A stretch of 64,000 nt of DNA from contig NZ_JACJQY010000018.1 in the NCBI RefSeq assembly GCF_014696925.1, positions 1-64,000 on the forward strand, in the 5' to 3' direction. Numbering within the stretch: the first letter of the stretch is position 1; each line of letters starts with the position of its first letter. This DNA is from Phormidium tenue FACHB-1050. Its GTDB lineage: Bacteria > Cyanobacteriota > Cyanobacteriia > Pseudanabaenales > Pseudanabaenaceae. This document shows positions 1-64,000 of this stretch, one piece after another. The translations under genes and the position numbers were made by a program. The notes beneath the pieces are model-generated. The model was not told where the DNA came from. It did no database searches and was given only the letters and a program-made list of their open reading frames with translations.

Positions 1-200
1 TTTTTCGTCGTGGTTTTGATTTCCTGCGTCACTTCATCTTTGACCTTCATCTCAATTCCGAGGCTTTCTTCAACTCCATTAAATTTTTGTCCTGTACTTA
101 GTTCGTAATCAATCAACTTATTCAAGAAATCAAACAGTAACTTGCAATTATGTTTGTAGGAAACAATTTCCAATTATTAACTAAATTAGGAGGAAATTCT

Positions 201-677
201 ATGAAAGTTGCTCAATTTCTGAAGCGATTTATGATTATAGTCTTTGTCTGTGGCTTAATCGCTTTTGCTAATGTCACTCCTGCGATCGCATCTCAGGACA
301 ATCAAATCATTGACAACCTGACTATGCCCAACATTCAGAAAAAAGCTGAAGATGCATTAAAGGGTAGTACCTACGATACTAATCAAGAATATACGTCTGA
401 TGATGGATCGAATCAAGGGCTAAATGAGATTCAAGGGACTTCTGATTTCAACAAAATGAAGCGAAGTTCTAATGAAGATACACCACCTGTTGTCAAGCAA
501 GTAGAAAAGGCTCTGTATAAAGCTGGTGACAAGATGAGTTCTGCTAAAGATAACACCTTTTACAAAGCTGGCGATGCAGCAAGCTTTGTAAAAGACAAAG
601 CAGGAGATGTTCTGAACACCCTGACTGATAAAGCTACTGATACCGCTAAAGCAATCAAAAACAAAGTTAAATCTTAA
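201..677 (+). CDS. Hypothetical secreted protein with amphipathic Lys/Asp/Ala-rich C-terminus
   Basis: ORF 150..677; ATG at 201 preceded by AGGAGGAAATTCT RBS; signal-peptide-like N-terminus (FMIIVFVCGLIAFANVTPAIAS); C-terminus DKAGDVLNTLTDKATDTAKAIKNKVKS. Confidence 0.7.
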   Translation: MKVAQFLKRFMIIVFVCGLIAFANVTPAIASQDNQIIDNLTMPNIQKKAEDALKGSTYDTNQEYTSDDGSNQGLNEIQGTSDFNKMKRSSNEDTPPVVKQVEKALYKAGDKMSSAKDNTFYKAGDAASFVKDKAGDVLNTLTDKATDTAKAIKNKVKS

Positions 678-702
678 ATAAGATTAGGACTTATTTCTTA
701 CC

Positions 703-743
703 AGTTAAAGATGTGCGCGGCTCCGCCGCGCACATCTTTAACT
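703..743. terminator. 19-bp perfect inverted repeat, 3-nt loop, intergenic
   Basis: agttaaagatgtgcgcggc-tcc-gccgcgcacatctttaact directly after the 201..677 CDS. Confidence 0.6.
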
Positions 744-786
744 GATAAGTGATTATGTATCAAGAAAATATAAACTGGAGAAATGA

Positions 787-1272
787 ATGAGTAGTCTAAT
801 TGCTGTTGGCTTTAAAGATGAATTCACTGCTGACGCAGTTTTACTGGAACTCCGAAAGTTGCAAAAAGAGCATCTAATTGATTTAGAAGATGCCGCTGTC
901 GTGATTAGAGATAAAGATGGCAAAGTAAAAATCAAACAGACTCAAGAACTTACCACTGCTGGAGCCTTAAGTGGAGGTTTTTGGGGTTTACTATTTGGTT
1001 TCATCTTTTTTAATCCTCTTTTGGGTTGGGCTGTTGGCGCGATCGCAGGCGGGATCTCAGGAGCATTCTCAGATATTGGGATTGATGACAACTTCATCCG
1101 CGAAGTGGGCAGCGCCATTGAACCTAACACCTCTGCTATTTTTGTATTGGTGAGAAGAGCCACTCCTGACAAAGTATTGGAAGATCTCAGCAGATTTAAT
1201 GGCAAAGTTCTGAAGACTTCTCTATCTAATGAAGATGAAGCAAAGCTCCAAGCTGTGCTCACAAAATCTTAG
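787..1272 (+). CDS. DUF1269-family membrane protein
   Basis: 161 aa; Gly-rich central hairpin GALSGGFWGLLFGFIFFNPLLGWAVGAIAGGISGAFSDIGIDD typical of DUF1269. Confidence 0.8.
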   Translation: MSSLIAVGFKDEFTADAVLLELRKLQKEHLIDLEDAAVVIRDKDGKVKIKQTQELTTAGALSGGFWGLLFGFIFFNPLLGWAVGAIAGGISGAFSDIGIDDNFIREVGSAIEPNTSAIFVLVRRATPDKVLEDLSRFNGKVLKTSLSNEDEAKLQAVLTKS

Positions 1273-1329
1273 AGACAATACTAATAATGCAGCGCTTCAC
1301 GCTGCATTATTGCTTCTTACAGCCTATTG

Positions 1330-1388
1330 AACCCAGAAAGATTTTTGAAAGCGTTGTGAAGCAATGCTTTCAAAAATCTTTCTGGGTT
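1330..1388. repeat. Long intergenic palindrome
   Basis: aacccagaaagatttttgaaagc...gctttcaaaaatctttctgggtt. Confidence 0.75.
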
Positions 1389-1561
1389 TTAATTCAGCGC
1401 AAAGCGCTGTAGGTAGAAGTAGAAGCAACATTTGTAACACTTTGTTGCATAGTAAATCAATTCAAGCAAATCACTCAAGAGACTAAACACTCTTCTGCAA
1501 TGGTATGGACATAGAGAAGCTTTGAATTTCTCTAAGTGACTATAAACTTGCGAGGAAATAT

Positions 1562-1756
1562 ATGCCTAGACTTGTAGGAAAGAAAAGTAATTCGGCTTTA
1601 TATACTGGCTTCGCTATGCTGATAGCTGCGGCTGGAGTCGTTGCATTAGAATACTTTGGAGTAATTGATCTTGTTCCTAATTTTGGCAAAGAGACTGAAG
1701 TAAGAAGTAACTCTACTAGCCAACCTGTAAAAACTAATAACAAAGCAGTCAATTAA
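1562..1756 (+). CDS. Small single-TM hypothetical protein
   Basis: 64 aa ORF with one hydrophobic segment (FAMLIAAAGVVALEYFGVI); GAGGAAATAT RBS. Confidence 0.55.
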   Translation: MPRLVGKKSNSALYTGFAMLIAAAGVVALEYFGVIDLVPNFGKETEVRSNSTSQPVKTNNKAVN

Positions 1757-1787
1757 GGTTGACTTTCACCAAATTTAGGAGAATGAC

Positions 1788-3194
1788 ATGCGTAATGGTA
1801 AAGGGATGATCGGTAAACCTATAGTTGCTTATGACTCTGGGGAAGAATTTAGAACAATTGTAGACTTAATTTTTGACCAAGAGAATAATCAATTATTGGG
1901 TTTCCTTGTGGATGAAGGTGGTTGGTTTAGTAATGCGTTGGTACTACCCCTAACCAATGTGCAGGCGATCGGTGCTGATGCCGTAATTGTTGCCTCTAGA
2001 GATGCGATCGATTCGGCTACCCAGTTTCCTGAAATACAAAGTATTTTAGAAAGAGATAATATCTTGAAAGGCACAAGAATTATGACCCTTGATGGTCGTG
2101 ATTTGGGAACAATGGTTGACCTTTATTTTGACGATACCAGTGGGGTGATCGAAGGGTACGAAGTTTCGGGGGGTATCTTTGCCGATGCTTATTCTGGACG
2201 CTCTTTTGTACCTGCTCCTGACACCTTGAAGATTGGAGAAGATATTGCCTTTGTGCCTTCGGAGACTGCTGACTTGATGGAAGAGCAAGTGGGTGGAATT
2301 AGAGGAGCGATGCAAACTGCAAGTGGCAAAGTGCAGGAAATGGCGCAGTTTACTGGAGAAAAAGCTCAAGAAGCAGCGCAATTTACTGGTGAGAAGTTTC
2401 AAGAAGCAACAACATTTGCAGGGACTAGCTTTACTAATGCAGTTGTTGATCCAGAAGAACAAGAAACTTTTGTACTAGGCAAAGTTGCTCAAAAAACTGT
2501 GGGAACTACCGATGGTATAACCTTAATTCGTGAAGGACAGGTAGTGAGTTCATCCCATATCTTGGCTGCTCGGAACCTGAATCTGACCAACGATCTCTAT
2601 CATGCAACGGGAGGACGGGTGACAGATAGACTAGGTGAAAGATTGTCAGGTGCTGTTACAGGCGTGGGCGCAAATATTGGCATTGAGCAGTCCCAAGGTC
2701 GGCGCGTGAATAGGATGATTTTTACACCTGAAGGCTCAGTTGTGGCTGTAGAAGGTCAAATTGTGACTCCAAGGGTAATCGAAAGAGCCAAAGCTCATCA
2801 TCAAGAACAAGCTCTCTTAGAAGCGGTTGGTTTAACTACGGGTGATGCGTTGAGAGTTACTGGCTCTAATGTCGGACAACAGGTTAAGGATGGAGCCAAG
2901 GGTCTATGGGAACAGGTGAAAGAAACTGCAAGCAATTTGCAGGATCATGGCACTCACGCGATTGAAGAAAGAAGGATTAAAGGCGCTTTGGGTCGTCCTG
3001 TAACTCGCGTTATTCTCGATCGCAATGATGAGGTGATTCTCAATGTTGGCGAATTGATCACGCATCAGGCGATCGCTATTTCCCGTGATGCTGATGTCTT
3101 AGAAGTCTTGCTTGACTCAGTTTATGCAGAGACTCCCAACCTATCTCTAGATGATTTACGCGCTCCTGAATCTGGCAAAGCCGCTTTAAATTAA
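1788..3194 (+). CDS. PRC-barrel domain protein, multiple PRC-like repeats
   Basis: 468 aa; RNGKGMIGKPIVAYDSGEEFRTIVDLIFDQENNQLLGFLVD and repeated similar blocks. Confidence 0.8.
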   Translation: MRNGKGMIGKPIVAYDSGEEFRTIVDLIFDQENNQLLGFLVDEGGWFSNALVLPLTNVQAIGADAVIVASRDAIDSATQFPEIQSILERDNILKGTRIMTLDGRDLGTMVDLYFDDTSGVIEGYEVSGGIFADAYSGRSFVPAPDTLKIGEDIAFVPSETADLMEEQVGGIRGAMQTASGKVQEMAQFTGEKAQEAAQFTGEKFQEATTFAGTSFTNAVVDPEEQETFVLGKVAQKTVGTTDGITLIREGQVVSSSHILAARNLNLTNDLYHATGGRVTDRLGERLSGAVTGVGANIGIEQSQGRRVNRMIFTPEGSVVAVEGQIVTPRVIERAKAHHQEQALLEAVGLTTGDALRVTGSNVGQQVKDGAKGLWEQVKETASNLQDHGTHAIEERRIKGALGRPVTRVILDRNDEVILNVGELITHQAIAISRDADVLEVLLDSVYAETPNLSLDDLRAPESGKAALN

Positions 3195-4915
3195 TGCATT
3201 ATTTAATACTAGCCACAGATTACGATGGAACCTTAGCTAAGGATGGGCAGGTATCAGATGTAACTCTTGATGCACTCAAACGTTTGCAAAAATCAGGACG
3301 CAAGCTGATCTTAGTAACAGGAAGACAGCTTGAAGATCTGATAGCAGTCTTTCCTGAAACTAGTCTATTCGATTGTGTGGTGGCTGAAAATGGAGCCGTA
3401 ATCTACTTTCCCTCCACTCGTGAAGAATTACTACTCGGCAGCTTACCCCCTGAAAAATTTGTCAATGCGTTGCGATCGCGTAATATCGATCCCCTTTCGA
3501 TTGGCAAAGTGATTGTGGCAACATGGGAACCTAACGAAACTGAAGTGCTGACCGCCATTAGAGAACTGGGATTAGATCTACAGGTAATCTTTAACAAAGG
3601 TGCAGTAATGGTCTTACCCGCAGGAGTCAACAAGGCTTCGGGATTGAGTATGGCTCTCGACAAAATGGGCTTATCTGTCCGTAATACAGTTGCCGTCGGT
3701 GATGCAGAGAATGATCTGGCTTTTCTAAAACTATGTGAGTTTTCTGTTGCCGTCGCTAATGCCTTACCATCGGTTAAGAGTGAAGTGGATTGGGTAACGG
3801 AATCGAGTCGAGGAGATGGTGTAGTTGAATTAATTGAGCGATTATTGACCCTAGACCTAGCCGACGATCTTCGAGAATCTTCGATTTTGCCAGATCGTCA
3901 CCGTATCTTATTGGGTACACTTGATAGCGATCGCGCAACCTATATTCAGCCACTTAACCACAATATTTTGTTGGCGGGAATCTCTGGTGGTGGCAAATCC
4001 ACCTTAGCCACAGGATTAATCGAGCGATTTATTGATAAGAGCTATCAAGTCTGCATCATTGATCCTGAAGGCGACTATCAAAGTTTTGATAAAACCGTCA
4101 TCGTGGGCAATGCTCAACAGGTTCCTAGTTCCGCAGAAGTGTTAACGGTTTTAAGTAAGCCCGAACAAAACCTAATCGTCAATTTAATGGGAGTGAAAAT
4201 CGACGATCGCCCATTATTCCTTGCTCAATTACTACCTTCTCTATTAGAAATGCGGGTGCGGACTGGGCGACCCCATTGGATCGTCATTGATGAAGTGCAT
4301 CATATGTTTCCTTCATCGTGGAATGCGGCGGTGACTTTGCCTCAATCTGTTAATGGCATTTTGATGGTAACCGTTCATCCTGAGCATGTGGCAACTTCGG
4401 CTTTGTCGCTGATTGACACGGTGATTGCTGTCAAGTCACCCATGCAGACATTTACAGAATTTTGCAACACTGTAGGACATCAGCTACCTAATGAGCCTCT
4501 TCCTACAGAACTGGCTTCAGGATCGGCAGTTGCTTGGTTTCTTAAGACTGAAGAACAGCCATTTCAATTTAAAGTAATCCTGCCTGTGCAAGAACGTCAA
4601 CGGCATATGCGGAATTATGCTGAAGGGAATTTGGGCAACGATCGCTGTTTCTTTTTTAGAGGCGAAGATGACAAGTTAAATCTCAAAGCCCAGAACCTGA
4701 TCATGTTTAACCAACTTGCCGCAGGAGTTGACGATCGCACTTGGTTATATCATTTACATTCACAAGATTACTCAAAGTGGCTCCGAAATTCGATTAAGGA
4801 TAAAGCCTTGGCGGTGGAAGTCAGTGAGATCGAAACTGATGGAAATCTCTCACCTACTGATAGTCGCGATCGCATTAAATCAGCTATTGAGAAACGCTAC
4901 ACCTTACCTGCTTAA
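3194..4915 (+). CDS. HAD-IIB phosphatase fused to HerA/DUF87-like P-loop ATPase
   Basis: N-terminal DYDGT and GDAENDLAF HAD motifs; C-terminal GISGGGKST Walker A and HWIVIDEVHH Walker B; start overlaps upstream stop (TAATG). Confidence 0.8.
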   Translation: MHYLILATDYDGTLAKDGQVSDVTLDALKRLQKSGRKLILVTGRQLEDLIAVFPETSLFDCVVAENGAVIYFPSTREELLLGSLPPEKFVNALRSRNIDPLSIGKVIVATWEPNETEVLTAIRELGLDLQVIFNKGAVMVLPAGVNKASGLSMALDKMGLSVRNTVAVGDAENDLAFLKLCEFSVAVANALPSVKSEVDWVTESSRGDGVVELIERLLTLDLADDLRESSILPDRHRILLGTLDSDRATYIQPLNHNILLAGISGGGKSTLATGLIERFIDKSYQVCIIDPEGDYQSFDKTVIVGNAQQVPSSAEVLTVLSKPEQNLIVNLMGVKIDDRPLFLAQLLPSLLEMRVRTGRPHWIVIDEVHHMFPSSWNAAVTLPQSVNGILMVTVHPEHVATSALSLIDTVIAVKSPMQTFTEFCNTVGHQLPNEPLPTELASGSAVAWFLKTEEQPFQFKVILPVQERQRHMRNYAEGNLGNDRCFFFRGEDDKLNLKAQNLIMFNQLAAGVDDRTWLYHLHSQDYSKWLRNSIKDKALAVEVSEIETDGNLSPTDSRDRIKSAIEKRYTLPA

Positions 4916-5104
4916 TACCAAAACACAAAATGGCTACGCCTTTTTGTGTTTTGGTATCTAAAAGCACAGGCTTCTTGGCTTTTAGATACTTCCCAATCAT
5001 TAAGCTGCTATTAAGCTTATTTAGATTCAATCAACTCATTCATGAAGTCAAACATAGCTCTGTCAGATTGGAGAATATACCAATAATTCATAAAGGAACA
5101 GTCG

Positions 5105-5839
5105 ATGAAAATTTATCTTCTATCTAGTCTCACTCTATTGATGTTTAGCAACCTTGTATCTGTAGCAAAAGCAGAGACAATTAATAATTCTAATTGTGGA
5201 TGGGTAAAAGATTGCGCGATCGCAGTCAAAAAGAACGAAGTCGCTAAACCTATAACACCCTCAATAAAATTAGAGCAAGTTGAAAATTCCATTCAATTAT
5301 CAGAAGACAAAATACCAACAGTCGCAACTTTAACTGAGAATTCCCAAGGTAAGGCAACTAGCCTCAAAGGTTCAGCGATCACCATTTCTCAGATCGTGCC
5401 TCCCACTGATAGCAACGGTAACCTTATCTTTAGATCTACGCGATCGGGACCAAGTTATTTAGGAGTTGGAGCTAACTTCGGTGTAACTGGTGGAAGTGAT
5501 TTAGGCGGAACAAGTTTTGCGATTATCAGCAAACTTGGTTTGACTGAAGTTATATCAGTCCGCCCTAGTGTGCTGATACTTAGAGACTTTGCCACTATCT
5601 TACTACCTGTAACCTATGATCTTGCACCTCAACAGTCCTTAGGAGATTTGCAATTCTCTCCCTATCTTGGTGGTGGTATTGCGATTAATACTGGTTCCAA
5701 TAGTAGTGTTGGTCCCATGCTTACCGCTGGGCTAGATATCCCTCTATCCTCTAGATTTACGATCAATGTAGCGGCTAATTTGGCTTTTTTACGTACTACC
5801 GATTTGGGTATTTTGGTTGGGATTGGATATAACTTTTAA
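5105..5839 (+). CDS. Secreted, probable outer-membrane beta-barrel protein
   Basis: Signal peptide; C-terminal alternating Gly/aromatic strands ending in GIGYNF. Confidence 0.55.
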   Translation: MKIYLLSSLTLLMFSNLVSVAKAETINNSNCGWVKDCAIAVKKNEVAKPITPSIKLEQVENSIQLSEDKIPTVATLTENSQGKATSLKGSAITISQIVPPTDSNGNLIFRSTRSGPSYLGVGANFGVTGGSDLGGTSFAIISKLGLTEVISVRPSVLILRDFATILLPVTYDLAPQQSLGDLQFSPYLGGGIAINTGSNSSVGPMLTAGLDIPLSSRFTINVAANLAFLRTTDLGILVGIGYNF

Positions 5840-5981
5840 AATTTTGTGAGCAGTGAAATATGATATCAGCTTCCATCTCTACAAAGGTGCGATCGCCTGT
5901 CCTTAATTAAAGTGCGGCGCAAAACACCGCACTTTATGAGCTTCTCGAAACATTTTTATATTTAAGAACTTGGAGTCAACA

Positions 5982-6185
5982 ATGGAAAAGTATATTTGTA
6001 AAACCTGTGGATATGTCTACGATCCTGCGATCGGCGATCCACTCTCAGGTATTGAGCCTGGCATTCCCTTTGGATCTTTGCCCGATGATTGGGTTTGTCC
6101 AAGTTGTGGAACTCCTAAGTCTGACTTTGAGCCAGAAGATGCACCCGCAACTGATGTCCCCTTAATGGAACCAGTCACATCCTAA
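5982..6185 (+). CDS. Rubredoxin
   Basis: [50 protein letters not shown] with paired CxxC motifs; ATG at 5982 preferred over TTG at 5970. Confidence 0.93.
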
Positions 6186-6281
6186 TCTTTCATTTACAGA
6201 ATTGCTCTAGCTTTCTCTAGATCTCAATACCAATTCACAAAAGTGTAGCCACACTTTTGTGAATTGGTATAAGAAGGCAAC

Positions 6282-6437
6282 TGTGTCCACACAAGTTATC
6301 AGCTTTAGCGTGAGTTACTAATGATCCCCCTCAATCCCCCTTTTTAAGGGGGAAGAAGAAAATTCTCCCCCCTTAAAAAGGGGGGCTGGGGGGGATCTAA
6401 ACCCTCAAACGTAGACAGAGAAACTTGTGTGTACACA
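6282..6437. mobile_element. MITE-like element, family 1, copy A
   Basis: Ends tgtgtccacacaagtt / aacttgtgtgtacaca (15/16 inverted match) around a gatccccct...ggggggatc palindromic core. Confidence 0.7.
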
Positions 6438-6514
6438 ATAGTCTTAGAAAGAGAATTCAGAGGGATCTCTTAGAGTCTTTAACCAACACCATTCATTAAT
6501 TCAAGGAAATAATT

Positions 6515-7042
6515 ATGCAGAAGATTAATATTGGGCTAACTGAAACTCAACGCCAAGGAGTGATTGACCTCCTTAACAATGATTTGGCTGACAGCTACTT
6601 GCTACTCGTCAAAACTAAGAAATATCACTGGGATGTCGTTGGTCCTCAATTTATGACCTTACATAAACTATGGCAAGCTCATTATGAAGCTCTAACGATC
6701 AATGTCGATGCGATCGCTGAACGGATTAGAATGCTTGGCGGCTACCCTGTTGGTACGATGGCAGGATTTTTGAAAATCTGTTCTCTCAAAGAACATGCTG
6801 GTAAGATTCCGACCGCGACAGGGATGGTAGCAAACTTACTAGAAGATCACGAAAAAGTTGTGCGTAACTTGCGTGGAGATGTTGATAAGTGTTGTGACAA
6901 ATTTAAGGACGATGGAACTGCTGACTTTTTGACTGGACTGATGGAGCAGCATGAAGAGATTGCATGGATGCTTCGGTCTTTTATGGAAGGTGAATCCCTA
7001 AAATCCAATGGGTCAAAACCAGATAGTAAGGACTTACGCTAA
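6515..7042 (+). CDS. dps: Dps-family DNA-protection/ferritin-like protein
   Basis: 175 aa; KTKKYHWDVVGPQFMTLHKLWQAHYEALTINVDAIAERIRMLGGYPVGT is Dps-like. Confidence 0.9.
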   Translation: MQKINIGLTETQRQGVIDLLNNDLADSYLLLVKTKKYHWDVVGPQFMTLHKLWQAHYEALTINVDAIAERIRMLGGYPVGTMAGFLKICSLKEHAGKIPTATGMVANLLEDHEKVVRNLRGDVDKCCDKFKDDGTADFLTGLMEQHEEIAWMLRSFMEGESLKSNGSKPDSKDLR

Positions 7043-7049
7043 TAAACAC

Positions 7050-7098
7050 AAAAAACCGTAGAGTTGCGCCCCACAGGGGCGCAACTCTACGGTTTTTT
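7050..7098. terminator. Bidirectional terminator-like hairpin between convergent genes
   Basis: aaaaaaccgtagagttgcgcccc-acaggggcgcaactctacggtttttt. Confidence 0.85.
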
Positions 7099-7105
7099 AC
7101 TGTAC

Positions 7106-7546
7106 CTAACTAGATGCGCGATCGCTGCCAGATTCAATCATTAAAAACTTACCGTTGTCAATTGCTTCAACAAACATGGCTATGGCAGGTTTACTAATTC
7201 CCAACCTAGTTAAGGTGACTTCTAAACCACCTTCTGCATTAATATTTACCCAATTCAAGGTGCTTTGAGGCTCTTGGTAGTCTTTGGCAATAATAGAAAT
7301 ATGAGAGCTGAGCAAACCTTGTTGCTCTATTTCCGATACCGCTTGTTTAGCTTCTTCTTCGGTGGCACAGATCTCAATCACAGTTACTCTATTGGTTAAC
7401 TCCGATAGAGAAGATTTTTCTTGTGTGTAGGTCATCTCTGGATCGATCGCACAGTTATTTACCGAACTTTCACCTGCACCTGTGCGATCGTAGGCTTTAT
7501 TTATTGCGTCAGGATACACAGATGCTTGGTCTGTTAATGTAGTCAT
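7106..7546 (-). CDS. General-stress-protein-like (YflT/heat-induced domain)
   Basis: VTVIEICATEEEAKQAVSEIEQQGLLSSHISIIAKDYQE resembles the general stress protein 17M-like domain. Confidence 0.6.
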   Translation of the reverse strand: MTTLTDQASVYPDAINKAYDRTGAGESSVNNCAIDPEMTYTQEKSSLSELTNRVTVIEICATEEEAKQAVSEIEQQGLLSSHISIIAKDYQEPQSTLNWVNINAEGGLEVTLTRLGISKPAIAMFVEAIDNGKFLMIESGSDRASS

Positions 7547-7817
7547 ATTCTTATTAAAAGGTGCTGTAACTACCTTGTAAGAATCATGATTGACTTGATA
7601 AATGAAATCGCGAAGTTGATTGATCTTGTTGCAAAGTGTAATAACTGATGTTACACGAAATGAATTCGTTCTATAGCCAAGGTTTGGGGCTTGCCCTGTG
7701 GTGCAGCCCCTACAGCAATCTAAATTTTTGGGGTAGGGGCAATCCCCCCGTGGTTGCCCTGCTTTGCTATCAGCAAGAGATTCATCAGGTAAAATTTTCG
7801 CGGTGTGTCAACCTCAA

Positions 7818-7858
7818 AAAAGATTGAGATTGCCGCTATGCGGCAATCTCAATCTTTT
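7818..7858. terminator. 18-bp perfect inverted repeat downstream of NACHT gene
   Basis: aaaagattgagattgccg-ctatg-cggcaatctcaatctttt. Confidence 0.75.
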
Positions 7859-7860
7859 GA

Positions 7861-10176
7861 CTATTCCCATTCGCGCTTTTCGAGTTCTTGTTGCGGTAGC
7901 AACAAGGTTGCTTCTATTTCTTCGCGAATACTGCTAGTAACTTCGCAATTACTATTGAGACAATCAAGCAGCAGTTGATTAGCATCGTAATAATGTTGCA
8001 AAGCTTGCTCTTGAGGAATACTAAATTCCCACTTCTTACCGATGTTGCGATGGGAAGCGATCTCCTCCTGTAGCTTGATTACCCATGCTGCATAATTGTT
8101 TTTGCACCAATTTTCAAAGCTTTCCTTCGTATGATTGTCATTTGGGAGTTGATCGCTGAGTTGCTGTAGTGATTTATGAAATCCAATATCCACGACAATC
8201 CCTAAAATATTGCTCAGAGCATCACCACAAGCATGGACATAGGCAAAATCTTTACTATTTTCAAGGACACATTCGCGTAATAGTTCATCCAGAGCCGCAT
8301 CTAAAAATTCACCTTGATCCAAAGTAGCAGCTAGTGCTAAGTCAGGCGCAAGTTTAGGCGCACGGGTTAGTGCTAGATAAAAGGCTCGACCCTTAGCAGA
8401 TTTCGCTTCTAATGGATTAGATTCAGATTTTTGGCTTGCCCAACCTAAAAAATTTTGCAGATGGGGATCTTCAGAAACAAGCGCATCAATTTGTTGCTTC
8501 ATCAACTCCACCAAACCATCCGCACTACGGAGCATACTCGCCGTCAGCAAAAAGATTTCTCGCCAATGGGGATCAGTAATATGGTTTACCAGTCCCTGTA
8601 GAGACTGCCCTAGAGCTTGCAGATTATGATTAGCGACGATCTTACGAGCCGTGAAATATTCCTGTAAGGCGAGATAAGAGAAGGAGAAGATCCCTCGCGC
8701 TCTCTCTGCTAACAGTCCATGTTGAGACTCGATCGATCTTAAGACCTCTTCGCTTGCCGCCTGAATTTCCTCAGGATCATTGCTTGAATCGGGAAGGCTT
8801 TCCAGATAGTCACTGATATATTGCTCAACAATCCTTTGCTCAAAGAAGTATTGACCTTGCTCAAAGGTTGCCGAGGCAATTTGACTCAACAGCTTCAGCT
8901 TTTGTGGCAACAAAAATCCTTGATATACTTGATCCCGCTCAATACCCTGAGCCTTATCCCATTTACCGAGAAGTAGATCCATTCCTTGTTTATAAAACTC
9001 GGCTTGCTTGAGGGGAAACTTGCCTTGACGATGAAATATAGAACAGGCCAGATGCAGAAATAAGGGAGTCGTAATCATCCGCCGAAACCGCCAATTTTCG
9101 GCCAGTTCCAGCTTTTCTATAAATAGTTGTGCATTGGCAACTCCCTCCTCAAAATCTTGATTAAAGGCGACAAACCATTTTTGCGAAAAATCAGAAATTT
9201 GCTTTTGGGTAAATGGAGCGATTTCCACATCCGTAAAACCTTGCAAAGCTAACTTTTGAGAAGCAGTGCGGCAGGTGGCAACAAATTGATTTTTATGATA
9301 TTTGTCAGAAAATCGTCGAACTTCGTTGATTATTATGTTCTCTTCTTCCTGAAAGACTTCATCCATGCCATCGAGCAAAAGTAAAACTCGGCCTGCCTGT
9401 AGTAACTTCTTGATCACTGACAGTTGCGAAATATCTGAAGTTATAAATTCCTGATGGATGAATTCCAAGAAATCAACTTGGCGTTGTTCTCTATGGCTTT
9501 CTGCAAAATCTCGAAGTTTAATAAAAATAGGAACCTGACTCGCATCTGATTCTTCCCGATTGCATTCAAAGGCAAGATGCTTAAGGAAGGTCGATTTACC
9601 AGAACCTGGTTTGCCCAAAACTCTGAGCTTGTTATACTTGGCAACTGCCTGCCTCCCCGAAGTTTGGCTTTCGACAATTTTGCCCAAGCCAAAGCGATCA
9701 ATATCTGTGGGATCGAGACTATTAATTGCAGCGATTTCTAGCCATTGCTGACTAGCTATCTGTTCTAAAATATTGACATCAATGTAAATCTGTTCGATGT
9801 TAATCGGACGATTAACATCCAATAACTTCAAAATGCCACATTGGTGCTTGATTTTTTCCCGTCGTTGCGATCGCACTGTTTGCACGAGGGCATCTATCCC
9901 TAATTCAGCCAAGTTAATACTTCCATCTTCATTCCGATCAATATATTCGAGAGGTGGGTCAAGAGCAATCTCTCGCCAATCTAAATCCAACCTTATACAA
10001 AGTTCAAAGAATGTATAACGTTCGATCGGTTGACCACCAAAAAATCGCCAAATCGGTTGTCTAGTTTTGATACCAACTTCATTAGCAAGATATTCTTGTG
10101 TCCAGCCTTTGAGAGCAAATTGCATCTTAGCCTTTTTTACCCCTGCTGGTGATGCCTGTAGCGATCTTTTTGCCAT
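7861..10176 (-). CDS. NACHT-domain NTPase with HTH-like N-terminus
   Basis: 771 aa; Walker A RVLGKPGSGKST, Walker B RVLLLLDGMDEVF, downstream ARGIFSFSYLALQEYFTARKIV typical of NACHT/STAND proteins; N-terminal GWTQEYLANEVGI... HTH-like. Confidence 0.85.
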   Translation of the reverse strand: MAKRSLQASPAGVKKAKMQFALKGWTQEYLANEVGIKTRQPIWRFFGGQPIERYTFFELCIRLDLDWREIALDPPLEYIDRNEDGSINLAELGIDALVQTVRSQRREKIKHQCGILKLLDVNRPINIEQIYIDVNILEQIASQQWLEIAAINSLDPTDIDRFGLGKIVESQTSGRQAVAKYNKLRVLGKPGSGKSTFLKHLAFECNREESDASQVPIFIKLRDFAESHREQRQVDFLEFIHQEFITSDISQLSVIKKLLQAGRVLLLLDGMDEVFQEEENIIINEVRRFSDKYHKNQFVATCRTASQKLALQGFTDVEIAPFTQKQISDFSQKWFVAFNQDFEEGVANAQLFIEKLELAENWRFRRMITTPLFLHLACSIFHRQGKFPLKQAEFYKQGMDLLLGKWDKAQGIERDQVYQGFLLPQKLKLLSQIASATFEQGQYFFEQRIVEQYISDYLESLPDSSNDPEEIQAASEEVLRSIESQHGLLAERARGIFSFSYLALQEYFTARKIVANHNLQALGQSLQGLVNHITDPHWREIFLLTASMLRSADGLVELMKQQIDALVSEDPHLQNFLGWASQKSESNPLEAKSAKGRAFYLALTRAPKLAPDLALAATLDQGEFLDAALDELLRECVLENSKDFAYVHACGDALSNILGIVVDIGFHKSLQQLSDQLPNDNHTKESFENWCKNNYAAWVIKLQEEIASHRNIGKKWEFSIPQEQALQHYYDANQLLLDCLNSNCEVTSSIREEIEATLLLPQQELEKREWE

Positions 10177-10784
10177 AGGGTAATTAGCTCGTATATGTTT
10201 TGTACATCCCGGATTATCTTAATCAATCAAATAAAAATCAGAAGTTTTAGACTCCTAAAGTATATATTTGTAATTAAGTCAATCAAAATATATCAGTAAC
10301 ACTACAAATATTTTTTAGCATAATAATTTATTTATATTTTGCTAAATCCCCAATCCAAATCCCTGTAGAGCGTCATTTTTTATTTTTTTATTAATCAGAA
10401 TTCTCACTAAAAACCTTTTCCAAACTGGATTAAGGGATATTTCCTTAGAGATTACAACATCCAGAAGTTTATATTTCAACAATTTCCAAGTACACACAAA
10501 AAGTTTAAATCTTACATCTCAATATAGGATCAATCCATAAATTATCCCATACTTTGCTTTCTTCGATATAAGCTCTAATGCTGTCATGCAGCTTGTATTT
10601 CCACCAATTTGTATAAGTCAGATTCAAGTTCTAACTTAATACTAGATTGATTTTTCAATTTTTGTACTAATTACTCTAGTTTTTTGTAACGAATTAAAAC
10701 GTTCTAAAACATCTTATACAAATCAATCAATTTTTTATACATTATTTCCACTATCAAAATGTGAAAATTAAAATATAGCAATCC

Positions 10785-10870
10785 TAAAACGAGTTGTGGG
10801 AAACAGAATCTTAATAACAAGGGACTTAAGCCCCTTGCCCTTCTCACAAATGAAACAGGATTGCTATATC
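10785..10870. mobile_element. Short MITE-like element with TATAGCAATCCT ends
   Basis: Left atatagcaatcctaaaacgagttgtggga; reverse complement of right end atatagcaatcctgtttcatttgtgaga. Confidence 0.65.
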
Positions 10871-10946
10871 AAAATATTAACTAGCTACAATCAGAGCCTA
10901 TTTTGATCAGTCTTACCACCTTCTACCTCACCCTTGTATGGAATAC

Positions 10947-11103
10947 TGTATACACACAAGTTGTCAGCTATATCGTGAGTTACTAATGATCTCCATCAAT
11001 CCCCCTTAAAAAGGGGGAAGAAGAAAATTAATTCTCCCCCCTTTTTAAGGGGGGCTGGGGGGGATCTAACCCTCAAACGTAGACAAAGCATTGTATGTAC
11101 ATG
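10947..11103. mobile_element. MITE-like element, family 1, copy B
   Basis: Same layout as 6282..6437: tgtatacacacaagttgtcagct...cgtgagttactaatgat + core + ggatctaaccctcaaacgtagacaaag. Confidence 0.65.
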
Positions 11104-11125
11104 GAAGTTTAAATCTCTTAGAGCT

Positions 11126-11275
11126 TTTAAGAAATCATTTAAGAATTACTTTCTGCGGTCAAAAGCTCCAAGAGATCCCCCTCAATCCCCCTTAAAAAGG
11201 GGGAAGAAGAAAATCCTCCCCCCTTTTTAAGGGGGGCTGGGGGGGATCTAGACAATTCTTAAATGGTTTCTTAAA
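11126..11275. mobile_element. MITE-like element: same palindromic core within different terminal inverted repeats
   Basis: tttaagaaatcatttaagaatt / aattcttaaatggtttcttaaa inverted, 20/22 match, around gatccccctcaatcccccttaaaaaggg... core. Confidence 0.65.
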
Positions 11276-11399
11276 TGAGTTTTAAGGAAGAGTTAGAGGC
11301 TGGTAAAATTGAAGTTTATACTAGATTCAAGACTTCCCAAACACACTCTCGCTGAATGTCACTCAAAAGCCATAACCTTTCATCAGTAGGAAGAACCAT

Positions 11400-12320
11400 A
11401 TGGATAACGAAATCCCCGTAGAAATAAAGACATTAGAACATTCAGAAAGTATTGAAGAAATCCCCCTTAAACTTGTTCTTGATCAAATTCTTGATCAAAG
11501 TGAAGAAATTAAAGAAAATGTCAAAAAAGTTGTTGATCAAATAAGTTCAGTAAATGCCATTTTTAAGCAGGACAAAAAAATTTATTTCCCCTATCCAACT
11601 ATCGAACAAGCGATCGCTCAGAATGAAGAAGCTGAACGGAGGATAAACAAAGCTGTAGGAGATCTACATCAAGTTAACACTGAACTAGCTAAGCAGGTTG
11701 CAGAAAGAATTGATATCGAATCTGAATTAAAACAGACAAAGAGTGAGCTAGTAAATATACGGGCGGATTTATCAAAATCCCAATTAAAAGAGAAAGATGC
11801 ACTATATATCGCCCTGCATGACCCACTAACGGGACTACCAAACCGCTTGCTGTTAGAACAACGTCTTGATCATGGATTAGCCCAATCCAGAAGATATGGT
11901 CAGAAACTAGCGGTGATGTTCATCGACCTAGACAAATTTAAGAACATCAATGATTCCTATGGTCATGATATTGGCGATAAGCTGCTGATCACTGTCGCAA
12001 GGCGTTTACAAGATGCTGTGCGAGGTGAAGATATGGTCAGTCGCTGGGGAGGTGATGAATTTATATGTCTCCTTATGAATATAAAACACGAATCTGATGC
12101 GGTTAACTTTGCCACTAAGATGGTTGAGGAGATTTCTCAAGAATGTGATTTAGATGGCACTGTGGTTTCTATAAGTGCCACGATTGGAATTGCGATATGT
12201 CCTAAAGATGGAGAAACGGCTGAGATCCTATTTAGACAAGTGGATCGAGCTATGTATAGATCAAAAGGGACAGATCAAAGAATTATGCTATTTGATGAAT
12301 CTATTTTAGAGCCTCTTTAA
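11400..12320 (+). CDS. GGDEF diguanylate cyclase, soluble
   Basis: RWGGDEF active site; RGED I-site upstream; no recognised sensor domain, coiled-coil-like N-terminus. Confidence 0.9.
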   Translation: MDNEIPVEIKTLEHSESIEEIPLKLVLDQILDQSEEIKENVKKVVDQISSVNAIFKQDKKIYFPYPTIEQAIAQNEEAERRINKAVGDLHQVNTELAKQVAERIDIESELKQTKSELVNIRADLSKSQLKEKDALYIALHDPLTGLPNRLLLEQRLDHGLAQSRRYGQKLAVMFIDLDKFKNINDSYGHDIGDKLLITVARRLQDAVRGEDMVSRWGGDEFICLLMNIKHESDAVNFATKMVEEISQECDLDGTVVSISATIGIAICPKDGETAEILFRQVDRAMYRSKGTDQRIMLFDESILEPL

Positions 12321-12551
12321 TTGCTGATGTTACGTGGAATAAAGATTGCCCTCACACCCCAGCCCCCTCTCCCAGAGAGGAGAGGGGGAGCAAAATCCAG
12401 AAAATCTTTTTCCCCTCGCCCTTTGGGAGAGGGGCTAGGGGTGAGGGGCTTAGAAGCATAACAGGGCAACCACGGGGGGATTGCCCCTACCTGCAAATTT
12501 TTAGATCTTGTAGTGGCTGCGCCACAGGGCAAGCCCTAGACTCACGCCATC

Positions 12552-13859
12552 TCAAGCATTCTCATGGACAAATAGTAAAGGGATAACTGCAACTAAACGG
12601 AGAATTGCAGAAAGAACAAACACAACTACAAAGCCTTCGTAATGAGCATATTGAGCTAAAGCCCCGCCTAATGTCGTGCCTAAGGCACTGCTGACACCTG
12701 CGATCGCAGAGACCATCGCAAAGAAAGCAGCATGATGTTGGATAGGTGCGATGCCAATCTGGATATTGTTACTTCCTAAATCAATCGCTGCCCAAGTCCC
12801 TCCTAAAAAGAGATGAAAAATACTCAGATATAGCCATAATTTATCTTGCACTGCGGACATCCCAGTCAGCAACCAAAATAGCGGCGTAATCGCGATCGCC
12901 ATACCCACAAATATTAATAAAGGACGATTGCCAAAGCGATCGCTTAACCTTCCCCATACCAATAGCATCAACATATTTGCGCCACTGGATAGGCTACTAA
13001 ATAGAGTTACCCAAGTAATATCAACTCTCAGATTATCTAACATGTAGAGATTAAAAAAGGGAGTACTAAGATTCACCGCAAATCCCCAAAGCGCAACATA
13101 CAACAGAAAAATAATCAGGTTGCGATCTCGAAAGGGAGAGATGAGATTCTTAAAGATATCTATGGGACTATGTTCTTGTTCTGTGGCTTTTTTAGCTTGA
13201 TATTCTTGGGGATTAATATCGATCATAAAGTGTTGACAAGTCAAACTCGCCACCCCTGCCAAAATACCCACACTCAGCACCAGCCCATAACCACTAATGC
13301 TTCCGCCCTGCCAATTGGAAACTATCAAACTAGCGATCGGCAAACAGAGTAATCCTGTCACATTACTCACAATACTTCGCACACTATAGTATCGACCTCG
13401 TAATTTCTTAGGAACTAGGGCTGCTAACCAACTCATCCAAGAGGCGCTGCCCATCGCCGCTAAAATATTGGAAGTGATCACTAAGGTTAATGTCAAATAG
13501 ACTAAGTTTTGAGAATGATGAGTATTTGTCCCCCTGAGAATAATACCAATCAGTAGAACTAACCAAATCAACCTTGCGGGTAAAAAAGTCCAGATCCCAT
13601 AGTCATGACGACTACGCGAACGATTAGATAATAAGGCTCCTAAAGGCTGTAAGAGATTAGCTAACATCGGTAGAGAAGATACAGTACCAATCTCAAATGG
13701 ACTTGCACCTAAATCTATTAAAAAGCTACTCAATAAAACGCCGCCAGTAATATTACTAAAAACTGTTGATAAACTACCATCAATACTCGATGCCCGTAAA
13801 CTATTACGAACGGATATCTTAAGTTTTTTTGTTTCTACAGCATAGGTTTCAACAATCAA
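12552..13859 (-). CDS. MFS transporter
   Basis: 435 aa, many TM segments, GRLSDRFGNRPLL MFS loop motif. Confidence 0.85.
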   Translation of the reverse strand: MIVETYAVETKKLKISVRNSLRASSIDGSLSTVFSNITGGVLLSSFLIDLGASPFEIGTVSSLPMLANLLQPLGALLSNRSRSRHDYGIWTFLPARLIWLVLLIGIILRGTNTHHSQNLVYLTLTLVITSNILAAMGSASWMSWLAALVPKKLRGRYYSVRSIVSNVTGLLCLPIASLIVSNWQGGSISGYGLVLSVGILAGVASLTCQHFMIDINPQEYQAKKATEQEHSPIDIFKNLISPFRDRNLIIFLLYVALWGFAVNLSTPFFNLYMLDNLRVDITWVTLFSSLSSGANMLMLLVWGRLSDRFGNRPLLIFVGMAIAITPLFWLLTGMSAVQDKLWLYLSIFHLFLGGTWAAIDLGSNNIQIGIAPIQHHAAFFAMVSAIAGVSSALGTTLGGALAQYAHYEGFVVVFVLSAILRLVAVIPLLFVHENA

Positions 13860-13904
13860 AATAAACCTATATATTTTATGTAATTCACAACAATAATGCG
13901 CTTA

Positions 13905-13990
13905 CTATAGCAATCCTAAATAGGTTGTGAGAGTGCGTGCAATCTCACAACACTCAAAATCTTACAACTCATTTAGGAGCGCTATATATT
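13905..13990. mobile_element. Short MITE-like element with TATAGCAATCCTAAAT ends
   Basis: tatagcaatcctaaataggttgt ... acaactcatttaggagcgctata. Confidence 0.6.
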
Positions 13991-14248
13991 GCTTTTCAAG
14001 CAAGCGAGTTATAAAGGTTTATTTCCCCACCTTCGGCGAGGAAACAAACCCGTACTTCACTAGAATGATAAACACTATATGGCAATATAAGTTGCCGAAT
14101 TCTATTATTTTTATTGTAAATATTTGTAGGCAAATAGAACAAATCACACAACTTATACACTAATCAAACACGATCTCAACCAATATTGTGTGAAAGTGCA
14201 TATCTAGCTATAACACACTATTTATACTCAAAAATTAACAGGCTAAAA

Positions 14249-14665
14249 ATGAACGTCAATCAGCGTGATGAAAATAATATAGAGCGGCGGAAAGACTTAC
14301 GACAGGATGAAGAAACTTTTCGACTGCGACAAGAAGAATCGCGGTTAGGATCTGCTCAGCGAAGTAACACCTATTTCTGGATAATTAATAGTATTTACTG
14401 GCTAGGAGGAATCTTAGAAATATTGCTCGTACTAAGATTTGTACTACGCCTATTTGGAGCAAATCCCCAAAATGAATTTGCCCGACTAATCAATAATCTA
14501 TCCGCACCATTTATTGCTCCATTTTCCACTTTGTTTATTAGTCCCACTTCCGAAGGAGGTGCAAATATCTTTGATGTGAATATTGTGATTGCAATTATTG
14601 CCTATGCACTCTTGAGTTATCTTTTGGTGTCTCTAGTAAGGTTCATTTTTTATAACAGAGTATAA
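14249..14665 (+). CDS. YggT-family membrane protein
   Basis: LEILLVLRFVLRLFGANPQNEFARLINNLSAPFIAPFSTLF is YggT-like; start at ATG 14249 rather than 14186. Confidence 0.75.
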   Translation: MNVNQRDENNIERRKDLRQDEETFRLRQEESRLGSAQRSNTYFWIINSIYWLGGILEILLVLRFVLRLFGANPQNEFARLINNLSAPFIAPFSTLFISPTSEGGANIFDVNIVIAIIAYALLSYLLVSLVRFIFYNRV

Positions 14666-14798
14666 TCAACTACAGCGCTTTGCGCTTAATTAAATCCAGA
14701 GAAGTTTTTGGAAGCGTTGTGGAGTGCCGCTTCCAAAAACTTCTCTGTACTACTCAAAGCCTCAAAAGGCTGTAAAGGGATAATACAAGGAGACTAAA

Positions 14799-15572
14799 TT
14801 GCTAGATCACTCATTTGGTTTCTATGTTATGGCACTTTTTGGGATTATCCTTATCAGATATTTTCTAGTGGCGGGGGGGATGTACTTATTCTTTTATTCA
14901 CCATCTCGTCAACCATTATTAGAAAAAAATCTACGCCAGAATCCTTCTTGGGAATTAATTAAAAGTGATATTAAACTTTCGGTGCTGTCGACGGTAGTAT
15001 TTGCGATCGCCTCAGCCTTTATCTTGTCAGCTTATAATTGGGGGCTTACACGCATATATAGCGATCCACACCAGTATGGGCTTTGGTATTTAGGTGTGAG
15101 TTATGTCCTAGTTTTGATTCTTCAGGATACCTATTTTTACTTTACACATCAACTGTTTCATCATCCATCACTGTTTTCATGGGCACACCAAGGACACCAT
15201 CGATCGCGCTATCCGACACCTTGGACTTCATTTGCCTTTGATCCACTAGAGGCGATCGTTAGTTCACTCTTTTTGATCACGATTGTTTTTATCCTGCCAT
15301 TACATTTCATCACCTTGATCGCCGTACTAACTACGATGACAATTTGGGCAGTATTAAACCATTTAGGAACTGATCGACTCCCTCTGTCCTTTCCCCACCA
15401 TTGGCTAGGTAAGTGGTTTATTGGTCCTGAGCACCATTCTCTTCATCATCTCAAGTACAATCTACACTACGGGCTTTACTTCACATTCTGGGATAAGTTA
15501 CTCAAAACTGAAGATCCCAAATTTGTAAAGAAGTTGAATGAGCAGCGAACGGGGGAAGTTGAACATATATAG
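14799..15572 (+). CDS. Sterol desaturase / fatty-acid hydroxylase superfamily
   Basis: His clusters HQLFHH, HQGHHRSRYP, PEHHSLHH; TTG start with AAGGAGAC RBS. Confidence 0.85.
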   Translation: MLDHSFGFYVMALFGIILIRYFLVAGGMYLFFYSPSRQPLLEKNLRQNPSWELIKSDIKLSVLSTVVFAIASAFILSAYNWGLTRIYSDPHQYGLWYLGVSYVLVLILQDTYFYFTHQLFHHPSLFSWAHQGHHRSRYPTPWTSFAFDPLEAIVSSLFLITIVFILPLHFITLIAVLTTMTIWAVLNHLGTDRLPLSFPHHWLGKWFIGPEHHSLHHLKYNLHYGLYFTFWDKLLKTEDPKFVKKLNEQRTGEVEHI

Positions 15573-15788
15573 CAAACCAGCAAAAAAGCAAAGTAAGGGC
15601 AATTCATGAATTGCCCTTACTTTGCTTTTTTTGCTTAAGTCCAAAGATTATGATTTGTATCTTATTCAATCAATTTAATCAATTCATTCAAAAACTCAAA
15701 TATCTGTTTGTCATAGTAATGACATAAGTTCAGAGTTGTGGATGCAACTTTGAACAACAGTTCTCAAGTTTAATTAGGAGCATACATC

Positions 15789-15971
15789 ATGAGTTTGGAA
15801 AATAGAGCTAAGGCAACTGCCAAAAACGTCGAAGGCAAAATCCAAGAATCTGTAGGCGATCTAACTGGTGATACCAAGGATCAATTGGAAGGCAAGTCAA
15901 AACAAGCTGAGGCAAAAGTTCGTCATGCCGCTGAAGATGTTAAAGATAATGTCAAAAAAGCGATTGACTAA
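15789..15971 (+). CDS. CsbD-family stress protein
   Basis: 60 aa NRAKATAKNVEGKIQESVGDLTGDTKDQLEGKSKQAEAKVRHA. Confidence 0.9.
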   Translation: MSLENRAKATAKNVEGKIQESVGDLTGDTKDQLEGKSKQAEAKVRHAAEDVKDNVKKAID

Positions 15972-16228
15972 TATTTTTATTGCAGAGGCAATTCACAAAT
16001 TGCCTCTGCAAAAGCTGCTCTCATGACTTCTTTGAATTACTAATATTTTAAGTTGTCAAAGTCTGCTTAAAGCACAAAATGGTTAGTTCATTTTGTGCTT
16101 TAAGCAGACTTACTGGATTTAGTTTTTCGCTTACAACTTGTCATCACACTTTTGTAAGCGAAGCCCTTTAAACCTCTACAGACTTCTATCTGACTTGAAG
16201 AAAACCATAAATCAAGGGCGATACTTAG

Positions 16229-16624
16229 ATGAGCAAAGCAGGGTTATGGATTGACTATAGAAAAGCGATAATTGTATCCGTTATGGAGACAAGGGAAGAG
16301 ATCAAAAAAGTAGTACCAGAATCTGAGAAATGCCATCGACCATTTATAAATTCATCTTTTAAAAGTAGTTCTCGATCGCTTCAAAAGCCAGAAGAACATC
16401 TTATCCAAAGCATTTTTCAGGAACAACTAAACACTTACTATGATGAAATCATTGCAAGTGTTCGTGATGCTAACTCTATCTTGATATTTGGGTCAAATAC
16501 TGCCAAGGATAAACTGAGAGAGCGCCTTGAAATGAATAAAATGGGCGATCGCATCATCAGTATTGAAACATCTGAACAGCTCTCAGAGCGACAAATTTCG
16601 GCAAAAATCTTACAGCAAGTTTAA
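16229..16624 (+). CDS. Hypothetical protein, possible baeRF/eRF1-like fold
   Basis: GLWIDYRKAIIVSV... and ANSILIFGSNTAKDKLRERLEM; fold suggestion is weak. Confidence 0.5.
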   Translation: MSKAGLWIDYRKAIIVSVMETREEIKKVVPESEKCHRPFINSSFKSSSRSLQKPEEHLIQSIFQEQLNTYYDEIIASVRDANSILIFGSNTAKDKLRERLEMNKMGDRIISIETSEQLSERQISAKILQQV

Positions 16625-16655
16625 CCACTTGATATTTTAAATCAACGAGAAATAC

Positions 16656-16808
16656 ATGCTAAATCTAATCTGGACTGGTGTTGGTGTACTCATTATTTTG
16701 TGGATATTAGGTTTCTCAATTAACATTGGTAGCGGCTTAATCCACATACTTTTAGTTCTTGCCGTGATCGGCATTGTCTACAACCTATTTGTAGGACGAA
16801 GTGCATAA
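16656..16808 (+). CDS. lmo0937/DUF5670-like 50-aa membrane protein (not in supplied ORF track)
   Basis: Own translation: MLNLIWTGVGVLIILWILGFSINIGSGLIHILLVLAVIGIVYNLFVGRSA*; 51 codons in frame. Confidence 0.75.
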   Translation: MLNLIWTGVGVLIILWILGFSINIGSGLIHILLVLAVIGIVYNLFVGRSA

Positions 16809-16924
16809 TATAGCAATGTAAGTTTTGCTTAGGACATAAAACCCAAAAGATGAGGGGCGGCGCGAAGCGCCGCCCCTCATCTTTTGGGTTTTGATTTGTC
16901 CTAGCTATCTCTTGCATTGCTCTA
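16809..16924. mobile_element. Nested palindromic MITE-like element
   Basis: tagcaatgtaag...cttgcattgctcta ends; inner ggacataaaacccaaaagatgaggggcggcgc-gaa-gcgccgcccctcatcttttgggttttgatttgtcc. Confidence 0.65.
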
Positions 16925-16963
16925 GTAGGGGCAATTCATGAATTGCCCCTACTACATTTCCTA

Positions 16964-17004
16964 ATAAATAGAAGTGTGGCGCAAAGCGCCACACTTCTAT
17001 TTAT
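16964..17004. terminator. Palindrome overlapping 3' end of the debranching-enzyme-like gene
   Basis: ataaatagaagtgtggcgc-aaa-gcgccacacttctatttat. Confidence 0.7.
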
Positions 17005-19274
17005 GCCTCAATAATGACGCGGACATTGCCGCGTTTTTTATTGACACGACAGGCGGTAGTATCACCAGAACGCTCAAACTCTAGATCGAGTAATGTTTGC
17101 CCAATTCGCAAGTTTTGAATCGATAGGCGATTAATAGAATTAAGTAAACATGGATCGAGAATCCTCAGTTGATTATTAGGCGCATCGGGAACAAAATTAA
17201 TCATGATTCCAATTAATTGGAAAATGCTTCCCGTTGACCAAGCTTGTGGTGAACAGGCGACAGGATACTGCACAGGAAAACTAAAACCATCATGCGCGTA
17301 GCCACACAATAGCTCAGGCGGACGGTGATAGGGCTGAGAAATCGTCATATCGATTAAGCCTTGCGCGATTCGCAATGACTGTTTGACAAGACTATGCGAT
17401 CGCATCCCGATCGCGATCAGACTATTATCATGGGGCCAAACGGAACCAATGTGATATCCCATCGGATTGTAGGCAGGTGAAAGACTGCTCAAAGTCCGAA
17501 TTCCCCAACCATTAAACATATCAGGAGCATTTAAACGGGCGGCTACACTAATCGCTTTTTCATAATCAAAAATACCTAAATTCAAGCAATGCCCAGCATT
17601 AGAAGCAACACTATCCACCTGCTTACCTGCTCCATCTAAAGCGATCGCGCAATAGTCTTGATCAGGCATCCAAAAATCTTGATTGAATCGTGATTTTAAA
17701 TCCTTCGCCTGCGAACGCCAAAGTTCCGCCAGATCGAACAAATGTCTTTTTTCGGCTAACTCACTCATGCGGATTTTGGCGGCGTAGACATAGCCCTGCA
17801 CTTCACATAAAGCGATCGCTCCCTCAGCAATTTCTCCTTTACTATTGACGATGCAATTTTCCGAGTCTTTCCAGCCCTGATTGAGCAAACCTTTGTCCGA
17901 AGAACGATGATAACGGAGATAGCCCGTTTCTTGACAGTTGCGATCGATCCACGCCATCGCCGAGAGCGCGTTCGGCCATAGATTCTCTAAGGTGGGCTGA
18001 TCCGCAGTCCATGCATAATATTCAGCATAGAGCATTAACCAGAGAGGAGTTGCATCCACAGTTCCGTAATAGGGAGTATGGGGAACTTCCCCACAACGAG
18101 CCATCTCTCCTAGCCTGATTTCATGGAGGATTTTCCCCTTTTGTTCATCTTGCCATTCGTTATCGACTTTGCCTTGAAAGTAAGCCAAGAGAGAAAGCGT
18201 ATCACGAGCGATCGTGGGATCTAAAACCAAGGTTTGCGAAGCAGAAATGATCGAGTCTCTACCAAATAAAGTCGAAAACCAAGGCACTCCTGCTGAGAGG
18301 AAGTTATGCTTTTCCGATGTCTGTCTGAGCAAATAAACATCCTGCACAGCGCGATCGATCACATGATTCAGGGATTTATTATCCGTCTGAATTTTAGTAA
18401 TTTGCTCAGTCCAGAGTTTCTCCTCTAATAACTCCTCAGTTTTTGCCTGTGTAAAGGTTTCAGGGACACTGACTATCGAGGTCGGACAATTATTTGTAAA
18501 CAAATGAATCCGATAGCCGATTGTTCGCGATTCATGGGCGGCTAAGTCTAAATGCCAGATGGCAGTATAGCCCTGAATTTCTTGGGGCTGAAAATAGTCA
18601 AATTGAATTCGTGATTCCATCAAAGAACCATCAATTCCTTCATAGGCAAGCACAATTTCTTTGGGTAATATTTCCGCAGATTTCTGATCTTGATTGGGTA
18701 GATAGCGGAGAAAATTGCCCCTTTTTTCGCGCTTAGCCCCCCGCACTTCAAACAAGTCTAGAAAATCAGCATCTAAGCTCAAACTGAGCGTAAAGCTTAC
18801 GGGATGAGTATTGTAGTTTGTTACTTGTGTCTGCTCAAAAAAACCACCTTTAATCACAATTTCCCGATGAATATCAATGGTTTCAGTCTTAATTTGACCA
18901 CCCTTGCCATTCTCAATTTCGGGGTTTGCACATAAAACTGTCATTGCAAAGCCTTTACGCGCCGTACTACTAAAGGAAATAGGCGATCGCCCATTAATTT
19001 GTAACTCTAAGCGACTGAGAAATCTAGTGTCACGGCAAAACAATCCCATACTGTCTTCGATACCACCAAGGCGACAGCTAAGGTCAGAGATATTGCCTAA
19101 GGTATCCGTAATCAAGAATAAATCGTCATCTTTTAAGGTCAAGGTAGCGATCGGATGTTCACCAATGACACAAATCCAAGGAGAAATCAAACTTCTATCA
19201 ATAGGAATATATGTCCTTCCTCCGACTTCAATTGTTGCAGATTCAGTGATTGCTAGGGGAGTGGTGTCGGGCAT
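17001..19274 (-). CDS. Amylo-alpha-1,6-glucosidase / glycogen-debranching-type protein
   Basis: 757 aa; GVPWFSTLFGRDSIISASQTL, YYGTVDATPLWLMLYAEYYAWT, GWGIRTLSSLSPAYNPMGYHIGSVWPHDNSLIA. Confidence 0.88.
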   Translation of the reverse strand: MPDTTPLAITESATIEVGGRTYIPIDRSLISPWICVIGEHPIATLTLKDDDLFLITDTLGNISDLSCRLGGIEDSMGLFCRDTRFLSRLELQINGRSPISFSSTARKGFAMTVLCANPEIENGKGGQIKTETIDIHREIVIKGGFFEQTQVTNYNTHPVSFTLSLSLDADFLDLFEVRGAKREKRGNFLRYLPNQDQKSAEILPKEIVLAYEGIDGSLMESRIQFDYFQPQEIQGYTAIWHLDLAAHESRTIGYRIHLFTNNCPTSIVSVPETFTQAKTEELLEEKLWTEQITKIQTDNKSLNHVIDRAVQDVYLLRQTSEKHNFLSAGVPWFSTLFGRDSIISASQTLVLDPTIARDTLSLLAYFQGKVDNEWQDEQKGKILHEIRLGEMARCGEVPHTPYYGTVDATPLWLMLYAEYYAWTADQPTLENLWPNALSAMAWIDRNCQETGYLRYHRSSDKGLLNQGWKDSENCIVNSKGEIAEGAIALCEVQGYVYAAKIRMSELAEKRHLFDLAELWRSQAKDLKSRFNQDFWMPDQDYCAIALDGAGKQVDSVASNAGHCLNLGIFDYEKAISVAARLNAPDMFNGWGIRTLSSLSPAYNPMGYHIGSVWPHDNSLIAIGMRSHSLVKQSLRIAQGLIDMTISQPYHRPPELLCGYAHDGFSFPVQYPVACSPQAWSTGSIFQLIGIMINFVPDAPNNQLRILDPCLLNSINRLSIQNLRIGQTLLDLEFERSGDTTACRVNKKRGNVRVIIEA

Positions 19275-19343
19275 TTTATTATTGATATTGTGTTAATTAA
19301 TTGAGGATTACTTACCGCCCATGTAGTGGACGGTACGATTCGA

Positions 19344-19967
19344 TTATCTTAGTGATAACCAATGAGAGATGCTAGGTAAGCAATACAAAGGCTTACTAGC
19401 ACAATAAGAACGAGATACTTTTTGATAGTAAAAATTGATTGCATCAGGATTAATTGGAGCAATATATTTTAAATTCGCCCTCACATAACACACTCCTAAG
19501 TCATCGAAAGTCAGGGGCTTTACAGGATATGCTAACTCCTCTCTTGTGCCGATTACCCGCAACCAAGGAAAGCCACTACTGTCTAAAATGATCGCATCAT
19601 CAGCATCAGTATGGGGATTGGGAACTCTCCCTTTTGCAGTTTTGTTAAAAACAGCCGTAAGAATAGAGCCTCTTGGAATGCGGGATCGGATCTCTCCATT
19701 TGGGCTGTACCGACAATTTATAGTTCCACCATTTCTTTCTGATTCTACGGACTCAATTACTAGCCACTTTGGGACAGCATAAAAGCCACGATTTCCTTGT
19801 AAAAATATACTGCTAAAGTCACCGCTAAGATTAGGTTTGGGGACATCCGCAGCTTGCGCGATCGCCTTATCCTCAAAAACAAGTAAAGAAAAAATAATTG
19901 CTACTAACAAAATTGGCAATTTATCCAAATTTAGTCTTCTACTTCTCCTTTTTTTATTCATGAACAT
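19344..19967 (-). CDS. Secreted hypothetical protein
   Basis: Signal-peptide-like N-terminus LLVAIIFSLLVFEDKAIAQA; no family recognised. Confidence 0.55.
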   Translation of the reverse strand: MFMNKKRRSRRLNLDKLPILLVAIIFSLLVFEDKAIAQAADVPKPNLSGDFSSIFLQGNRGFYAVPKWLVIESVESERNGGTINCRYSPNGEIRSRIPRGSILTAVFNKTAKGRVPNPHTDADDAIILDSSGFPWLRVIGTREELAYPVKPLTFDDLGVCYVRANLKYIAPINPDAINFYYQKVSRSYCASKPLYCLPSISHWLSLR

Positions 19968-20442
19968 TGGCACGACTCCTATATTGCAAATAGATAAAAT
20001 CAACAATCATTAGAAATGCAGGAGCAGCAAGCCATAACCAAAAACCAATTAATAATTTAGTTAATAAAATTTGACTATCAGGACTACTCCCATTTGGCAA
20101 AGCAAACCAATATGCGGATATTGTTCCGATAAAACCAACAACAATTGCAGCAAGGGCGGTGAATTTAGAAAGCTGGTATTTCTTCTTTACAAAAGATACA
20201 CAGGAGAACCAATAAAGTGGATTGGCAAGCCAGCCGATCGCAGGTATTTGGAGAAATAATAATCCAAGTATGCCCCAAGCAGTTACTTCAATTCCTCTCA
20301 TATCAACTATGATACCTGAATGAATTGTCTTATAGTTGATGATCTCAAAAGCAAGAGAAGGGAACACAAGTCCCATGATATAGAGCCATAAGGATATTCC
20401 TAATAAAAATAAACGGCGATCAAAGAAAGATACTTTTTTCAT
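19954..20442 (-). CDS. Multi-TM hypothetical membrane protein, overlapping next gene
   Basis: 162 aa, about 4 hydrophobic segments; 3' end overlaps the 19967 start. Confidence 0.6.
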   Translation of the reverse strand: MKKVSFFDRRLFLLGISLWLYIMGLVFPSLAFEIINYKTIHSGIIVDMRGIEVTAWGILGLLFLQIPAIGWLANPLYWFSCVSFVKKKYQLSKFTALAAIVVGFIGTISAYWFALPNGSSPDSQILLTKLLIGFWLWLAAPAFLMIVDFIYLQYRSRANVHE

Positions 20443-20660
20443 GGAGTGTTACCTATAGAAGTTAGGACTTACGCAGTAGCAATGCATTCAAGTACGGACT
20501 AATACCAAGGTAGAAAATGGCGTAACCATTTTCTACCTTGAAAACCCGTTGAAACGGGTTAATTTAAACTAGTCTGTAGTCCACTTCAGTGGACTTGAGC
20601 TTTTAGCCAAGAACTTGAGTTCTTGGTTTATTTGCTTATTGTTTTAAAAGAGGAAAGCAT

Positions 20661-21578
20661 CTATTCAATAGGAGGAATATCCAAAATAGATTCGCTAAAC
20701 AGCATAACGCTCTGATCGGTTCCTTTCGATCTATACATAGCTCTATCCACCTGTTTAAAAAGGATGTCAGCCGTTTCTCCATCCCTAGGACATATGGCAA
20801 TCCCAATCGTGGCACTTAGAGAAACCTTAGTTCCTTCAAAATCATATTCTTCAGCAATTCGAGCAGCCATCCTTTTGGCAAGCTTAATTACTGCATCTTC
20901 TAGCTTAACGTCTAACAGGATACAGATAAATTCATCACCTCCCCATCGACTCACGATATCTTCACCGCGCACAAAATCTTGTAACCGTTTTGCTACAGCG
21001 AACAACACTTTATCTCCAATATCATGACCATAAGAATCATTAATGTTCTTAAATTTATTTAAATCGATGAACATCAGCGCAAGTTTCCAACCATGTCGTT
21101 TTGATTGAATCAATCCATGCTCAAGACGTTGCTCTAACAACAAACGGTTTGGAAGCCCTGTTAGGGAATCATGAAGTGCCATATGTACTGCATCTTTCTC
21201 TTTTGCTTGAGATTTCGATAAATCAGTACGCACCTCAGATAGCTCTTGCTTTGTTTGCTTTAGTTCAAATTCGATATCAGTTCTTTCAGCGACTTGTTGG
21301 GTCAGTTGGGTATTAACCTGTTCGAGATCTTCCGCAGCTTCGGCAACCTTTTTCTCAGCTTCTTCGTTTTGAGTAATTACCTCTTCGATGGTGGGAAAGG
21401 GGGGAATAACTTTATCATCATTTTTGAGGACTGCATTGACTGAACTAAGTTGATCCGCAGATTCCTCTACATTTTCTTTGATTTCTTCGTTTTGATCGAG
21501 TACCTTTTTAAGAAGAAGTGTTTTGCTACCTGCTGAATCATCGGATGTAGTTGAACTATCTTTACTTTCATTTTCCAT
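20661..21578 (-). CDS. GGDEF diguanylate cyclase, paralogue of 11400..12320
   Basis: RWGGDEF, RGED; N-terminal LKKVLDQNEEIKENVEESADQLSSVNAVLKNDDKVIPPFPTIEEVITQNEEAEKK aligns with the first copy. Confidence 0.9.
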   Translation of the reverse strand: MENESKDSSTTSDDSAGSKTLLLKKVLDQNEEIKENVEESADQLSSVNAVLKNDDKVIPPFPTIEEVITQNEEAEKKVAEAAEDLEQVNTQLTQQVAERTDIEFELKQTKQELSEVRTDLSKSQAKEKDAVHMALHDSLTGLPNRLLLEQRLEHGLIQSKRHGWKLALMFIDLNKFKNINDSYGHDIGDKVLFAVAKRLQDFVRGEDIVSRWGGDEFICILLDVKLEDAVIKLAKRMAARIAEEYDFEGTKVSLSATIGIAICPRDGETADILFKQVDRAMYRSKGTDQSVMLFSESILDIPPIE

Positions 21579-21637
21579 AATACTTTTCCACACTAATAAA
21601 ATTAATGACGCGATCGCAACTATAGTTACTGAAATAG

Positions 21638-21916
21638 CTACTGAATTTTCGACAGGATCATACTGGCAAGGACAATAAGTCCTAAGGCTCTCCGAAAGTA
21701 ATTAACGCCTTGAAATAGTTCTTCCCAAGCCCAAGTAAATAAAGCTCCAAAAGCGATTACTTCTAATCCGATAGAAATTTTTCCTGTTGTAAAAAATAGC
21801 TTTAACAAACTAGCTACACTCCAGACAATGATCGGCAAGTTCGGCATCTGGACAAGAACAATTTCACCTTCACCTGCGCGATCGCGAAGTATTTTATCAA
21901 TTAATACATTTTCCAT
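21638..21916 (-). CDS. Small membrane hypothetical protein
   Basis: 92 aa with hydrophobic segments. Confidence 0.45.
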   Translation of the reverse strand: MENVLIDKILRDRAGEGEIVLVQMPNLPIIVWSVASLLKLFFTTGKISIGLEVIAFGALFTWAWEELFQGVNYFRRALGLIVLASMILSKIQ

Positions 21917-22068
21917 AGTTTTAGTACATGACTGATTTTTTTAGACTTGATTTTTTTAATACTTTTATGACTAATGCAAGAGGATGAAATGTAGGGGCAA
22001 TTCATGAATTGCCCCTACTATAAAATGCGAGTTTCAAGGCATTTTTGCGTAAGTCCTAACTTGATTTA

Positions 22069-23013
22069 TTACAGCGCAAACTCATAATTAATCTTTGTAA
22101 TCGTTCCTTTAAAATAGAGTCTCAGTCCTTCTAGATGCTCCCAACCTACTTCCCCTTCTAAGGGAATCCGCATTCCATGATGGACTTCATATTCTCGAAA
22201 ATTACCGACCCAAGGCATAAAGGTCAATTTATCACCAACTACGCTATGACAACGCTCTTCAGCACGCATACTGGTAATTAATCCTTCTGCATCAAACTGA
22301 AATACAACCGAGGCAGTTGTCTTTCCATCGGTCAAAGTGGCTCGGCTAGAATGCTGATCGATCGCTTCCCAGATTACACCCTGACTAGGCAGCAATGATG
22401 TCGGATACCAAACTGATTCCGCAAGGAACCGTAATAATTCGCCTTGATTTAATTCAGGCGTATTGTGCATTTTGGCAACCGTGAAAAGACCCAGTATCGA
22501 TGCTTGTAGATTTCCCTCTCCTCGTAGATAGGTATCATGGACAAATACATTTATGAATGGAATCATCTTGATTTTTGCATCCCAATCAAAACCTAGGCTT
22601 TGAGTAGTGACAAGTTGCGTAGCAGTAAACTTATGCCATTTAACCTCTGTTTCATTCATATGAAACTGTCCGTGCTGAGAGAGTTCAACTTTTGCTATGA
22701 TCGCTTGTCCATCCTGAAGCACAGCCTTAAAAAATCGCTGTACAGGCTCTGGTAAGTCTACAATCTCTTTGGAGTCATAGGTTTTAGGCTCAATTGATTG
22801 TTGTCCATTTGCTAATTTGACCCGTAGTTTATCAGTCCTAGATTGCCAGCGATCGCGCCCGTACATCGTAATGATCGCCAACAAAGCTAAGATCATTACG
22901 ATGATAATGACTATTGGTGGTGATTTCAACGAGTAACTCATAAACAAACCTACGCTTAAGCTAAATCCAGCTAATATGAGGATTACAAATCGCCATGTTT
23001 GAATAAGCATCAT
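22069..23013 (-). CDS. DUF6544-like protein
   Basis: DLPEPVQRFFKAVLQDGQ...HGQFHMNE...GEGNLQASILGLFTVA layout. Confidence 0.7.
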   Translation of the reverse strand: MMLIQTWRFVILILAGFSLSVGLFMSYSLKSPPIVIIIVMILALLAIITMYGRDRWQSRTDKLRVKLANGQQSIEPKTYDSKEIVDLPEPVQRFFKAVLQDGQAIIAKVELSQHGQFHMNETEVKWHKFTATQLVTTQSLGFDWDAKIKMIPFINVFVHDTYLRGEGNLQASILGLFTVAKMHNTPELNQGELLRFLAESVWYPTSLLPSQGVIWEAIDQHSSRATLTDGKTTASVVFQFDAEGLITSMRAEERCHSVVGDKLTFMPWVGNFREYEVHHGMRIPLEGEVGWEHLEGLRLYFKGTITKINYEFAL

Positions 23014-23108
23014 TTTTTATGTAGATATTTTAACTATGTCAGGCGATCGCTTGATTTCGTGAATGAGTTGATTGAATACGCTACAAAATGTAATAGCTAA
23101 GTTATGGT

Positions 23109-23182
23109 GATCGCTATTATTGTTAAGTCTTGATTTCTAAGCGATCGCACCAACAATCTATCTCCTAAAGGCGATCGCTATT
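23109..23182. repeat. Left copy of ~73 bp direct repeat bracketing the RM island
   Basis: gatcgctattattgttaagtcttgatttctaagcgatcgcaccaacaatctatctcctaaaggcgatcgctatt; near-identical at 32229..32301. Confidence 0.85.
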
Positions 23183-26059
23183 ATTCTCTTCCTCTTCAAA
23201 TGCGCCAAGAGCGTCATCGAATTTGTTGATAATGTCGAGGAATTGCGATACAACGCGATCAAAGATTTTTTTGCGCTCTAATAGTTTGGGCTTTTCGTTA
23301 CAGGCGTTTAGAACTGTATCGCGTAACGGTTCTTTGCCAGTAAATTTGTAGTCGGCGATCATTTGGTTGACGGCTTCAGGTTTTAAATTTTCCTTAGAGC
23401 AGAGTTGCTGAATCGCAACCATACGTTCTTGATTCCAGAAGTTCTGAAATACGGTGGCGATCGCATCTTCTGGTTTAATTGTGGGCATTCGCTCATCAAT
23501 GAATTTTTCAATGAGATCGCGTTTGCTGCGTAACTGGACTTCTTGCCCAACGAGTTCGAGAATAGCCTCTTTTCTCTTTTGATAGTCTTCTTCAGTGGTT
23601 TTGGTGTTTTGACGGAGTTCGGCTAGGAGTTTGAGAATATACGAGACGTTGATTTCATCGCGCTGTATGAGTTCTAGTTCAAAATCAACTTCTTCAATGA
23701 GGGATTTATCTTCTTCCTCTTTGCGCGATCGCGTGCGGTCGTGGATGTCGAGATATTTGCTCTTATAGTCGTCAAAGGTCTGTTCGTCCATGTTGAGGGC
23801 AGTAAAATCAAACTCGGTGAAGGATTTACTGACGTTAAGGAGACGGATGAGATTACGAAAGGCTTTGACAAATTTAACTTGGTCGTCTTCGCTGATGAGT
23901 TTATTGACATCGTTGGGGATAGAGGCGATCGCTCTTAATTCCTGCACGCCTTTGTTAAACTCTTCGATGTAATGCTCGTAGGGTTCGATAAAGATCTCTT
24001 CATTGGCGTTAGGATCGGAAAAGAGGGCGACGGCTTGATCTGTGTTGTCTTTGAGGTTACGGAAGCAGACGATATTGCCTTGGGATTTGAGTTCGCCCAA
24101 AATGCGGTTGGTGCGGGAATAGGCTTGAATCAGTCCGTGATACTGGAGATTTTTATCGACATAAAGCGTATTGAGCTTTTTGACATCAAAGCCCGTGAGA
24201 AACATATTTACGACTAACAAAATATCGGCGCGATCGCTATCTTGAGCGTTTTCCCGATCGCGGTCTTTCATCCGTTTAGAGATGTCTTTGTAGTAAGTGT
24301 AGAAGGCTTTGCTGTCTCTGGCGGAATGTTGAGTTTGATAAAGGGCGTTGTAATCGGTGATAAATTCGGTGAGTTTGTCGCGACTGTGGGAATTGACTTT
24401 TAAATCAGTTTTTAAATCGAAATCTGGTTCACCAATCAAGCCGTTTGCGTCGTCGTCCTCTTCGTTAATACTGGGGGTGAAGATCGTCACGATTCGCAAG
24501 TCATGTAAACCCTGTTTTTGTTTGTTTTTAAAGGCTTCGTAATAGGTCAGTAGGCTATCAATATTACTGACGCAAAGGATCGCAGAGAATTTTTTACTGT
24601 GGGTTTTGCGGTTATGGTTGGCGATGATCCAATCAACGATTAGGGAAATGCGATCAGGGTTTTCAAAAAATTCTCGATCGAGTTTGGGTTCAGTGATGAG
24701 GCTGCCGTCTTTGCGTTTGATTTTCCCCCAATATTCAACGGAGAATTTAAGCACGTTTTCATCGGCGATCGCATTAGTGATCACATACCTATGCAAGCAT
24801 TCGGTAAATAAGGTGGCTGTGCATAGTTTTACACCGTCTTTAATATAGACATTCTTCTCAGCGAAGATGGGTGTACCAGTGAAGCCGAACATTTGGGCGT
24901 TGGGGAAGAATTTGACAATATTTTTGTGGGTTTCGCCAAATTGGGAGCGATGGCATTCATCGAAAATGAAGACGATACGCTGATCTCGTAGTAGTGACAT
25001 GACGGATTCATGGCGCGGGTTACGGATGGCATTATTGAGCTTTTGGATGGTGGTGACAATCAGAGTGCTGTCGCCTGTCATCTGATTGACGAGTTCTTTG
25101 GTGTTGTCGGTGGTATCTACGCAATCGGGGCTGAAGTGGTTGAATTCTTTACTGGTTTGGTAATCGAGGTCAGCGCGATCGACCACAAATAAGACTTTGT
25201 GAACTTTTGGGAGTGCGGTGAGGATTTGGGCTGCCTTGAAGCTGGTGAGGGTTTTGCCTGAGCCTGTGGTGTGCCAGATGTAGCCGTTTTTGTCGGTATT
25301 TTTGACGCGCTCAATGATCGCTTCGACGGCGTAATATTGGTAGGGACGCAGCACCATCAGCACTTTGTCGGATTGGTGCAGGACGATGTATTTGCAGATC
25401 ATTTTGGAGAGGTGGCATTTCTCCAGAAAGGCGGTGGCGAAGTCGTCGAGTTGGGTGATGAGGTTGTTTTCTACATCTGCCCAGTAGAAGGTTTGTTTGT
25501 ATTCTTGTTTGCGGTTGTTGGCGTAGTAGCGAGTATTTACGCCGTTGGAGATGACGAAAATTTGCACATATTGAAATAGTCCAAAGTCTGCGCCGTATGA
25601 GTGGCGTTGGTAGCGGTTGATTTGGTTGAAGGCTTCTTTGAGATCGAGTCCTCGGCGTTTGAGTTCGATTTGGACGAGGGGAAGCCCGTTGATTAATAAA
25701 GTTACGTCGTAGCGATTTTTGTAGTTGCCTTGTTGGGCGACTTGGTTGGTGACTTGGTATTGATTTTGACACCAATGTTCGATATTTAAAAATTCTAAAT
25801 AAGTGGCTGTGCCGTCATCGCGGATCAGTTCCATTTTGTCGCGGAGTCGTTCGGCGCGATCAAAGATGTTGCCTTTGTCGAGGTGGTTGAGGACTCGCTT
25901 AAATTCTTCGGGACTGAGTTGGGTTTTATTATGTTTTTCGAGTTGGGTTTTGAGGTTATTTCGCAAATCTTCGGCGTTGCGGATGGTGACGGGTTCGTAG
26001 CCGAGTCCCGTTAGGCGTTCAATGAGGTTTTGTTCTAGTTCTTGTTCTGATTGGGTCAT
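23165..26059 (-). CDS. hsdR: Type I restriction endonuclease R subunit
   Basis: 964 aa; NKNGYIWHTTGSGKTLTSFKAA, FIFDECHRSQFGE, GFTGTPI, N-terminal nuclease region LPLVQIELKRRG. Confidence 0.95.
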   Translation of the reverse strand: MTQSEQELEQNLIERLTGLGYEPVTIRNAEDLRNNLKTQLEKHNKTQLSPEEFKRVLNHLDKGNIFDRAERLRDKMELIRDDGTATYLEFLNIEHWCQNQYQVTNQVAQQGNYKNRYDVTLLINGLPLVQIELKRRGLDLKEAFNQINRYQRHSYGADFGLFQYVQIFVISNGVNTRYYANNRKQEYKQTFYWADVENNLITQLDDFATAFLEKCHLSKMICKYIVLHQSDKVLMVLRPYQYYAVEAIIERVKNTDKNGYIWHTTGSGKTLTSFKAAQILTALPKVHKVLFVVDRADLDYQTSKEFNHFSPDCVDTTDNTKELVNQMTGDSTLIVTTIQKLNNAIRNPRHESVMSLLRDQRIVFIFDECHRSQFGETHKNIVKFFPNAQMFGFTGTPIFAEKNVYIKDGVKLCTATLFTECLHRYVITNAIADENVLKFSVEYWGKIKRKDGSLITEPKLDREFFENPDRISLIVDWIIANHNRKTHSKKFSAILCVSNIDSLLTYYEAFKNKQKQGLHDLRIVTIFTPSINEEDDDANGLIGEPDFDLKTDLKVNSHSRDKLTEFITDYNALYQTQHSARDSKAFYTYYKDISKRMKDRDRENAQDSDRADILLVVNMFLTGFDVKKLNTLYVDKNLQYHGLIQAYSRTNRILGELKSQGNIVCFRNLKDNTDQAVALFSDPNANEEIFIEPYEHYIEEFNKGVQELRAIASIPNDVNKLISEDDQVKFVKAFRNLIRLLNVSKSFTEFDFTALNMDEQTFDDYKSKYLDIHDRTRSRKEEEDKSLIEEVDFELELIQRDEINVSYILKLLAELRQNTKTTEEDYQKRKEAILELVGQEVQLRSKRDLIEKFIDERMPTIKPEDAIATVFQNFWNQERMVAIQQLCSKENLKPEAVNQMIADYKFTGKEPLRDTVLNACNEKPKLLERKKIFDRVVSQFLDIINKFDDALGAFEEEENNSDRL

Positions 26060-26167
26060 GGTTTTAGGTAATGGGTAATGCTTTCAGGTAATGGGTAATG
26101 GGTAATGCTTTTATTCCCTATTCCCTATTCCCTATTCGTTTTTCAGGTAATGGGTAATGCTTTTATC

Positions 26168-26758
26168 CTATTCCCTATTCCCTATTACTTCGGTAAGGTC
26201 GAGGTTGCGATAGATTTGTTCAATGGGAAAGCTTAGATTGATGCTTTTAAGTTCGATGGTGTCGCCTTCTTGGTAGTTGATAATTAACCAATCTCCTGCT
26301 TCGTTTTTGTGATACAAATCCATTTCAATGCTAGTAGAACTCACTAATAAATAATCTTGTAAGTTTGGATTTTTGCGGTACAGTCTAAATTTGCCGCTTC
26401 TGTCGTATGTCTCAGTGCTAGGAGATAGAACTTCAACGATGAGGCAGGGATAGGTGAAATGATTTGGGGTGTTTTTGTCGCGATCGTCGCAGGTGACGCT
26501 GGCATCGGGGTAGGTATAGTTTTTGGTTGCAACAATATTAATCTTGATGTCAGAATTGCCTGCTATGCAACTGCTATTTTCTAAGTGACTATCAAACATG
26601 GCAGTAAGTCTGATGGCAAGGCGACCATGATTAACGCTACCGCCGCTCATGGCGTAAACTTGACCGTTAATCAGTTCGTGCTTTTCTAGTTGCTTTTCTT
26701 CCCAAGCAAAGTATTCTTCTGGGGTCATTTGCGGGGAGTTTTCTTGGGCTGCAATCAT
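26168..26758 (-). CDS. Uma2-family putative endonuclease
   Basis: MTPEEYFAWEEKQLEKHELINGQVYAMSGGSVNHGRLA...YPDASVTCDD...LIVEVLSPSTETYDR. Confidence 0.88.
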   Translation of the reverse strand: MIAAQENSPQMTPEEYFAWEEKQLEKHELINGQVYAMSGGSVNHGRLAIRLTAMFDSHLENSSCIAGNSDIKINIVATKNYTYPDASVTCDDRDKNTPNHFTYPCLIVEVLSPSTETYDRSGKFRLYRKNPNLQDYLLVSSTSIEMDLYHKNEAGDWLIINYQEGDTIELKSINLSFPIEQIYRNLDLTEVIGNRE

Positions 26759-26867
26759 GGAAAATCACTCGTTGGCTGATTTTGCTACTATTTTAACGGT
26801 TTACACAAACATTTTTGCAGCAAACCTTTGCTAGACTAAAGAATAATAGGCTTGGGAGAGGTGTTTT

Positions 26868-27095
26868 ATGGTGCAAGCGCAGTTTAATTTGGATGAGTCG
26901 TTGTGGACGTTTGTGCAGCAATCTTGGCAGTATGGTTTTCAGAATCAGGATGAATTGATTCGGGTGGCGCTGGGGAAATTGCAACAGGAATTATATTCGT
27001 TGGAGATGTCGGCGGATCTATATGCAGAGGTTTATGCTGAGGATGCGGATTTGCAAGCTTTGACGGATAGCGCGATCGCTGGCTGGCCAGAATGA
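26868..27095 (+). CDS. Putative antitoxin partner of MazF/PemK toxin
   Basis: 75 aa acidic protein overlapping the toxin start by 4 bp (ATGA). Confidence 0.7.
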   Translation: MVQAQFNLDESLWTFVQQSWQYGFQNQDELIRVALGKLQQELYSLEMSADLYAEVYAEDADLQALTDSAIAGWPE

Positions 27096-27448
27096 ATAGT
27101 TTGCGGCGCGGACAGATTATTGATATTGATTTGGAACCGACTAGAGGTTCTGAAACTGGGAAGGTTCGACCTTGTATTATTGTGACAAATGATGTTTACA
27201 ATGCGCGTGTGCCTGTGATTCAGGTTGTGCCGATTACTGAATGGAATGAGAAAAAGACGCGTATATCGACGAATATTGATTTAGAGCCATCGGCAATGAA
27301 TGGATTAACGAAACGATCAATTGCGGATTGTTTACAGACTCGTCCGATCGACCATCGGCAAAGGTTAGTGAGGGTAAGGGGGCAGTTGAGTGGGGAAGAT
27401 TTGGCTAGGGTTGATGGGGCAATTAAGCAAGTATTTGGCTTTGGTTAA
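27092..27448 (+). CDS. MazF/PemK-family toxin
   Basis: LRRGQIIDIDLEPTRGSETGKVRPCIIVTNDVYN...VIQVVPIT. Confidence 0.92.
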   Translation: MNSLRRGQIIDIDLEPTRGSETGKVRPCIIVTNDVYNARVPVIQVVPITEWNEKKTRISTNIDLEPSAMNGLTKRSIADCLQTRPIDHRQRLVRVRGQLSGEDLARVDGAIKQVFGFG

Positions 27449-27473
27449 CTATAAGCAGCAACGACTACAGGCA

Positions 27474-28730
27474 CTATACAAACATTTTTTGCAACAAGCC
27501 TTTTTTGAATTGTTCGGTTAATTCGATTTGTTTGGCGATCGCTTCAATCTTTTGATCAATCGCCGTCAAAAAACCAGCTATTTTTTCTTGTTCTTGTTTA
27601 CAGGGAATAAGAGCCTGAACAGACGCAATGTCTTCTTGCCCTATTGTCGTCATAGTTCCAGTTTTACCACGGGCAACTAATTGTTGTCGAACTTTAGCGG
27701 ATTTTAATGCTAATCCTAAGAATTGGGGTAGATAGAATTCGTGATTAAATCGAAATCTAATTAAATGTCCATCATAAGTAATATCTTGATCTTGACTCAA
27801 TAAAATATTAGAGTGAGCAATTCCTTCCTTCACGAGAGATGATCGAGTAAAAAATATATCTCCATATTCAGCCTGATTTTTTCTGAATTCTTCCTCTTCT
27901 AGATTTAACATAGTCAACGAATCAACATTAATAGAACGGCTAGTATATATATCTTTTACATTAATTAATCTATATCCCCAACCTACTTTACTAGGATCAT
28001 TAAAAACGCCATTGGAAAAGCCATTTATAGCCATATCACCTAGCTTTTTCTTTTCCCAATTATGGAAGGGCTGCCCGTCGTCGCACCTAAATCGAATTTG
28101 TTGAGAAAAGATTTTCTGCATTACGCCCCTTTTATAGGTTTGCAGGAGTTCGTGCTTGCGGCGCAGTTGGGTGAGGCGGGTATCTACTGCCCCCAAAAAA
28201 CTCGCTATCTTTTCCTGTTCAGCGATAAGTGGTTTGAAAACAATTAGTGCTTTTAATTGAGAAGTATCTAATTTGCCAGCTCCAATACCTGTCCCAGAAA
28301 CTAGAGATTTTAGAAGGTTTTCGTTTGCTTTTAACCAGTAAAATAGGAAAAATAATTCTCTTTTATCGTGAATTTCTAAAGCTTTAACATCTTGATTAAA
28401 CGCCAAATCTCTACCTGTTATTCCCATAGGAATACGATTATAAAGAATACTTCCACGTACAAGTATTAAAATTGAATCTTTAGTAGCTAGTCTTGAACCA
28501 TTTTTTAAGCCAAGTTCTGTTATTTTTTGTTCAGAATCAGAAAGTATATTGAAATACATTGATGATGCACTGATCCAAGAAATATCACCACCCCAATAGT
28601 CTGGATTGTCTTTAGATGGTGTCCCGCCAGAACTCCAATCAGCTAATTCTTCCAAAGTCTTCGGCTGCCAACTTTTTTTAAACTCAGGAAATCTCAACAC
28701 AGGCACATTTTTCTTCAACCAATTACCCAT
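27474..28730 (-). CDS. hsdS: Type I restriction specificity subunit
   Basis: 418 aa, two target-recognition domains each followed by conserved helices EQEKIASFLGAVDTRLTQLRRKHELLQTYKRGVMQKIF / EQEKIAGFLTAIDQKIEAIAKQIELTEQFKKGLLQKMF. Confidence 0.95.
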   Translation of the reverse strand: MGNWLKKNVPVLRFPEFKKSWQPKTLEELADWSSGGTPSKDNPDYWGGDISWISASSMYFNILSDSEQKITELGLKNGSRLATKDSILILVRGSILYNRIPMGITGRDLAFNQDVKALEIHDKRELFFLFYWLKANENLLKSLVSGTGIGAGKLDTSQLKALIVFKPLIAEQEKIASFLGAVDTRLTQLRRKHELLQTYKRGVMQKIFSQQIRFRCDDGQPFHNWEKKKLGDMAINGFSNGVFNDPSKVGWGYRLINVKDIYTSRSINVDSLTMLNLEEEEFRKNQAEYGDIFFTRSSLVKEGIAHSNILLSQDQDITYDGHLIRFRFNHEFYLPQFLGLALKSAKVRQQLVARGKTGTMTTIGQEDIASVQALIPCKQEQEKIAGFLTAIDQKIEAIAKQIELTEQFKKGLLQKMFV

Positions 28731-28772
28731 TACCTATTCCCCACTTTTAAAAACGGATTGATAATAGTTAAG

Positions 28773-28979
28773 CTAGAATCGTTCATGAATCTCATCCCTT
28801 GACAAATCACGCCAGCCAACTGCTGTTAAAGGTTTTTCAGCAAGACGATCCATCAGTCGAGACGACCTAGGTTTGATAGTTACTTCAATTACATCATTGC
28901 CAACCACACTCATATACTCATCAGGAATAACAATTTTACCTTGCACCACCTTAGCGGTAAATTGGATCATCGTGTTCAT
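28773..28979 (-). CDS. Small antitoxin-like protein, AbrB/VapB-like N-terminus
   Basis: IQFTAKVVQGKIVIPDEYMSVVGNDVIEVTIKP. Confidence 0.45.
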   Translation of the reverse strand: MNTMIQFTAKVVQGKIVIPDEYMSVVGNDVIEVTIKPRSSRLMDRLAEKPLTAVGWRDLSRDEIHERF

Positions 28980-29004
28980 AAATTAAAACTCCTTTCAAAA
29001 TTTC

Positions 29005-29403
29005 TTACTGCTCAATCAAAGTAAAATCTGATTTAGTTTTATCCCACTCACTCCTAACTTGCTGTTGCCAAGCCACAGCATTAACCTTTCTAAAAGCCTC
29101 TACTTTTCCCGCCAATTGATTAATCGGATGAACTGCCATGTTAGATTGAGACTTCATTTGTGACCCACCCGAAACAAAACTTTCCCCATCAACAGACGGC
29201 ACTTGCTCCGATATAGTGATCGCAGCTTGAATCTTTTCCCTAACAGAAAGACTCCACTCACTTTCTGCTTGTTCATATTCATCAAATAAAAGCAGCGCAA
29301 TTTCAATAACTTCCTGCATAGATCGATATTTACCAGTTGAAATTTTAGACTGCACAAGGTTTTCTTGATCGGGCGTTAAAGTTATGTTCATCGTTGTGAT
29401 CAT
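29005..29403 (-). CDS. ParD-like antitoxin with C-terminal extension
   Basis: MNITLTPDQENLVQSKISTGKYRSMQEVIEIALLLFDEYE; upstream ATG at 29490 lies in repetitive spacer, so M at 29403 (or 29391) preferred. Confidence 0.65.
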   Translation of the reverse strand: MITTMNITLTPDQENLVQSKISTGKYRSMQEVIEIALLLFDEYEQAESEWSLSVREKIQAAITISEQVPSVDGESFVSGGSQMKSQSNMAVHPINQLAGKVEAFRKVNAVAWQQQVRSEWDKTKSDFTLIEQ

Positions 29404-29482
29404 CCTAAGTTGATTTGCAAAGTTACTATAAGCGTTGATTTTAGGTAATGAGTAACAGGGAATAGGGAATGCCTTTATTATA

Positions 29483-30439
29483 TTACCCATTACCTATTCC
29501 CCCATCACCCAAAAAACCAATAATCTCCCCATAAAAACTCTCTCCCTTCCCCCTACTACTACCAGCAGTCACCAACAACCTTAAAACCTCCACAAGAGAA
29601 CTAATCGCCGCATCAAAAACTAAATCATAAAGCTGGCTTAAATCATCTTGGTTTTGCTGCCCATACGCCAAAGCATTAATATAATCATTGCGGATTTGGT
29701 TATCAATCACCACAATCGGATAGCCCGCCCGAATTAACAGCAAATTCATTAATAATCTAGCCGTTCGACCATTCCCATCGCGAAAAGGATGAATAGAGAC
29801 AAACCGATAATGCGCGATCGCCGCATATTCAAGCGGATGGAGACTTAAAGCAGCTTCCGAATTTAGCCAGATCATAAAATCTCCCATTAACTGAGATAGT
29901 AAATAATGAGGAGGATAACGATAATTTGTACCAGCCGCCATCACATCCAGAGTGCGATAACGCCCCGCCTCATCAGGGTTGATTTTGCGGAGAATCAAAT
30001 TGTGAATTTGCCTAATTTCCCATTCATTAATTTCCGTATCTCTTTGGGCTAATCCTTCAACATAATCGATCGCATCCTTATGCCCGATCACCTCTAAATG
30101 TTCATCAAGGGTTTTGCCCCCAATCGTAATTCCCTTCGTTAAAACTAATTCTGTTTCACTCTGAGTTAACGTATTACCCTCGATCGCATTCGAGTTATAA
30201 GTAAAGCGCACATCATAGAGCTTTTTGAGTTCAGCGACGATCATCGGTTCCAACGGTCTGAAGCCATCTAACCAAGCCTTTAGCTTATCGATTTGCTCTA
30301 ACTTAAGCCGATAATTCATAGTCAAATAATCCTTAATTGAACCACTTAATGAAAAATTTGCTTGATGACTCAAACCAATGACCCGCAGCATAAAATCATC
30401 GTACAGATGAGAAGAAGAAACCCACAACTGAGTATTCAT
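29483..30439 (-). CDS. fic: Fic-domain protein (putative AMPylase)
   Basis: HPFRDGNGRTARL catalytic motif; upstream YNSNAIEGN inhibitory-helix-like motif; start may be internal (MNYRLKLEQ). Confidence 0.92.
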   Translation of the reverse strand: MNTQLWVSSSHLYDDFMLRVIGLSHQANFSLSGSIKDYLTMNYRLKLEQIDKLKAWLDGFRPLEPMIVAELKKLYDVRFTYNSNAIEGNTLTQSETELVLTKGITIGGKTLDEHLEVIGHKDAIDYVEGLAQRDTEINEWEIRQIHNLILRKINPDEAGRYRTLDVMAAGTNYRYPPHYLLSQLMGDFMIWLNSEAALSLHPLEYAAIAHYRFVSIHPFRDGNGRTARLLMNLLLIRAGYPIVVIDNQIRNDYINALAYGQQNQDDLSQLYDLVFDAAISSLVEVLRLLVTAGSSRGKGESFYGEIIGFLGDGGIGNG

Positions 30440-30463
30440 ATTCCCTATTACCTATTCCCTAAA

Positions 30464-32092
30464 TTATAGCGGCGCATCAATCCCCAACTCCTCACAAAAC
30501 CCGCGAATCACGCGATCATTGTCCGCCATCTCCCGATCCATTGATCGCAACTCCAAGGCGATCGCCGCCAAATCAATCTCCTCCTCCTCCTCAAACGTAT
30601 CCACATAACGCGGAATATTCAAATTAAAATCATTTTCTGCAACCTCCGACAACGGCGCACGATAACTATATTTTTCTTCCTGTAAACGTTCTCGATAAGT
30701 CGCCACAATCTTATCCACATCATCATCCCGCAAAAAATTCTGATTCTTCGCCTTCTCAAAATAGGCACTCGCATCAACAAACAAAATATCCTGCGGATGC
30801 TCCCGACACTTCTTAAACACCAACACACAAGTGGGAATACTCGTTCCATAAAAAATATTCGCAGGCAACCCAATCACCGCATCCAACCAATTGCGCTCAT
30901 TGATCAAATACTTGCGAATCTCCCCCTCCGCCGCACCCCGAAATAAAACCCCATGCGGCAATACCACCGCCATCGTTCCATTCTCATCCAAATGATGGAG
31001 CATATGCTGCACAAACGCAAAATCCGCCTTAGAACTCGGTGCTAACCGCCCATACTGACTAAAGCGATCGTCCGACTCAAACAGCTTATTCGCACTCCAA
31101 TGTGCCGAAAACGGTGGATTCGCAACGACAGCCTCAAACCGCATACCCTCATGCTGTGGACGCTCCAGCGTATCCTCCTGTCGCAAATCAAAATTTCGAT
31201 AATGCACCCCATGCAAAATCATATTCATTCTGGCAAGGTTATAGGTCGTGCGGTTCATCTCCTGTCCGTAATAATCGCCAACCTCATCCACCTCCCGCGC
31301 CACCCGCAACAGCAACGAACCCGATCCACAAGTCGGATCATATACTGACTTTAGCCGCCGTTTTCCCGTCGTCACAATTTTCGCCAACACCTTAGAAACC
31401 TGTTGTGGCGTATAAAACTCCCCCGCCTTTTTCCCCGCACCACTGGCAAACTGCCCAATCAAATACTCGTAGGCATCGCCCAACACATCACTTTCGCTGT
31501 CATCCAACCGAAAATCAATCTTATTCAAATGCACCAAAATCTTCGCAATTAGCGCATTCTTAGCTTTCGGAGTCCGTCCCAACTTCGTCGAAGTCAGATC
31601 CAAATCCTCAAACAAATGATCGAAATCCTCCTCACTCTCCTTCCCCATCGTCGATCGCTCGATGTTATTCAGCACCTGAGTTAGATCGTCCAGAATAAAC
31701 ACCGAACTCTTTTCAAAATCCTCATCCGTCAGCTTATCAATCTCCTCCGTCTGCTTATTCCCCAGCGATCGTTTCGCCAAAGCCCCAAACAACTCCGACG
31801 GTTTCAGAAAATAACCTAACCCCGCGATCGACTCCTCTTTAATAGCCTCTAAATATTCCTGCCCCTCTGCTGAGGACTCATCAAGCCCCAAAAAATCAAT
31901 CTTATCCTCCGCCAAAATACCATTAGCAAAAAGATACTGACGCTCCGACAGATACTTATAAAAAATAAACCCCAAACAATAATCCCGAAACTCATCGGCA
32001 TTCATCTTGCCCCGCAGTGAGTCGGCAATATTCCAGAGTTGAGTTTCTAATTTTTTCTTTTGTCCGTTTATTCCGTTTTGTCCGTTCGTCAT
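30464..32092 (-). CDS. hsdM: Type I DNA methyltransferase M subunit
   Basis: GEFYTPQQVSKVLAKIV, DPTCGSGSLLLR, VVANPPFSAHW. Confidence 0.95.
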   Translation of the reverse strand: MTNGQNGINGQKKKLETQLWNIADSLRGKMNADEFRDYCLGFIFYKYLSERQYLFANGILAEDKIDFLGLDESSAEGQEYLEAIKEESIAGLGYFLKPSELFGALAKRSLGNKQTEEIDKLTDEDFEKSSVFILDDLTQVLNNIERSTMGKESEEDFDHLFEDLDLTSTKLGRTPKAKNALIAKILVHLNKIDFRLDDSESDVLGDAYEYLIGQFASGAGKKAGEFYTPQQVSKVLAKIVTTGKRRLKSVYDPTCGSGSLLLRVAREVDEVGDYYGQEMNRTTYNLARMNMILHGVHYRNFDLRQEDTLERPQHEGMRFEAVVANPPFSAHWSANKLFESDDRFSQYGRLAPSSKADFAFVQHMLHHLDENGTMAVVLPHGVLFRGAAEGEIRKYLINERNWLDAVIGLPANIFYGTSIPTCVLVFKKCREHPQDILFVDASAYFEKAKNQNFLRDDDVDKIVATYRERLQEEKYSYRAPLSEVAENDFNLNIPRYVDTFEEEEEIDLAAIALELRSMDREMADNDRVIRGFCEELGIDAPL

Positions 32093-32228
32093 TGATCCTT
32101 TGTACTAGGCGATCGCTAATACAGCCAAAAAATATTGTCAGATTAGAGTATAGCCTCTAACCAGCGCCTAAACCTTGAAATCAGGTCATCAAGGTTTAAG
32201 GTAGTGAAGTGGTCTAACTTGGAAATGC

Positions 32229-32301
32229 GATCGCTATTATTGTAAGTCTTGATTTCTAAGCGATCGCACCAACAATCTATCTTCTAAAGGCGATCGCTAT
32301 T
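32229..32301. repeat. Right copy of direct repeat bracketing the RM island
   Basis: gatcgctattattgtaagtcttgatttctaagcgatcgcaccaacaatctatcttctaaaggcgatcgctatt. Confidence 0.85.
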
Positions 32302-32349
32302 CCCATGAGTCGTGATTTTTAGGCGATCGTAAAGGGTTAAAATGCCTGC

Positions 32350-32730
32350 TTATGATTTTGCGGCACGGGCATATGACTTCCACGTTATCAAAGAACCAAT
32401 TGCAAATAGGATACATTCGACAATTATAAAAAAGAGTGAACTTGTGTTGCCAGTTGTCTGTTGGTAGAAACTAGCGGCGAACATTCGGAACAGTCCGAGA
32501 GCCAGCAAGAACCAGCCACAGATTGTAATCAACAGAGTCCAGTTACGTTGCCATAGGTTATGCGATCGCACAATTGCCAAACCCGCGACAAACATGAGAA
32601 CTCCAGAGAGGTAGACGACTGGCGGGATCTGTTCGTCGTAGAGATGCGGTTGAATAAGCGGAAACTCCGAAGCAACCATTACCATCAGGGTTGGACCTAG
32701 CAGCTCTCCTATACGCTTCGAGTTCTTCAT
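32350..32730 (-). CDS. Small multi-TM hypothetical protein
   Basis: 126 aa, four hydrophobic segments; overlaps the 32727 stop. Confidence 0.55.
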   Translation of the reverse strand: MKNSKRIGELLGPTLMVMVASEFPLIQPHLYDEQIPPVVYLSGVLMFVAGLAIVRSHNLWQRNWTLLITICGWFLLALGLFRMFAASFYQQTTGNTSSLFFIIVECILFAIGSLITWKSYARAAKS

Positions 32731-33335
32731 GCCACACCTTTCGATGCGGATTGTTCTAAAAAACGATATTCACTCAGAGTTTCTGTTCCCCATAGCCAAG
32801 TTATGGCGATCGTTGTAATGGCTAATAAAACAGCACCGATAAGGATACCTGCGGATAAAGCACTAAACCTTTCTTGTATAGTATCGATCGCATAACCCAT
32901 ATAGCCAGTTTCTTCGGCAGCAGCTCCAAGAAAGAACAAACAAAAGAGAAAAGGGATAGAAAGAAAAGGAATATGAAAGTTAAATGGAAGCGGTAATCCT
33001 AAGAGATAAATGATGATGTATATCAACACATATACTAAACATGGCAGAGATACTGCACACCCGTACCATATCTTTTGGGTGATTCTTGGGAAATCTAAAA
33101 TCCTTTTAAACAGTTTTTTAACACCAATAAGTCCTTCTTCTTTATAAACGAGAATGCTAGCAGCAATCGTTGGTGTGAATGCAGCTAAAATGTCTGTTAT
33201 AGGAATATCTAACGGTAATCCTTTTACATCAATTCTTGTTTCAATTATCCATAAAGGGATAGAAAGTCCAAAAACAAGTAGAAAGAATTTTAATGGTGAA
33301 TGGTTCTCTGGGTAGCTGTTATTCATGATTGTCAT
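32727..33335 (-). pseudogene. CPBP intramembrane protease, apparent internal deletion
   Basis: GAAAEETGYMGYAIDTIQERFSALSAGILIGAV runs straight into a C-terminal-type TM LLAITTIAITWLWGTETLSEYRF; later CPBP His motifs absent. Confidence 0.6.
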
Positions 33336-33613
33336 TAAGTGAAGTTCTTTTTCTGGGTTTGAAATTATTGTTTAATATAAGGGGGTTCTTACGGCTATAG
33401 GCAATTCCTAAACAGATAGAGACTATTAGCTCAAGGGAAAAAACTACAATTACTTTCCAATCCAAATCTAGCAGTAAGGTTCCATTATTGCCGACATATA
33501 GAGCTAATCCAATACATCCATTAAACCAAGCATGACTTAATACACAAAGGAATAAGTTGTTTGTGTATTTATAAAGAGTTGTAAAACTAGCAGTTAAAAT
33601 TATTCCTGAAAAC
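33319..33613 (-). pseudogene. 5'-truncated C-terminal fragment of a CPBP-type protease
   Basis: Own translation, no stop for ~98 codons: FSGIILTASFTTLYKYTNNLFLCVLSHAWFNGCIGLALYVGNNGTLLLDLDWKVIVVFSLELIVSICLGIAYSRKNP...; no start, abuts the MITE at 33614. Confidence 0.65.
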
Positions 33614-33743
33614 GGCGTTGTTGCACAAATAAGCCAATCCCCACAAAGATTTCAGCGGTTTGGATCTAGAAAAAACGGTATTTTTATGCGGATTTATAGC
33701 CTCAAGCCCTTAGTACGTAAGGATTTAATCATGCAACAAAGCC
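33614..33743. mobile_element. MITE / IS-end-derived element, IS5/IS903-like ends
   Basis: ggcgttgttgcacaaata...catgcaacaaagcc; inverted GGC(G/T)TTGTTGCA ends; no transposase. Confidence 0.6.
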
Positions 33744-33784
33744 ATTTTTTTCATTGTTTTACTTTTTTTTAATTGTTCTTAAGT

Positions 33785-34450
33785 CTAACGTTTCTTGATT
33801 TCTCCTAAGCCTTTCACAGATTCCGTAACTTGAGGAGAACCAATATATTCTATTGAGCCTAGCCCTAAGATAGATGCGTCTAATTGCTCACTCACATTGA
33901 CTACCGCGCTACCTACACCTTTATTGCGAACTTTAGCTTGTTTTACCTTCAAATCTTCACCATTAAAGCTGCCGACCCCAGAGAGAGAAAGATCCAATAC
34001 ATCCACATTTCCCGCGATCGCTATACTACCCACTCCATCCAGCGAAACCGATAAATGTTTACCTTGAATATCCTTCACTTCAATACTACCGACTCCATTG
34101 ATATCTAGTCTCTCCAAGCTTTTGATCTCCACCAAGAACTCAATGGGCTGAGTCGGATCGATACTGGAAGAGTTAATGTTATTGATGTATAGAGTTTGAC
34201 CAGAGACACGACTTTCTAGGATTGGTAGGATATTATCCTCAGCGATAATTGTGAGAGATTCTTTGCCAGTCTGCTGGATCTTGAGTTTGCCCACAGATTT
34301 AAAGATAATTGATGAAAATGTCGTAACTTCTCTGGATTCAGTTTTAATGATTCCCGATCCTCTAATCCCATTCCAATTTAAAGAGCAGGCGGTAAACAGA
34401 CTTAAAGTTGCTAAAAATAGAACCAAATGGGATATTAATTTACTTCTCAT
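33785..34450 (-). CDS. GIN/DUF2807 domain lipoprotein
   Basis: LFTACS lipobox; VTTFSSIIFKSVGKLKIQQTGKESLTIIAEDNILPILESRV and repeated -DLSLSGVGS- turns. Confidence 0.82.
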   Translation of the reverse strand: MRSKLISHLVLFLATLSLFTACSLNWNGIRGSGIIKTESREVTTFSSIIFKSVGKLKIQQTGKESLTIIAEDNILPILESRVSGQTLYINNINSSSIDPTQPIEFLVEIKSLERLDINGVGSIEVKDIQGKHLSVSLDGVGSIAIAGNVDVLDLSLSGVGSFNGEDLKVKQAKVRNKGVGSAVVNVSEQLDASILGLGSIEYIGSPQVTESVKGLGEIKKR

Positions 34451-34496
34451 TAAATCACTCGGTTTTCATCGTGATTTCTCTTTGATTTGTTTAGAA

Positions 34497-34592
34497 TTAG
34501 GGCTTACGCCAAAGAACGAAATGTAAAGGCAGTTCAGGAATTACCACTACGACAAAATGTAGAATTCAAGTCGTTTTTGCGTAAACCCTAAG
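34497..34592. mobile_element. MITE-like element with TTAGGGCTTACGC ends
   Basis: ttagggcttacgccaaa...tttttgcgtaaaccctaa, centre resembles 21960..22060. Confidence 0.55.
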
Positions 34593-34659
34593 ATTTGGAA
34601 TTGAAAATTGCTCTCCTACGCCCAGAGAGGGAATAGGAGAAACATGTAAATTGGCAAGC

Positions 34660-35955
34660 CTACGCCGATCTAGTAGTATTTGGCATCTTGTAACTCCAAG
34701 CTTGCTCATGCATAATTGATCGCGCTAGCACATGACGATAGAGTTCGCTCAACTGAATCGTTACTCCAGCCCAACTAAATCGTTGATTCACATTGGCAGA
34801 TGCTTGTTTACGCATTTTCCTGACCCATAAATCATCAAATAGAATGCGGTAAATGCTGCTAGCAAAAGCTTCAGTATCTTTCGGCTCAACTAAAAGTCCA
34901 GTTTCTTCAGGAATAATCGTAAACTTTAGTCCACCGACATTAGAAGCAACCACAGGTACGCCACAAGCCATAGCCTCGATCGCTACTAATCCAAAGGGTT
35001 CGTAATGACTAGGAATTACACACACATCAGACGCAGTATAGTACATCGGCAAAATATCATGCCCAATCCTACCCGCAAAGAGAGTGTTGTCCTTCAAGCC
35101 TAAGTCATTGACGATGTTTTCAATCCTTTTTCTCTCATCTCCATCAGGCATATTTGCAGAACTTCCACCGACAATGATCAGCTTCAGGTTGGGGATATTC
35201 TTCTCCTTTAGCAGGGCACAAGCTCTTACTAAAGTCTCAATACCCTTTCGTTCGTCAAATCTACCCACATAAAGAATCACCTTTTCATGAGTACCTAATT
35301 TCAAATGTGTCCGCGCATGAGCCTTAGAGGTTAACCGAAAGTTATCAGTATCGGTTCCGCAGGGAATTATTTCAATTTGCCCACGGGTTGAAACAAGCGA
35401 TCGCAAAGTTTCTTGCTCTTGAGGACTGGTCGCCACCACACAATTAGCCCGCTCTAAAATCTCTCGCTCAATCCGCAGACGAGTATTCGCAACTTGAGGG
35501 ATTTCCACCAAAGACTGATACTTCACCGCTCCCAGAGAATGATAAGTATGCACCAACTGAATATTACTGGTTTTCTGTAACTCCAGTCCCGCCCATGCAG
35601 ATAGCCAATAATTAGTATGAATTAATGGATAATTTAGACCTTGAGTCCTTTGAAAAGATTGGAATGAACTCACAAACTCTGGCATATGTTCAAACAATCT
35701 ATCTCTAGGAATATATGTTTCTGCACCTGCTTTGAGTCGGATCGTTCGGCAATGGGGCGAATGCTGCACAATCTCATCATCGTCAGCATGGACTTTGCGA
35801 GTAAACATATCTACATGCCAACCCAAAGCCGCAAGGGTTTCGCCCACATGACGCACATATACATTTTGTCCACCAGCCTCCTCTAATCCGATCTCAGCCG
35901 CAGGGTCCGCATGATCAGAAATGAGGGCGATCGCCTGTCTATTCAAACTCAACAT
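34660..35955 (-). CDS. Glycosyltransferase family 4
   Basis: GGQNVYVRHVGETLAALGWHVDMFTRK; LYVGRFDERKGIETLVRA; PSHYEPFGLVAIEAMACGVPVVASNVGG. Confidence 0.9.
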   Translation of the reverse strand: MLSLNRQAIALISDHADPAAEIGLEEAGGQNVYVRHVGETLAALGWHVDMFTRKVHADDDEIVQHSPHCRTIRLKAGAETYIPRDRLFEHMPEFVSSFQSFQRTQGLNYPLIHTNYWLSAWAGLELQKTSNIQLVHTYHSLGAVKYQSLVEIPQVANTRLRIEREILERANCVVATSPQEQETLRSLVSTRGQIEIIPCGTDTDNFRLTSKAHARTHLKLGTHEKVILYVGRFDERKGIETLVRACALLKEKNIPNLKLIIVGGSSANMPDGDERKRIENIVNDLGLKDNTLFAGRIGHDILPMYYTASDVCVIPSHYEPFGLVAIEAMACGVPVVASNVGGLKFTIIPEETGLLVEPKDTEAFASSIYRILFDDLWVRKMRKQASANVNQRFSWAGVTIQLSELYRHVLARSIMHEQAWSYKMPNTTRSA

Positions 35956-36013
35956 AGTGTTCTTCTCCTTGTAATAATATTCAGAACCCTCTCCCTTAGC
36001 CTCTCTCTCCTAC

Positions 36014-36154
36014 CGTTTACACACAATCTGTAGGTTTTAGATCCCCCCCATCCCCCCTTAAAAAGGGGGGAGAATTTTCTTCTTCCCCCTTTTTAAGGGG
36101 GATTGAGGGGGAGCATTAGTAACCCACGCTGTAGCTGATAACTTGTGTGTATGC
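36014..36154. mobile_element. MITE-like element, family 1, copy C (opposite orientation)
   Basis: tttacacacaatctg...gatccccccca...ctgataacttgtgtgtatg. Confidence 0.6.
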
Positions 36155-36221
36155 CGTAGCTTCCGCAGAAGATGAAAAAAATTTCCTTCTCCCAATAAGC
36201 GATGGGGCTGGAAAGTGAGAG

Positions 36222-37292
36222 CTATTGCATTACCAAATCGCGCCTCTGCCCGTTTCGAGAATATTTCTCTGCCAAAATCTTCTGATATACGGCTTCATAG
36301 CCATCTGCCATGCGTTTCGCCGTGAAATTCATCAGAACATGATCCCGACAAGCACGCCGATCTAGCTGATCAACAATTGCGATCGCATCTACACATTCAG
36401 CAACAGACTTACAGAGAAATCCACTAACTCCGTGAGCAATCACCTCAGGTGCAGAGCCTAAACTCAAGGCAATCACAGGCGTTCCTGTGACCATTGATTC
36501 AATCATCACCAGTCCAAAAGGTTCTTTCCACGTAATTGGGAAGAGCGTAGCTACAGCCCCCCCCATGAGAATACTTTTTTGATGGTGATTTGCTTCACCA
36601 AGGAATTCGATTTGTTCACCATCAATATGGGGAAGGATTTGACTTTCAAAGTATTCCACATCCACAGCATCAACTTTTCCAGCCATCTTGAGATGCCATC
36701 CAGAACGTTTTGCAATTTCAATGGCTAGGTGAGTTCCCTTTTCAGGAGACATGCGACCCAAAAAAGCCAGATATGGTGGATTTTCGGGTTGGGTATGAAA
36801 GTTATAAGTATCAGGAGCAATGCCGTTATAAACTGTGGATACATAGTTTAAGCCTAAACTTGCATCCCTTTGTGAGTTGGAAATACTAATGAATGGTTGA
36901 TTTCGCACATGGCTAAATAGCTTCTGATTGTCAGGTGTAAAAATGCCGTGGAGAGTATGAACTGTAGGCGTTTTTACTAAGTTGGTATAGGGTAATGCTA
37001 CACAACCAACATGGGAATGAATTATGTCAAATTGAGCAGCATTTTCGTATACACGGCTCATATTTAACATGTCATAGATATTGGGATCTTTAACGCTATT
37101 ATCCAAGCGTAAGGCTCTAGGATGTACTGATTCTAATTTGGCTGAAGTTGTAGAATCTCCTGAAGCAAATAGAGTGACATCATGACCACGCTTGACTAAT
37201 TCTTCGGTGAGTAGGCTGACCACAAGTTCAGTACCGCCATAGGCGGGGGGAGGAACCTGTTCCCATAGTGGGGCAACTTGGGCAATTCTCAT
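36222..37292 (-). CDS. Glycosyltransferase family 4
   Basis: MRIAQVAPLWEQVPPPAYGGTELVVSLLTEELVKRGHDVTLFASG; EPFGLVMIESMVTGTPVIALSLGSAPEVI. Confidence 0.9.
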   Translation of the reverse strand: MRIAQVAPLWEQVPPPAYGGTELVVSLLTEELVKRGHDVTLFASGDSTTSAKLESVHPRALRLDNSVKDPNIYDMLNMSRVYENAAQFDIIHSHVGCVALPYTNLVKTPTVHTLHGIFTPDNQKLFSHVRNQPFISISNSQRDASLGLNYVSTVYNGIAPDTYNFHTQPENPPYLAFLGRMSPEKGTHLAIEIAKRSGWHLKMAGKVDAVDVEYFESQILPHIDGEQIEFLGEANHHQKSILMGGAVATLFPITWKEPFGLVMIESMVTGTPVIALSLGSAPEVIAHGVSGFLCKSVAECVDAIAIVDQLDRRACRDHVLMNFTAKRMADGYEAVYQKILAEKYSRNGQRRDLVMQ

Positions 37293-37499
37293 TATGAATC
37301 TCCTATCTATAACCTTAAAATACAAGCGATTATCACGGCTGTTTTTTAAAGTTGTTATCTTACTAAAGAAGACTATAAATGAGCACTGTTTGATATCGTG
37401 TATAACGAGATTTATGAATAATTTGATTTGTATAAGAATTTCCTTAAGTACAACAATAAAAATTTAATCTTTACAAATAATTTGATAAAAATCGCTTAA

Positions 37500-37592
37500 T
37501 TATAGCAATCCTAAATGGTTTGTGGAAGCGTACCCCTTCGGGGTACGCTTCCACAAACCCAAAAATCTACAAATGATTTACGAATGCTATAG
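37500..37592. mobile_element. Short MITE-like element with TATAGCAATCCTAAAT ends
   Basis: tatagcaatcctaaatggtttgtgg...atgatttacgaatgctata with internal gaagcgtacccc-ttc-ggggtacgcttc hairpin. Confidence 0.6.
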
Positions 37593-37639
37593 ACGAGTAT
37601 AGTGTGTTTGATAAATTAGAGGCGATGCAATTTGATATC

Positions 37640-37694
37640 AAAACCCAAATAGTGTGAGGCGGCGCGAAGCGCCGCCTCACACTATTTGGGTTTT
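37640..37694. repeat. Long palindrome sharing its stem with 45389..45443
   Basis: aaaacccaaatagtgtgaggcggcgc-gaa-gcgccgcctcacactatttgggtttt. Confidence 0.85.
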
Positions 37695-38191
37695 ATGTCC
37701 TAACAAGAATGGCGACAGCTATAACTTTACAAGAGATACTACCTTCCCACCCAATAACACCAATTCACGAAAGTGTTGCAACACTTTTATGAATTAAAAA
37801 CCAAACCCAGTAAAGTCTTTAAATACACAAAATTGTATTTTGGTATAATACCAATCCCCAAAAGTGTTGCCACACTTTTGGGGATTAAAAACCAAACCCA
37901 GTAAGGTTTTTAAAAGCACAAAATGGCTACGTCATTTTGTGCTTTGGTATAGTTTAGTTGTTCGGCTATTGAGAAAAAATAACGTTGGACGATCGCGATC
38001 GCAGTTTGTGTTTAGAAAAGGCGATCGCACTCAAGAAATTTGATCAGCCAAATCCGTCTGGTCTACGCGATTCTCCAATTTATTGGTTAGCTAAATCGTA
38101 ATCGATATATTTGTGTCTTTTTTATTGGCTTAAAATAGACGTTTTAGAACCCATACCACATTAGCTGACTAGAGCCTAATCTTGTAAAGTC

Positions 38192-39355
38192 CTACATCAA
38201 TCCTGACAACGCTTTTATCAAGCGCTGATTTTCGCGTTCTAGACGTACAGCTACTCGGAAATAGCGATCGCCTAATTCTGGGAAACTCAGACAATCACGA
38301 ATGAGAATCTTATCTCTTTGTAATAGTTCTTTTTGCAAAATAGAACCTGCAATTTCTGTTTTGACTAATAGATAATTTGCAGAATTTGGTAAGGGATTTA
38401 AACCTGATATTTGTGACAAGCCTTTCAATAGTTGCGATTTAGCACTTTTTAACCAATCCCATGTTTGTTGCTGAAATTCTATATCTTCTAATACGGCAAT
38501 ACCTGCGGCGGCTGCTAAACTATTGACACACCAAGGATCGCGCCATGCTTGCCAACGTTGCAAACGGTCGGGATGGGCGATCGCATAGCCAAGTCTCAAT
38601 GCTGGCAAGCTGTAGAACTTAGTCAGCGATCGCAAAATCACTAAATTAGGATGAGATGGAACTAAATCGATTAGACTTTGTTGCTGATCTGGCGTGAGAA
38701 AATCCATAAACGCTTCATCAATCACTACCAAAGCAAACCTCTCTAAATAAGGTAAAATACTTTCTCTCGTAAATAAATAGCCTGTCGGATTATGGGGATT
38801 ATTGATTAAGATTCCTTTGGCATGAGAATCAGAGATTTCTGGTAGTTCCTCATTAAAATTTACTTCTTGATTTCCAAATAGAAATGGATATCTTTCCACT
38901 TCACAATCAAAGGTTTTTAGAGCGCGGTAGTAGTCAGTAAAAGCAGGTGTAAACAGAACCGTTGAAGATAACTGTGAAAGATCACGTCCTACCCAAGTTA
39001 ATAGCTCCGCCACACCGTTACCAGCTAAAATCCACTCTGATGACAATTGATGAAACTTGCCTAAAGCTTCTCTGAGTAATGTATATTCAGGGTCAGGATA
39101 ATGGCTCAAATCAGCTAAATGGGACTGAATCGCGGCAATCGCTGATTTAGGTACACCAAGAGGGTTTATACTTGCCGAAAAATCTAAGATTTGCTCTGGT
39201 GATATATCAGCCATACTCGCCGCCCATTGACGATTTCCTCCATGTATTGGGCGTAGTATTGGGCGTAAGTAATCAGACGATTGCATAGTTTTTTGTTTAG
39301 ATTTTAGTTCAGGTACATTACTTACTTTAAATGCTTGCTCTTGCAAGATTTTCAT
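38192..39355 (-). CDS. Threonine-phosphate decarboxylase-like PLP aminotransferase (cobalamin pathway)
   Basis: HGGNRQWAASMADISPEQILDFSASINPLGVP; NNPHNPTGYLFTRE; LRSLTKFYSLPALRLGYA. Confidence 0.85.
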   Translation of the reverse strand: MKILQEQAFKVSNVPELKSKQKTMQSSDYLRPILRPIHGGNRQWAASMADISPEQILDFSASINPLGVPKSAIAAIQSHLADLSHYPDPEYTLLREALGKFHQLSSEWILAGNGVAELLTWVGRDLSQLSSTVLFTPAFTDYYRALKTFDCEVERYPFLFGNQEVNFNEELPEISDSHAKGILINNPHNPTGYLFTRESILPYLERFALVVIDEAFMDFLTPDQQQSLIDLVPSHPNLVILRSLTKFYSLPALRLGYAIAHPDRLQRWQAWRDPWCVNSLAAAAGIAVLEDIEFQQQTWDWLKSAKSQLLKGLSQISGLNPLPNSANYLLVKTEIAGSILQKELLQRDKILIRDCLSFPELGDRYFRVAVRLERENQRLIKALSGLM

Positions 39356-39514
39356 TATTGCTCAGGAGCGCCAACTATAGCTGTCGCCAACCCAGAAAGT
39401 GAGTAGCAGCGCGAAGTACCGTTACTCACTTTCTGGTTTTTAAATGTTCGGTCACACAACTTACGGGAATACAGGTTAAGCTAGGATTAATCATCGCTTC
39501 TTACGTCACAATCT

Positions 39515-40813
39515 ATGCTACGAATTGTCACCCAGAGAACTGAAGCAGAATCCGAAATCAAGCGGATTTGCGATCGCATCTATGATGATCAGATGATCCA
39601 CAAGGAAGCCACTGTCACCGAGATCATTCAAACGGTCAGACGCAAAGGTGATACAGCCCTTCTGCACTATACCTCTGAGTTTGATGGTCAGGACTTTACA
39701 GCGGCGGAACTGCGCGTCAGTGGATCGGAACTTGATGCTGCTTATCAGCAAGTCAAAGGCGGACTGCTCAAAGCGATCGAATTAGCGCATCAGCGTATCG
39801 AAGAATTTCATAAAATGCGTGTGCCAAAAAGCTGGGTACATTTTGGCGATAAAGATGTCGTGTTGGGCAAACGTTACACACCTGTTGACTCGGCTGGTAT
39901 TTATATCCCTGGGGGGAAAGCCGCCTATCCAAGTACTGTTTTGATGAATGCTGTACCTGCAAGAGTCGCAGGGGTAAAGAAGATTGTAATGGTTACGCCC
40001 CCAGGGCAAGAACGCACAATCAATCCTGCGATTTTAGTAGCTGCTCAAGTGGCAGGTGTAGAAGAAATTTATCGTGTGGGTGGAGCGCAAGCGATCGCTG
40101 CATTAGCCTATGGAACGGAAACTATTCCTAAAGTTGATGTAATCACAGGGCCAGGCAACATCTATGTCACCCTTGCGAAAAAACAAGTGTTTGGGCGGGT
40201 TGGTATCGACTCGATCGCGGGGCCATCAGAAGTTTTAATCATTGCGGATGCGAGTGCTAACCCCACCTATGTCGCCGCAGATATGCTTGCTCAAGCAGAG
40301 CATGATCAGATGGCAGCTTCGATCCTGCTCACCAATGATTCGCGCCTTGCTAATCGTGTCTGTGAAGAAGTCAATCGGATGCTGGAAAATCATCCCCGTC
40401 GGATGATGACCGAAAAGGCGATCGCCCACTATGGCTTAATTGTCGTTGTCGATAGTCTGAAAACTGCCGCCGAACTCTCAAATCAATTTGCTCCCGAACA
40501 TCTAGAACTTGAAGTCGAAGAACCTTGGCAATTAGTCGATCAAATCCGTCATGCGGGAGCTATTTTTATCGGACATTCTACACCTGAAGCCGTGGGGGAT
40601 TATTTAGCAGGTCCAAATCATACTTTACCTACCTGTGGCGGAGCGCGTTATTCCTCGGCGCTGGGTGTCGAGACTTTCCTTAAACATTCCAGTTTGATTC
40701 AGTACAGCCCCGAAGCCTTAAAAGAAGTGTCAGGAGCGATCGCTTTATTAACCGAAGCCGAAGGCTTGCCCTCACACGGTGATTCAGTCAGATTACGTCT
40801 ACAAGATCTGTAA
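39515..40813 (+). CDS. hisD: Histidinol dehydrogenase
   Basis: 432 aa; VDSAGIYIPGGKAAYPSTVLMNAVPARVAGV, GPGNIYVTLAKKQVFGRVGIDSIAGPSEVL, AEHDQMA. Confidence 0.97.
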   Translation: MLRIVTQRTEAESEIKRICDRIYDDQMIHKEATVTEIIQTVRRKGDTALLHYTSEFDGQDFTAAELRVSGSELDAAYQQVKGGLLKAIELAHQRIEEFHKMRVPKSWVHFGDKDVVLGKRYTPVDSAGIYIPGGKAAYPSTVLMNAVPARVAGVKKIVMVTPPGQERTINPAILVAAQVAGVEEIYRVGGAQAIAALAYGTETIPKVDVITGPGNIYVTLAKKQVFGRVGIDSIAGPSEVLIIADASANPTYVAADMLAQAEHDQMAASILLTNDSRLANRVCEEVNRMLENHPRRMMTEKAIAHYGLIVVVDSLKTAAELSNQFAPEHLELEVEEPWQLVDQIRHAGAIFIGHSTPEAVGDYLAGPNHTLPTCGGARYSSALGVETFLKHSSLIQYSPEALKEVSGAIALLTEAEGLPSHGDSVRLRLQDL

Positions 40814-40818
40814 TAGCT

Positions 40819-41436
40819 ATGGTTATAGCCAATTCCCTACCAACATTAACAATTCTGGAAAACGGCGATCGCCTGAATCGCGTTGAATTTGAGCGGCGTT
40901 ATACATCCTCAAACATTAAAAAAGCGGAACTCATCGAAGGACTTGTATACGTGGCATCTCCCTTACGTTTTACCCCCCATGCTAAACCTCATAGTCAAAT
41001 CATTGGTTGGCTAATTACCTACCAGTCCATGAGGACTGACTTAGAAGTTGGCATTGAGCCAACAGTCCGACTGGATGCTGATAATGAACCGCAACCAGAT
41101 GCAGTCTTATTTCGGCTAGGTGGTAATGCTCAAGTTGATGAGGATGGCTATATTACAGGCTCACCCGAATTAATTGTCGAAATTGCCGCGAGTACTGTTT
41201 CCTATGATTTGCACGCTAAAAAACGCGCCTATGAACGTAATGGGGTAAAAGAATACATTGTTTGGCGGACATTGGATCAACAAATTGATTGGTTTGTTTT
41301 AGAGAATGGTCAATATGTGGAATTAGCTCCCAATGCCGCAGGAATTATTCATAGTCGGGAATTTGAAGGCTTACGGCTCAATGTATCAGCTATCTTAAAT
41401 GGTGACATATCAACAGTTCTCAAAACATTGCAATAA
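40819..41436 (+). CDS. Uma2-family putative endonuclease
   Basis: LIEGLVYVASPLRFTPHAKPHSQIIGWLITY...PQPDAVLF...PELIVEIAASTVSYDLHAK. Confidence 0.88.
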   Translation: MVIANSLPTLTILENGDRLNRVEFERRYTSSNIKKAELIEGLVYVASPLRFTPHAKPHSQIIGWLITYQSMRTDLEVGIEPTVRLDADNEPQPDAVLFRLGGNAQVDEDGYITGSPELIVEIAASTVSYDLHAKKRAYERNGVKEYIVWRTLDQQIDWFVLENGQYVELAPNAAGIIHSREFEGLRLNVSAILNGDISTVLKTLQ

Positions 41437-41468
41437 AAAAGAACCTCCCGTTGGGAGGTTCTTTTTTT
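41437..41468. terminator. Rho-independent terminator between convergent genes
   Basis: aaaaaagaacctccc-gttg-ggaggttctttttt. Confidence 0.9.
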
Positions 41469-42567
41469 AAAAGCCCATTACCTTTGCGACGCTGGTAATG
41501 TCTGGAGCGATGCCTTTATGTAACTTGGACTCGGCACAAGCGATCGCGGTATCAGGGTCTTTAATACCATTGCCTGTGAGTACACAGACAATCGTTGCAC
41601 CAGAGGGAATCTGATCGCTGACTTTTAGTAGTCCCGCTACCGAAGCCGCACTAGCAGGCTCACAGAAAACGCCCTCTTCTCCAGCGAGGAACTTGTAAGC
41701 TGAGAGAATTTCGACATCTGTGACACTATGGAAAGCGCCACCACTTTCTTCGCGAACCTTGAGCGCTTTCGCCCAGTTCGCAGGATTGCCAATTCTGATG
41801 GCAGTAGCGATTGTTTCAGGTTTGTCAAAAACTTGCCCTGTGACTAGAGGCGCAGAACCTGCGGCTTGAAATCCCATCATGCGGGGTAATTTCTTTGCCT
41901 TGCCAGACGCATAGTATTGCGAGAAGCCCATCCAGTAGGCGGTAATATTACCCGCGTTACCCATGGGAATACAGAGCCAATCTGGAGCATCGCCGATCGC
42001 TTCGACTAATTCAAAGGCGGCAGTTTTTTGACCTTCCAGACGATAGGGATTGACAGAATTAACTAGAGTAATCGGGAATTTCTCAGACATTTCCCGCACA
42101 ATTTCGAGAGCTTGGTCAAAGTTGCCATCGATCGCAATGACTTCAGCACCATAGATTAAAGCTTGGCTTAACTTACCGAGCGCAATCTTGCCATCGGGAA
42201 TTAATACAAAAGCTTTGAGTCCACCCCGTTTCGCATAGGCTGCTGCTGCTGCCGAGGTGTTACCTGTACTCGCGCAGATTACCGCCGCCGAGCCAGCTTC
42301 CTTAGCTTTAGAAATCGCCATCGTCATACCGCGATCCTTAAAGCTGCCAGTGGGGTTGAGTCCATCGTACTTGAGCAGGACTTTGATATTACGCCCTAGT
42401 CTCTCACTGAGAGCGAGCGCGGGAATTAGCGGTGTATTGCCTTCATGCAAAGTTACGATCGGCGTTTGGTCAGTAACTGGCAAATAATCCGCATAGCGAC
42501 ATATCAGTCCGGGCCAACCATTAGGAGCTGTAGAGGCAGGGTAAAGATCGAGACGAGTATCAATCAC
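41467..42567 (-). CDS. thrC: Threonine synthase
   Basis: [53 protein letters not shown]. Confidence 0.95.
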
Positions 42568-42744
42568 GCTTTCTTATATAAAATGCTTATAAACTATCAA
42601 ACCTAGTTTAGCCTGATACCAATTTCAAAATCCAGACTGGGTTTGAGTTGTACTGGCAAACGAGTATAAGCTTATATATTACTGCAAATAGTTAAAGCAA
42701 TCGCCAAAATATACAGGGCATAAGTACTTATACCGAATAAATTA

Positions 42745-42795
42745 CCGAAACCCGTAAGGTTGCGCCCCTGCGAGGCGCAACCTTACGGGTTTCGG
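42745..42795. terminator. Long palindrome downstream of 2Fe-2S protein gene
   Basis: ccgaaacccgtaaggttgcgcc...ggcgcaaccttacgggtttcgg. Confidence 0.8.
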
Positions 42796-42828
42796 TTTGT
42801 AATGGAAAACTGAAACTATTCAGTTTGG

Positions 42829-43095
42829 TCAGCTAAAATAACGATTTAGTATGCTTTCAACCTGAGATGGCTTGACATACCTATGACGATCTTTATTAGG
42901 CATAATCATTAAATTAGGCGCTTGGTGACATAGCTTTTGACATCCTGTTTTTTGAATTTGGATGCGATCGCTCCAGCCGCGATCGCGCAATTCCTGCTCC
43001 AAACGCTGATATACCTCTTTACCGCCCTGTAGCCAACAGTCCGATTTTTGACAGATCAAAATACTAGATGCTCTATTCTTTTTTTTCTTAACCAC
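42829..43095 (-). CDS. (2Fe-2S) ferredoxin-like protein (thioredoxin-like fold)
   Basis: ILICQKSDCWLQGGKEVYQRLEQELRDRG...KTGCQKLCHQAPNLMIMP; supplied ORF starts at 43245 but its N-terminus reads through a palindrome, so GTG 43095 suggested. Confidence 0.75.
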   Translation of the reverse strand: MVKKKKNRASSILICQKSDCWLQGGKEVYQRLEQELRDRGWSDRIQIQKTGCQKLCHQAPNLMIMPNKDRHRYVKPSQVESILNRYFS

Positions 43096-43213
43096 AGTGT
43101 AAGTACAGCCTATTGAGGCTTTTAGTAATACAGATAAATTTTGGGAAGCGGCGCGGAGCGCCACTTCCCAAAATTTATCTGGGGTTTGAGGATACTTCAC
43201 GTCCTCCCTTTGT

Positions 43214-44056
43214 TTATGGCTGATATTCTGGCTTTTCATGTTCAACTACAAACACATTGGAATAGAGATGAGCCACAATCTCTTGCCCTTGCTGTGTCAG
43301 CGACAAATAGTACAAAGCATCTTTGACAAATGGGTATACGCTTGTCCAATAGAACTTAGGATAGTTTCGGCGTAAATCCCCTGGGTGGGCATATCCAAGG
43401 GCTGCATTTACACCAGTTTCTTCAAATTCATAGAATAAAGCACCTATTTTCTTGAGATAACGCGGATCACTCAGTTGTCCAATCAAATCAGCGGAGCGTA
43501 CTAGTCCTGCAAAATGCGTTGTATCTTGATGGTCACCAGTTTTAGGTACAGGAAATCGCGTTAGTTCAATATTGCGGCAAATTTTCTCAGCTTTAATCAA
43601 AGAGTGATTGGCAAAGCGCTGATTTACAAATAGTTTAGCGCGATCGACATGATATGGCGTTAGCCCTGCATCCGAGGCTCCTGCGGGTAACTCCACCATC
43701 GCATCACCAATTCCCGTAGCAAACTTACCATTACCATCCTGAAGGCAAACACCTTTGACATAGCCAATATCATGACAAACAAGAGAAATGATGTAATGCA
43801 ACCAATCCTCAGGCGAGACTCGTCCTTCACGAATATGTTTACCGCGTAAAATTTCTTGCCCCACTAAGGTTACTAAGATCGTATGTTCGACATTATGGTA
43901 GAGCGCATCGCTATTGGCGATATTTTCCAGAGCCATGTTGCCAGCCCAGCCTATGATATCTTCATAATCATGTAGATAGCCACCATAGGTACGGCGATAT
44001 CCTAGCTTTAGTTGATCAACAAAGTTACCTATTAGGAGTTCAGTTGCATTAAACAT
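43214..44056 (-). CDS. HD-domain phosphohydrolase-like protein
   Basis: NVEHTILVTLVGQEIL...WLHYIISLVCHDIGYVKGV. Confidence 0.82.
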   Translation of the reverse strand: MFNATELLIGNFVDQLKLGYRRTYGGYLHDYEDIIGWAGNMALENIANSDALYHNVEHTILVTLVGQEILRGKHIREGRVSPEDWLHYIISLVCHDIGYVKGVCLQDGNGKFATGIGDAMVELPAGASDAGLTPYHVDRAKLFVNQRFANHSLIKAEKICRNIELTRFPVPKTGDHQDTTHFAGLVRSADLIGQLSDPRYLKKIGALFYEFEETGVNAALGYAHPGDLRRNYPKFYWTSVYPFVKDALYYLSLTQQGQEIVAHLYSNVFVVEHEKPEYQP

Positions 44057-44360
44057 AAATCTTTATGTACCTATGTAAAGCCAAAATCTAATCTAAATGA
44101 TAAGCCCAACTCTTCTTTTTGGTGCGATCATCAATAAAATTCTTAGAAGTTACACCCATAGCAACCAAAGGTTTCCTTGGGACATAAACCCCAAAATACA
44201 AGTAGCGCCGCTACTTGTATTTTGGGGTTTGAAATGATCCATCAAGAGATTTTTGGAAAGTGTTACTTTGCAATACTTTCCAAAAATCTCTTGGTTGGCG
44301 TGTGAGCGCAAAGTGTTGTAAGAACAAGCAAAATCTAAATCTAAATATGAGATGACTATC

Positions 44361-44489
44361 AGCAATTCTGATTATGAAACCGATTTTGGTGTTTCCAGCG
44401 CCTTCGGCGCTGGAAACACCAAAATCGGTTTTTTGAAAGCCCGCCAACGGCGGGCTTTCAAAAAACCGATTTTTATAATTAGAATTGCT
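44361..44489. mobile_element. Compound double-hairpin element with AGCAATTCT ends
   Basis: agcaattctgattat...ataattagaattgct ends; two adjacent hairpins sharing an (A)ACCGATTTT arm. Confidence 0.7.
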
Positions 44490-44622
44490 GGATGACTATG
44501 CTTGGCTTTGCCATTTTACTTTTTAGGTTTAAGGATTTTAAGTTGAAGCAAAAAGTACTATATGTGCAATATGGTTAAGGTAGTATTATTGGACTGATGA
44601 ATCTTAATCCTAAATATTAAAT

Positions 44623-45195
44623 ATGCTTAAACACTTTGCTGGTCGTTTGTTACTGCCTGTATCCATCGCATTGGCAGTAGCTTCATGTCAGCAGCCTAGT
44701 GCTACAACAACATCTCCTTCGCCGTCAGTGGCAGCTTCAGCTTCTCCTACCACCAGCCCCTCCGAATCTCCAAAAGCCGATGCGTCCCCAAAAGCCGACG
44801 CATCACCCAAAGCCGATGCGTCTCCTAAAGCCGATGCGTCTCCTAAAGCCGATGCATCACCAAAGGCTGACGCATCAACCACATCAGACGCACCTTCCTC
44901 TGGTAAGACTAAAGATATTGATGCTTTAGTCAAAGAAAATGCTGAATACAAGGAAATGTATGATGCAACTAATGGCATTAAATACATCGGGTTAGTCGAA
45001 ACAGAAACCTGCAAGGCTTTGGATCAAGGCGTGCCTTTCCCCACTCTAATTGATGCTCTCGAAAAGGAATTTGACAAGCAAGGTAGTTCCATGCCCGCAG
45101 ATAAACTCACGAAGTTGAAAGAGTATACAGGTTTTGTTGTTGGCGCTAGTGTGGTTATTTCTTGTCCTCAACACAAGGATAAGATTAAGTCTTAA
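44623..45195 (+). CDS. Lipoprotein with 6x SPKADA tandem repeat
   Basis: LAVASCQQ lipobox; SPKADASPKADASPKADASPKADASPKADASPKADAS. Confidence 0.8.
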   Translation: MLKHFAGRLLLPVSIALAVASCQQPSATTTSPSPSVAASASPTTSPSESPKADASPKADASPKADASPKADASPKADASPKADASTTSDAPSSGKTKDIDALVKENAEYKEMYDATNGIKYIGLVETETCKALDQGVPFPTLIDALEKEFDKQGSSMPADKLTKLKEYTGFVVGASVVISCPQHKDKIKS

Positions 45196-45278
45196 TTTTT
45201 TAAGTTAACTGCAAAAAAGAGAGACAGTGCTAGGTGCTGTCTCTCTTTTTTTGAGCGCTAAGTAGTTAATTACAAACC

Positions 45279-45325
45279 AAAACCCGTAACGTTGCTCCCC
45301 TGCGGGGAGCAACGTTACGGGTTTT
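45279..45325. repeat. Long palindrome
   Basis: aaaacccgtaacgttgctcccctgcggggagcaacgttacgggtttt. Confidence 0.8.
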
Positions 45326-45388
45326 GTAATTTATTTTGCAAGTGTGGCAACACTTTTATAGCTATAGCCACCTGTATCAGGACAAATC

Positions 45389-45443
45389 AAAACCCAAATA
45401 GTGTGAGGCGGCGCTTTGCGCCGCCTCACACTATTTGGGTTTT
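45389..45443. repeat. Long palindrome, same stem as 37640..37694
   Basis: aaaacccaaatagtgtgaggcggcgc-ttt-gcgccgcctcacactatttgggtttt. Confidence 0.85.
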
Positions 45444-45552
45444 ATGTCCTAAAAAGAATGACGACAGCTATATAAATTAAAAACCAAACCCAGTCAGGGT
45501 TTTAAAAACACTAAATGGCGTAGCCATTTAGTGTTTTGGTATAATTGCACTT

Positions 45553-46587
45553 ATGAAATCTGGTTATACTCTGCCTGTATTTGCGATCGCTGCTGCTAAA
45601 GCCGCCATCCTTGCCATACTCAAAAAAGACTCAGCTTCTATCGAACTTAATCTATTGGAATCTGGTTTAGGGATCATAGAAATTTCTCAAAGTGCAATTA
45701 TTGATGAGAATATAGCCATTGCGATCGCCATTAGCAATCCAGGGGATAACCTTGATCTGACCGCAGGAACACCTGTCTGGGCATGGGTAAAGTTAGAATC
45801 TTTAGGTGCAGAACGCATAATTTTAGAAGCTGGAGAGGGTTTGGGAAGAACCGCTAGTGGAGAGCCAGCTATCTATCAATTAGCGAGAAACTTAGCAGAA
45901 GTGAATCTCTTGCAGTTAATTCCCAATCATCTAACAGCAAGAATTAGATTTATATTACCAGAAGGTAGAAATTTAGCTAAACGTACCTCCAATGCCGCTT
46001 TTGGCATTTTAGAAGGTCTATCATTACTAGGAACTTCTGCAATATCAAAGCCGCTCTCCGTAGAAGATAAACTAGCAGAATTTCGTGCAGATTTACAAGC
46101 TAAAGCGGTCAATTCTCATCAGATAGCTTTTTATATCGGTGCTAATGGCTATCAAGTTGCTCAAAATTTAGGATTTCAACCTTCACAATTAGTGCAGACA
46201 GCCAATTGGGTAGGTGCAATGTTAGTGGAAGCGGCTCTCTTAGGGGTAACTGAGCTTACTCTCGTTGGCTATCATGGCAAATTATTAAAACTTGCTGGTG
46301 GAATTTTTAATACTTCTAGTCACTTAGCTGATGCCCGAATTGATATCTTAGTTCGCGCCGCCGTGCATGAGCAGTTACCATTTGCCCTCATTCAAGAAAT
46401 AGAAAGTCTACCCACTGCCGAAGCTGTGCATAAATTATTAGTTGAGCATGACTGCGATCGCCAAATATTCCAATATCTCACCGCTCAAATTACGCAACGT
46501 GCCACAGCCTATATTCAGAAATATACGGATCGCCAGATTGAGATTAAAACAATATTGTGCGATCGCTTAGGGCAGTTAGTTGTTTAA
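45553..46587 (+). CDS. cbiD: Cobalt-precorrin-5B C1-methyltransferase
   Basis: MKSGYTLPVFAIAAAKAAILAILKK; IPNHLTARIRFILPEGRNLAKRTSNAAFGILEGLSLLGTSAI. Confidence 0.92.
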   Translation: MKSGYTLPVFAIAAAKAAILAILKKDSASIELNLLESGLGIIEISQSAIIDENIAIAIAISNPGDNLDLTAGTPVWAWVKLESLGAERIILEAGEGLGRTASGEPAIYQLARNLAEVNLLQLIPNHLTARIRFILPEGRNLAKRTSNAAFGILEGLSLLGTSAISKPLSVEDKLAEFRADLQAKAVNSHQIAFYIGANGYQVAQNLGFQPSQLVQTANWVGAMLVEAALLGVTELTLVGYHGKLLKLAGGIFNTSSHLADARIDILVRAAVHEQLPFALIQEIESLPTAEAVHKLLVEHDCDRQIFQYLTAQITQRATAYIQKYTDRQIEIKTILCDRLGQLVV

Positions 46588-46645
46588 GATAAGTGTTTGT
46601 TTCCCGCCGAAGGCGGGAAACAAACACTTATCTTAGGGTTTTGTA

Positions 46646-47404
46646 ATGCAACCAGTTTATATTGTCGGTGCGGGGCCAGGAGATCCTGAGCTGATTACAG
46701 TTAAGGGGCGAAATCTACTTACCAAAGCCGATGTGGTCGTTTATGCCAATTCCCTTATTCCTGACTCAATGCTGCAATTTTGCCGCACCGATGCGGAGAT
46801 TATTCCAACCGCAAGCAAATCCCTAGAAGAGATTTTGGAAATTATGATCGATAGGGTGCGATCGCAAAAATTAGTAGTTCGTCTACATGATGGTGATCCT
46901 AGTTTGTACGGTGCAATTCAGGAGCAAATGATCGCCCTCAGTGAAGCGGAAATTCCCTTTGAGATAATTCCGGGGGTAAGTGCCTTCCAATTAGCTGCGG
47001 CACGTTTACAGGTAGAACTAACGGTTCCTGAACTCGTACAGACGATTATTCTCACGCGCATTAGTGGACGGACTCAAGTTCCTGAACGCGAAGAACTATC
47101 AAGCCTTGCATCGCACCAAGCCTCTCTATGTCTCTATCTCAGTGCTCATCATGTGGAGAACGCTCAAGCTAAATTAATGGAACATTATCCAGCCGATACG
47201 ACTGTAGCTATTTGTTATCGCTTAGGTTGGGAAGATGAAAAGATTTTGACGGTTCCTCTTGCAGATATGGCTTCAGTTACTCAAAAAGAGAATTTAACTA
47301 GAACAACTCTATTTGTGATTAGCCCTGCTTTAAACCATGTAAATAAGATTACAAAAGGGCGATCGCAGTTATATAGCTCGCATTACAAGCGCCTTTTTCG
47401 TTAA
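46646..47404 (+). CDS. cobM: Precorrin-4 C11-methyltransferase
   Basis: VYIVGAGPGDPELITVKGRNLLTKADVVVYANSLIP; VRLHDGDPSLYGAIQEQM; PGVSAFQLAAARL. Confidence 0.94.
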   Translation: MQPVYIVGAGPGDPELITVKGRNLLTKADVVVYANSLIPDSMLQFCRTDAEIIPTASKSLEEILEIMIDRVRSQKLVVRLHDGDPSLYGAIQEQMIALSEAEIPFEIIPGVSAFQLAAARLQVELTVPELVQTIILTRISGRTQVPEREELSSLASHQASLCLYLSAHHVENAQAKLMEHYPADTTVAICYRLGWEDEKILTVPLADMASVTQKENLTRTTLFVISPALNHVNKITKGRSQLYSSHYKRLFR

Positions 47405-47507
47405 AGGTTGGTAAGTACTTAAAACCCAGATAGCCAAATCGCCTGCTTAGCGGGCGATTTGGCTATCTGGGTTTTGTTTATTTGCTATAACTATGCCGAG
47501 CTACTTA

Positions 47508-48107
47508 CTAACCGATTGGTTTAATTAACTCAACGCCATCACGACCATCCCCTGCGGCGCTCAAAAATACTTTGACCTGCTCATCCTTAGAAGTTGGCAA
47601 AGTCCGTCCTACATAATCAGGATGGATGGGTAACTCACGATGACCGCGATCGATCAGAGCTAATAACCTCACAACCTTGGGACGACCGTAATCATGGATT
47701 GCGCTCAGGGCTGCTCCAATTGTTCTTCCGCTATAAATAACATCATCGACTAAAACAATCGTTTTGCCATTGAGATCAAAGGGAATCTCAGTTTTGCTAG
47801 GTGTTCGCAGTCCAATCTTGTCGAGATCGTCCCGATAAAAAGTAATATCTAATGCGCCTGTAGGCACTAAGACCCCTTCAAGGGTATGAATCTGCTTAGC
47901 GATCGCCACACTTAGTGGCACACCACGAGTATAAACACCGAGCAAGACCACATTAGAGAGATCACCGCTAGCTTCGACAATTTGCGAAGCCAGACGATTG
48001 ATCGTGCGGCGTAACTCGTCCTCAGATAAAATTTCGACAATCTTGGATTGTGACACTACTAGTTTCAGTAAATTAGTTGGTAGTTCTGTAATTATAGCTA
48101 TCAACAC
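47508..48107 (-). CDS. pyrR: Bifunctional pyr regulator / uracil phosphoribosyltransferase
   Basis: [41 protein letters not shown]; true start may be GTG near 48056. Confidence 0.93.
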
Positions 48108-48253
48108 TTATATTAGGACAACTCCAAACCTAGGAGGCAAATGGCGGCGCTTCGCGCCGCCATTTGCCTCCTAGGTTTGTTTCCTAAGAAAACTGGCGAC
48201 AGCAGCTATAGATATAGAGATATAGCGCTTTGAGATTATCTCTCCAAAACAAA

Positions 48254-48396
48254 GGCGTTAATATACTTGACACACCGTGTAAATTTTCACCACCCTCAGT
48301 CCCCCCTTGGGAAGGGGGGAAGTCTAAGTTCTCCCCCTTGGGAAGGGGGAGTTAGAGGGGGTTTTAGAGATTTGGTGCGTCAAGTATATTAATGCC
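48254..48396. mobile_element. MITE-like element with 23-bp terminal inverted repeats
   Basis: ggcgttaatatacttgacacacc / ggtgcgtcaagtatattaatgcc (21/23) around ccccccttgggaagggggg...cccccttgggaaggggg. Confidence 0.75.
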
Positions 48397-48447
48397 AAAG
48401 CAAAAGGGGCGCTAAGCGCCCCTTTTGCTTTGGAGAAGGAAAAATCT

Positions 48448-48777
48448 TTAGCTATCTAAATGCTTTTCGATTGTCGTCGATAGTGTTGTCTTAGGGACAG
48501 CACCGACAACCACATCCACACGCTGACCACCCTTAAATAACATGAGCGTGGGAATACTGCGAATGCCATATTGTCCAGCTACTCTAGGATTCTCATCGGT
48601 ATTAAGCTTGAAAACTTTAATTTTGCCCTCATATTGTGTGGCAACTTCTTCCACTACAGGTGCAACCATACGGCAAGGTCCACACCAAGGGGCCCAAAAA
48701 TCTACTAGAACAGGGATGTCACTTTTAAGTACGTCCTGCTCAAAGCTAGCATCTGTGACGGCGATCGCTGATGACAT
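48448..48777 (-). CDS. trxA: Thioredoxin
   Basis: [40 protein letters not shown]. Confidence 0.96.
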
Positions 48778-48976
48778 GCTTTGCTAACTCCCTAAATACT
48801 AAAAACTTTTAATTTCAAAAATTATGTGTAGGTAGTATAACAGCTAGAATCACATATTTGCTAAAAACCAGAATTGTTAAGCAACACACTCAACCATTGA
48901 GTTAACTCTTCGCAGCGATTGCCAATTTTTAATTACGCGCAATAGCTTTGCAAGTGTTACAAAGCAATATTATGAG

Positions 48977-49028
48977 ACCAATTTTGGGGTTGGCTGCGCC
49001 TTCGGCGCAGCCAACCCCAAAATTGGTT
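48977..49028. repeat. Long palindrome adjoining the tandem repeat
   Basis: accaattttggggttggctgcgcc-ttc-ggcgcagccaaccccaaaattggt. Confidence 0.8.
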
Positions 49029-49292
49029 ATATAGTCAAAAAGTAAGAAAATATTTTTGCTGCTAATGCGTATAAGCTCAGGCGACACCAAAATTGGTTAT
49101 ATAGTCAAAAAGTAAGAAAATATTTTTGCTGCTAATGCGTATAAGCTCAGGCGACACCAAAATTTGCCTTTTATAGGCAAAAAATAAGAAAATATTTTTG
49201 CTGCTAATACGTATAAGCTCAGGCGATACCAAAATTTGCCTCTTATAGGCAAAAAATAAGAAACCGCCTTTGCTGCTCATAAGCTCAGGCGG
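49021..49292. repeat. Four-unit ~70-bp tandem repeat
   Basis: Units begin at 49021, 49091, 49161, ~49233; consensus caccaaaatt...tatagtcaaaaagtaagaaaatatttttgctgctaatgcgtataagctcaggcga. Confidence 0.9.
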
Positions 49293-49362
49293 AATGTGGT
49301 GTGAGGAGTGAACGGAAACTTTCGTCTCCGCTTACATATATATTGTAGTCTAATCCGCAAGT

Positions 49363-50793
49363 ATGAATACGATCGCCCAATTTTTTCGAGTTTTTCAGAG
49401 TCGCAAAATGGCGGCGCTTTTATCACTAGGATTTGTGTCAGGGCTACCCTATGCTCTCACCGATGATGCATTTCGGGCATGGCTTACTACGGCTAAGTTT
49501 GACCTCAGTACAATCGGTTGGCTGGGCTTAGTTTCACTACCCTATTCGCTCAAATTTCTATGGTCGCCATTAATTGATCGGTTTGTACCACCTTTTTTAG
49601 GGCGGCGTAGGGGGTGGATTTTACTAACACAGGGCGGTTTAATTATTGCTATTTTGGCGATCGCCTTACAAATGTTTACAATTGACCAGCTTGATTTGGC
49701 TAGTCGTAATGCTGCTTTACCAATGTTGGCGATCGCGGCGTTGATGCTTGCTTTTCTCAGTGCCACTCAAGATATTGCGATCGATGCTTATCGGACTGAT
49801 GTATTAGCAGTTCAGGAAGTGGGTGCAGGGATTGGCATTTGGGTAATGGGATATCGAATTGCGTTGCTATTTGCAGGCTTTGTGGGTTTTAATTTAGCAA
49901 CTCGATTAAGTTGGAAGTCGCCGCTTTCACAGTTTCTATTTAATAACGGATTTACTGGTTTAAGCCTGAGTAAATTTGGCTGGGCTTGGGTCTATGTGTT
50001 GCTAGCGATCGTGATGAGCTTTGGAATAATTGCTACGATCCTTGCCCCTGAACCACCAGAGGCTCATGCTCGTCCTGCAACTTTAGATGAAGCTGTAGTT
50101 AAGCCTTTTCAAGAGTTTTTTCAACGATTGGGGCTGTGGAAAGTTTTATTAATTCTCGTATTCACGATCTTCTATCGGTTTAGTGATGCGATGGTGGGGA
50201 AAATGGCTGTTCCTTTTTTAAAAACCCTGTTTGATGATGGCACGATTGGCACAGTGCGGCAGGGTATTGGACTGGTTGCTACAATTGTCGGAACCTTGAC
50301 TGGGGGAGCTATTCTGAGCAAAATTGGGGTCAATCGATCGCTATGGGTTTTCGGAATCCTACAGGCGGTTAGCAATATCGGCTATTACGCAATTTCTGTA
50401 GTAGGCAAAAATGATTATGTTTTACTTGCTGCGATTAATGTCGAGAATTTTTGTGGTGGACTAGGAACCGCAGGTTTCTTAGGATTTCTGATGGTGTTAT
50501 GCAATCCCAGTTTTTCGGCAACTCAATTTGCCTTGCTATCGAGTCTATTTGCGGTTGGACGCGATCTATTAGCTTCTCCATTTTCAGGAGAATCAGCCCA
50601 GTTTATTCAGCGCAACATGCCCTCATGGACAGCAATTAATCAAAACCTTTGGCTAGCTGGCAGTGATGGCAAGGGTTGGGCGTTATTTTTCTTGTTTACC
50701 TTGGTATTAGCTCTTCCAGGGATGCTATTTTTGCCATTTTTCGCACCTTGGAATGGAGAATTTAAAAAAGTAGATTCCTTACCAATTGATTGA
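49363..50793 (+). CDS. AmpG-like MFS transporter
   Basis: RKMAALLSLGFVSGLPYALTDDAFRAWLTTAKFDLSTIGWLGLVSLPYSLKFLWSPLIDRF; ATQDIAIDAYRTDVL. Confidence 0.87.
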   Translation: MNTIAQFFRVFQSRKMAALLSLGFVSGLPYALTDDAFRAWLTTAKFDLSTIGWLGLVSLPYSLKFLWSPLIDRFVPPFLGRRRGWILLTQGGLIIAILAIALQMFTIDQLDLASRNAALPMLAIAALMLAFLSATQDIAIDAYRTDVLAVQEVGAGIGIWVMGYRIALLFAGFVGFNLATRLSWKSPLSQFLFNNGFTGLSLSKFGWAWVYVLLAIVMSFGIIATILAPEPPEAHARPATLDEAVVKPFQEFFQRLGLWKVLLILVFTIFYRFSDAMVGKMAVPFLKTLFDDGTIGTVRQGIGLVATIVGTLTGGAILSKIGVNRSLWVFGILQAVSNIGYYAISVVGKNDYVLLAAINVENFCGGLGTAGFLGFLMVLCNPSFSATQFALLSSLFAVGRDLLASPFSGESAQFIQRNMPSWTAINQNLWLAGSDGKGWALFFLFTLVLALPGMLFLPFFAPWNGEFKKVDSLPID

Positions 50794-50987
50794 AGTTATT
50801 GCTTTACAACAATTCCAATCAAAAACCAAATAAATAAAGGCGGCACGAAGTGCCGCCTTTATTTATTTTTTTCACCCGATCGCGTGAGGTGGAAAGAGAA
50901 CTTACTCAAGTAATCTACTTATCAATGAAGCCTTAAACTGACTGCACCCAGCGCACCAACGCTGGGTTTTTATTTGGCAAAAAATAT

Positions 50988-51031
50988 TGGGATAAAAAAG
51001 GAGTCGCTTAGCGACTCCTTTTTTATCCCAA
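50988..51031. terminator. Terminator-like palindrome at 3' end of DUF3120-like gene
   Basis: ttgggataaaaaaggagtcgc-tta-gcgactccttttttatcccaa. Confidence 0.85.
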
Positions 51032-51808
51032 TATGGCAACACTAAAAAATAGCAAATCCACAAAAATCGTACCTAGCACTGCACCACCAAAAGCCCAGTA
51101 ACCCAGATCGGGCGATCGCATGGCTCGATTACCAGTAATCAAGAGTAATGCTGCTAAAGCACAAGCCCAAGTCATTCCCCAAGGTGTTTCTACTAGAGCT
51201 AAAGCACTTTTTAGAATTGGTTGAGCAAGGCTGATATTGGCTTCAACTTGCATCAAAGCTTTCCAATTTGGAAAAAGATTTGCGATGTAGAAATAGAAAT
51301 CGGTAATCGCAGTTCCTAACAATGAGCCAATATAGAACCACCCGCCAACTCGGTAAGCATCTTGACGAGTTGCCCAGATTGCCCAAGGTAGAGCCAAAGC
51401 TTCAACAGGCACATGATAGGCTGGCTCCCAACGTAACCAGCCCCAATAGAGGGAGCCACATAACCAAGTGAGGCTAAAACCCCAGATCAAGCTGCCCCAT
51501 GTTTTAGTTTTTGGGTCTGCTTGAAGATGCTTGGCGATCGCTAGCCAACCGACAGTACAAATCATGCTCAACCAAGGGGCATAGCGCACAAGGGGAGCTT
51601 CAAAAAAGACAGGTACGGATACTAAAAATAGAGCCGCAAACCAAACTCGCCAATGCTGCACTAAGGAAGCGAGGGAAAGTAAGTATTGCGATAAGTATTG
51701 GGGAAACGCAGACGGAACATTTGCAGTTAAGGGTAAAGCCTGAACTGTTGATGTAGAACGTGCTAAGGTGCGCTCCTCTAGTTCAACCTTGTCAGGATTT
51801 AAAAACAA
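51023..51808 (-). CDS. DUF3120-like membrane protein
   Basis: SLIWGFSLTWLCGSLYWGWLRWEPAYHVPVEALALPWAIWA; multi-TM. Confidence 0.75.
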   Translation of the reverse strand: MFLNPDKVELEERTLARSTSTVQALPLTANVPSAFPQYLSQYLLSLASLVQHWRVWFAALFLVSVPVFFEAPLVRYAPWLSMICTVGWLAIAKHLQADPKTKTWGSLIWGFSLTWLCGSLYWGWLRWEPAYHVPVEALALPWAIWATRQDAYRVGGWFYIGSLLGTAITDFYFYIANLFPNWKALMQVEANISLAQPILKSALALVETPWGMTWACALAALLLITGNRAMRSPDLGYWAFGGAVLGTIFVDLLFFSVAILG

Positions 51809-51883
51809 AGTATCTTAAAAAGTTATATTAATTTTTATTACTTAATATACTAACAGGCTTTTTTAACCAAGCTAGCTTAGCCT

Positions 51884-52564
51884 CTAGCTTTTTTTAAGAT
51901 TGTCGCTTACCCATTGCCGAAATTCCTTGAGGGTTTGGCGATCGCCTAGTTCAAATCGCTTCTGCACAAACTCTACTACCACTGCCGCAGGTAAGTTAGG
52001 AAAAGACAAGCTATGTTCTATTTTGCGATATTCGCCATTCTCTAAGCCTAGAAAATCTAAGTTATAGCCGTTGTAGATCCAAATTTCAGCGACTTGAAGT
52101 TGTGCATAGATCGGTAAACGGCGATCGCTAGGGTTAGTAATATCGACTTCTAACACTAGATCTGGTGGCGGATCTTGTCCCATCGTAATTACTGCTTGGT
52201 TACGAATTGCTGGCTCATTTTGAATGTAATAGCAAGAATCGGGTTCTGCGCCAATCTTGAGTTCAGGAATCCGCATCAATAATGAGCCGCATTTACATAA
52301 ATCTATCTCTAGCTCATCGGACAGTACCCGAATTAAATCATCAATAAACCGATTGCTGCGCTCATGTAGCGCCATTGGCGACATAATTTCTAAGTTTCCA
52401 TTGATGTAATGAAATAATGTGCTGCGGCGATCGCCTATATCTTCCAGCAATTGCTCAAAGGTTTGCCAACTGATGTTTTCGAGCCAGATCCTTTGTTCGG
52501 CAATAGGTCGAGATTGCTCAGTGTGAGTTGTTGTTATTTCAAGAGGCTTAGGAATGGCAATCAT
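51884..52564 (-). CDS. Uma2-family putative endonuclease
   Basis: NLEIMSPMALHERSNRFIDDLI...GAEPDSCYYI...DLVLEVDITNPSDRRL. Confidence 0.88.
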   Translation of the reverse strand: MIAIPKPLEITTTHTEQSRPIAEQRIWLENISWQTFEQLLEDIGDRRSTLFHYINGNLEIMSPMALHERSNRFIDDLIRVLSDELEIDLCKCGSLLMRIPELKIGAEPDSCYYIQNEPAIRNQAVITMGQDPPPDLVLEVDITNPSDRRLPIYAQLQVAEIWIYNGYNLDFLGLENGEYRKIEHSLSFPNLPAAVVVEFVQKRFELGDRQTLKEFRQWVSDNLKKS

Positions 52565-52589
52565 GACGACTCACCTCGAAAATTCGATG

Positions 52590-53165
52590 TTAAAAATCTA
52601 GGGTTCTAAATAAATCACTGAGAGCAACCTTGAAATTAGGAATTACGTCTTCGCCATCCAAAATGTCATCACCACGCAGTAGGCGATCGGGTTGGGGGCT
52701 ATGGTAGACCAGTACAAATTTTTCATCGGGATGGATGATCCATAGCAATCGCGTTCCACTTGCAAAATATTCTTCAACCTTGGTATGAATTTCTTCAAAG
52801 GTATTTCCGGGGGAAATAATTTCCACAACTAAATCTGGCGCACCGTCAAAAAATCCTTGTGGCAAACGTTTTAGCCCCGTTAGACGTTCTTTGCTTACAA
52901 AGGAAATATCAGGTGATCGCTTGTTACCACCTTTCATTTTAAAAGCAGTACTTGAGTCGCAGGTAACACCAAGACGGTGTTGTCTGACAAAAATTTCGAT
53001 TAAGCCGCCGAGGAATATGCCGATATTCCCATGCTCCATGCCAGAGTTACCCAAAGTTACCAACTCCCCATCAATAATTTCATAGCGATCACCGCGATCG
53101 GGCAGAGCCATAAACTCTTCATCAGTCCAAATTTTAGCTTTAGCTTGTTCTGTAGCGATCGTCAT
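52590..53165 (-). CDS. Uma2-family putative endonuclease
   Basis: DEEFMALPDRGDRYEIIDGELVTLGNSGMEHGNIGIFLGGLI...RSPDISFVSKERL...PDLVVEIISPGNTFEEIHTKVEEYFASG. Confidence 0.9.
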   Translation of the reverse strand: MTIATEQAKAKIWTDEEFMALPDRGDRYEIIDGELVTLGNSGMEHGNIGIFLGGLIEIFVRQHRLGVTCDSSTAFKMKGGNKRSPDISFVSKERLTGLKRLPQGFFDGAPDLVVEIISPGNTFEEIHTKVEEYFASGTRLLWIIHPDEKFVLVYHSPQPDRLLRGDDILDGEDVIPNFKVALSDLFRTLDF

Positions 53166-53230
53166 GACTTTATTTTCGGCTAATGCGTGACTTCACTAAG
53201 TAGGTCATCAAAGGAAACCTGTAAATGCAG

Positions 53231-53295
53231 AGATCCCCGACTTTTTTTGTGAATTTGCAGATTACCTTTGCTAGCTTAGAAAAAGTCGGGGATCT
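53231..53295. mobile_element. Small MITE-like element, 16-bp perfect inverted ends
   Basis: agatccccgacttttt ... aaaaagtcggggatct. Confidence 0.65.
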
Positions 53296-53486
53296 TAATC
53301 TATGCTTTTTGAATCTTCTCGTGCCTAGCTAATTAATTTAATACTAGCGCAAGCTTAAAGATGTTCTGCCCAAAATCCCCCAATTCAAAAAAATTTGATC
53401 GCCTGACGGCGAAGGAGGGATAAAGAAGGGTAAAGAAATACGAAGAAGTGCAAAGGGCTGAGGCAAAAGAACAGAGAAGGGAGTCA

Positions 53487-55319
53487 TCACCGCAAAGAAA
53501 AAGAGCACACAACCCGAAAACCGTAGGAGTTGCACTGATTACGCGCGTTGTCGTAACTACGACACGCAGACCGACAATACTGAGCATTGCCGTACCACGA
53601 ACCACCACGCAGCAGCTTCAAAGTTTCGGGCGCTTCATAATTCTTAATACCATACATCCAAATAGATGCATCGGTTGGCGCTCCTTCGTAATTACCATGC
53701 CAATCATCGGCGCACCATTCCCACACATTGCCATGCATATCGTATAGACCAAAGGCATTGGCTGGAAAACAGCCGACATCTGTTGTTTGTTTTCTATATT
53801 CACCTTTAGGCGCGTCACCATAAGGATTGTTGCCATCATAGTTAACCAATTTAGGCGTAATTGTCTCGCCAAAATGAAAAGGCGTTGTCGTTCCCGCACG
53901 ACAGGCATATTCCCATTCTGCTTCACTCGGTAGTCTGTATTCGCGTCCTGAATGCTTAGATAGACGCGCACAAAACTCTCTAGCCTCTAGCCACGATACT
54001 TTCTCCACAGGACGGCGATCGCCTTTGAAACCTGAAGGATCGGGATTGAGTTCTGTTTTTACTTGCGGTAATGCTGCCACTTGTCGCCATTGCACCTGTG
54101 TGACTTGGTACTTACCCATAAAAAAAGCAGGAACATTGACTCGATGCTGCGGACGTTCGCTATATCCACTATCCTTCTCAGTTTCGGGCGCTCCCATCAT
54201 AAAGCTCCCCGCAGGAATCGACACCATCTCTAGAGTTACACCTTTACCTAGGGTTTCAGAAATATATTGAGCCTGTCTCTTTTCCCTTTTAACTTCCTTA
54301 CCCTTCGCATCAACGCTTACCACCTCAAACTCAAAGGTCGGTAATGCAGCTGATTTACTTGGTGACGGTGATTGATTCGATGATTGCGATTTATTTGGCG
54401 GTGGTGGCTGTCCCCAAATTCTTTTTAGAGCCTTTAGAGCTTGATTATCCGCAGGTGAAACCGCTAAAACCCTTGTCCAGATTTGCTCGGCTAGCTGCAA
54501 ATCTCTCTCTAGCTCAGCCTCCTGAGCATCCATTTTCAACGCATCAATATCCCGAAGCGTCGCCTGTTTCGGTAACAGAATTAAATGATATTTCGTTGCT
54601 GGCTCCACGATCGCATAGGGAGTCTGGCGAGGCTTTTTATACTGTTGATTGATTTCCGCAACCCGATAGCGCAACCTCTGGTACAGCCGTTCCACAGTCG
54701 CACAATTCCCCTCACCTTGCAGCCGCAAAGACTCTAACAACGCATAGGTAAACGCCCCCTGTTGCAGTGACTCAATTTCATAGGATCTTTCCGCAGGACT
54801 ACAAGAGGCAAAGGTAATCACCCCAGCCTGATGTTCTTCACCAATGCCTAATCCCTTTGTACTTAAGCGATCGCGACAAGCATCCTGCACAATCACCACA
54901 TTGTCCGCACCACAAAGTCGCAACCGCTCAGTTACATAACTCAAAGGAATCGCAGTCCTCTCGACTAACCTCTCACTAGCACTACTATCTGTCAGCATCA
55001 AATAATCGCGTTCAGAATGACGCAACCCATGCCCGCTAAAAAAGAACCATAAATTATCACCCGCTTCTAGAAATCGTTTCTTAAAGCGATTCTCCAAAAA
55101 GCGGAGCAGCGTCGCGTAGGTTGGTTGCGACGGATAGGGCTTACTCATATCAGCGATCGGCGGCGAGTTATCGGTAAACAGATAAACATGATCCTTCTCA
55201 AACCCCGCCTCATCCACAAACCAATCCCGCATCTTTTCGGCATCTCGCACCGCAAAACTCAGAGATGGCAGATTGTGATATTCATTTATGCCGATGCAAA
55301 TCGCCCAATTCTTAGCCAT
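53487..55319 (-). CDS. Caspase-like peptidase (C14) fused to FGE/SUMF1 C-type-lectin-fold domain
   Basis: [41 protein letters not shown] (His) and [10 protein letters not shown] (Cys); then [14 protein letters not shown]...[14 protein letters not shown]...[15 protein letters not shown]...[36 protein letters not shown]. Confidence 0.92.
53502..53613 (-). other. Candidate diversity-generating-retroelement variable region
   Basis: Within the CDS C-terminus: ggtggttcgtgg-tac-ggc-aat-gct-cag-tat-tgt-cgg-tct-gcg-tgt-cgt-agt-tac-gac-aac-gcg-cgt-aat-cag-tgc-aac-tcc-tac-ggttttcgggttgtg; clustered NNY codons reachable from AAY by adenine substitution. Confidence 0.5.
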
Positions 55320-55671
55320 CTTTTCGTGTGAACTTGAGTTTGACCGCACCCTTAGCCGACGCATCGCCACCGAAGCCTAACAAGCTTACCTTGCCACTAC
55401 CACTGATTTCTATAGATAGCTCGATTTCCTCCAGTTGCAGCTTCGACTTTGAGCTTTCCGCTCGATCAAAAGACTCTTCCACCACCTCGATAAATTCACC
55501 AATATTTTGCTTGAGATCTTCAGCGCTAATATGCGATCGCTTACGACCACTGCGATCGTCACTCGGTAAATCACCATAGTCTGCACCAATATCTACCCCA
55601 CCTTTACCCTCCTCAACCTCTATAGTTTCATCTGTAATAATCCAAATGCCTTTAGGAGTGGTTTGAGTCAT
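55312..55671 (-). CDS. Pepco/CU044_2847-like small protein coupled to the caspase
   Basis: 119 aa [14 protein letters not shown]...[24 protein letters not shown]...[41 protein letters not shown]; stop overlaps caspase ATG by 8 bp. Confidence 0.6.
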
Positions 55672-56024
55672 AGTTTTACGTTCTGAAATGTGGCTTACCG
55701 AAAATGATTAATGCCAATATACAAAAAATAAAAGCATATAAAGCGATCGCCACAGAAAAATATCACCAATTACCCGTAGGGGTAGAGCATTTGCGCCAAT
55801 ATTTCATGCTTTCCACCCATTATCTCGAAACGCAAAAGCTCTACCCTCTTCGCTTTCACCAATAAATTGTCCCTGCGTTGCGAGTTTAGGGCAAAGCATT
55901 CCCAAATTAAAACAATCTCAAAATTTGTGAGTTGCTGCAGGAATGCTTTGCCCCTACATAGAGATCATCTGAAGCGCGAATAATTTCTGACAATAACGGT
56001 TTTTTTAATAAACAGCCAGAAATA

Positions 56025-57338
56025 TTACAAGGTCAAAGATTGAGGATTGGTTTCAATCAACTTGGCTAGATCTTGTAAGAACTGCGCTGCATGAGCGCCA
56101 TAGATCACACGGTGATCAGCAGTGAGATTGACTTGCATTTGACTAGCAACCTTGATTGCACCATCCTTAGTTGCCACAACCTGAGGACGAGAACCACCGA
56201 TCGCTAAAATTGCGCCAGTACCAGGAGGCAAAATCGCATCAAAGCGATCAACGCCAAACATACCCAAGTTGGAAATCGTGAATGTGCCAGAGTTATATTC
56301 TTCGGGTTGCAATTGCTTAGCACGGGCGCGATCAACCAAACCTTTCCAATTGCGAGAGAGCGTATACAAATCGGTTTGATCGGCATTTTGCAACACAGGG
56401 GTAATCAAGCCACCGTCATCCATCGCCACAGCCACAGCAACATTGATATTGCTCTTATACTCGATACCGCGATCGCTGAGGCTGGCATTTACTAGAGGAT
56501 GTTTTTGCAAAGTTACGGCAACAGCCTTAGCCAAAAGTGCGGTCATGGTCACACCCTTAGACTTAACTTGCTTATAGAGAACATCCAGAGCATCAGTAGT
56601 AATTGTGTAGCCCACACGGAATGTAGGCACTGAGAGGCTCTGATTCATGTTATTGATGACTGCCTTTTGCAAAGTCGTTAAGGACTGAGCAGTTCCGAGC
56701 GCAACAGGAGTAGCCGCTTTAGCGATCGCAGGGGCAACAGCTTTTGCAGGAGCAGATGAGGCTTGAGCCACAGGAGCAGGCGCAGGTGTAAAAGCAGGAC
56801 TTAAAAATGCTTCCACGTCAGCAGCAGTAACTCGTCCATTGGGACCAGTACCCGAAACCTTAGCTAAATCAATACCATTATCCTTAGCAATGCGCTTAGC
56901 TCTAGGCGATACAATCTGGCGACCTGATGGTGCGGCGGGTGCAGATTTGCGAGGAGAGGATACAACCACATCAGGGATTGAAGCGACGGATGCAGTTGTG
57001 GGCGCAGAAACTAGCTTAGCAAGTGGCTCTTCAGATTCTTTGGGTGCAGCTTCATCACTTTTCTTAGCTGCCTTTTTCTTGGCTTCTGCGATTTCTTCTT
57101 TGGTTTCAGCAACATAGGCGATCGCTGAACCAACAGGAGCAGATTCGCCTGCGGGAGTGAGAATTACACCGAGATAACCTTCGTAGAAGGTTTCGACATC
57201 CATATCAGCTTTGTCAGACTCTACAATCACGACAGTTTCGCCTTTTTCCACCTTGTCACCTGGTGATTTCACCCAAGAGGTGATTTTGCCTTCGGTCATG
57301 GTGGAGCTAAGCGCGGGCATGAAAATTTCGTAAATCAT
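56025..57338 (-). CDS. Dihydrolipoamide acetyltransferase (PDH E2)
   Basis: N-terminal lipoyl domain IVESDKADMDVETFYEGYLG; E3-binding VSPRAKRIAKDNGIDLAKVSGTGPNGRVTAADV; C-terminal catalytic LTADHRVIYGAHAAQFL. Confidence 0.94.
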   Translation of the reverse strand: MIYEIFMPALSSTMTEGKITSWVKSPGDKVEKGETVVIVESDKADMDVETFYEGYLGVILTPAGESAPVGSAIAYVAETKEEIAEAKKKAAKKSDEAAPKESEEPLAKLVSAPTTASVASIPDVVVSSPRKSAPAAPSGRQIVSPRAKRIAKDNGIDLAKVSGTGPNGRVTAADVEAFLSPAFTPAPAPVAQASSAPAKAVAPAIAKAATPVALGTAQSLTTLQKAVINNMNQSLSVPTFRVGYTITTDALDVLYKQVKSKGVTMTALLAKAVAVTLQKHPLVNASLSDRGIEYKSNINVAVAVAMDDGGLITPVLQNADQTDLYTLSRNWKGLVDRARAKQLQPEEYNSGTFTISNLGMFGVDRFDAILPPGTGAILAIGGSRPQVVATKDGAIKVASQMQVNLTADHRVIYGAHAAQFLQDLAKLIETNPQSLTL

Positions 57339-57480
57339 AGGGAATTTTTAAAAATCGATTGCACAACTAACAAAGTCAACGGCTGTCAACGGCTGGGTCG
57401 CTAAGCCATCATAAATCTTAACTTGTTTTTGCGATCGCTTGTAGCAATTCTCATTAAGTACTTGTGCAAAATACATCAGC

Positions 57481-57527
57481 AAAACCCGTAAAGTTACGCC
57501 CCTGCGGGGCGCAACTTTACGGGTTTT
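57481..57527. repeat. Long palindrome
   Basis: aaaacccgtaaagttacgcccctgcggggcgcaactttacgggtttt. Confidence 0.8.
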
Positions 57528-57633
57528 GCTTTGTAATTAACCATGCCAGCTACTTAATTAATGGCTTCACCGTAAATTCAAGAGCCAGATTTTTGATGGT
57601 GCGGATTCACAGCACCATCAAAAATATGTTTTT

Positions 57634-59244
57634 TTATTCATTCATTTCTCGATAAATTGTGGCGGTAGCAGGTGAAGCTTGGGTTAGATATTGGAAAATC
57701 CAGAATTTAAATAGTCCATCCAAAAACACAGGGACAATAGCAATAAAGGTTTGTGCCAAAATTTTATTTTCAGGTAATCCAAAATGGTCAAATAGAACTG
57801 TCAATAAAGCGTCCCATCCTTCGCTAGAGTGGAACCCTACAAAGGTATCAGTAGAAATAATAATTAAAAAAGCTTTGGCATTGTCGTTGAGACTGTATAA
57901 AATTTCATCAAGAAACTCTTTAATAGTTGTTAGCTCTTTGCGCCCTGAAAGTAGAAAAAGATAGAAAACAAAAGCAGCCGTAATATCAGCTAGTAAGTTC
58001 TTGATACCATCAAGGCTGGCATCATTGTACCTTTTTAAAATTTTGACTGATTCTTGCTGAATTAAAGCTTCAACGCTTTCATTCTCATTCTCTTTGTTTG
58101 ATAGACCTTCAACATTTTCATCTAACTTCTTTTCAGGGGTCGCTGTTTCTGATTTAGATGCCTCAGATTTACTAGGCTCAGATTTATGTAGTGCTTCTGA
58201 TTTAGATGTTTCAGATGTCGGAGCTTCTATTTTTTCTGTTTTTTGTTTGGTGTGAGCCTGCTCCAACATAATTGATTTGATCATGTGATCAAACTCAATC
58301 CTTTCCTTAGCCAATCGCAGCGCGTTAAAAGCCTTTTCCTCGATCGCTGGGCTAAATTTGACAGTCATATTGTTGGAGTCAATAAAGCTATTAATCATCG
58401 GACTAAAGATGAGTGCTTTCGACAAAAAATGTACGGCGATTACTGAAATTACTAAAATTACAATGTAACGTAAAGCTTGATTAATGCGTTGGCGTGACTG
58501 TCTTAATTCTTCAACAATATCTTTCTCATAATCAGTATATGAGCCACTAAGATTACGTTTGACTCGATCAAAAGCTTTGAAAAATGATCCAGGTAAGATA
58601 CTTTTTTCTACAGATGTTACTTGCTGAGGAGTTCGTCTATAGTTTTTAGATCTATTTCCACTCTTAAAGAGTTGAAACTTTTCATCAGTTTCAGTTTCTA
58701 TAACTTCTTCCAAGTCCTTTCTACTGTCTGAAGCATTAGTAGTAGCTGAAGGCTTGATAGAAACATCAATAGTCTGATCGCTTGCTCGGTTATATCTTTG
58801 GAGAGTGTAATCAATAAACGCAAGTTTCTGGTAAATAGAAAATCTACGGCTATTACCACCTAGTTGATTTGCGGATAGTTGTCCATTACCAACGGGATCA
58901 TTGTCCTGATTGTTGGGAGCGTATTTAGCGATCGCTATATTGGCTTGATTGCTAGAGCTTTGAGTCTGTAAGTAGGGCAGTGAGGCGCTTACTTTATAAA
59001 AACTTAGCCTTGCATTGATCGTTCTGAGATATTTCTGAAGCTGAATCTCAAAGACGCTAAATACACTGCTCCCAAAGCTGCCATCGTTAGCAATTTTATT
59101 GCCTTTGAAGGTTTCTTCCTCAATCCGTTTGATGTTGACAGCCGCTTCAAAAGCCTCGTCAATTGCTCGCTCAGGTGTATTTTTGACCCAAGAGAAAATA
59201 TTTTGTAAGGGTGAGGCGTTATTGTCTGAAGAGTTGGATTTCAT
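57634..59244 (-). CDS. pxcA: PxcA/CemA-type proton-extrusion protein
   Basis: STDTFVGFHSSEGWDALLTVLFDHFGLPENKILAQTFIAIVPVFLDGLFKFWIFQYLTQASPATATIYREMNE. Confidence 0.88.
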   Translation of the reverse strand: MKSNSSDNNASPLQNIFSWVKNTPERAIDEAFEAAVNIKRIEEETFKGNKIANDGSFGSSVFSVFEIQLQKYLRTINARLSFYKVSASLPYLQTQSSSNQANIAIAKYAPNNQDNDPVGNGQLSANQLGGNSRRFSIYQKLAFIDYTLQRYNRASDQTIDVSIKPSATTNASDSRKDLEEVIETETDEKFQLFKSGNRSKNYRRTPQQVTSVEKSILPGSFFKAFDRVKRNLSGSYTDYEKDIVEELRQSRQRINQALRYIVILVISVIAVHFLSKALIFSPMINSFIDSNNMTVKFSPAIEEKAFNALRLAKERIEFDHMIKSIMLEQAHTKQKTEKIEAPTSETSKSEALHKSEPSKSEASKSETATPEKKLDENVEGLSNKENENESVEALIQQESVKILKRYNDASLDGIKNLLADITAAFVFYLFLLSGRKELTTIKEFLDEILYSLNDNAKAFLIIISTDTFVGFHSSEGWDALLTVLFDHFGLPENKILAQTFIAIVPVFLDGLFKFWIFQYLTQASPATATIYREMNE

Positions 59245-59322
59245 GGGGGGGCGATCGCTATAATGCCTAGGATAAACAAAAACTAAATCGTAGAAGGTAT
59301 ACTTCGCACCACTTCAGGATTT

Positions 59323-59369
59323 TAGAGGTAAGTATGGGCGGCGCTTCGCGCCGCCCATACTTACCTCTA
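59323..59369. repeat. Long palindrome
   Basis: tagaggtaagtatgggcggcgc-ttc-gcgccgcccatacttacctcta. Confidence 0.8.
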
Positions 59370-59378
59370 GATCACTAT

Positions 59379-61322
59379 TTACACAGGAATTTCGATTCTA
59401 AACTCAGTTCCTTGACCAACTTTGGAAAAGCATTGCAATCTGCCTTGATGTTTCTCTACCACAATTTGATAACTAATGGATAGCCCCAAGCCTGTACCTT
59501 TGCCTACAGGCTTAGTGGTAAAAAAAGGATCAAAGAGCTTGTTGACAATATCTTCAGAAATACCACGACCATTATCGATAATGCTGATCATTACCATGGA
59601 TTGCTGATGATCAGGTGTAGGCTGCTTAAACTCGGTAATGATGGAGATTTCACTGGCGACATGCTGAGAAGCCTCTGCGGCATGATCGCGATCGGTGACA
59701 CTCTCATCGATCGCATCGATCGCATTGCTTAAAATATTCATAAATACTTGATTGAGTTGTCCTGCATAAGCCTGAACAACTGGAATATTGCCATAACGCT
59801 TCGTTAAGTTAATTGCAGGGCGCTCGCCATAGGCTTTAAAGCGGTTTTGCAAAATTAAAAGCGTGCTATCAAGCCCTTCATGGATATTAAAGGGCTTTAG
59901 CCCTTCTTGATCTGTACGTGAAAAATTTCGTAAGGATAAAACGATTTGGCGAATGCGCTCAGCCCCGATTTTCATTGATGTCAGCATTTTGGGCAGATCC
60001 TCTTGGAGAAAGTCCAGATCGATCTCATCGAGAAAATTGGTGATTTCAGGGATTGGCTCTGGATAATTTTTTTGATAAAGGGCGATCGCCTCTAATAAAT
60101 TCTGGACAAATCGGTTGGTGTGATTGAGATTGCCATAGATAAAGTTCACAGGATTATTAATTTCATGGGCCACACCTGCGACGAGTTGCCCAAGGCTGGA
60201 CATTTTTTCGGTCTGGATCAGTTGACTTTGAGTTTTCTGCAAATCAGCAAGAGCTTTTTCGATCAGCAGGGCTTGGGCTTGGGCATTGGCGGCATTGGCT
60301 TGGGCGCTGTCAAAGAGTTCAGCCTGATCGATCGCGATCGCTAATTGGTTAGCAACAGCTTGGAGTAGCTCAACTTCATCCGCATCCCAAGGGCGACTAC
60401 CTTGACAATGCGCCGCCACAATCACTCCTAATTTTTGCGATCGGGTTTTGATCGGCACAAGTAACTGCGAAGTAAATCCTTTGTCGGCGAGCAGCATCCG
60501 ACTGGGGTTATCCAGTTCGGCATTGGTATAAATTGATTGGATCTGAATAATTTCTTGGTTAAGTAAGCGCCGACCAAATTTCGGCAATTGCGTCAGCGGA
60601 TAACTAGTAGCCGCATTCAGAAAGTTATGACTAGCCGCAAAATGCACGAGTTCAAATTCTGGTGGATTGGTAGCAGGAACATGCCAAAAGAAATTACACA
60701 GATCGATCAGCAATAAATCCTGTACTTCATTGACAGCCGTAGCAAGGATCGTATCGAGATCAAGGGAATTGCGAATCTGACTAGCAAGGCGACGGTTTAG
60801 CATCTCCTCACGTCTAACTAGCTCTTTATAACTTTGGCGCGATCGCTCTAGCTCTCGTTCGGCGCGACGGCGTTCCCACTGCTCCTTTTTGCGCTCGCTA
60901 ACGTCATGAGCCACAATCACAATATTTTGGACATTCCCCTGCTCATCACGCATCACACTGCCCGATGATTCTAAAATCCGCCAAGTGCCATCCTTATGTT
61001 GCATTCGATATTCTAAAACCTTGCCCACACCTGTTTTCAAGGTTTCTTCAGCAGCTTCTAGAACTTGCACTTGATCATCAGGATGAATCTTGTCGTAAGC
61101 CCATGTACCTTTTAATTCTGAAGAGGTATAGCCCAGAACTCTTTCATAGGAAGGGCTATTGTAAATGCGATAGCCTTGGGCATCGATCACCGCAATTAAG
61201 TCGGCAACATTTTCCATGATCGATCTAAATAGGCGATCATTTTTAAGGGCTGACATGTCTGATTCGTCAGACTCATACTTTAGTTTATGCGCTGCGGCTT
61301 GATCGATACTTGCGTCCGTCAT
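59379..61322 (-). CDS. PAS-GAF sensor histidine kinase
   Basis: PAS (DAQGYRIYNSPSYERVLGYTSSELKG), GAF, HisKA VAGVAHEINNPVNFIYGNL, HATPase GTGLGLSISYQIV. Confidence 0.93.
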   Translation of the reverse strand: MTDASIDQAAAHKLKYESDESDMSALKNDRLFRSIMENVADLIAVIDAQGYRIYNSPSYERVLGYTSSELKGTWAYDKIHPDDQVQVLEAAEETLKTGVGKVLEYRMQHKDGTWRILESSGSVMRDEQGNVQNIVIVAHDVSERKKEQWERRRAERELERSRQSYKELVRREEMLNRRLASQIRNSLDLDTILATAVNEVQDLLLIDLCNFFWHVPATNPPEFELVHFAASHNFLNAATSYPLTQLPKFGRRLLNQEIIQIQSIYTNAELDNPSRMLLADKGFTSQLLVPIKTRSQKLGVIVAAHCQGSRPWDADEVELLQAVANQLAIAIDQAELFDSAQANAANAQAQALLIEKALADLQKTQSQLIQTEKMSSLGQLVAGVAHEINNPVNFIYGNLNHTNRFVQNLLEAIALYQKNYPEPIPEITNFLDEIDLDFLQEDLPKMLTSMKIGAERIRQIVLSLRNFSRTDQEGLKPFNIHEGLDSTLLILQNRFKAYGERPAINLTKRYGNIPVVQAYAGQLNQVFMNILSNAIDAIDESVTDRDHAAEASQHVASEISIITEFKQPTPDHQQSMVMISIIDNGRGISEDIVNKLFDPFFTTKPVGKGTGLGLSISYQIVVEKHQGRLQCFSKVGQGTEFRIEIPV

Positions 61323-61403
61323 GGTGAGTTTTTAAAGTTAGGACTGCATGAAATCAGATTAAGTTTGCCTAACAGTGCAACCAAATGCAATAGCATTTTT
61401 TAA

Positions 61404-62585
61404 GTGGCTAATTTAGTTTTGGATGCAATGTTGAATCTTAATTTAAATCGTAATTTAGAAAGAAGCAGCGATCAAACTAATCATCAAACAGATCTCATTT
61501 TTCAGAGATCTTGGTGGTTTAAAGGCGTGACGTTGGCGATCGCTTGTTTGCTCGTGACTTGTTTAACGATGATATCGGCGATCGCGCCAAGTATGGCAGC
61601 CTTACCAACCAAAAGTGCGATCAAAGATCCCCGCATTATCTTGAGAAATGCTTTGCCGATTGATAGTGAGATCCTGCGTGATGTCCAACACACTTTGGAG
61701 CAAATGCCTCGTCAAGCCAATTTGAAACGATGGAGCAATCTTAAAAAAGATATTGAAACGATCGCGCAATCCCTAACTCAAAATCAGTCACAGTTGATTG
61801 CTGAAGTTAGTAGCGATCGTCAAGGATTAGTCACCGAACATTTGGCGAGCTTAACAACCGCCCTTGTGCCTCTCCAAGAAGCGATCGCCATCAAAGATCG
61901 CAACAGTGTCAAAGCTCTATCAGAAAAAGCCTTAGATTACGTCGGTCTGGTCGAAGCTGACTTTATTCAAACCTTCCCCTTTACAGTTCCTGCGAAGTAT
62001 GACAATCTCCCTCAACTCAAGGGACGCGCTCTTGTAGAACTATCCACAGAGAAAGGCAACGCTACGATTACGGTTGATGGCTATAACGCGCCAGTCAATG
62101 CAGGACAATTTGTGGATCTTGTTCAGAAAGGCTTTTACGATGGGCTAACTTTCACCCGCGCAGACGAAAACTATTATTTGCAGACAGGCGATCCCGTTGG
62201 TCCATCCGACGGCTATATCGATCCCAAAACCAAAAAATACCGCACAGTCCCCATCGAAGTACGCCTGCCCGATCAAAAAGTGCCTACCTATGGCAAAACC
62301 TTTGAAGAGCAAGGCTTATCGGGAACAATACCTGTACTACCTTTTGCCGCCTTTGGGACTGTGGCGATGGCGCATCCCAATGATGATGCCAATGCGGGTT
62401 CATCGCAGTTTTTTATATACCTATTTGAATCAGAACTAACTCCCGCAGGCTTAAATTTACTCGATGGCAACTACACCGTTTTTGGTTATGTCACCGATGG
62501 TAAGGAAACTTTAGATAAACTAAGACTAGGCGACAAAGTTTTGTCCGCCCGTGTCATTAGTGGCGCTGAAAATTTAACTAATTAG
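61404..62585 (+). CDS. Cyclophilin-type peptidylprolyl isomerase, CYP38/TLP40-like
   Basis: N-terminal helical region then GRALVELSTEKGNATITVDGYNAPVNAGQFVDLVQKGFYDGLTFTR...GSSQFFIYLFE. Confidence 0.88.
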   Translation: MANLVLDAMLNLNLNRNLERSSDQTNHQTDLIFQRSWWFKGVTLAIACLLVTCLTMISAIAPSMAALPTKSAIKDPRIILRNALPIDSEILRDVQHTLEQMPRQANLKRWSNLKKDIETIAQSLTQNQSQLIAEVSSDRQGLVTEHLASLTTALVPLQEAIAIKDRNSVKALSEKALDYVGLVEADFIQTFPFTVPAKYDNLPQLKGRALVELSTEKGNATITVDGYNAPVNAGQFVDLVQKGFYDGLTFTRADENYYLQTGDPVGPSDGYIDPKTKKYRTVPIEVRLPDQKVPTYGKTFEEQGLSGTIPVLPFAAFGTVAMAHPNDDANAGSSQFFIYLFESELTPAGLNLLDGNYTVFGYVTDGKETLDKLRLGDKVLSARVISGAENLTN

Positions 62586-62634
62586 TGTGTGGGGCAAAGC
62601 CCCACACAATCACAACCAGAGGAAAATTAATTTA

Positions 62635-63597
62635 ATGGGTACTCCCCGCGACGAACCGTACATTTTGAGCTTGCCAACTCCCAGTAGTGCCATCAGTCTG
62701 GCAGGAACAAGGGAGGAAAATCTCAAAACACTTGCAGAGCTAACGAGTGTACGGCTAGTGTTGCGGGGACAAGACCTCTTAATTGATGGCACACCTGAGC
62801 AGATCAGTCTGGTGGAACAGGTGATTAAGGCGATGAAGCCGCTGTGGTCACAAGAAAAAACGATCGCCGCCGTAGATATTCGCGCCGCCCTTGAAGCGAT
62901 CGCCGAGGAACGCTCTGGAGAATGGCGCGATCGGGCGACAATATCCCGTAATAAACGCGGAGACTCAGTGCAACCACGCACCTATCGCCAGCAGCAATAT
63001 GTAAAGGCGATGGAAAGCCACGATCTGATTTTTGGGGTTGGTCCTGCGGGTACTGGCAAAACATATCTTGCGGCTGTCGCGGCAGTTAGTGCTTTACAGA
63101 GCAACAAATTTGAGCGGATTATCCTGACCCGTCCTGCGGTCGAAGCAGGCGAAAGTCTGGGGTTCCTCCCTGGAGACTTACAGCAAAAGATTGATCCCTA
63201 TCTGCGTCCTCTCTACGACGCAATGCACGAAATGATCGGGGCAGAGAAAGTCCCGCAATTAATGGAGCGCGGCATTATTGAGGTTGCACCCCTTGCTTAT
63301 ATGCGTGGGCGCACCCTTAGCAACTCATTCATCATCGTGGATGAGGCGCAAAACACAACCGCCGCGCAAATGAAGATGGTTTTAACCAGATTAGGTTTTA
63401 AATCGCGGATGGTGGTAACGGGTGATATCACCCAGATCGATTTGCCTCGCCATCAAAAATCAGGTTTGATCATCGCTATGAATATTTTAAAAGGGGTTGA
63501 AGGCGTTTCCTTTAACTTGTTCGATAAGAATGACGTAGTGCGTCATCCCCTAGTGCATCACATCATAGCCGCTTACGAAAATGCAGAAGCAGATTAG
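62635..63597 (+). CDS. PhoH-family ATPase
   Basis: FGVGPAGTGKTYLAAVAAVSAL; ILTRPAVEAGESLGFLPGDLQQKIDPYLRPLYDAM; FIIVDEAQNTTAAQMKM; ATG 62635 preferred over GTG 62587, which lies in a hairpin. Confidence 0.95.
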   Translation: MGTPRDEPYILSLPTPSSAISLAGTREENLKTLAELTSVRLVLRGQDLLIDGTPEQISLVEQVIKAMKPLWSQEKTIAAVDIRAALEAIAEERSGEWRDRATISRNKRGDSVQPRTYRQQQYVKAMESHDLIFGVGPAGTGKTYLAAVAAVSALQSNKFERIILTRPAVEAGESLGFLPGDLQQKIDPYLRPLYDAMHEMIGAEKVPQLMERGIIEVAPLAYMRGRTLSNSFIIVDEAQNTTAAQMKMVLTRLGFKSRMVVTGDITQIDLPRHQKSGLIIAMNILKGVEGVSFNLFDKNDVVRHPLVHHIIAAYENAEAD

Positions 63598-63632
63598 GAA
63601 ACAAGGGTTGCGAAGCAACCCTTGTTTCCTAA
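63594..63632. terminator. Palindrome overlapping the phoH stop codon
   Basis: ttaggaaacaagggttg-cgaag-caacccttgtttcctaa. Confidence 0.8.
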
Positions 63633-63655
63633 ATTAAAACTATTCCCATAAACCA

Positions 63656-63913
63656 ATGGCTGAAGATATTCAAATTACCGTCAAACTATTTGCAATTTTT
63701 CAAGAAGTACTCGCTACTGATGAACTGCAAATTAATTTGGAGCCGAGTACCTCGGTATCAGCAATATTTGATCGCCTTGTGAGCAACCATCCACATCTAG
63801 AGAAATGGCGATCGCTTACTCGTTATGCCGTCAACCTAAATTTTGTAGATCCCCAGACAATTCTTAAAAATGGTGATGAGGTAGCACTGATCCCCCCTGT
63901 GAGCGGTGGATAG
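63656..63913 (+). CDS. MoaD/ThiS-family sulfur-carrier protein
   Basis: IQITVKLFAIFQEVLATDELQINLEPSTSVSAIFDRL...DEVALIPPVSGG with terminal GG. Confidence 0.9.
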   Translation: MAEDIQITVKLFAIFQEVLATDELQINLEPSTSVSAIFDRLVSNHPHLEKWRSLTRYAVNLNFVDPQTILKNGDEVALIPPVSGG

Positions 63914-64000
63914 CATCGATCCACCCTCATGATGTTTAACCTTGACCAGACCAGTCCAGCAAGCCACTAAACTGGTGCAAGTCAATAAAACTAAGCTGTA

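Follow-up and report, generated by a model that had tools for sequence, protein, structure and literature searches.

The locus under study lies upstream of cbiD in the window, by which we mean the whole stretch of 64,000 nucleotides analysed, and consists of one palindromic element (B) that interrupts another (A). Both stretches quoted in an earlier, sequence-only reading of this DNA are present in the window: the uninterrupted stretch gtgttgcaacacttttatgaattaaaaaccaaacccagt at approximately 37773-37812 and the interrupted stretch gtgtggcaacacttttatagctatagcc ... gacgacagctatataaattaaaaaccaaacccagt at approximately 45342-45495. The orientation of B is taken from its consensus, with the TAGCTATAGCC end first; the unit has the form TAGC...GCTA, with TAGCTATAGCC at its start and GACAGCTA at its finish, and its imperfect inverted ends of about 27 bp, counting the flanking TA, enclose a hairpin with a 26-bp stem. 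The fold of this hairpin as DNA gives a z-score of about -11 to -12. The copy of A at 45340 lacks the usual outer left end, TAATACCAATT, and has the right end ...TTTTGGTA. The coordinates of these features, and of related copies elsewhere in the window, are collected in Table 1.

Table 1. Elements A and B at the cbiD locus and their relatives in the window.
Feature	Position	Strand	Description	Basis or limits
B element	45359..45470	+	112-bp IS630-type MITE	Comparison with paralogues and with orthologous empty sites of other copies
Duplicated TA target, left copy	45357..45358	.		Orthologous empty sites of other copies have one TA
Duplicated TA target, right copy	45471..45472	.		
B hairpin	45389..45443	.	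Perfect 26-bp stem, 3-base loop	
A element, host of B	45340..45541	+	Two hairpins, split by the B insertion	With B taken out, the sequence follows the A consensus across the junction; left limit approximate
Second B copy	37640..37723	+	Lacks its left end but keeps an intact hairpin and right end	
B-related element	48093..48212	+	Other hairpin stem, B-type ends	End match 21/27; right limit approximate
Uninterrupted A copy	37755..37845	+	Empty site of the sequence-only reading	Limits approximate
Second uninterrupted A copy	37846..37949	+	Directly behind the first	Core match; limits approximate

Removal of B together with one TA from the locus yields CACTTTTATAAATTAAAAACC, which equals the uninterrupted paralogue CACTTTTATGAATTAAAAACC (37785) in length and differs from it by a single mismatch; the mismatch falls within a TAAATT able to pair with the left arm AATTTA of the 45340 copy itself. 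The sharp limits of B and this fit in length confirm the nested insertion of one palindrome in another that the sequence-only reading had described. The TA duplication it had seen at the junction also stands: the length after removal fits one TA, at the window locus as at two further loci (L004 and L028), and a single TA is found at the orthologous empty sites of four other copies. A 4-bp TATA duplication is ruled out, as the host sequence would then exceed its proper length by 2 bp at the window locus and at L004, and it is contradicted by the empty sites, which align with one TA and no gap.

In two relatives (G022 and G005) the region upstream of cbiD reads GAGCGCTATAATTACAT(G/A)TATGAAATC and the entire A[B] insert is absent; these relatives lack A as well as B, and no orthologous A with an empty TA was found for the B copy at 45359. 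At 45538-45553 the end of A and its TA re-form TGGTATAAT, 8 bases ahead of the cbiD start codon, at a position where the relatives without A have TATAAT; a possible -10 box may thus have been kept while the sequence upstream of it was displaced. Directly before A, at 45278-45330, there is an extra palindrome formed by CAAAACCCGTAACGTTGCTCCCC and its complement, with like units at 7050, 42744 and 57478.

B belongs to a large family in this genome (5.63 Mb in 89 contigs). Copy numbers are given as counts from pattern searches: the right stem of B has 121 matches and its 13-base right end, GGCGACAGCTATA, has 163 exact matches, with no match for the control of either search (the reversed pattern in the case of the stem), and thus the pattern occurs far beyond chance. 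A further pattern, TAGCTATAGCCAN{20,50}AAACC, with a minimum gap one base too wide, gave 4 matches and is left out of these counts. Within the stretches that were read, we distinguish 88 two-ended copies of the B family, which start with TATA in 80 cases and end with it in 84; a TATA-to-TATA length of 116 bp is common to 68 of the 88, and the base three positions outside the copies is A or T on the left in 82 and on the right in 83. The family keeps out of open reading frames: 6 of 84 sites lie within one, compared with 389 of 600 TA sites drawn at random from the window. B was found in all 26 Pseudanabaena genomes searched, this one included, and in none of 32 genomes from outside the genus; we found no description of it in Pseudanabaena in the open literature. 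The contig that holds the window (C10) ends at 93623, either within a B copy or immediately next to it, and some breaks of the assembly therefore fall in B repeats. A solitary B-type end, TATAGCTGTCGCCAACCCAG, with no recognisable element behind it, lies at 39376-39402, and a separate family of repeated palindromes, GATCCCCCTCAATCCCCCTT...AAGGGGGG, is present at 6323-6397, 10988-11249 and 36042-36112.

The hairpin of B was compared across 68 copies of equal length. As these copies have common ancestry and were selected for similarity in the stem, the counts that follow are not counts of events. The loop reads TTC in 33 copies, GAA in 30, TTT in 4 and AAA in 1. The stems hold 26 compensated changes (17 of them distinct) and 25 one-sided changes; no non-Watson-Crick double change occurs in the 68 stems, 2000 shuffled controls gave a mean of 1.7 double changes and a maximum of 7, and the terminal repeats, taken as a control, contain no compensated change. 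Orthologous copies L051 and L375 carry opposite loop orientations between nearly identical flanks. Between the orthologues L023 and L397, which are identical in the flanks compared, the loop is inverted, one base pair is changed with compensation and the right arms differ; the right arm of the G005 copy of this pair complements the left arm exactly even past the core stem. The loop is likewise inverted in place between the orthologous sites L297 and L360, and L135 and L136 show the exact inversion of an ordinary terminator-like hairpin that lies downstream of the gene preceding cbiD.

The stable fold and the excess of compensated changes over the shuffle mean are what would be seen if the hairpin were kept for a role in RNA, as a terminator or a processing or attenuation signal, and compensation reflected selection on the RNA and not copying of the DNA. 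B could have such a role and still be a MITE; we regard the role as unlikely. Selection for pairing leaves the occurrence of both loop orientations unexplained, together with the in-place inversion between L051 and L375 and the right arm that complements the left beyond the core stem in L397 versus L023, and an Rfam search around the 45340 locus returned no family match. Template switching between inverted repeats has been described as leaving homogenised arms and an inverted spacer (PMC8604942). The comparison of copies shows that the B hairpins evolve as palindromes, a pattern that is most likely the product of template switching during replication.

The sequence-only reading had called for further pairs of filled and empty sites, and had named their absence elsewhere, or ends not shared between copies, as what would speak against it. 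The 88 two-ended copies share their ends, and orthologous empty sites with a single TA exist in related species for four copies of the family. These were sought by joining the flanks of 14 B-family copies with a single TA and searching six related genomes. For L310 and L098 in G005, and for L079 in both G024 and G022, the alignment is free of gaps across the junction and shows one TA. The empty counterpart of L322 in G005 is GGCTTTTTATTAATTAA, as opposed to GGCTTTT-TA-B-TA-TTAATTAA in this genome. Of the four copies, L322 is typical of B, and the other three are variants of the family in one end or in the stem. The pairs L107 and L013, L112 and L069, and L091 and L108 show no clean empty site, and the comparison of L348 with G008 is ambiguous owing to an indel beside the junction. 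The four sites without an element, each with one TA, indicate that the B family moves by TA-targeted insertion. Other copies occupy sites in common with relatives (L013, L297, L300 and L331 with G022; L051 and L023 with G005), and thus insertions occurred both before and after the lineages split.

The host element A is itself abundant, with 211 matches to its core, and the right end of its consensus, TTTTGTGTTTTGGTATAA, matches, at 17 of 18 bases, an IS630 end that occurs at two of this genome's contig ends (L032 and L033); on account of this match A is probably an IS630-type MITE too. At least 9 of the 88 two-ended B-family copies lie inside A, about seven times the expectation for TA sites outside open reading frames (P ~6e-6), and they fall at different positions and are independent. 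G022 has an A[B] of its own at another locus, with the insertion point 2 bp away in the A sequence. A joining of A and B at 45340 by recombination between palindromes, with a TA pattern that arose by coincidence from TA-rich ends, would find some encouragement in the fact that B starts and finishes with TA, which partly builds TATA into both ends, and in the missing left end of A, which indicates that the region was rearranged. Such an origin is very improbable given the lengths that fit a single TA at three loci, the exact orthologous empty sites of four other family copies and the different positions of the copies inside A. A further palindromic element, at 37501-37592, has ends TATAGCAATCCTAAATG...ATGCTATA that match those of an IS630 of the same genome (L034, contig C67), which are perfectly inverted (TATAGCAATCCTAAATGA); it is a MITE whose likely partner is resident.

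IS630-family (DDE_3) genes are present in all 26 genomes of the genus, and the elements with readable ends measure about 0.93-1.2 kb, most of them starting TATAGC or TACAGC in the TA convention used here. One such element of Pseudanabaena sp. FACHB-1998 (L158/L217, linked through identical contig matches) ends in TATAGCTGTCGCCAAGTGTATTAGGAC, read inwards, and its type of protein, assigned to the IS630 family by Pfam DDE_3, is the best match in the genus. Its end agrees with each of the two B ends at 22 of 27 bases, leaving differences at about 5 of 27, and with those of a B subfamily at 25 of 27. When this end was probed against every 27-mer of the window, the five best scores (22, 22, 21, 21 and 18) all fell on ends of B or of B-related elements, and the next best was 17. 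A full-length copy in FACHB-1998 (L241, 951 bp) has the ends TATAGCTAACACCAAGTGTATTAGGAC and TATAGCTAGCACCAAGCGTATTAGGAC and a broken open reading frame; a relative in Westiellopsis (L242) ends in TATAGCTATTGCCAGAAGTGTTAGGAC and TATAGCTGTAGCCAGTAGTGTTAGGAC. The sequence-only reading had suggested looking for an IS630-type transposase with TATAGCT ends. One with B-like ends was found in other Pseudanabaena, with relatives of similar ends in other cyanobacteria, but not in the 89-contig assembly of this genome. Relatives of the L217/L241 type of transposase from Nostoc/Cylindrospermum are about 77% identical to it. In this genome no close match was found, the best being a 48% C-terminal fragment, and a copy may be missed in its assembly. 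The IS630 groups that this genome does hold are ruled out as partners of B, since those of their ends that could be read belong to other types (TATAGCAATCC and TTTGGTATAA among them).

These ends also bear on whether B could be a REP- or REPIN-type palindrome spread by a RAYT (Y1 tyrosine) transposase or another single-strand system that recognises hairpins, a very improbable reading: B is high in copy, intergenic and strongly hairpinned, but a REP is a palindrome of 20-40 bp with a terminal GTAG/CGTC tag, and B is a 112-bp unit with inverted ends outside its hairpin that match an IS630 element, with a TA duplication and precise empty sites, and with no GTAG in its consensus.

B is accordingly a real mobile element of a known kind, a RUP-like IS630 MITE. 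It combines the TA duplication, the terminal inverted repeats shared with IS630 and the short, multicopy unit, without room for a transposase gene, that characterise IS630-derived MITEs; a cognate transposase in the same genome is a common but not necessary feature of these and was not found here. The interpretation of the sequence-only reading, a palindrome that is or was mobile, with TA targeting and IS630/mariner-like machinery, is supported, since the empty sites, the match of the ends to an IS630-family element of the same genus and the shared TATA-bounded ends agree. Very probably, then, B is a non-autonomous, 112-bp MITE of the IS630/Tc1-mariner type that was moved in trans to a TA and inserted in an older A. 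We propose a model in which an IS630-family transposase acting in trans would recognise the imperfect inverted ends of B, excise the element and insert it at a TA, which is thereby duplicated; this cut-and-paste route is modelled on ISY100 and the family at large. At the window locus B would have landed in the older, two-hairpin MITE A upstream of cbiD. After insertion, copying from arm to arm, most likely by template switching during replication, would keep the hairpin a near-perfect palindrome and invert its loop.

This work gives a genus-wide, high-copy IS630 MITE defined ends, a target and a likely transposase group, and allows palindromes in Pseudanabaena to be annotated as insertions instead of guessed regulatory signals. 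It seems rather probable that the hairpins of these MITEs form a natural record of template switching, in which loops invert in place and arms are rewritten between close genomes faster than the flanks change, and that A elements serve as landing pads that give rise to nested MITEs. The B copies and their orthologous sites are in any case a dataset at hand for measuring, in a bacterium, how hairpin loops invert and arms are corrected.

Among known systems, RUP of Streptococcus pneumoniae is the closest to B in size, copy number and proposed mobilisation. RUP is about 107 bp long, has about 110 copies per genome and ends like those of the resident IS630-Spn1, and its movement in trans has been proposed, together with a reported preference for insertion in or near IS elements (PMC3049150); the proposal for its origin is that of Oggioni and Claverys 1999 (PMC3049150). 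The likeness, which extends to the IS630-like ends, is one of design only: sequence and host differ, the outer ends of B flank a long, perfect, GC-rich hairpin, and the IS630 of RUP is resident, whereas that of B was not found in its own assembly. ISY100 of Synechocystis sp. PCC 6803 is an IS630/Tc1-mariner element 947 bp long whose imperfect inverted repeats measure 24 bp; it targets TA, which is duplicated on insertion, and 30 bp of each end suffice in vitro (PMC2170065). Like B it is cyanobacterial, of the IS630 family and TA-duplicating, a likeness drawn from its description, but it is autonomous and carries a transposase gene. Anabaena sp. 90 has many short, hairpin-forming MITEs, mostly intergenic, which are reported to lack similarity to the IS ends of that genome (PMC3542288); B, in contrast, has an IS630 end match, from other strains. 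The homogenised arms and inverted spacers of template switching between inverted repeats (PMC8604942), as in quasipalindrome mutation in E. coli (PMC7202029), are both seen in the B hairpins, where what appear to be the same signatures extend across the copies and orthologues of a bacterial MITE.
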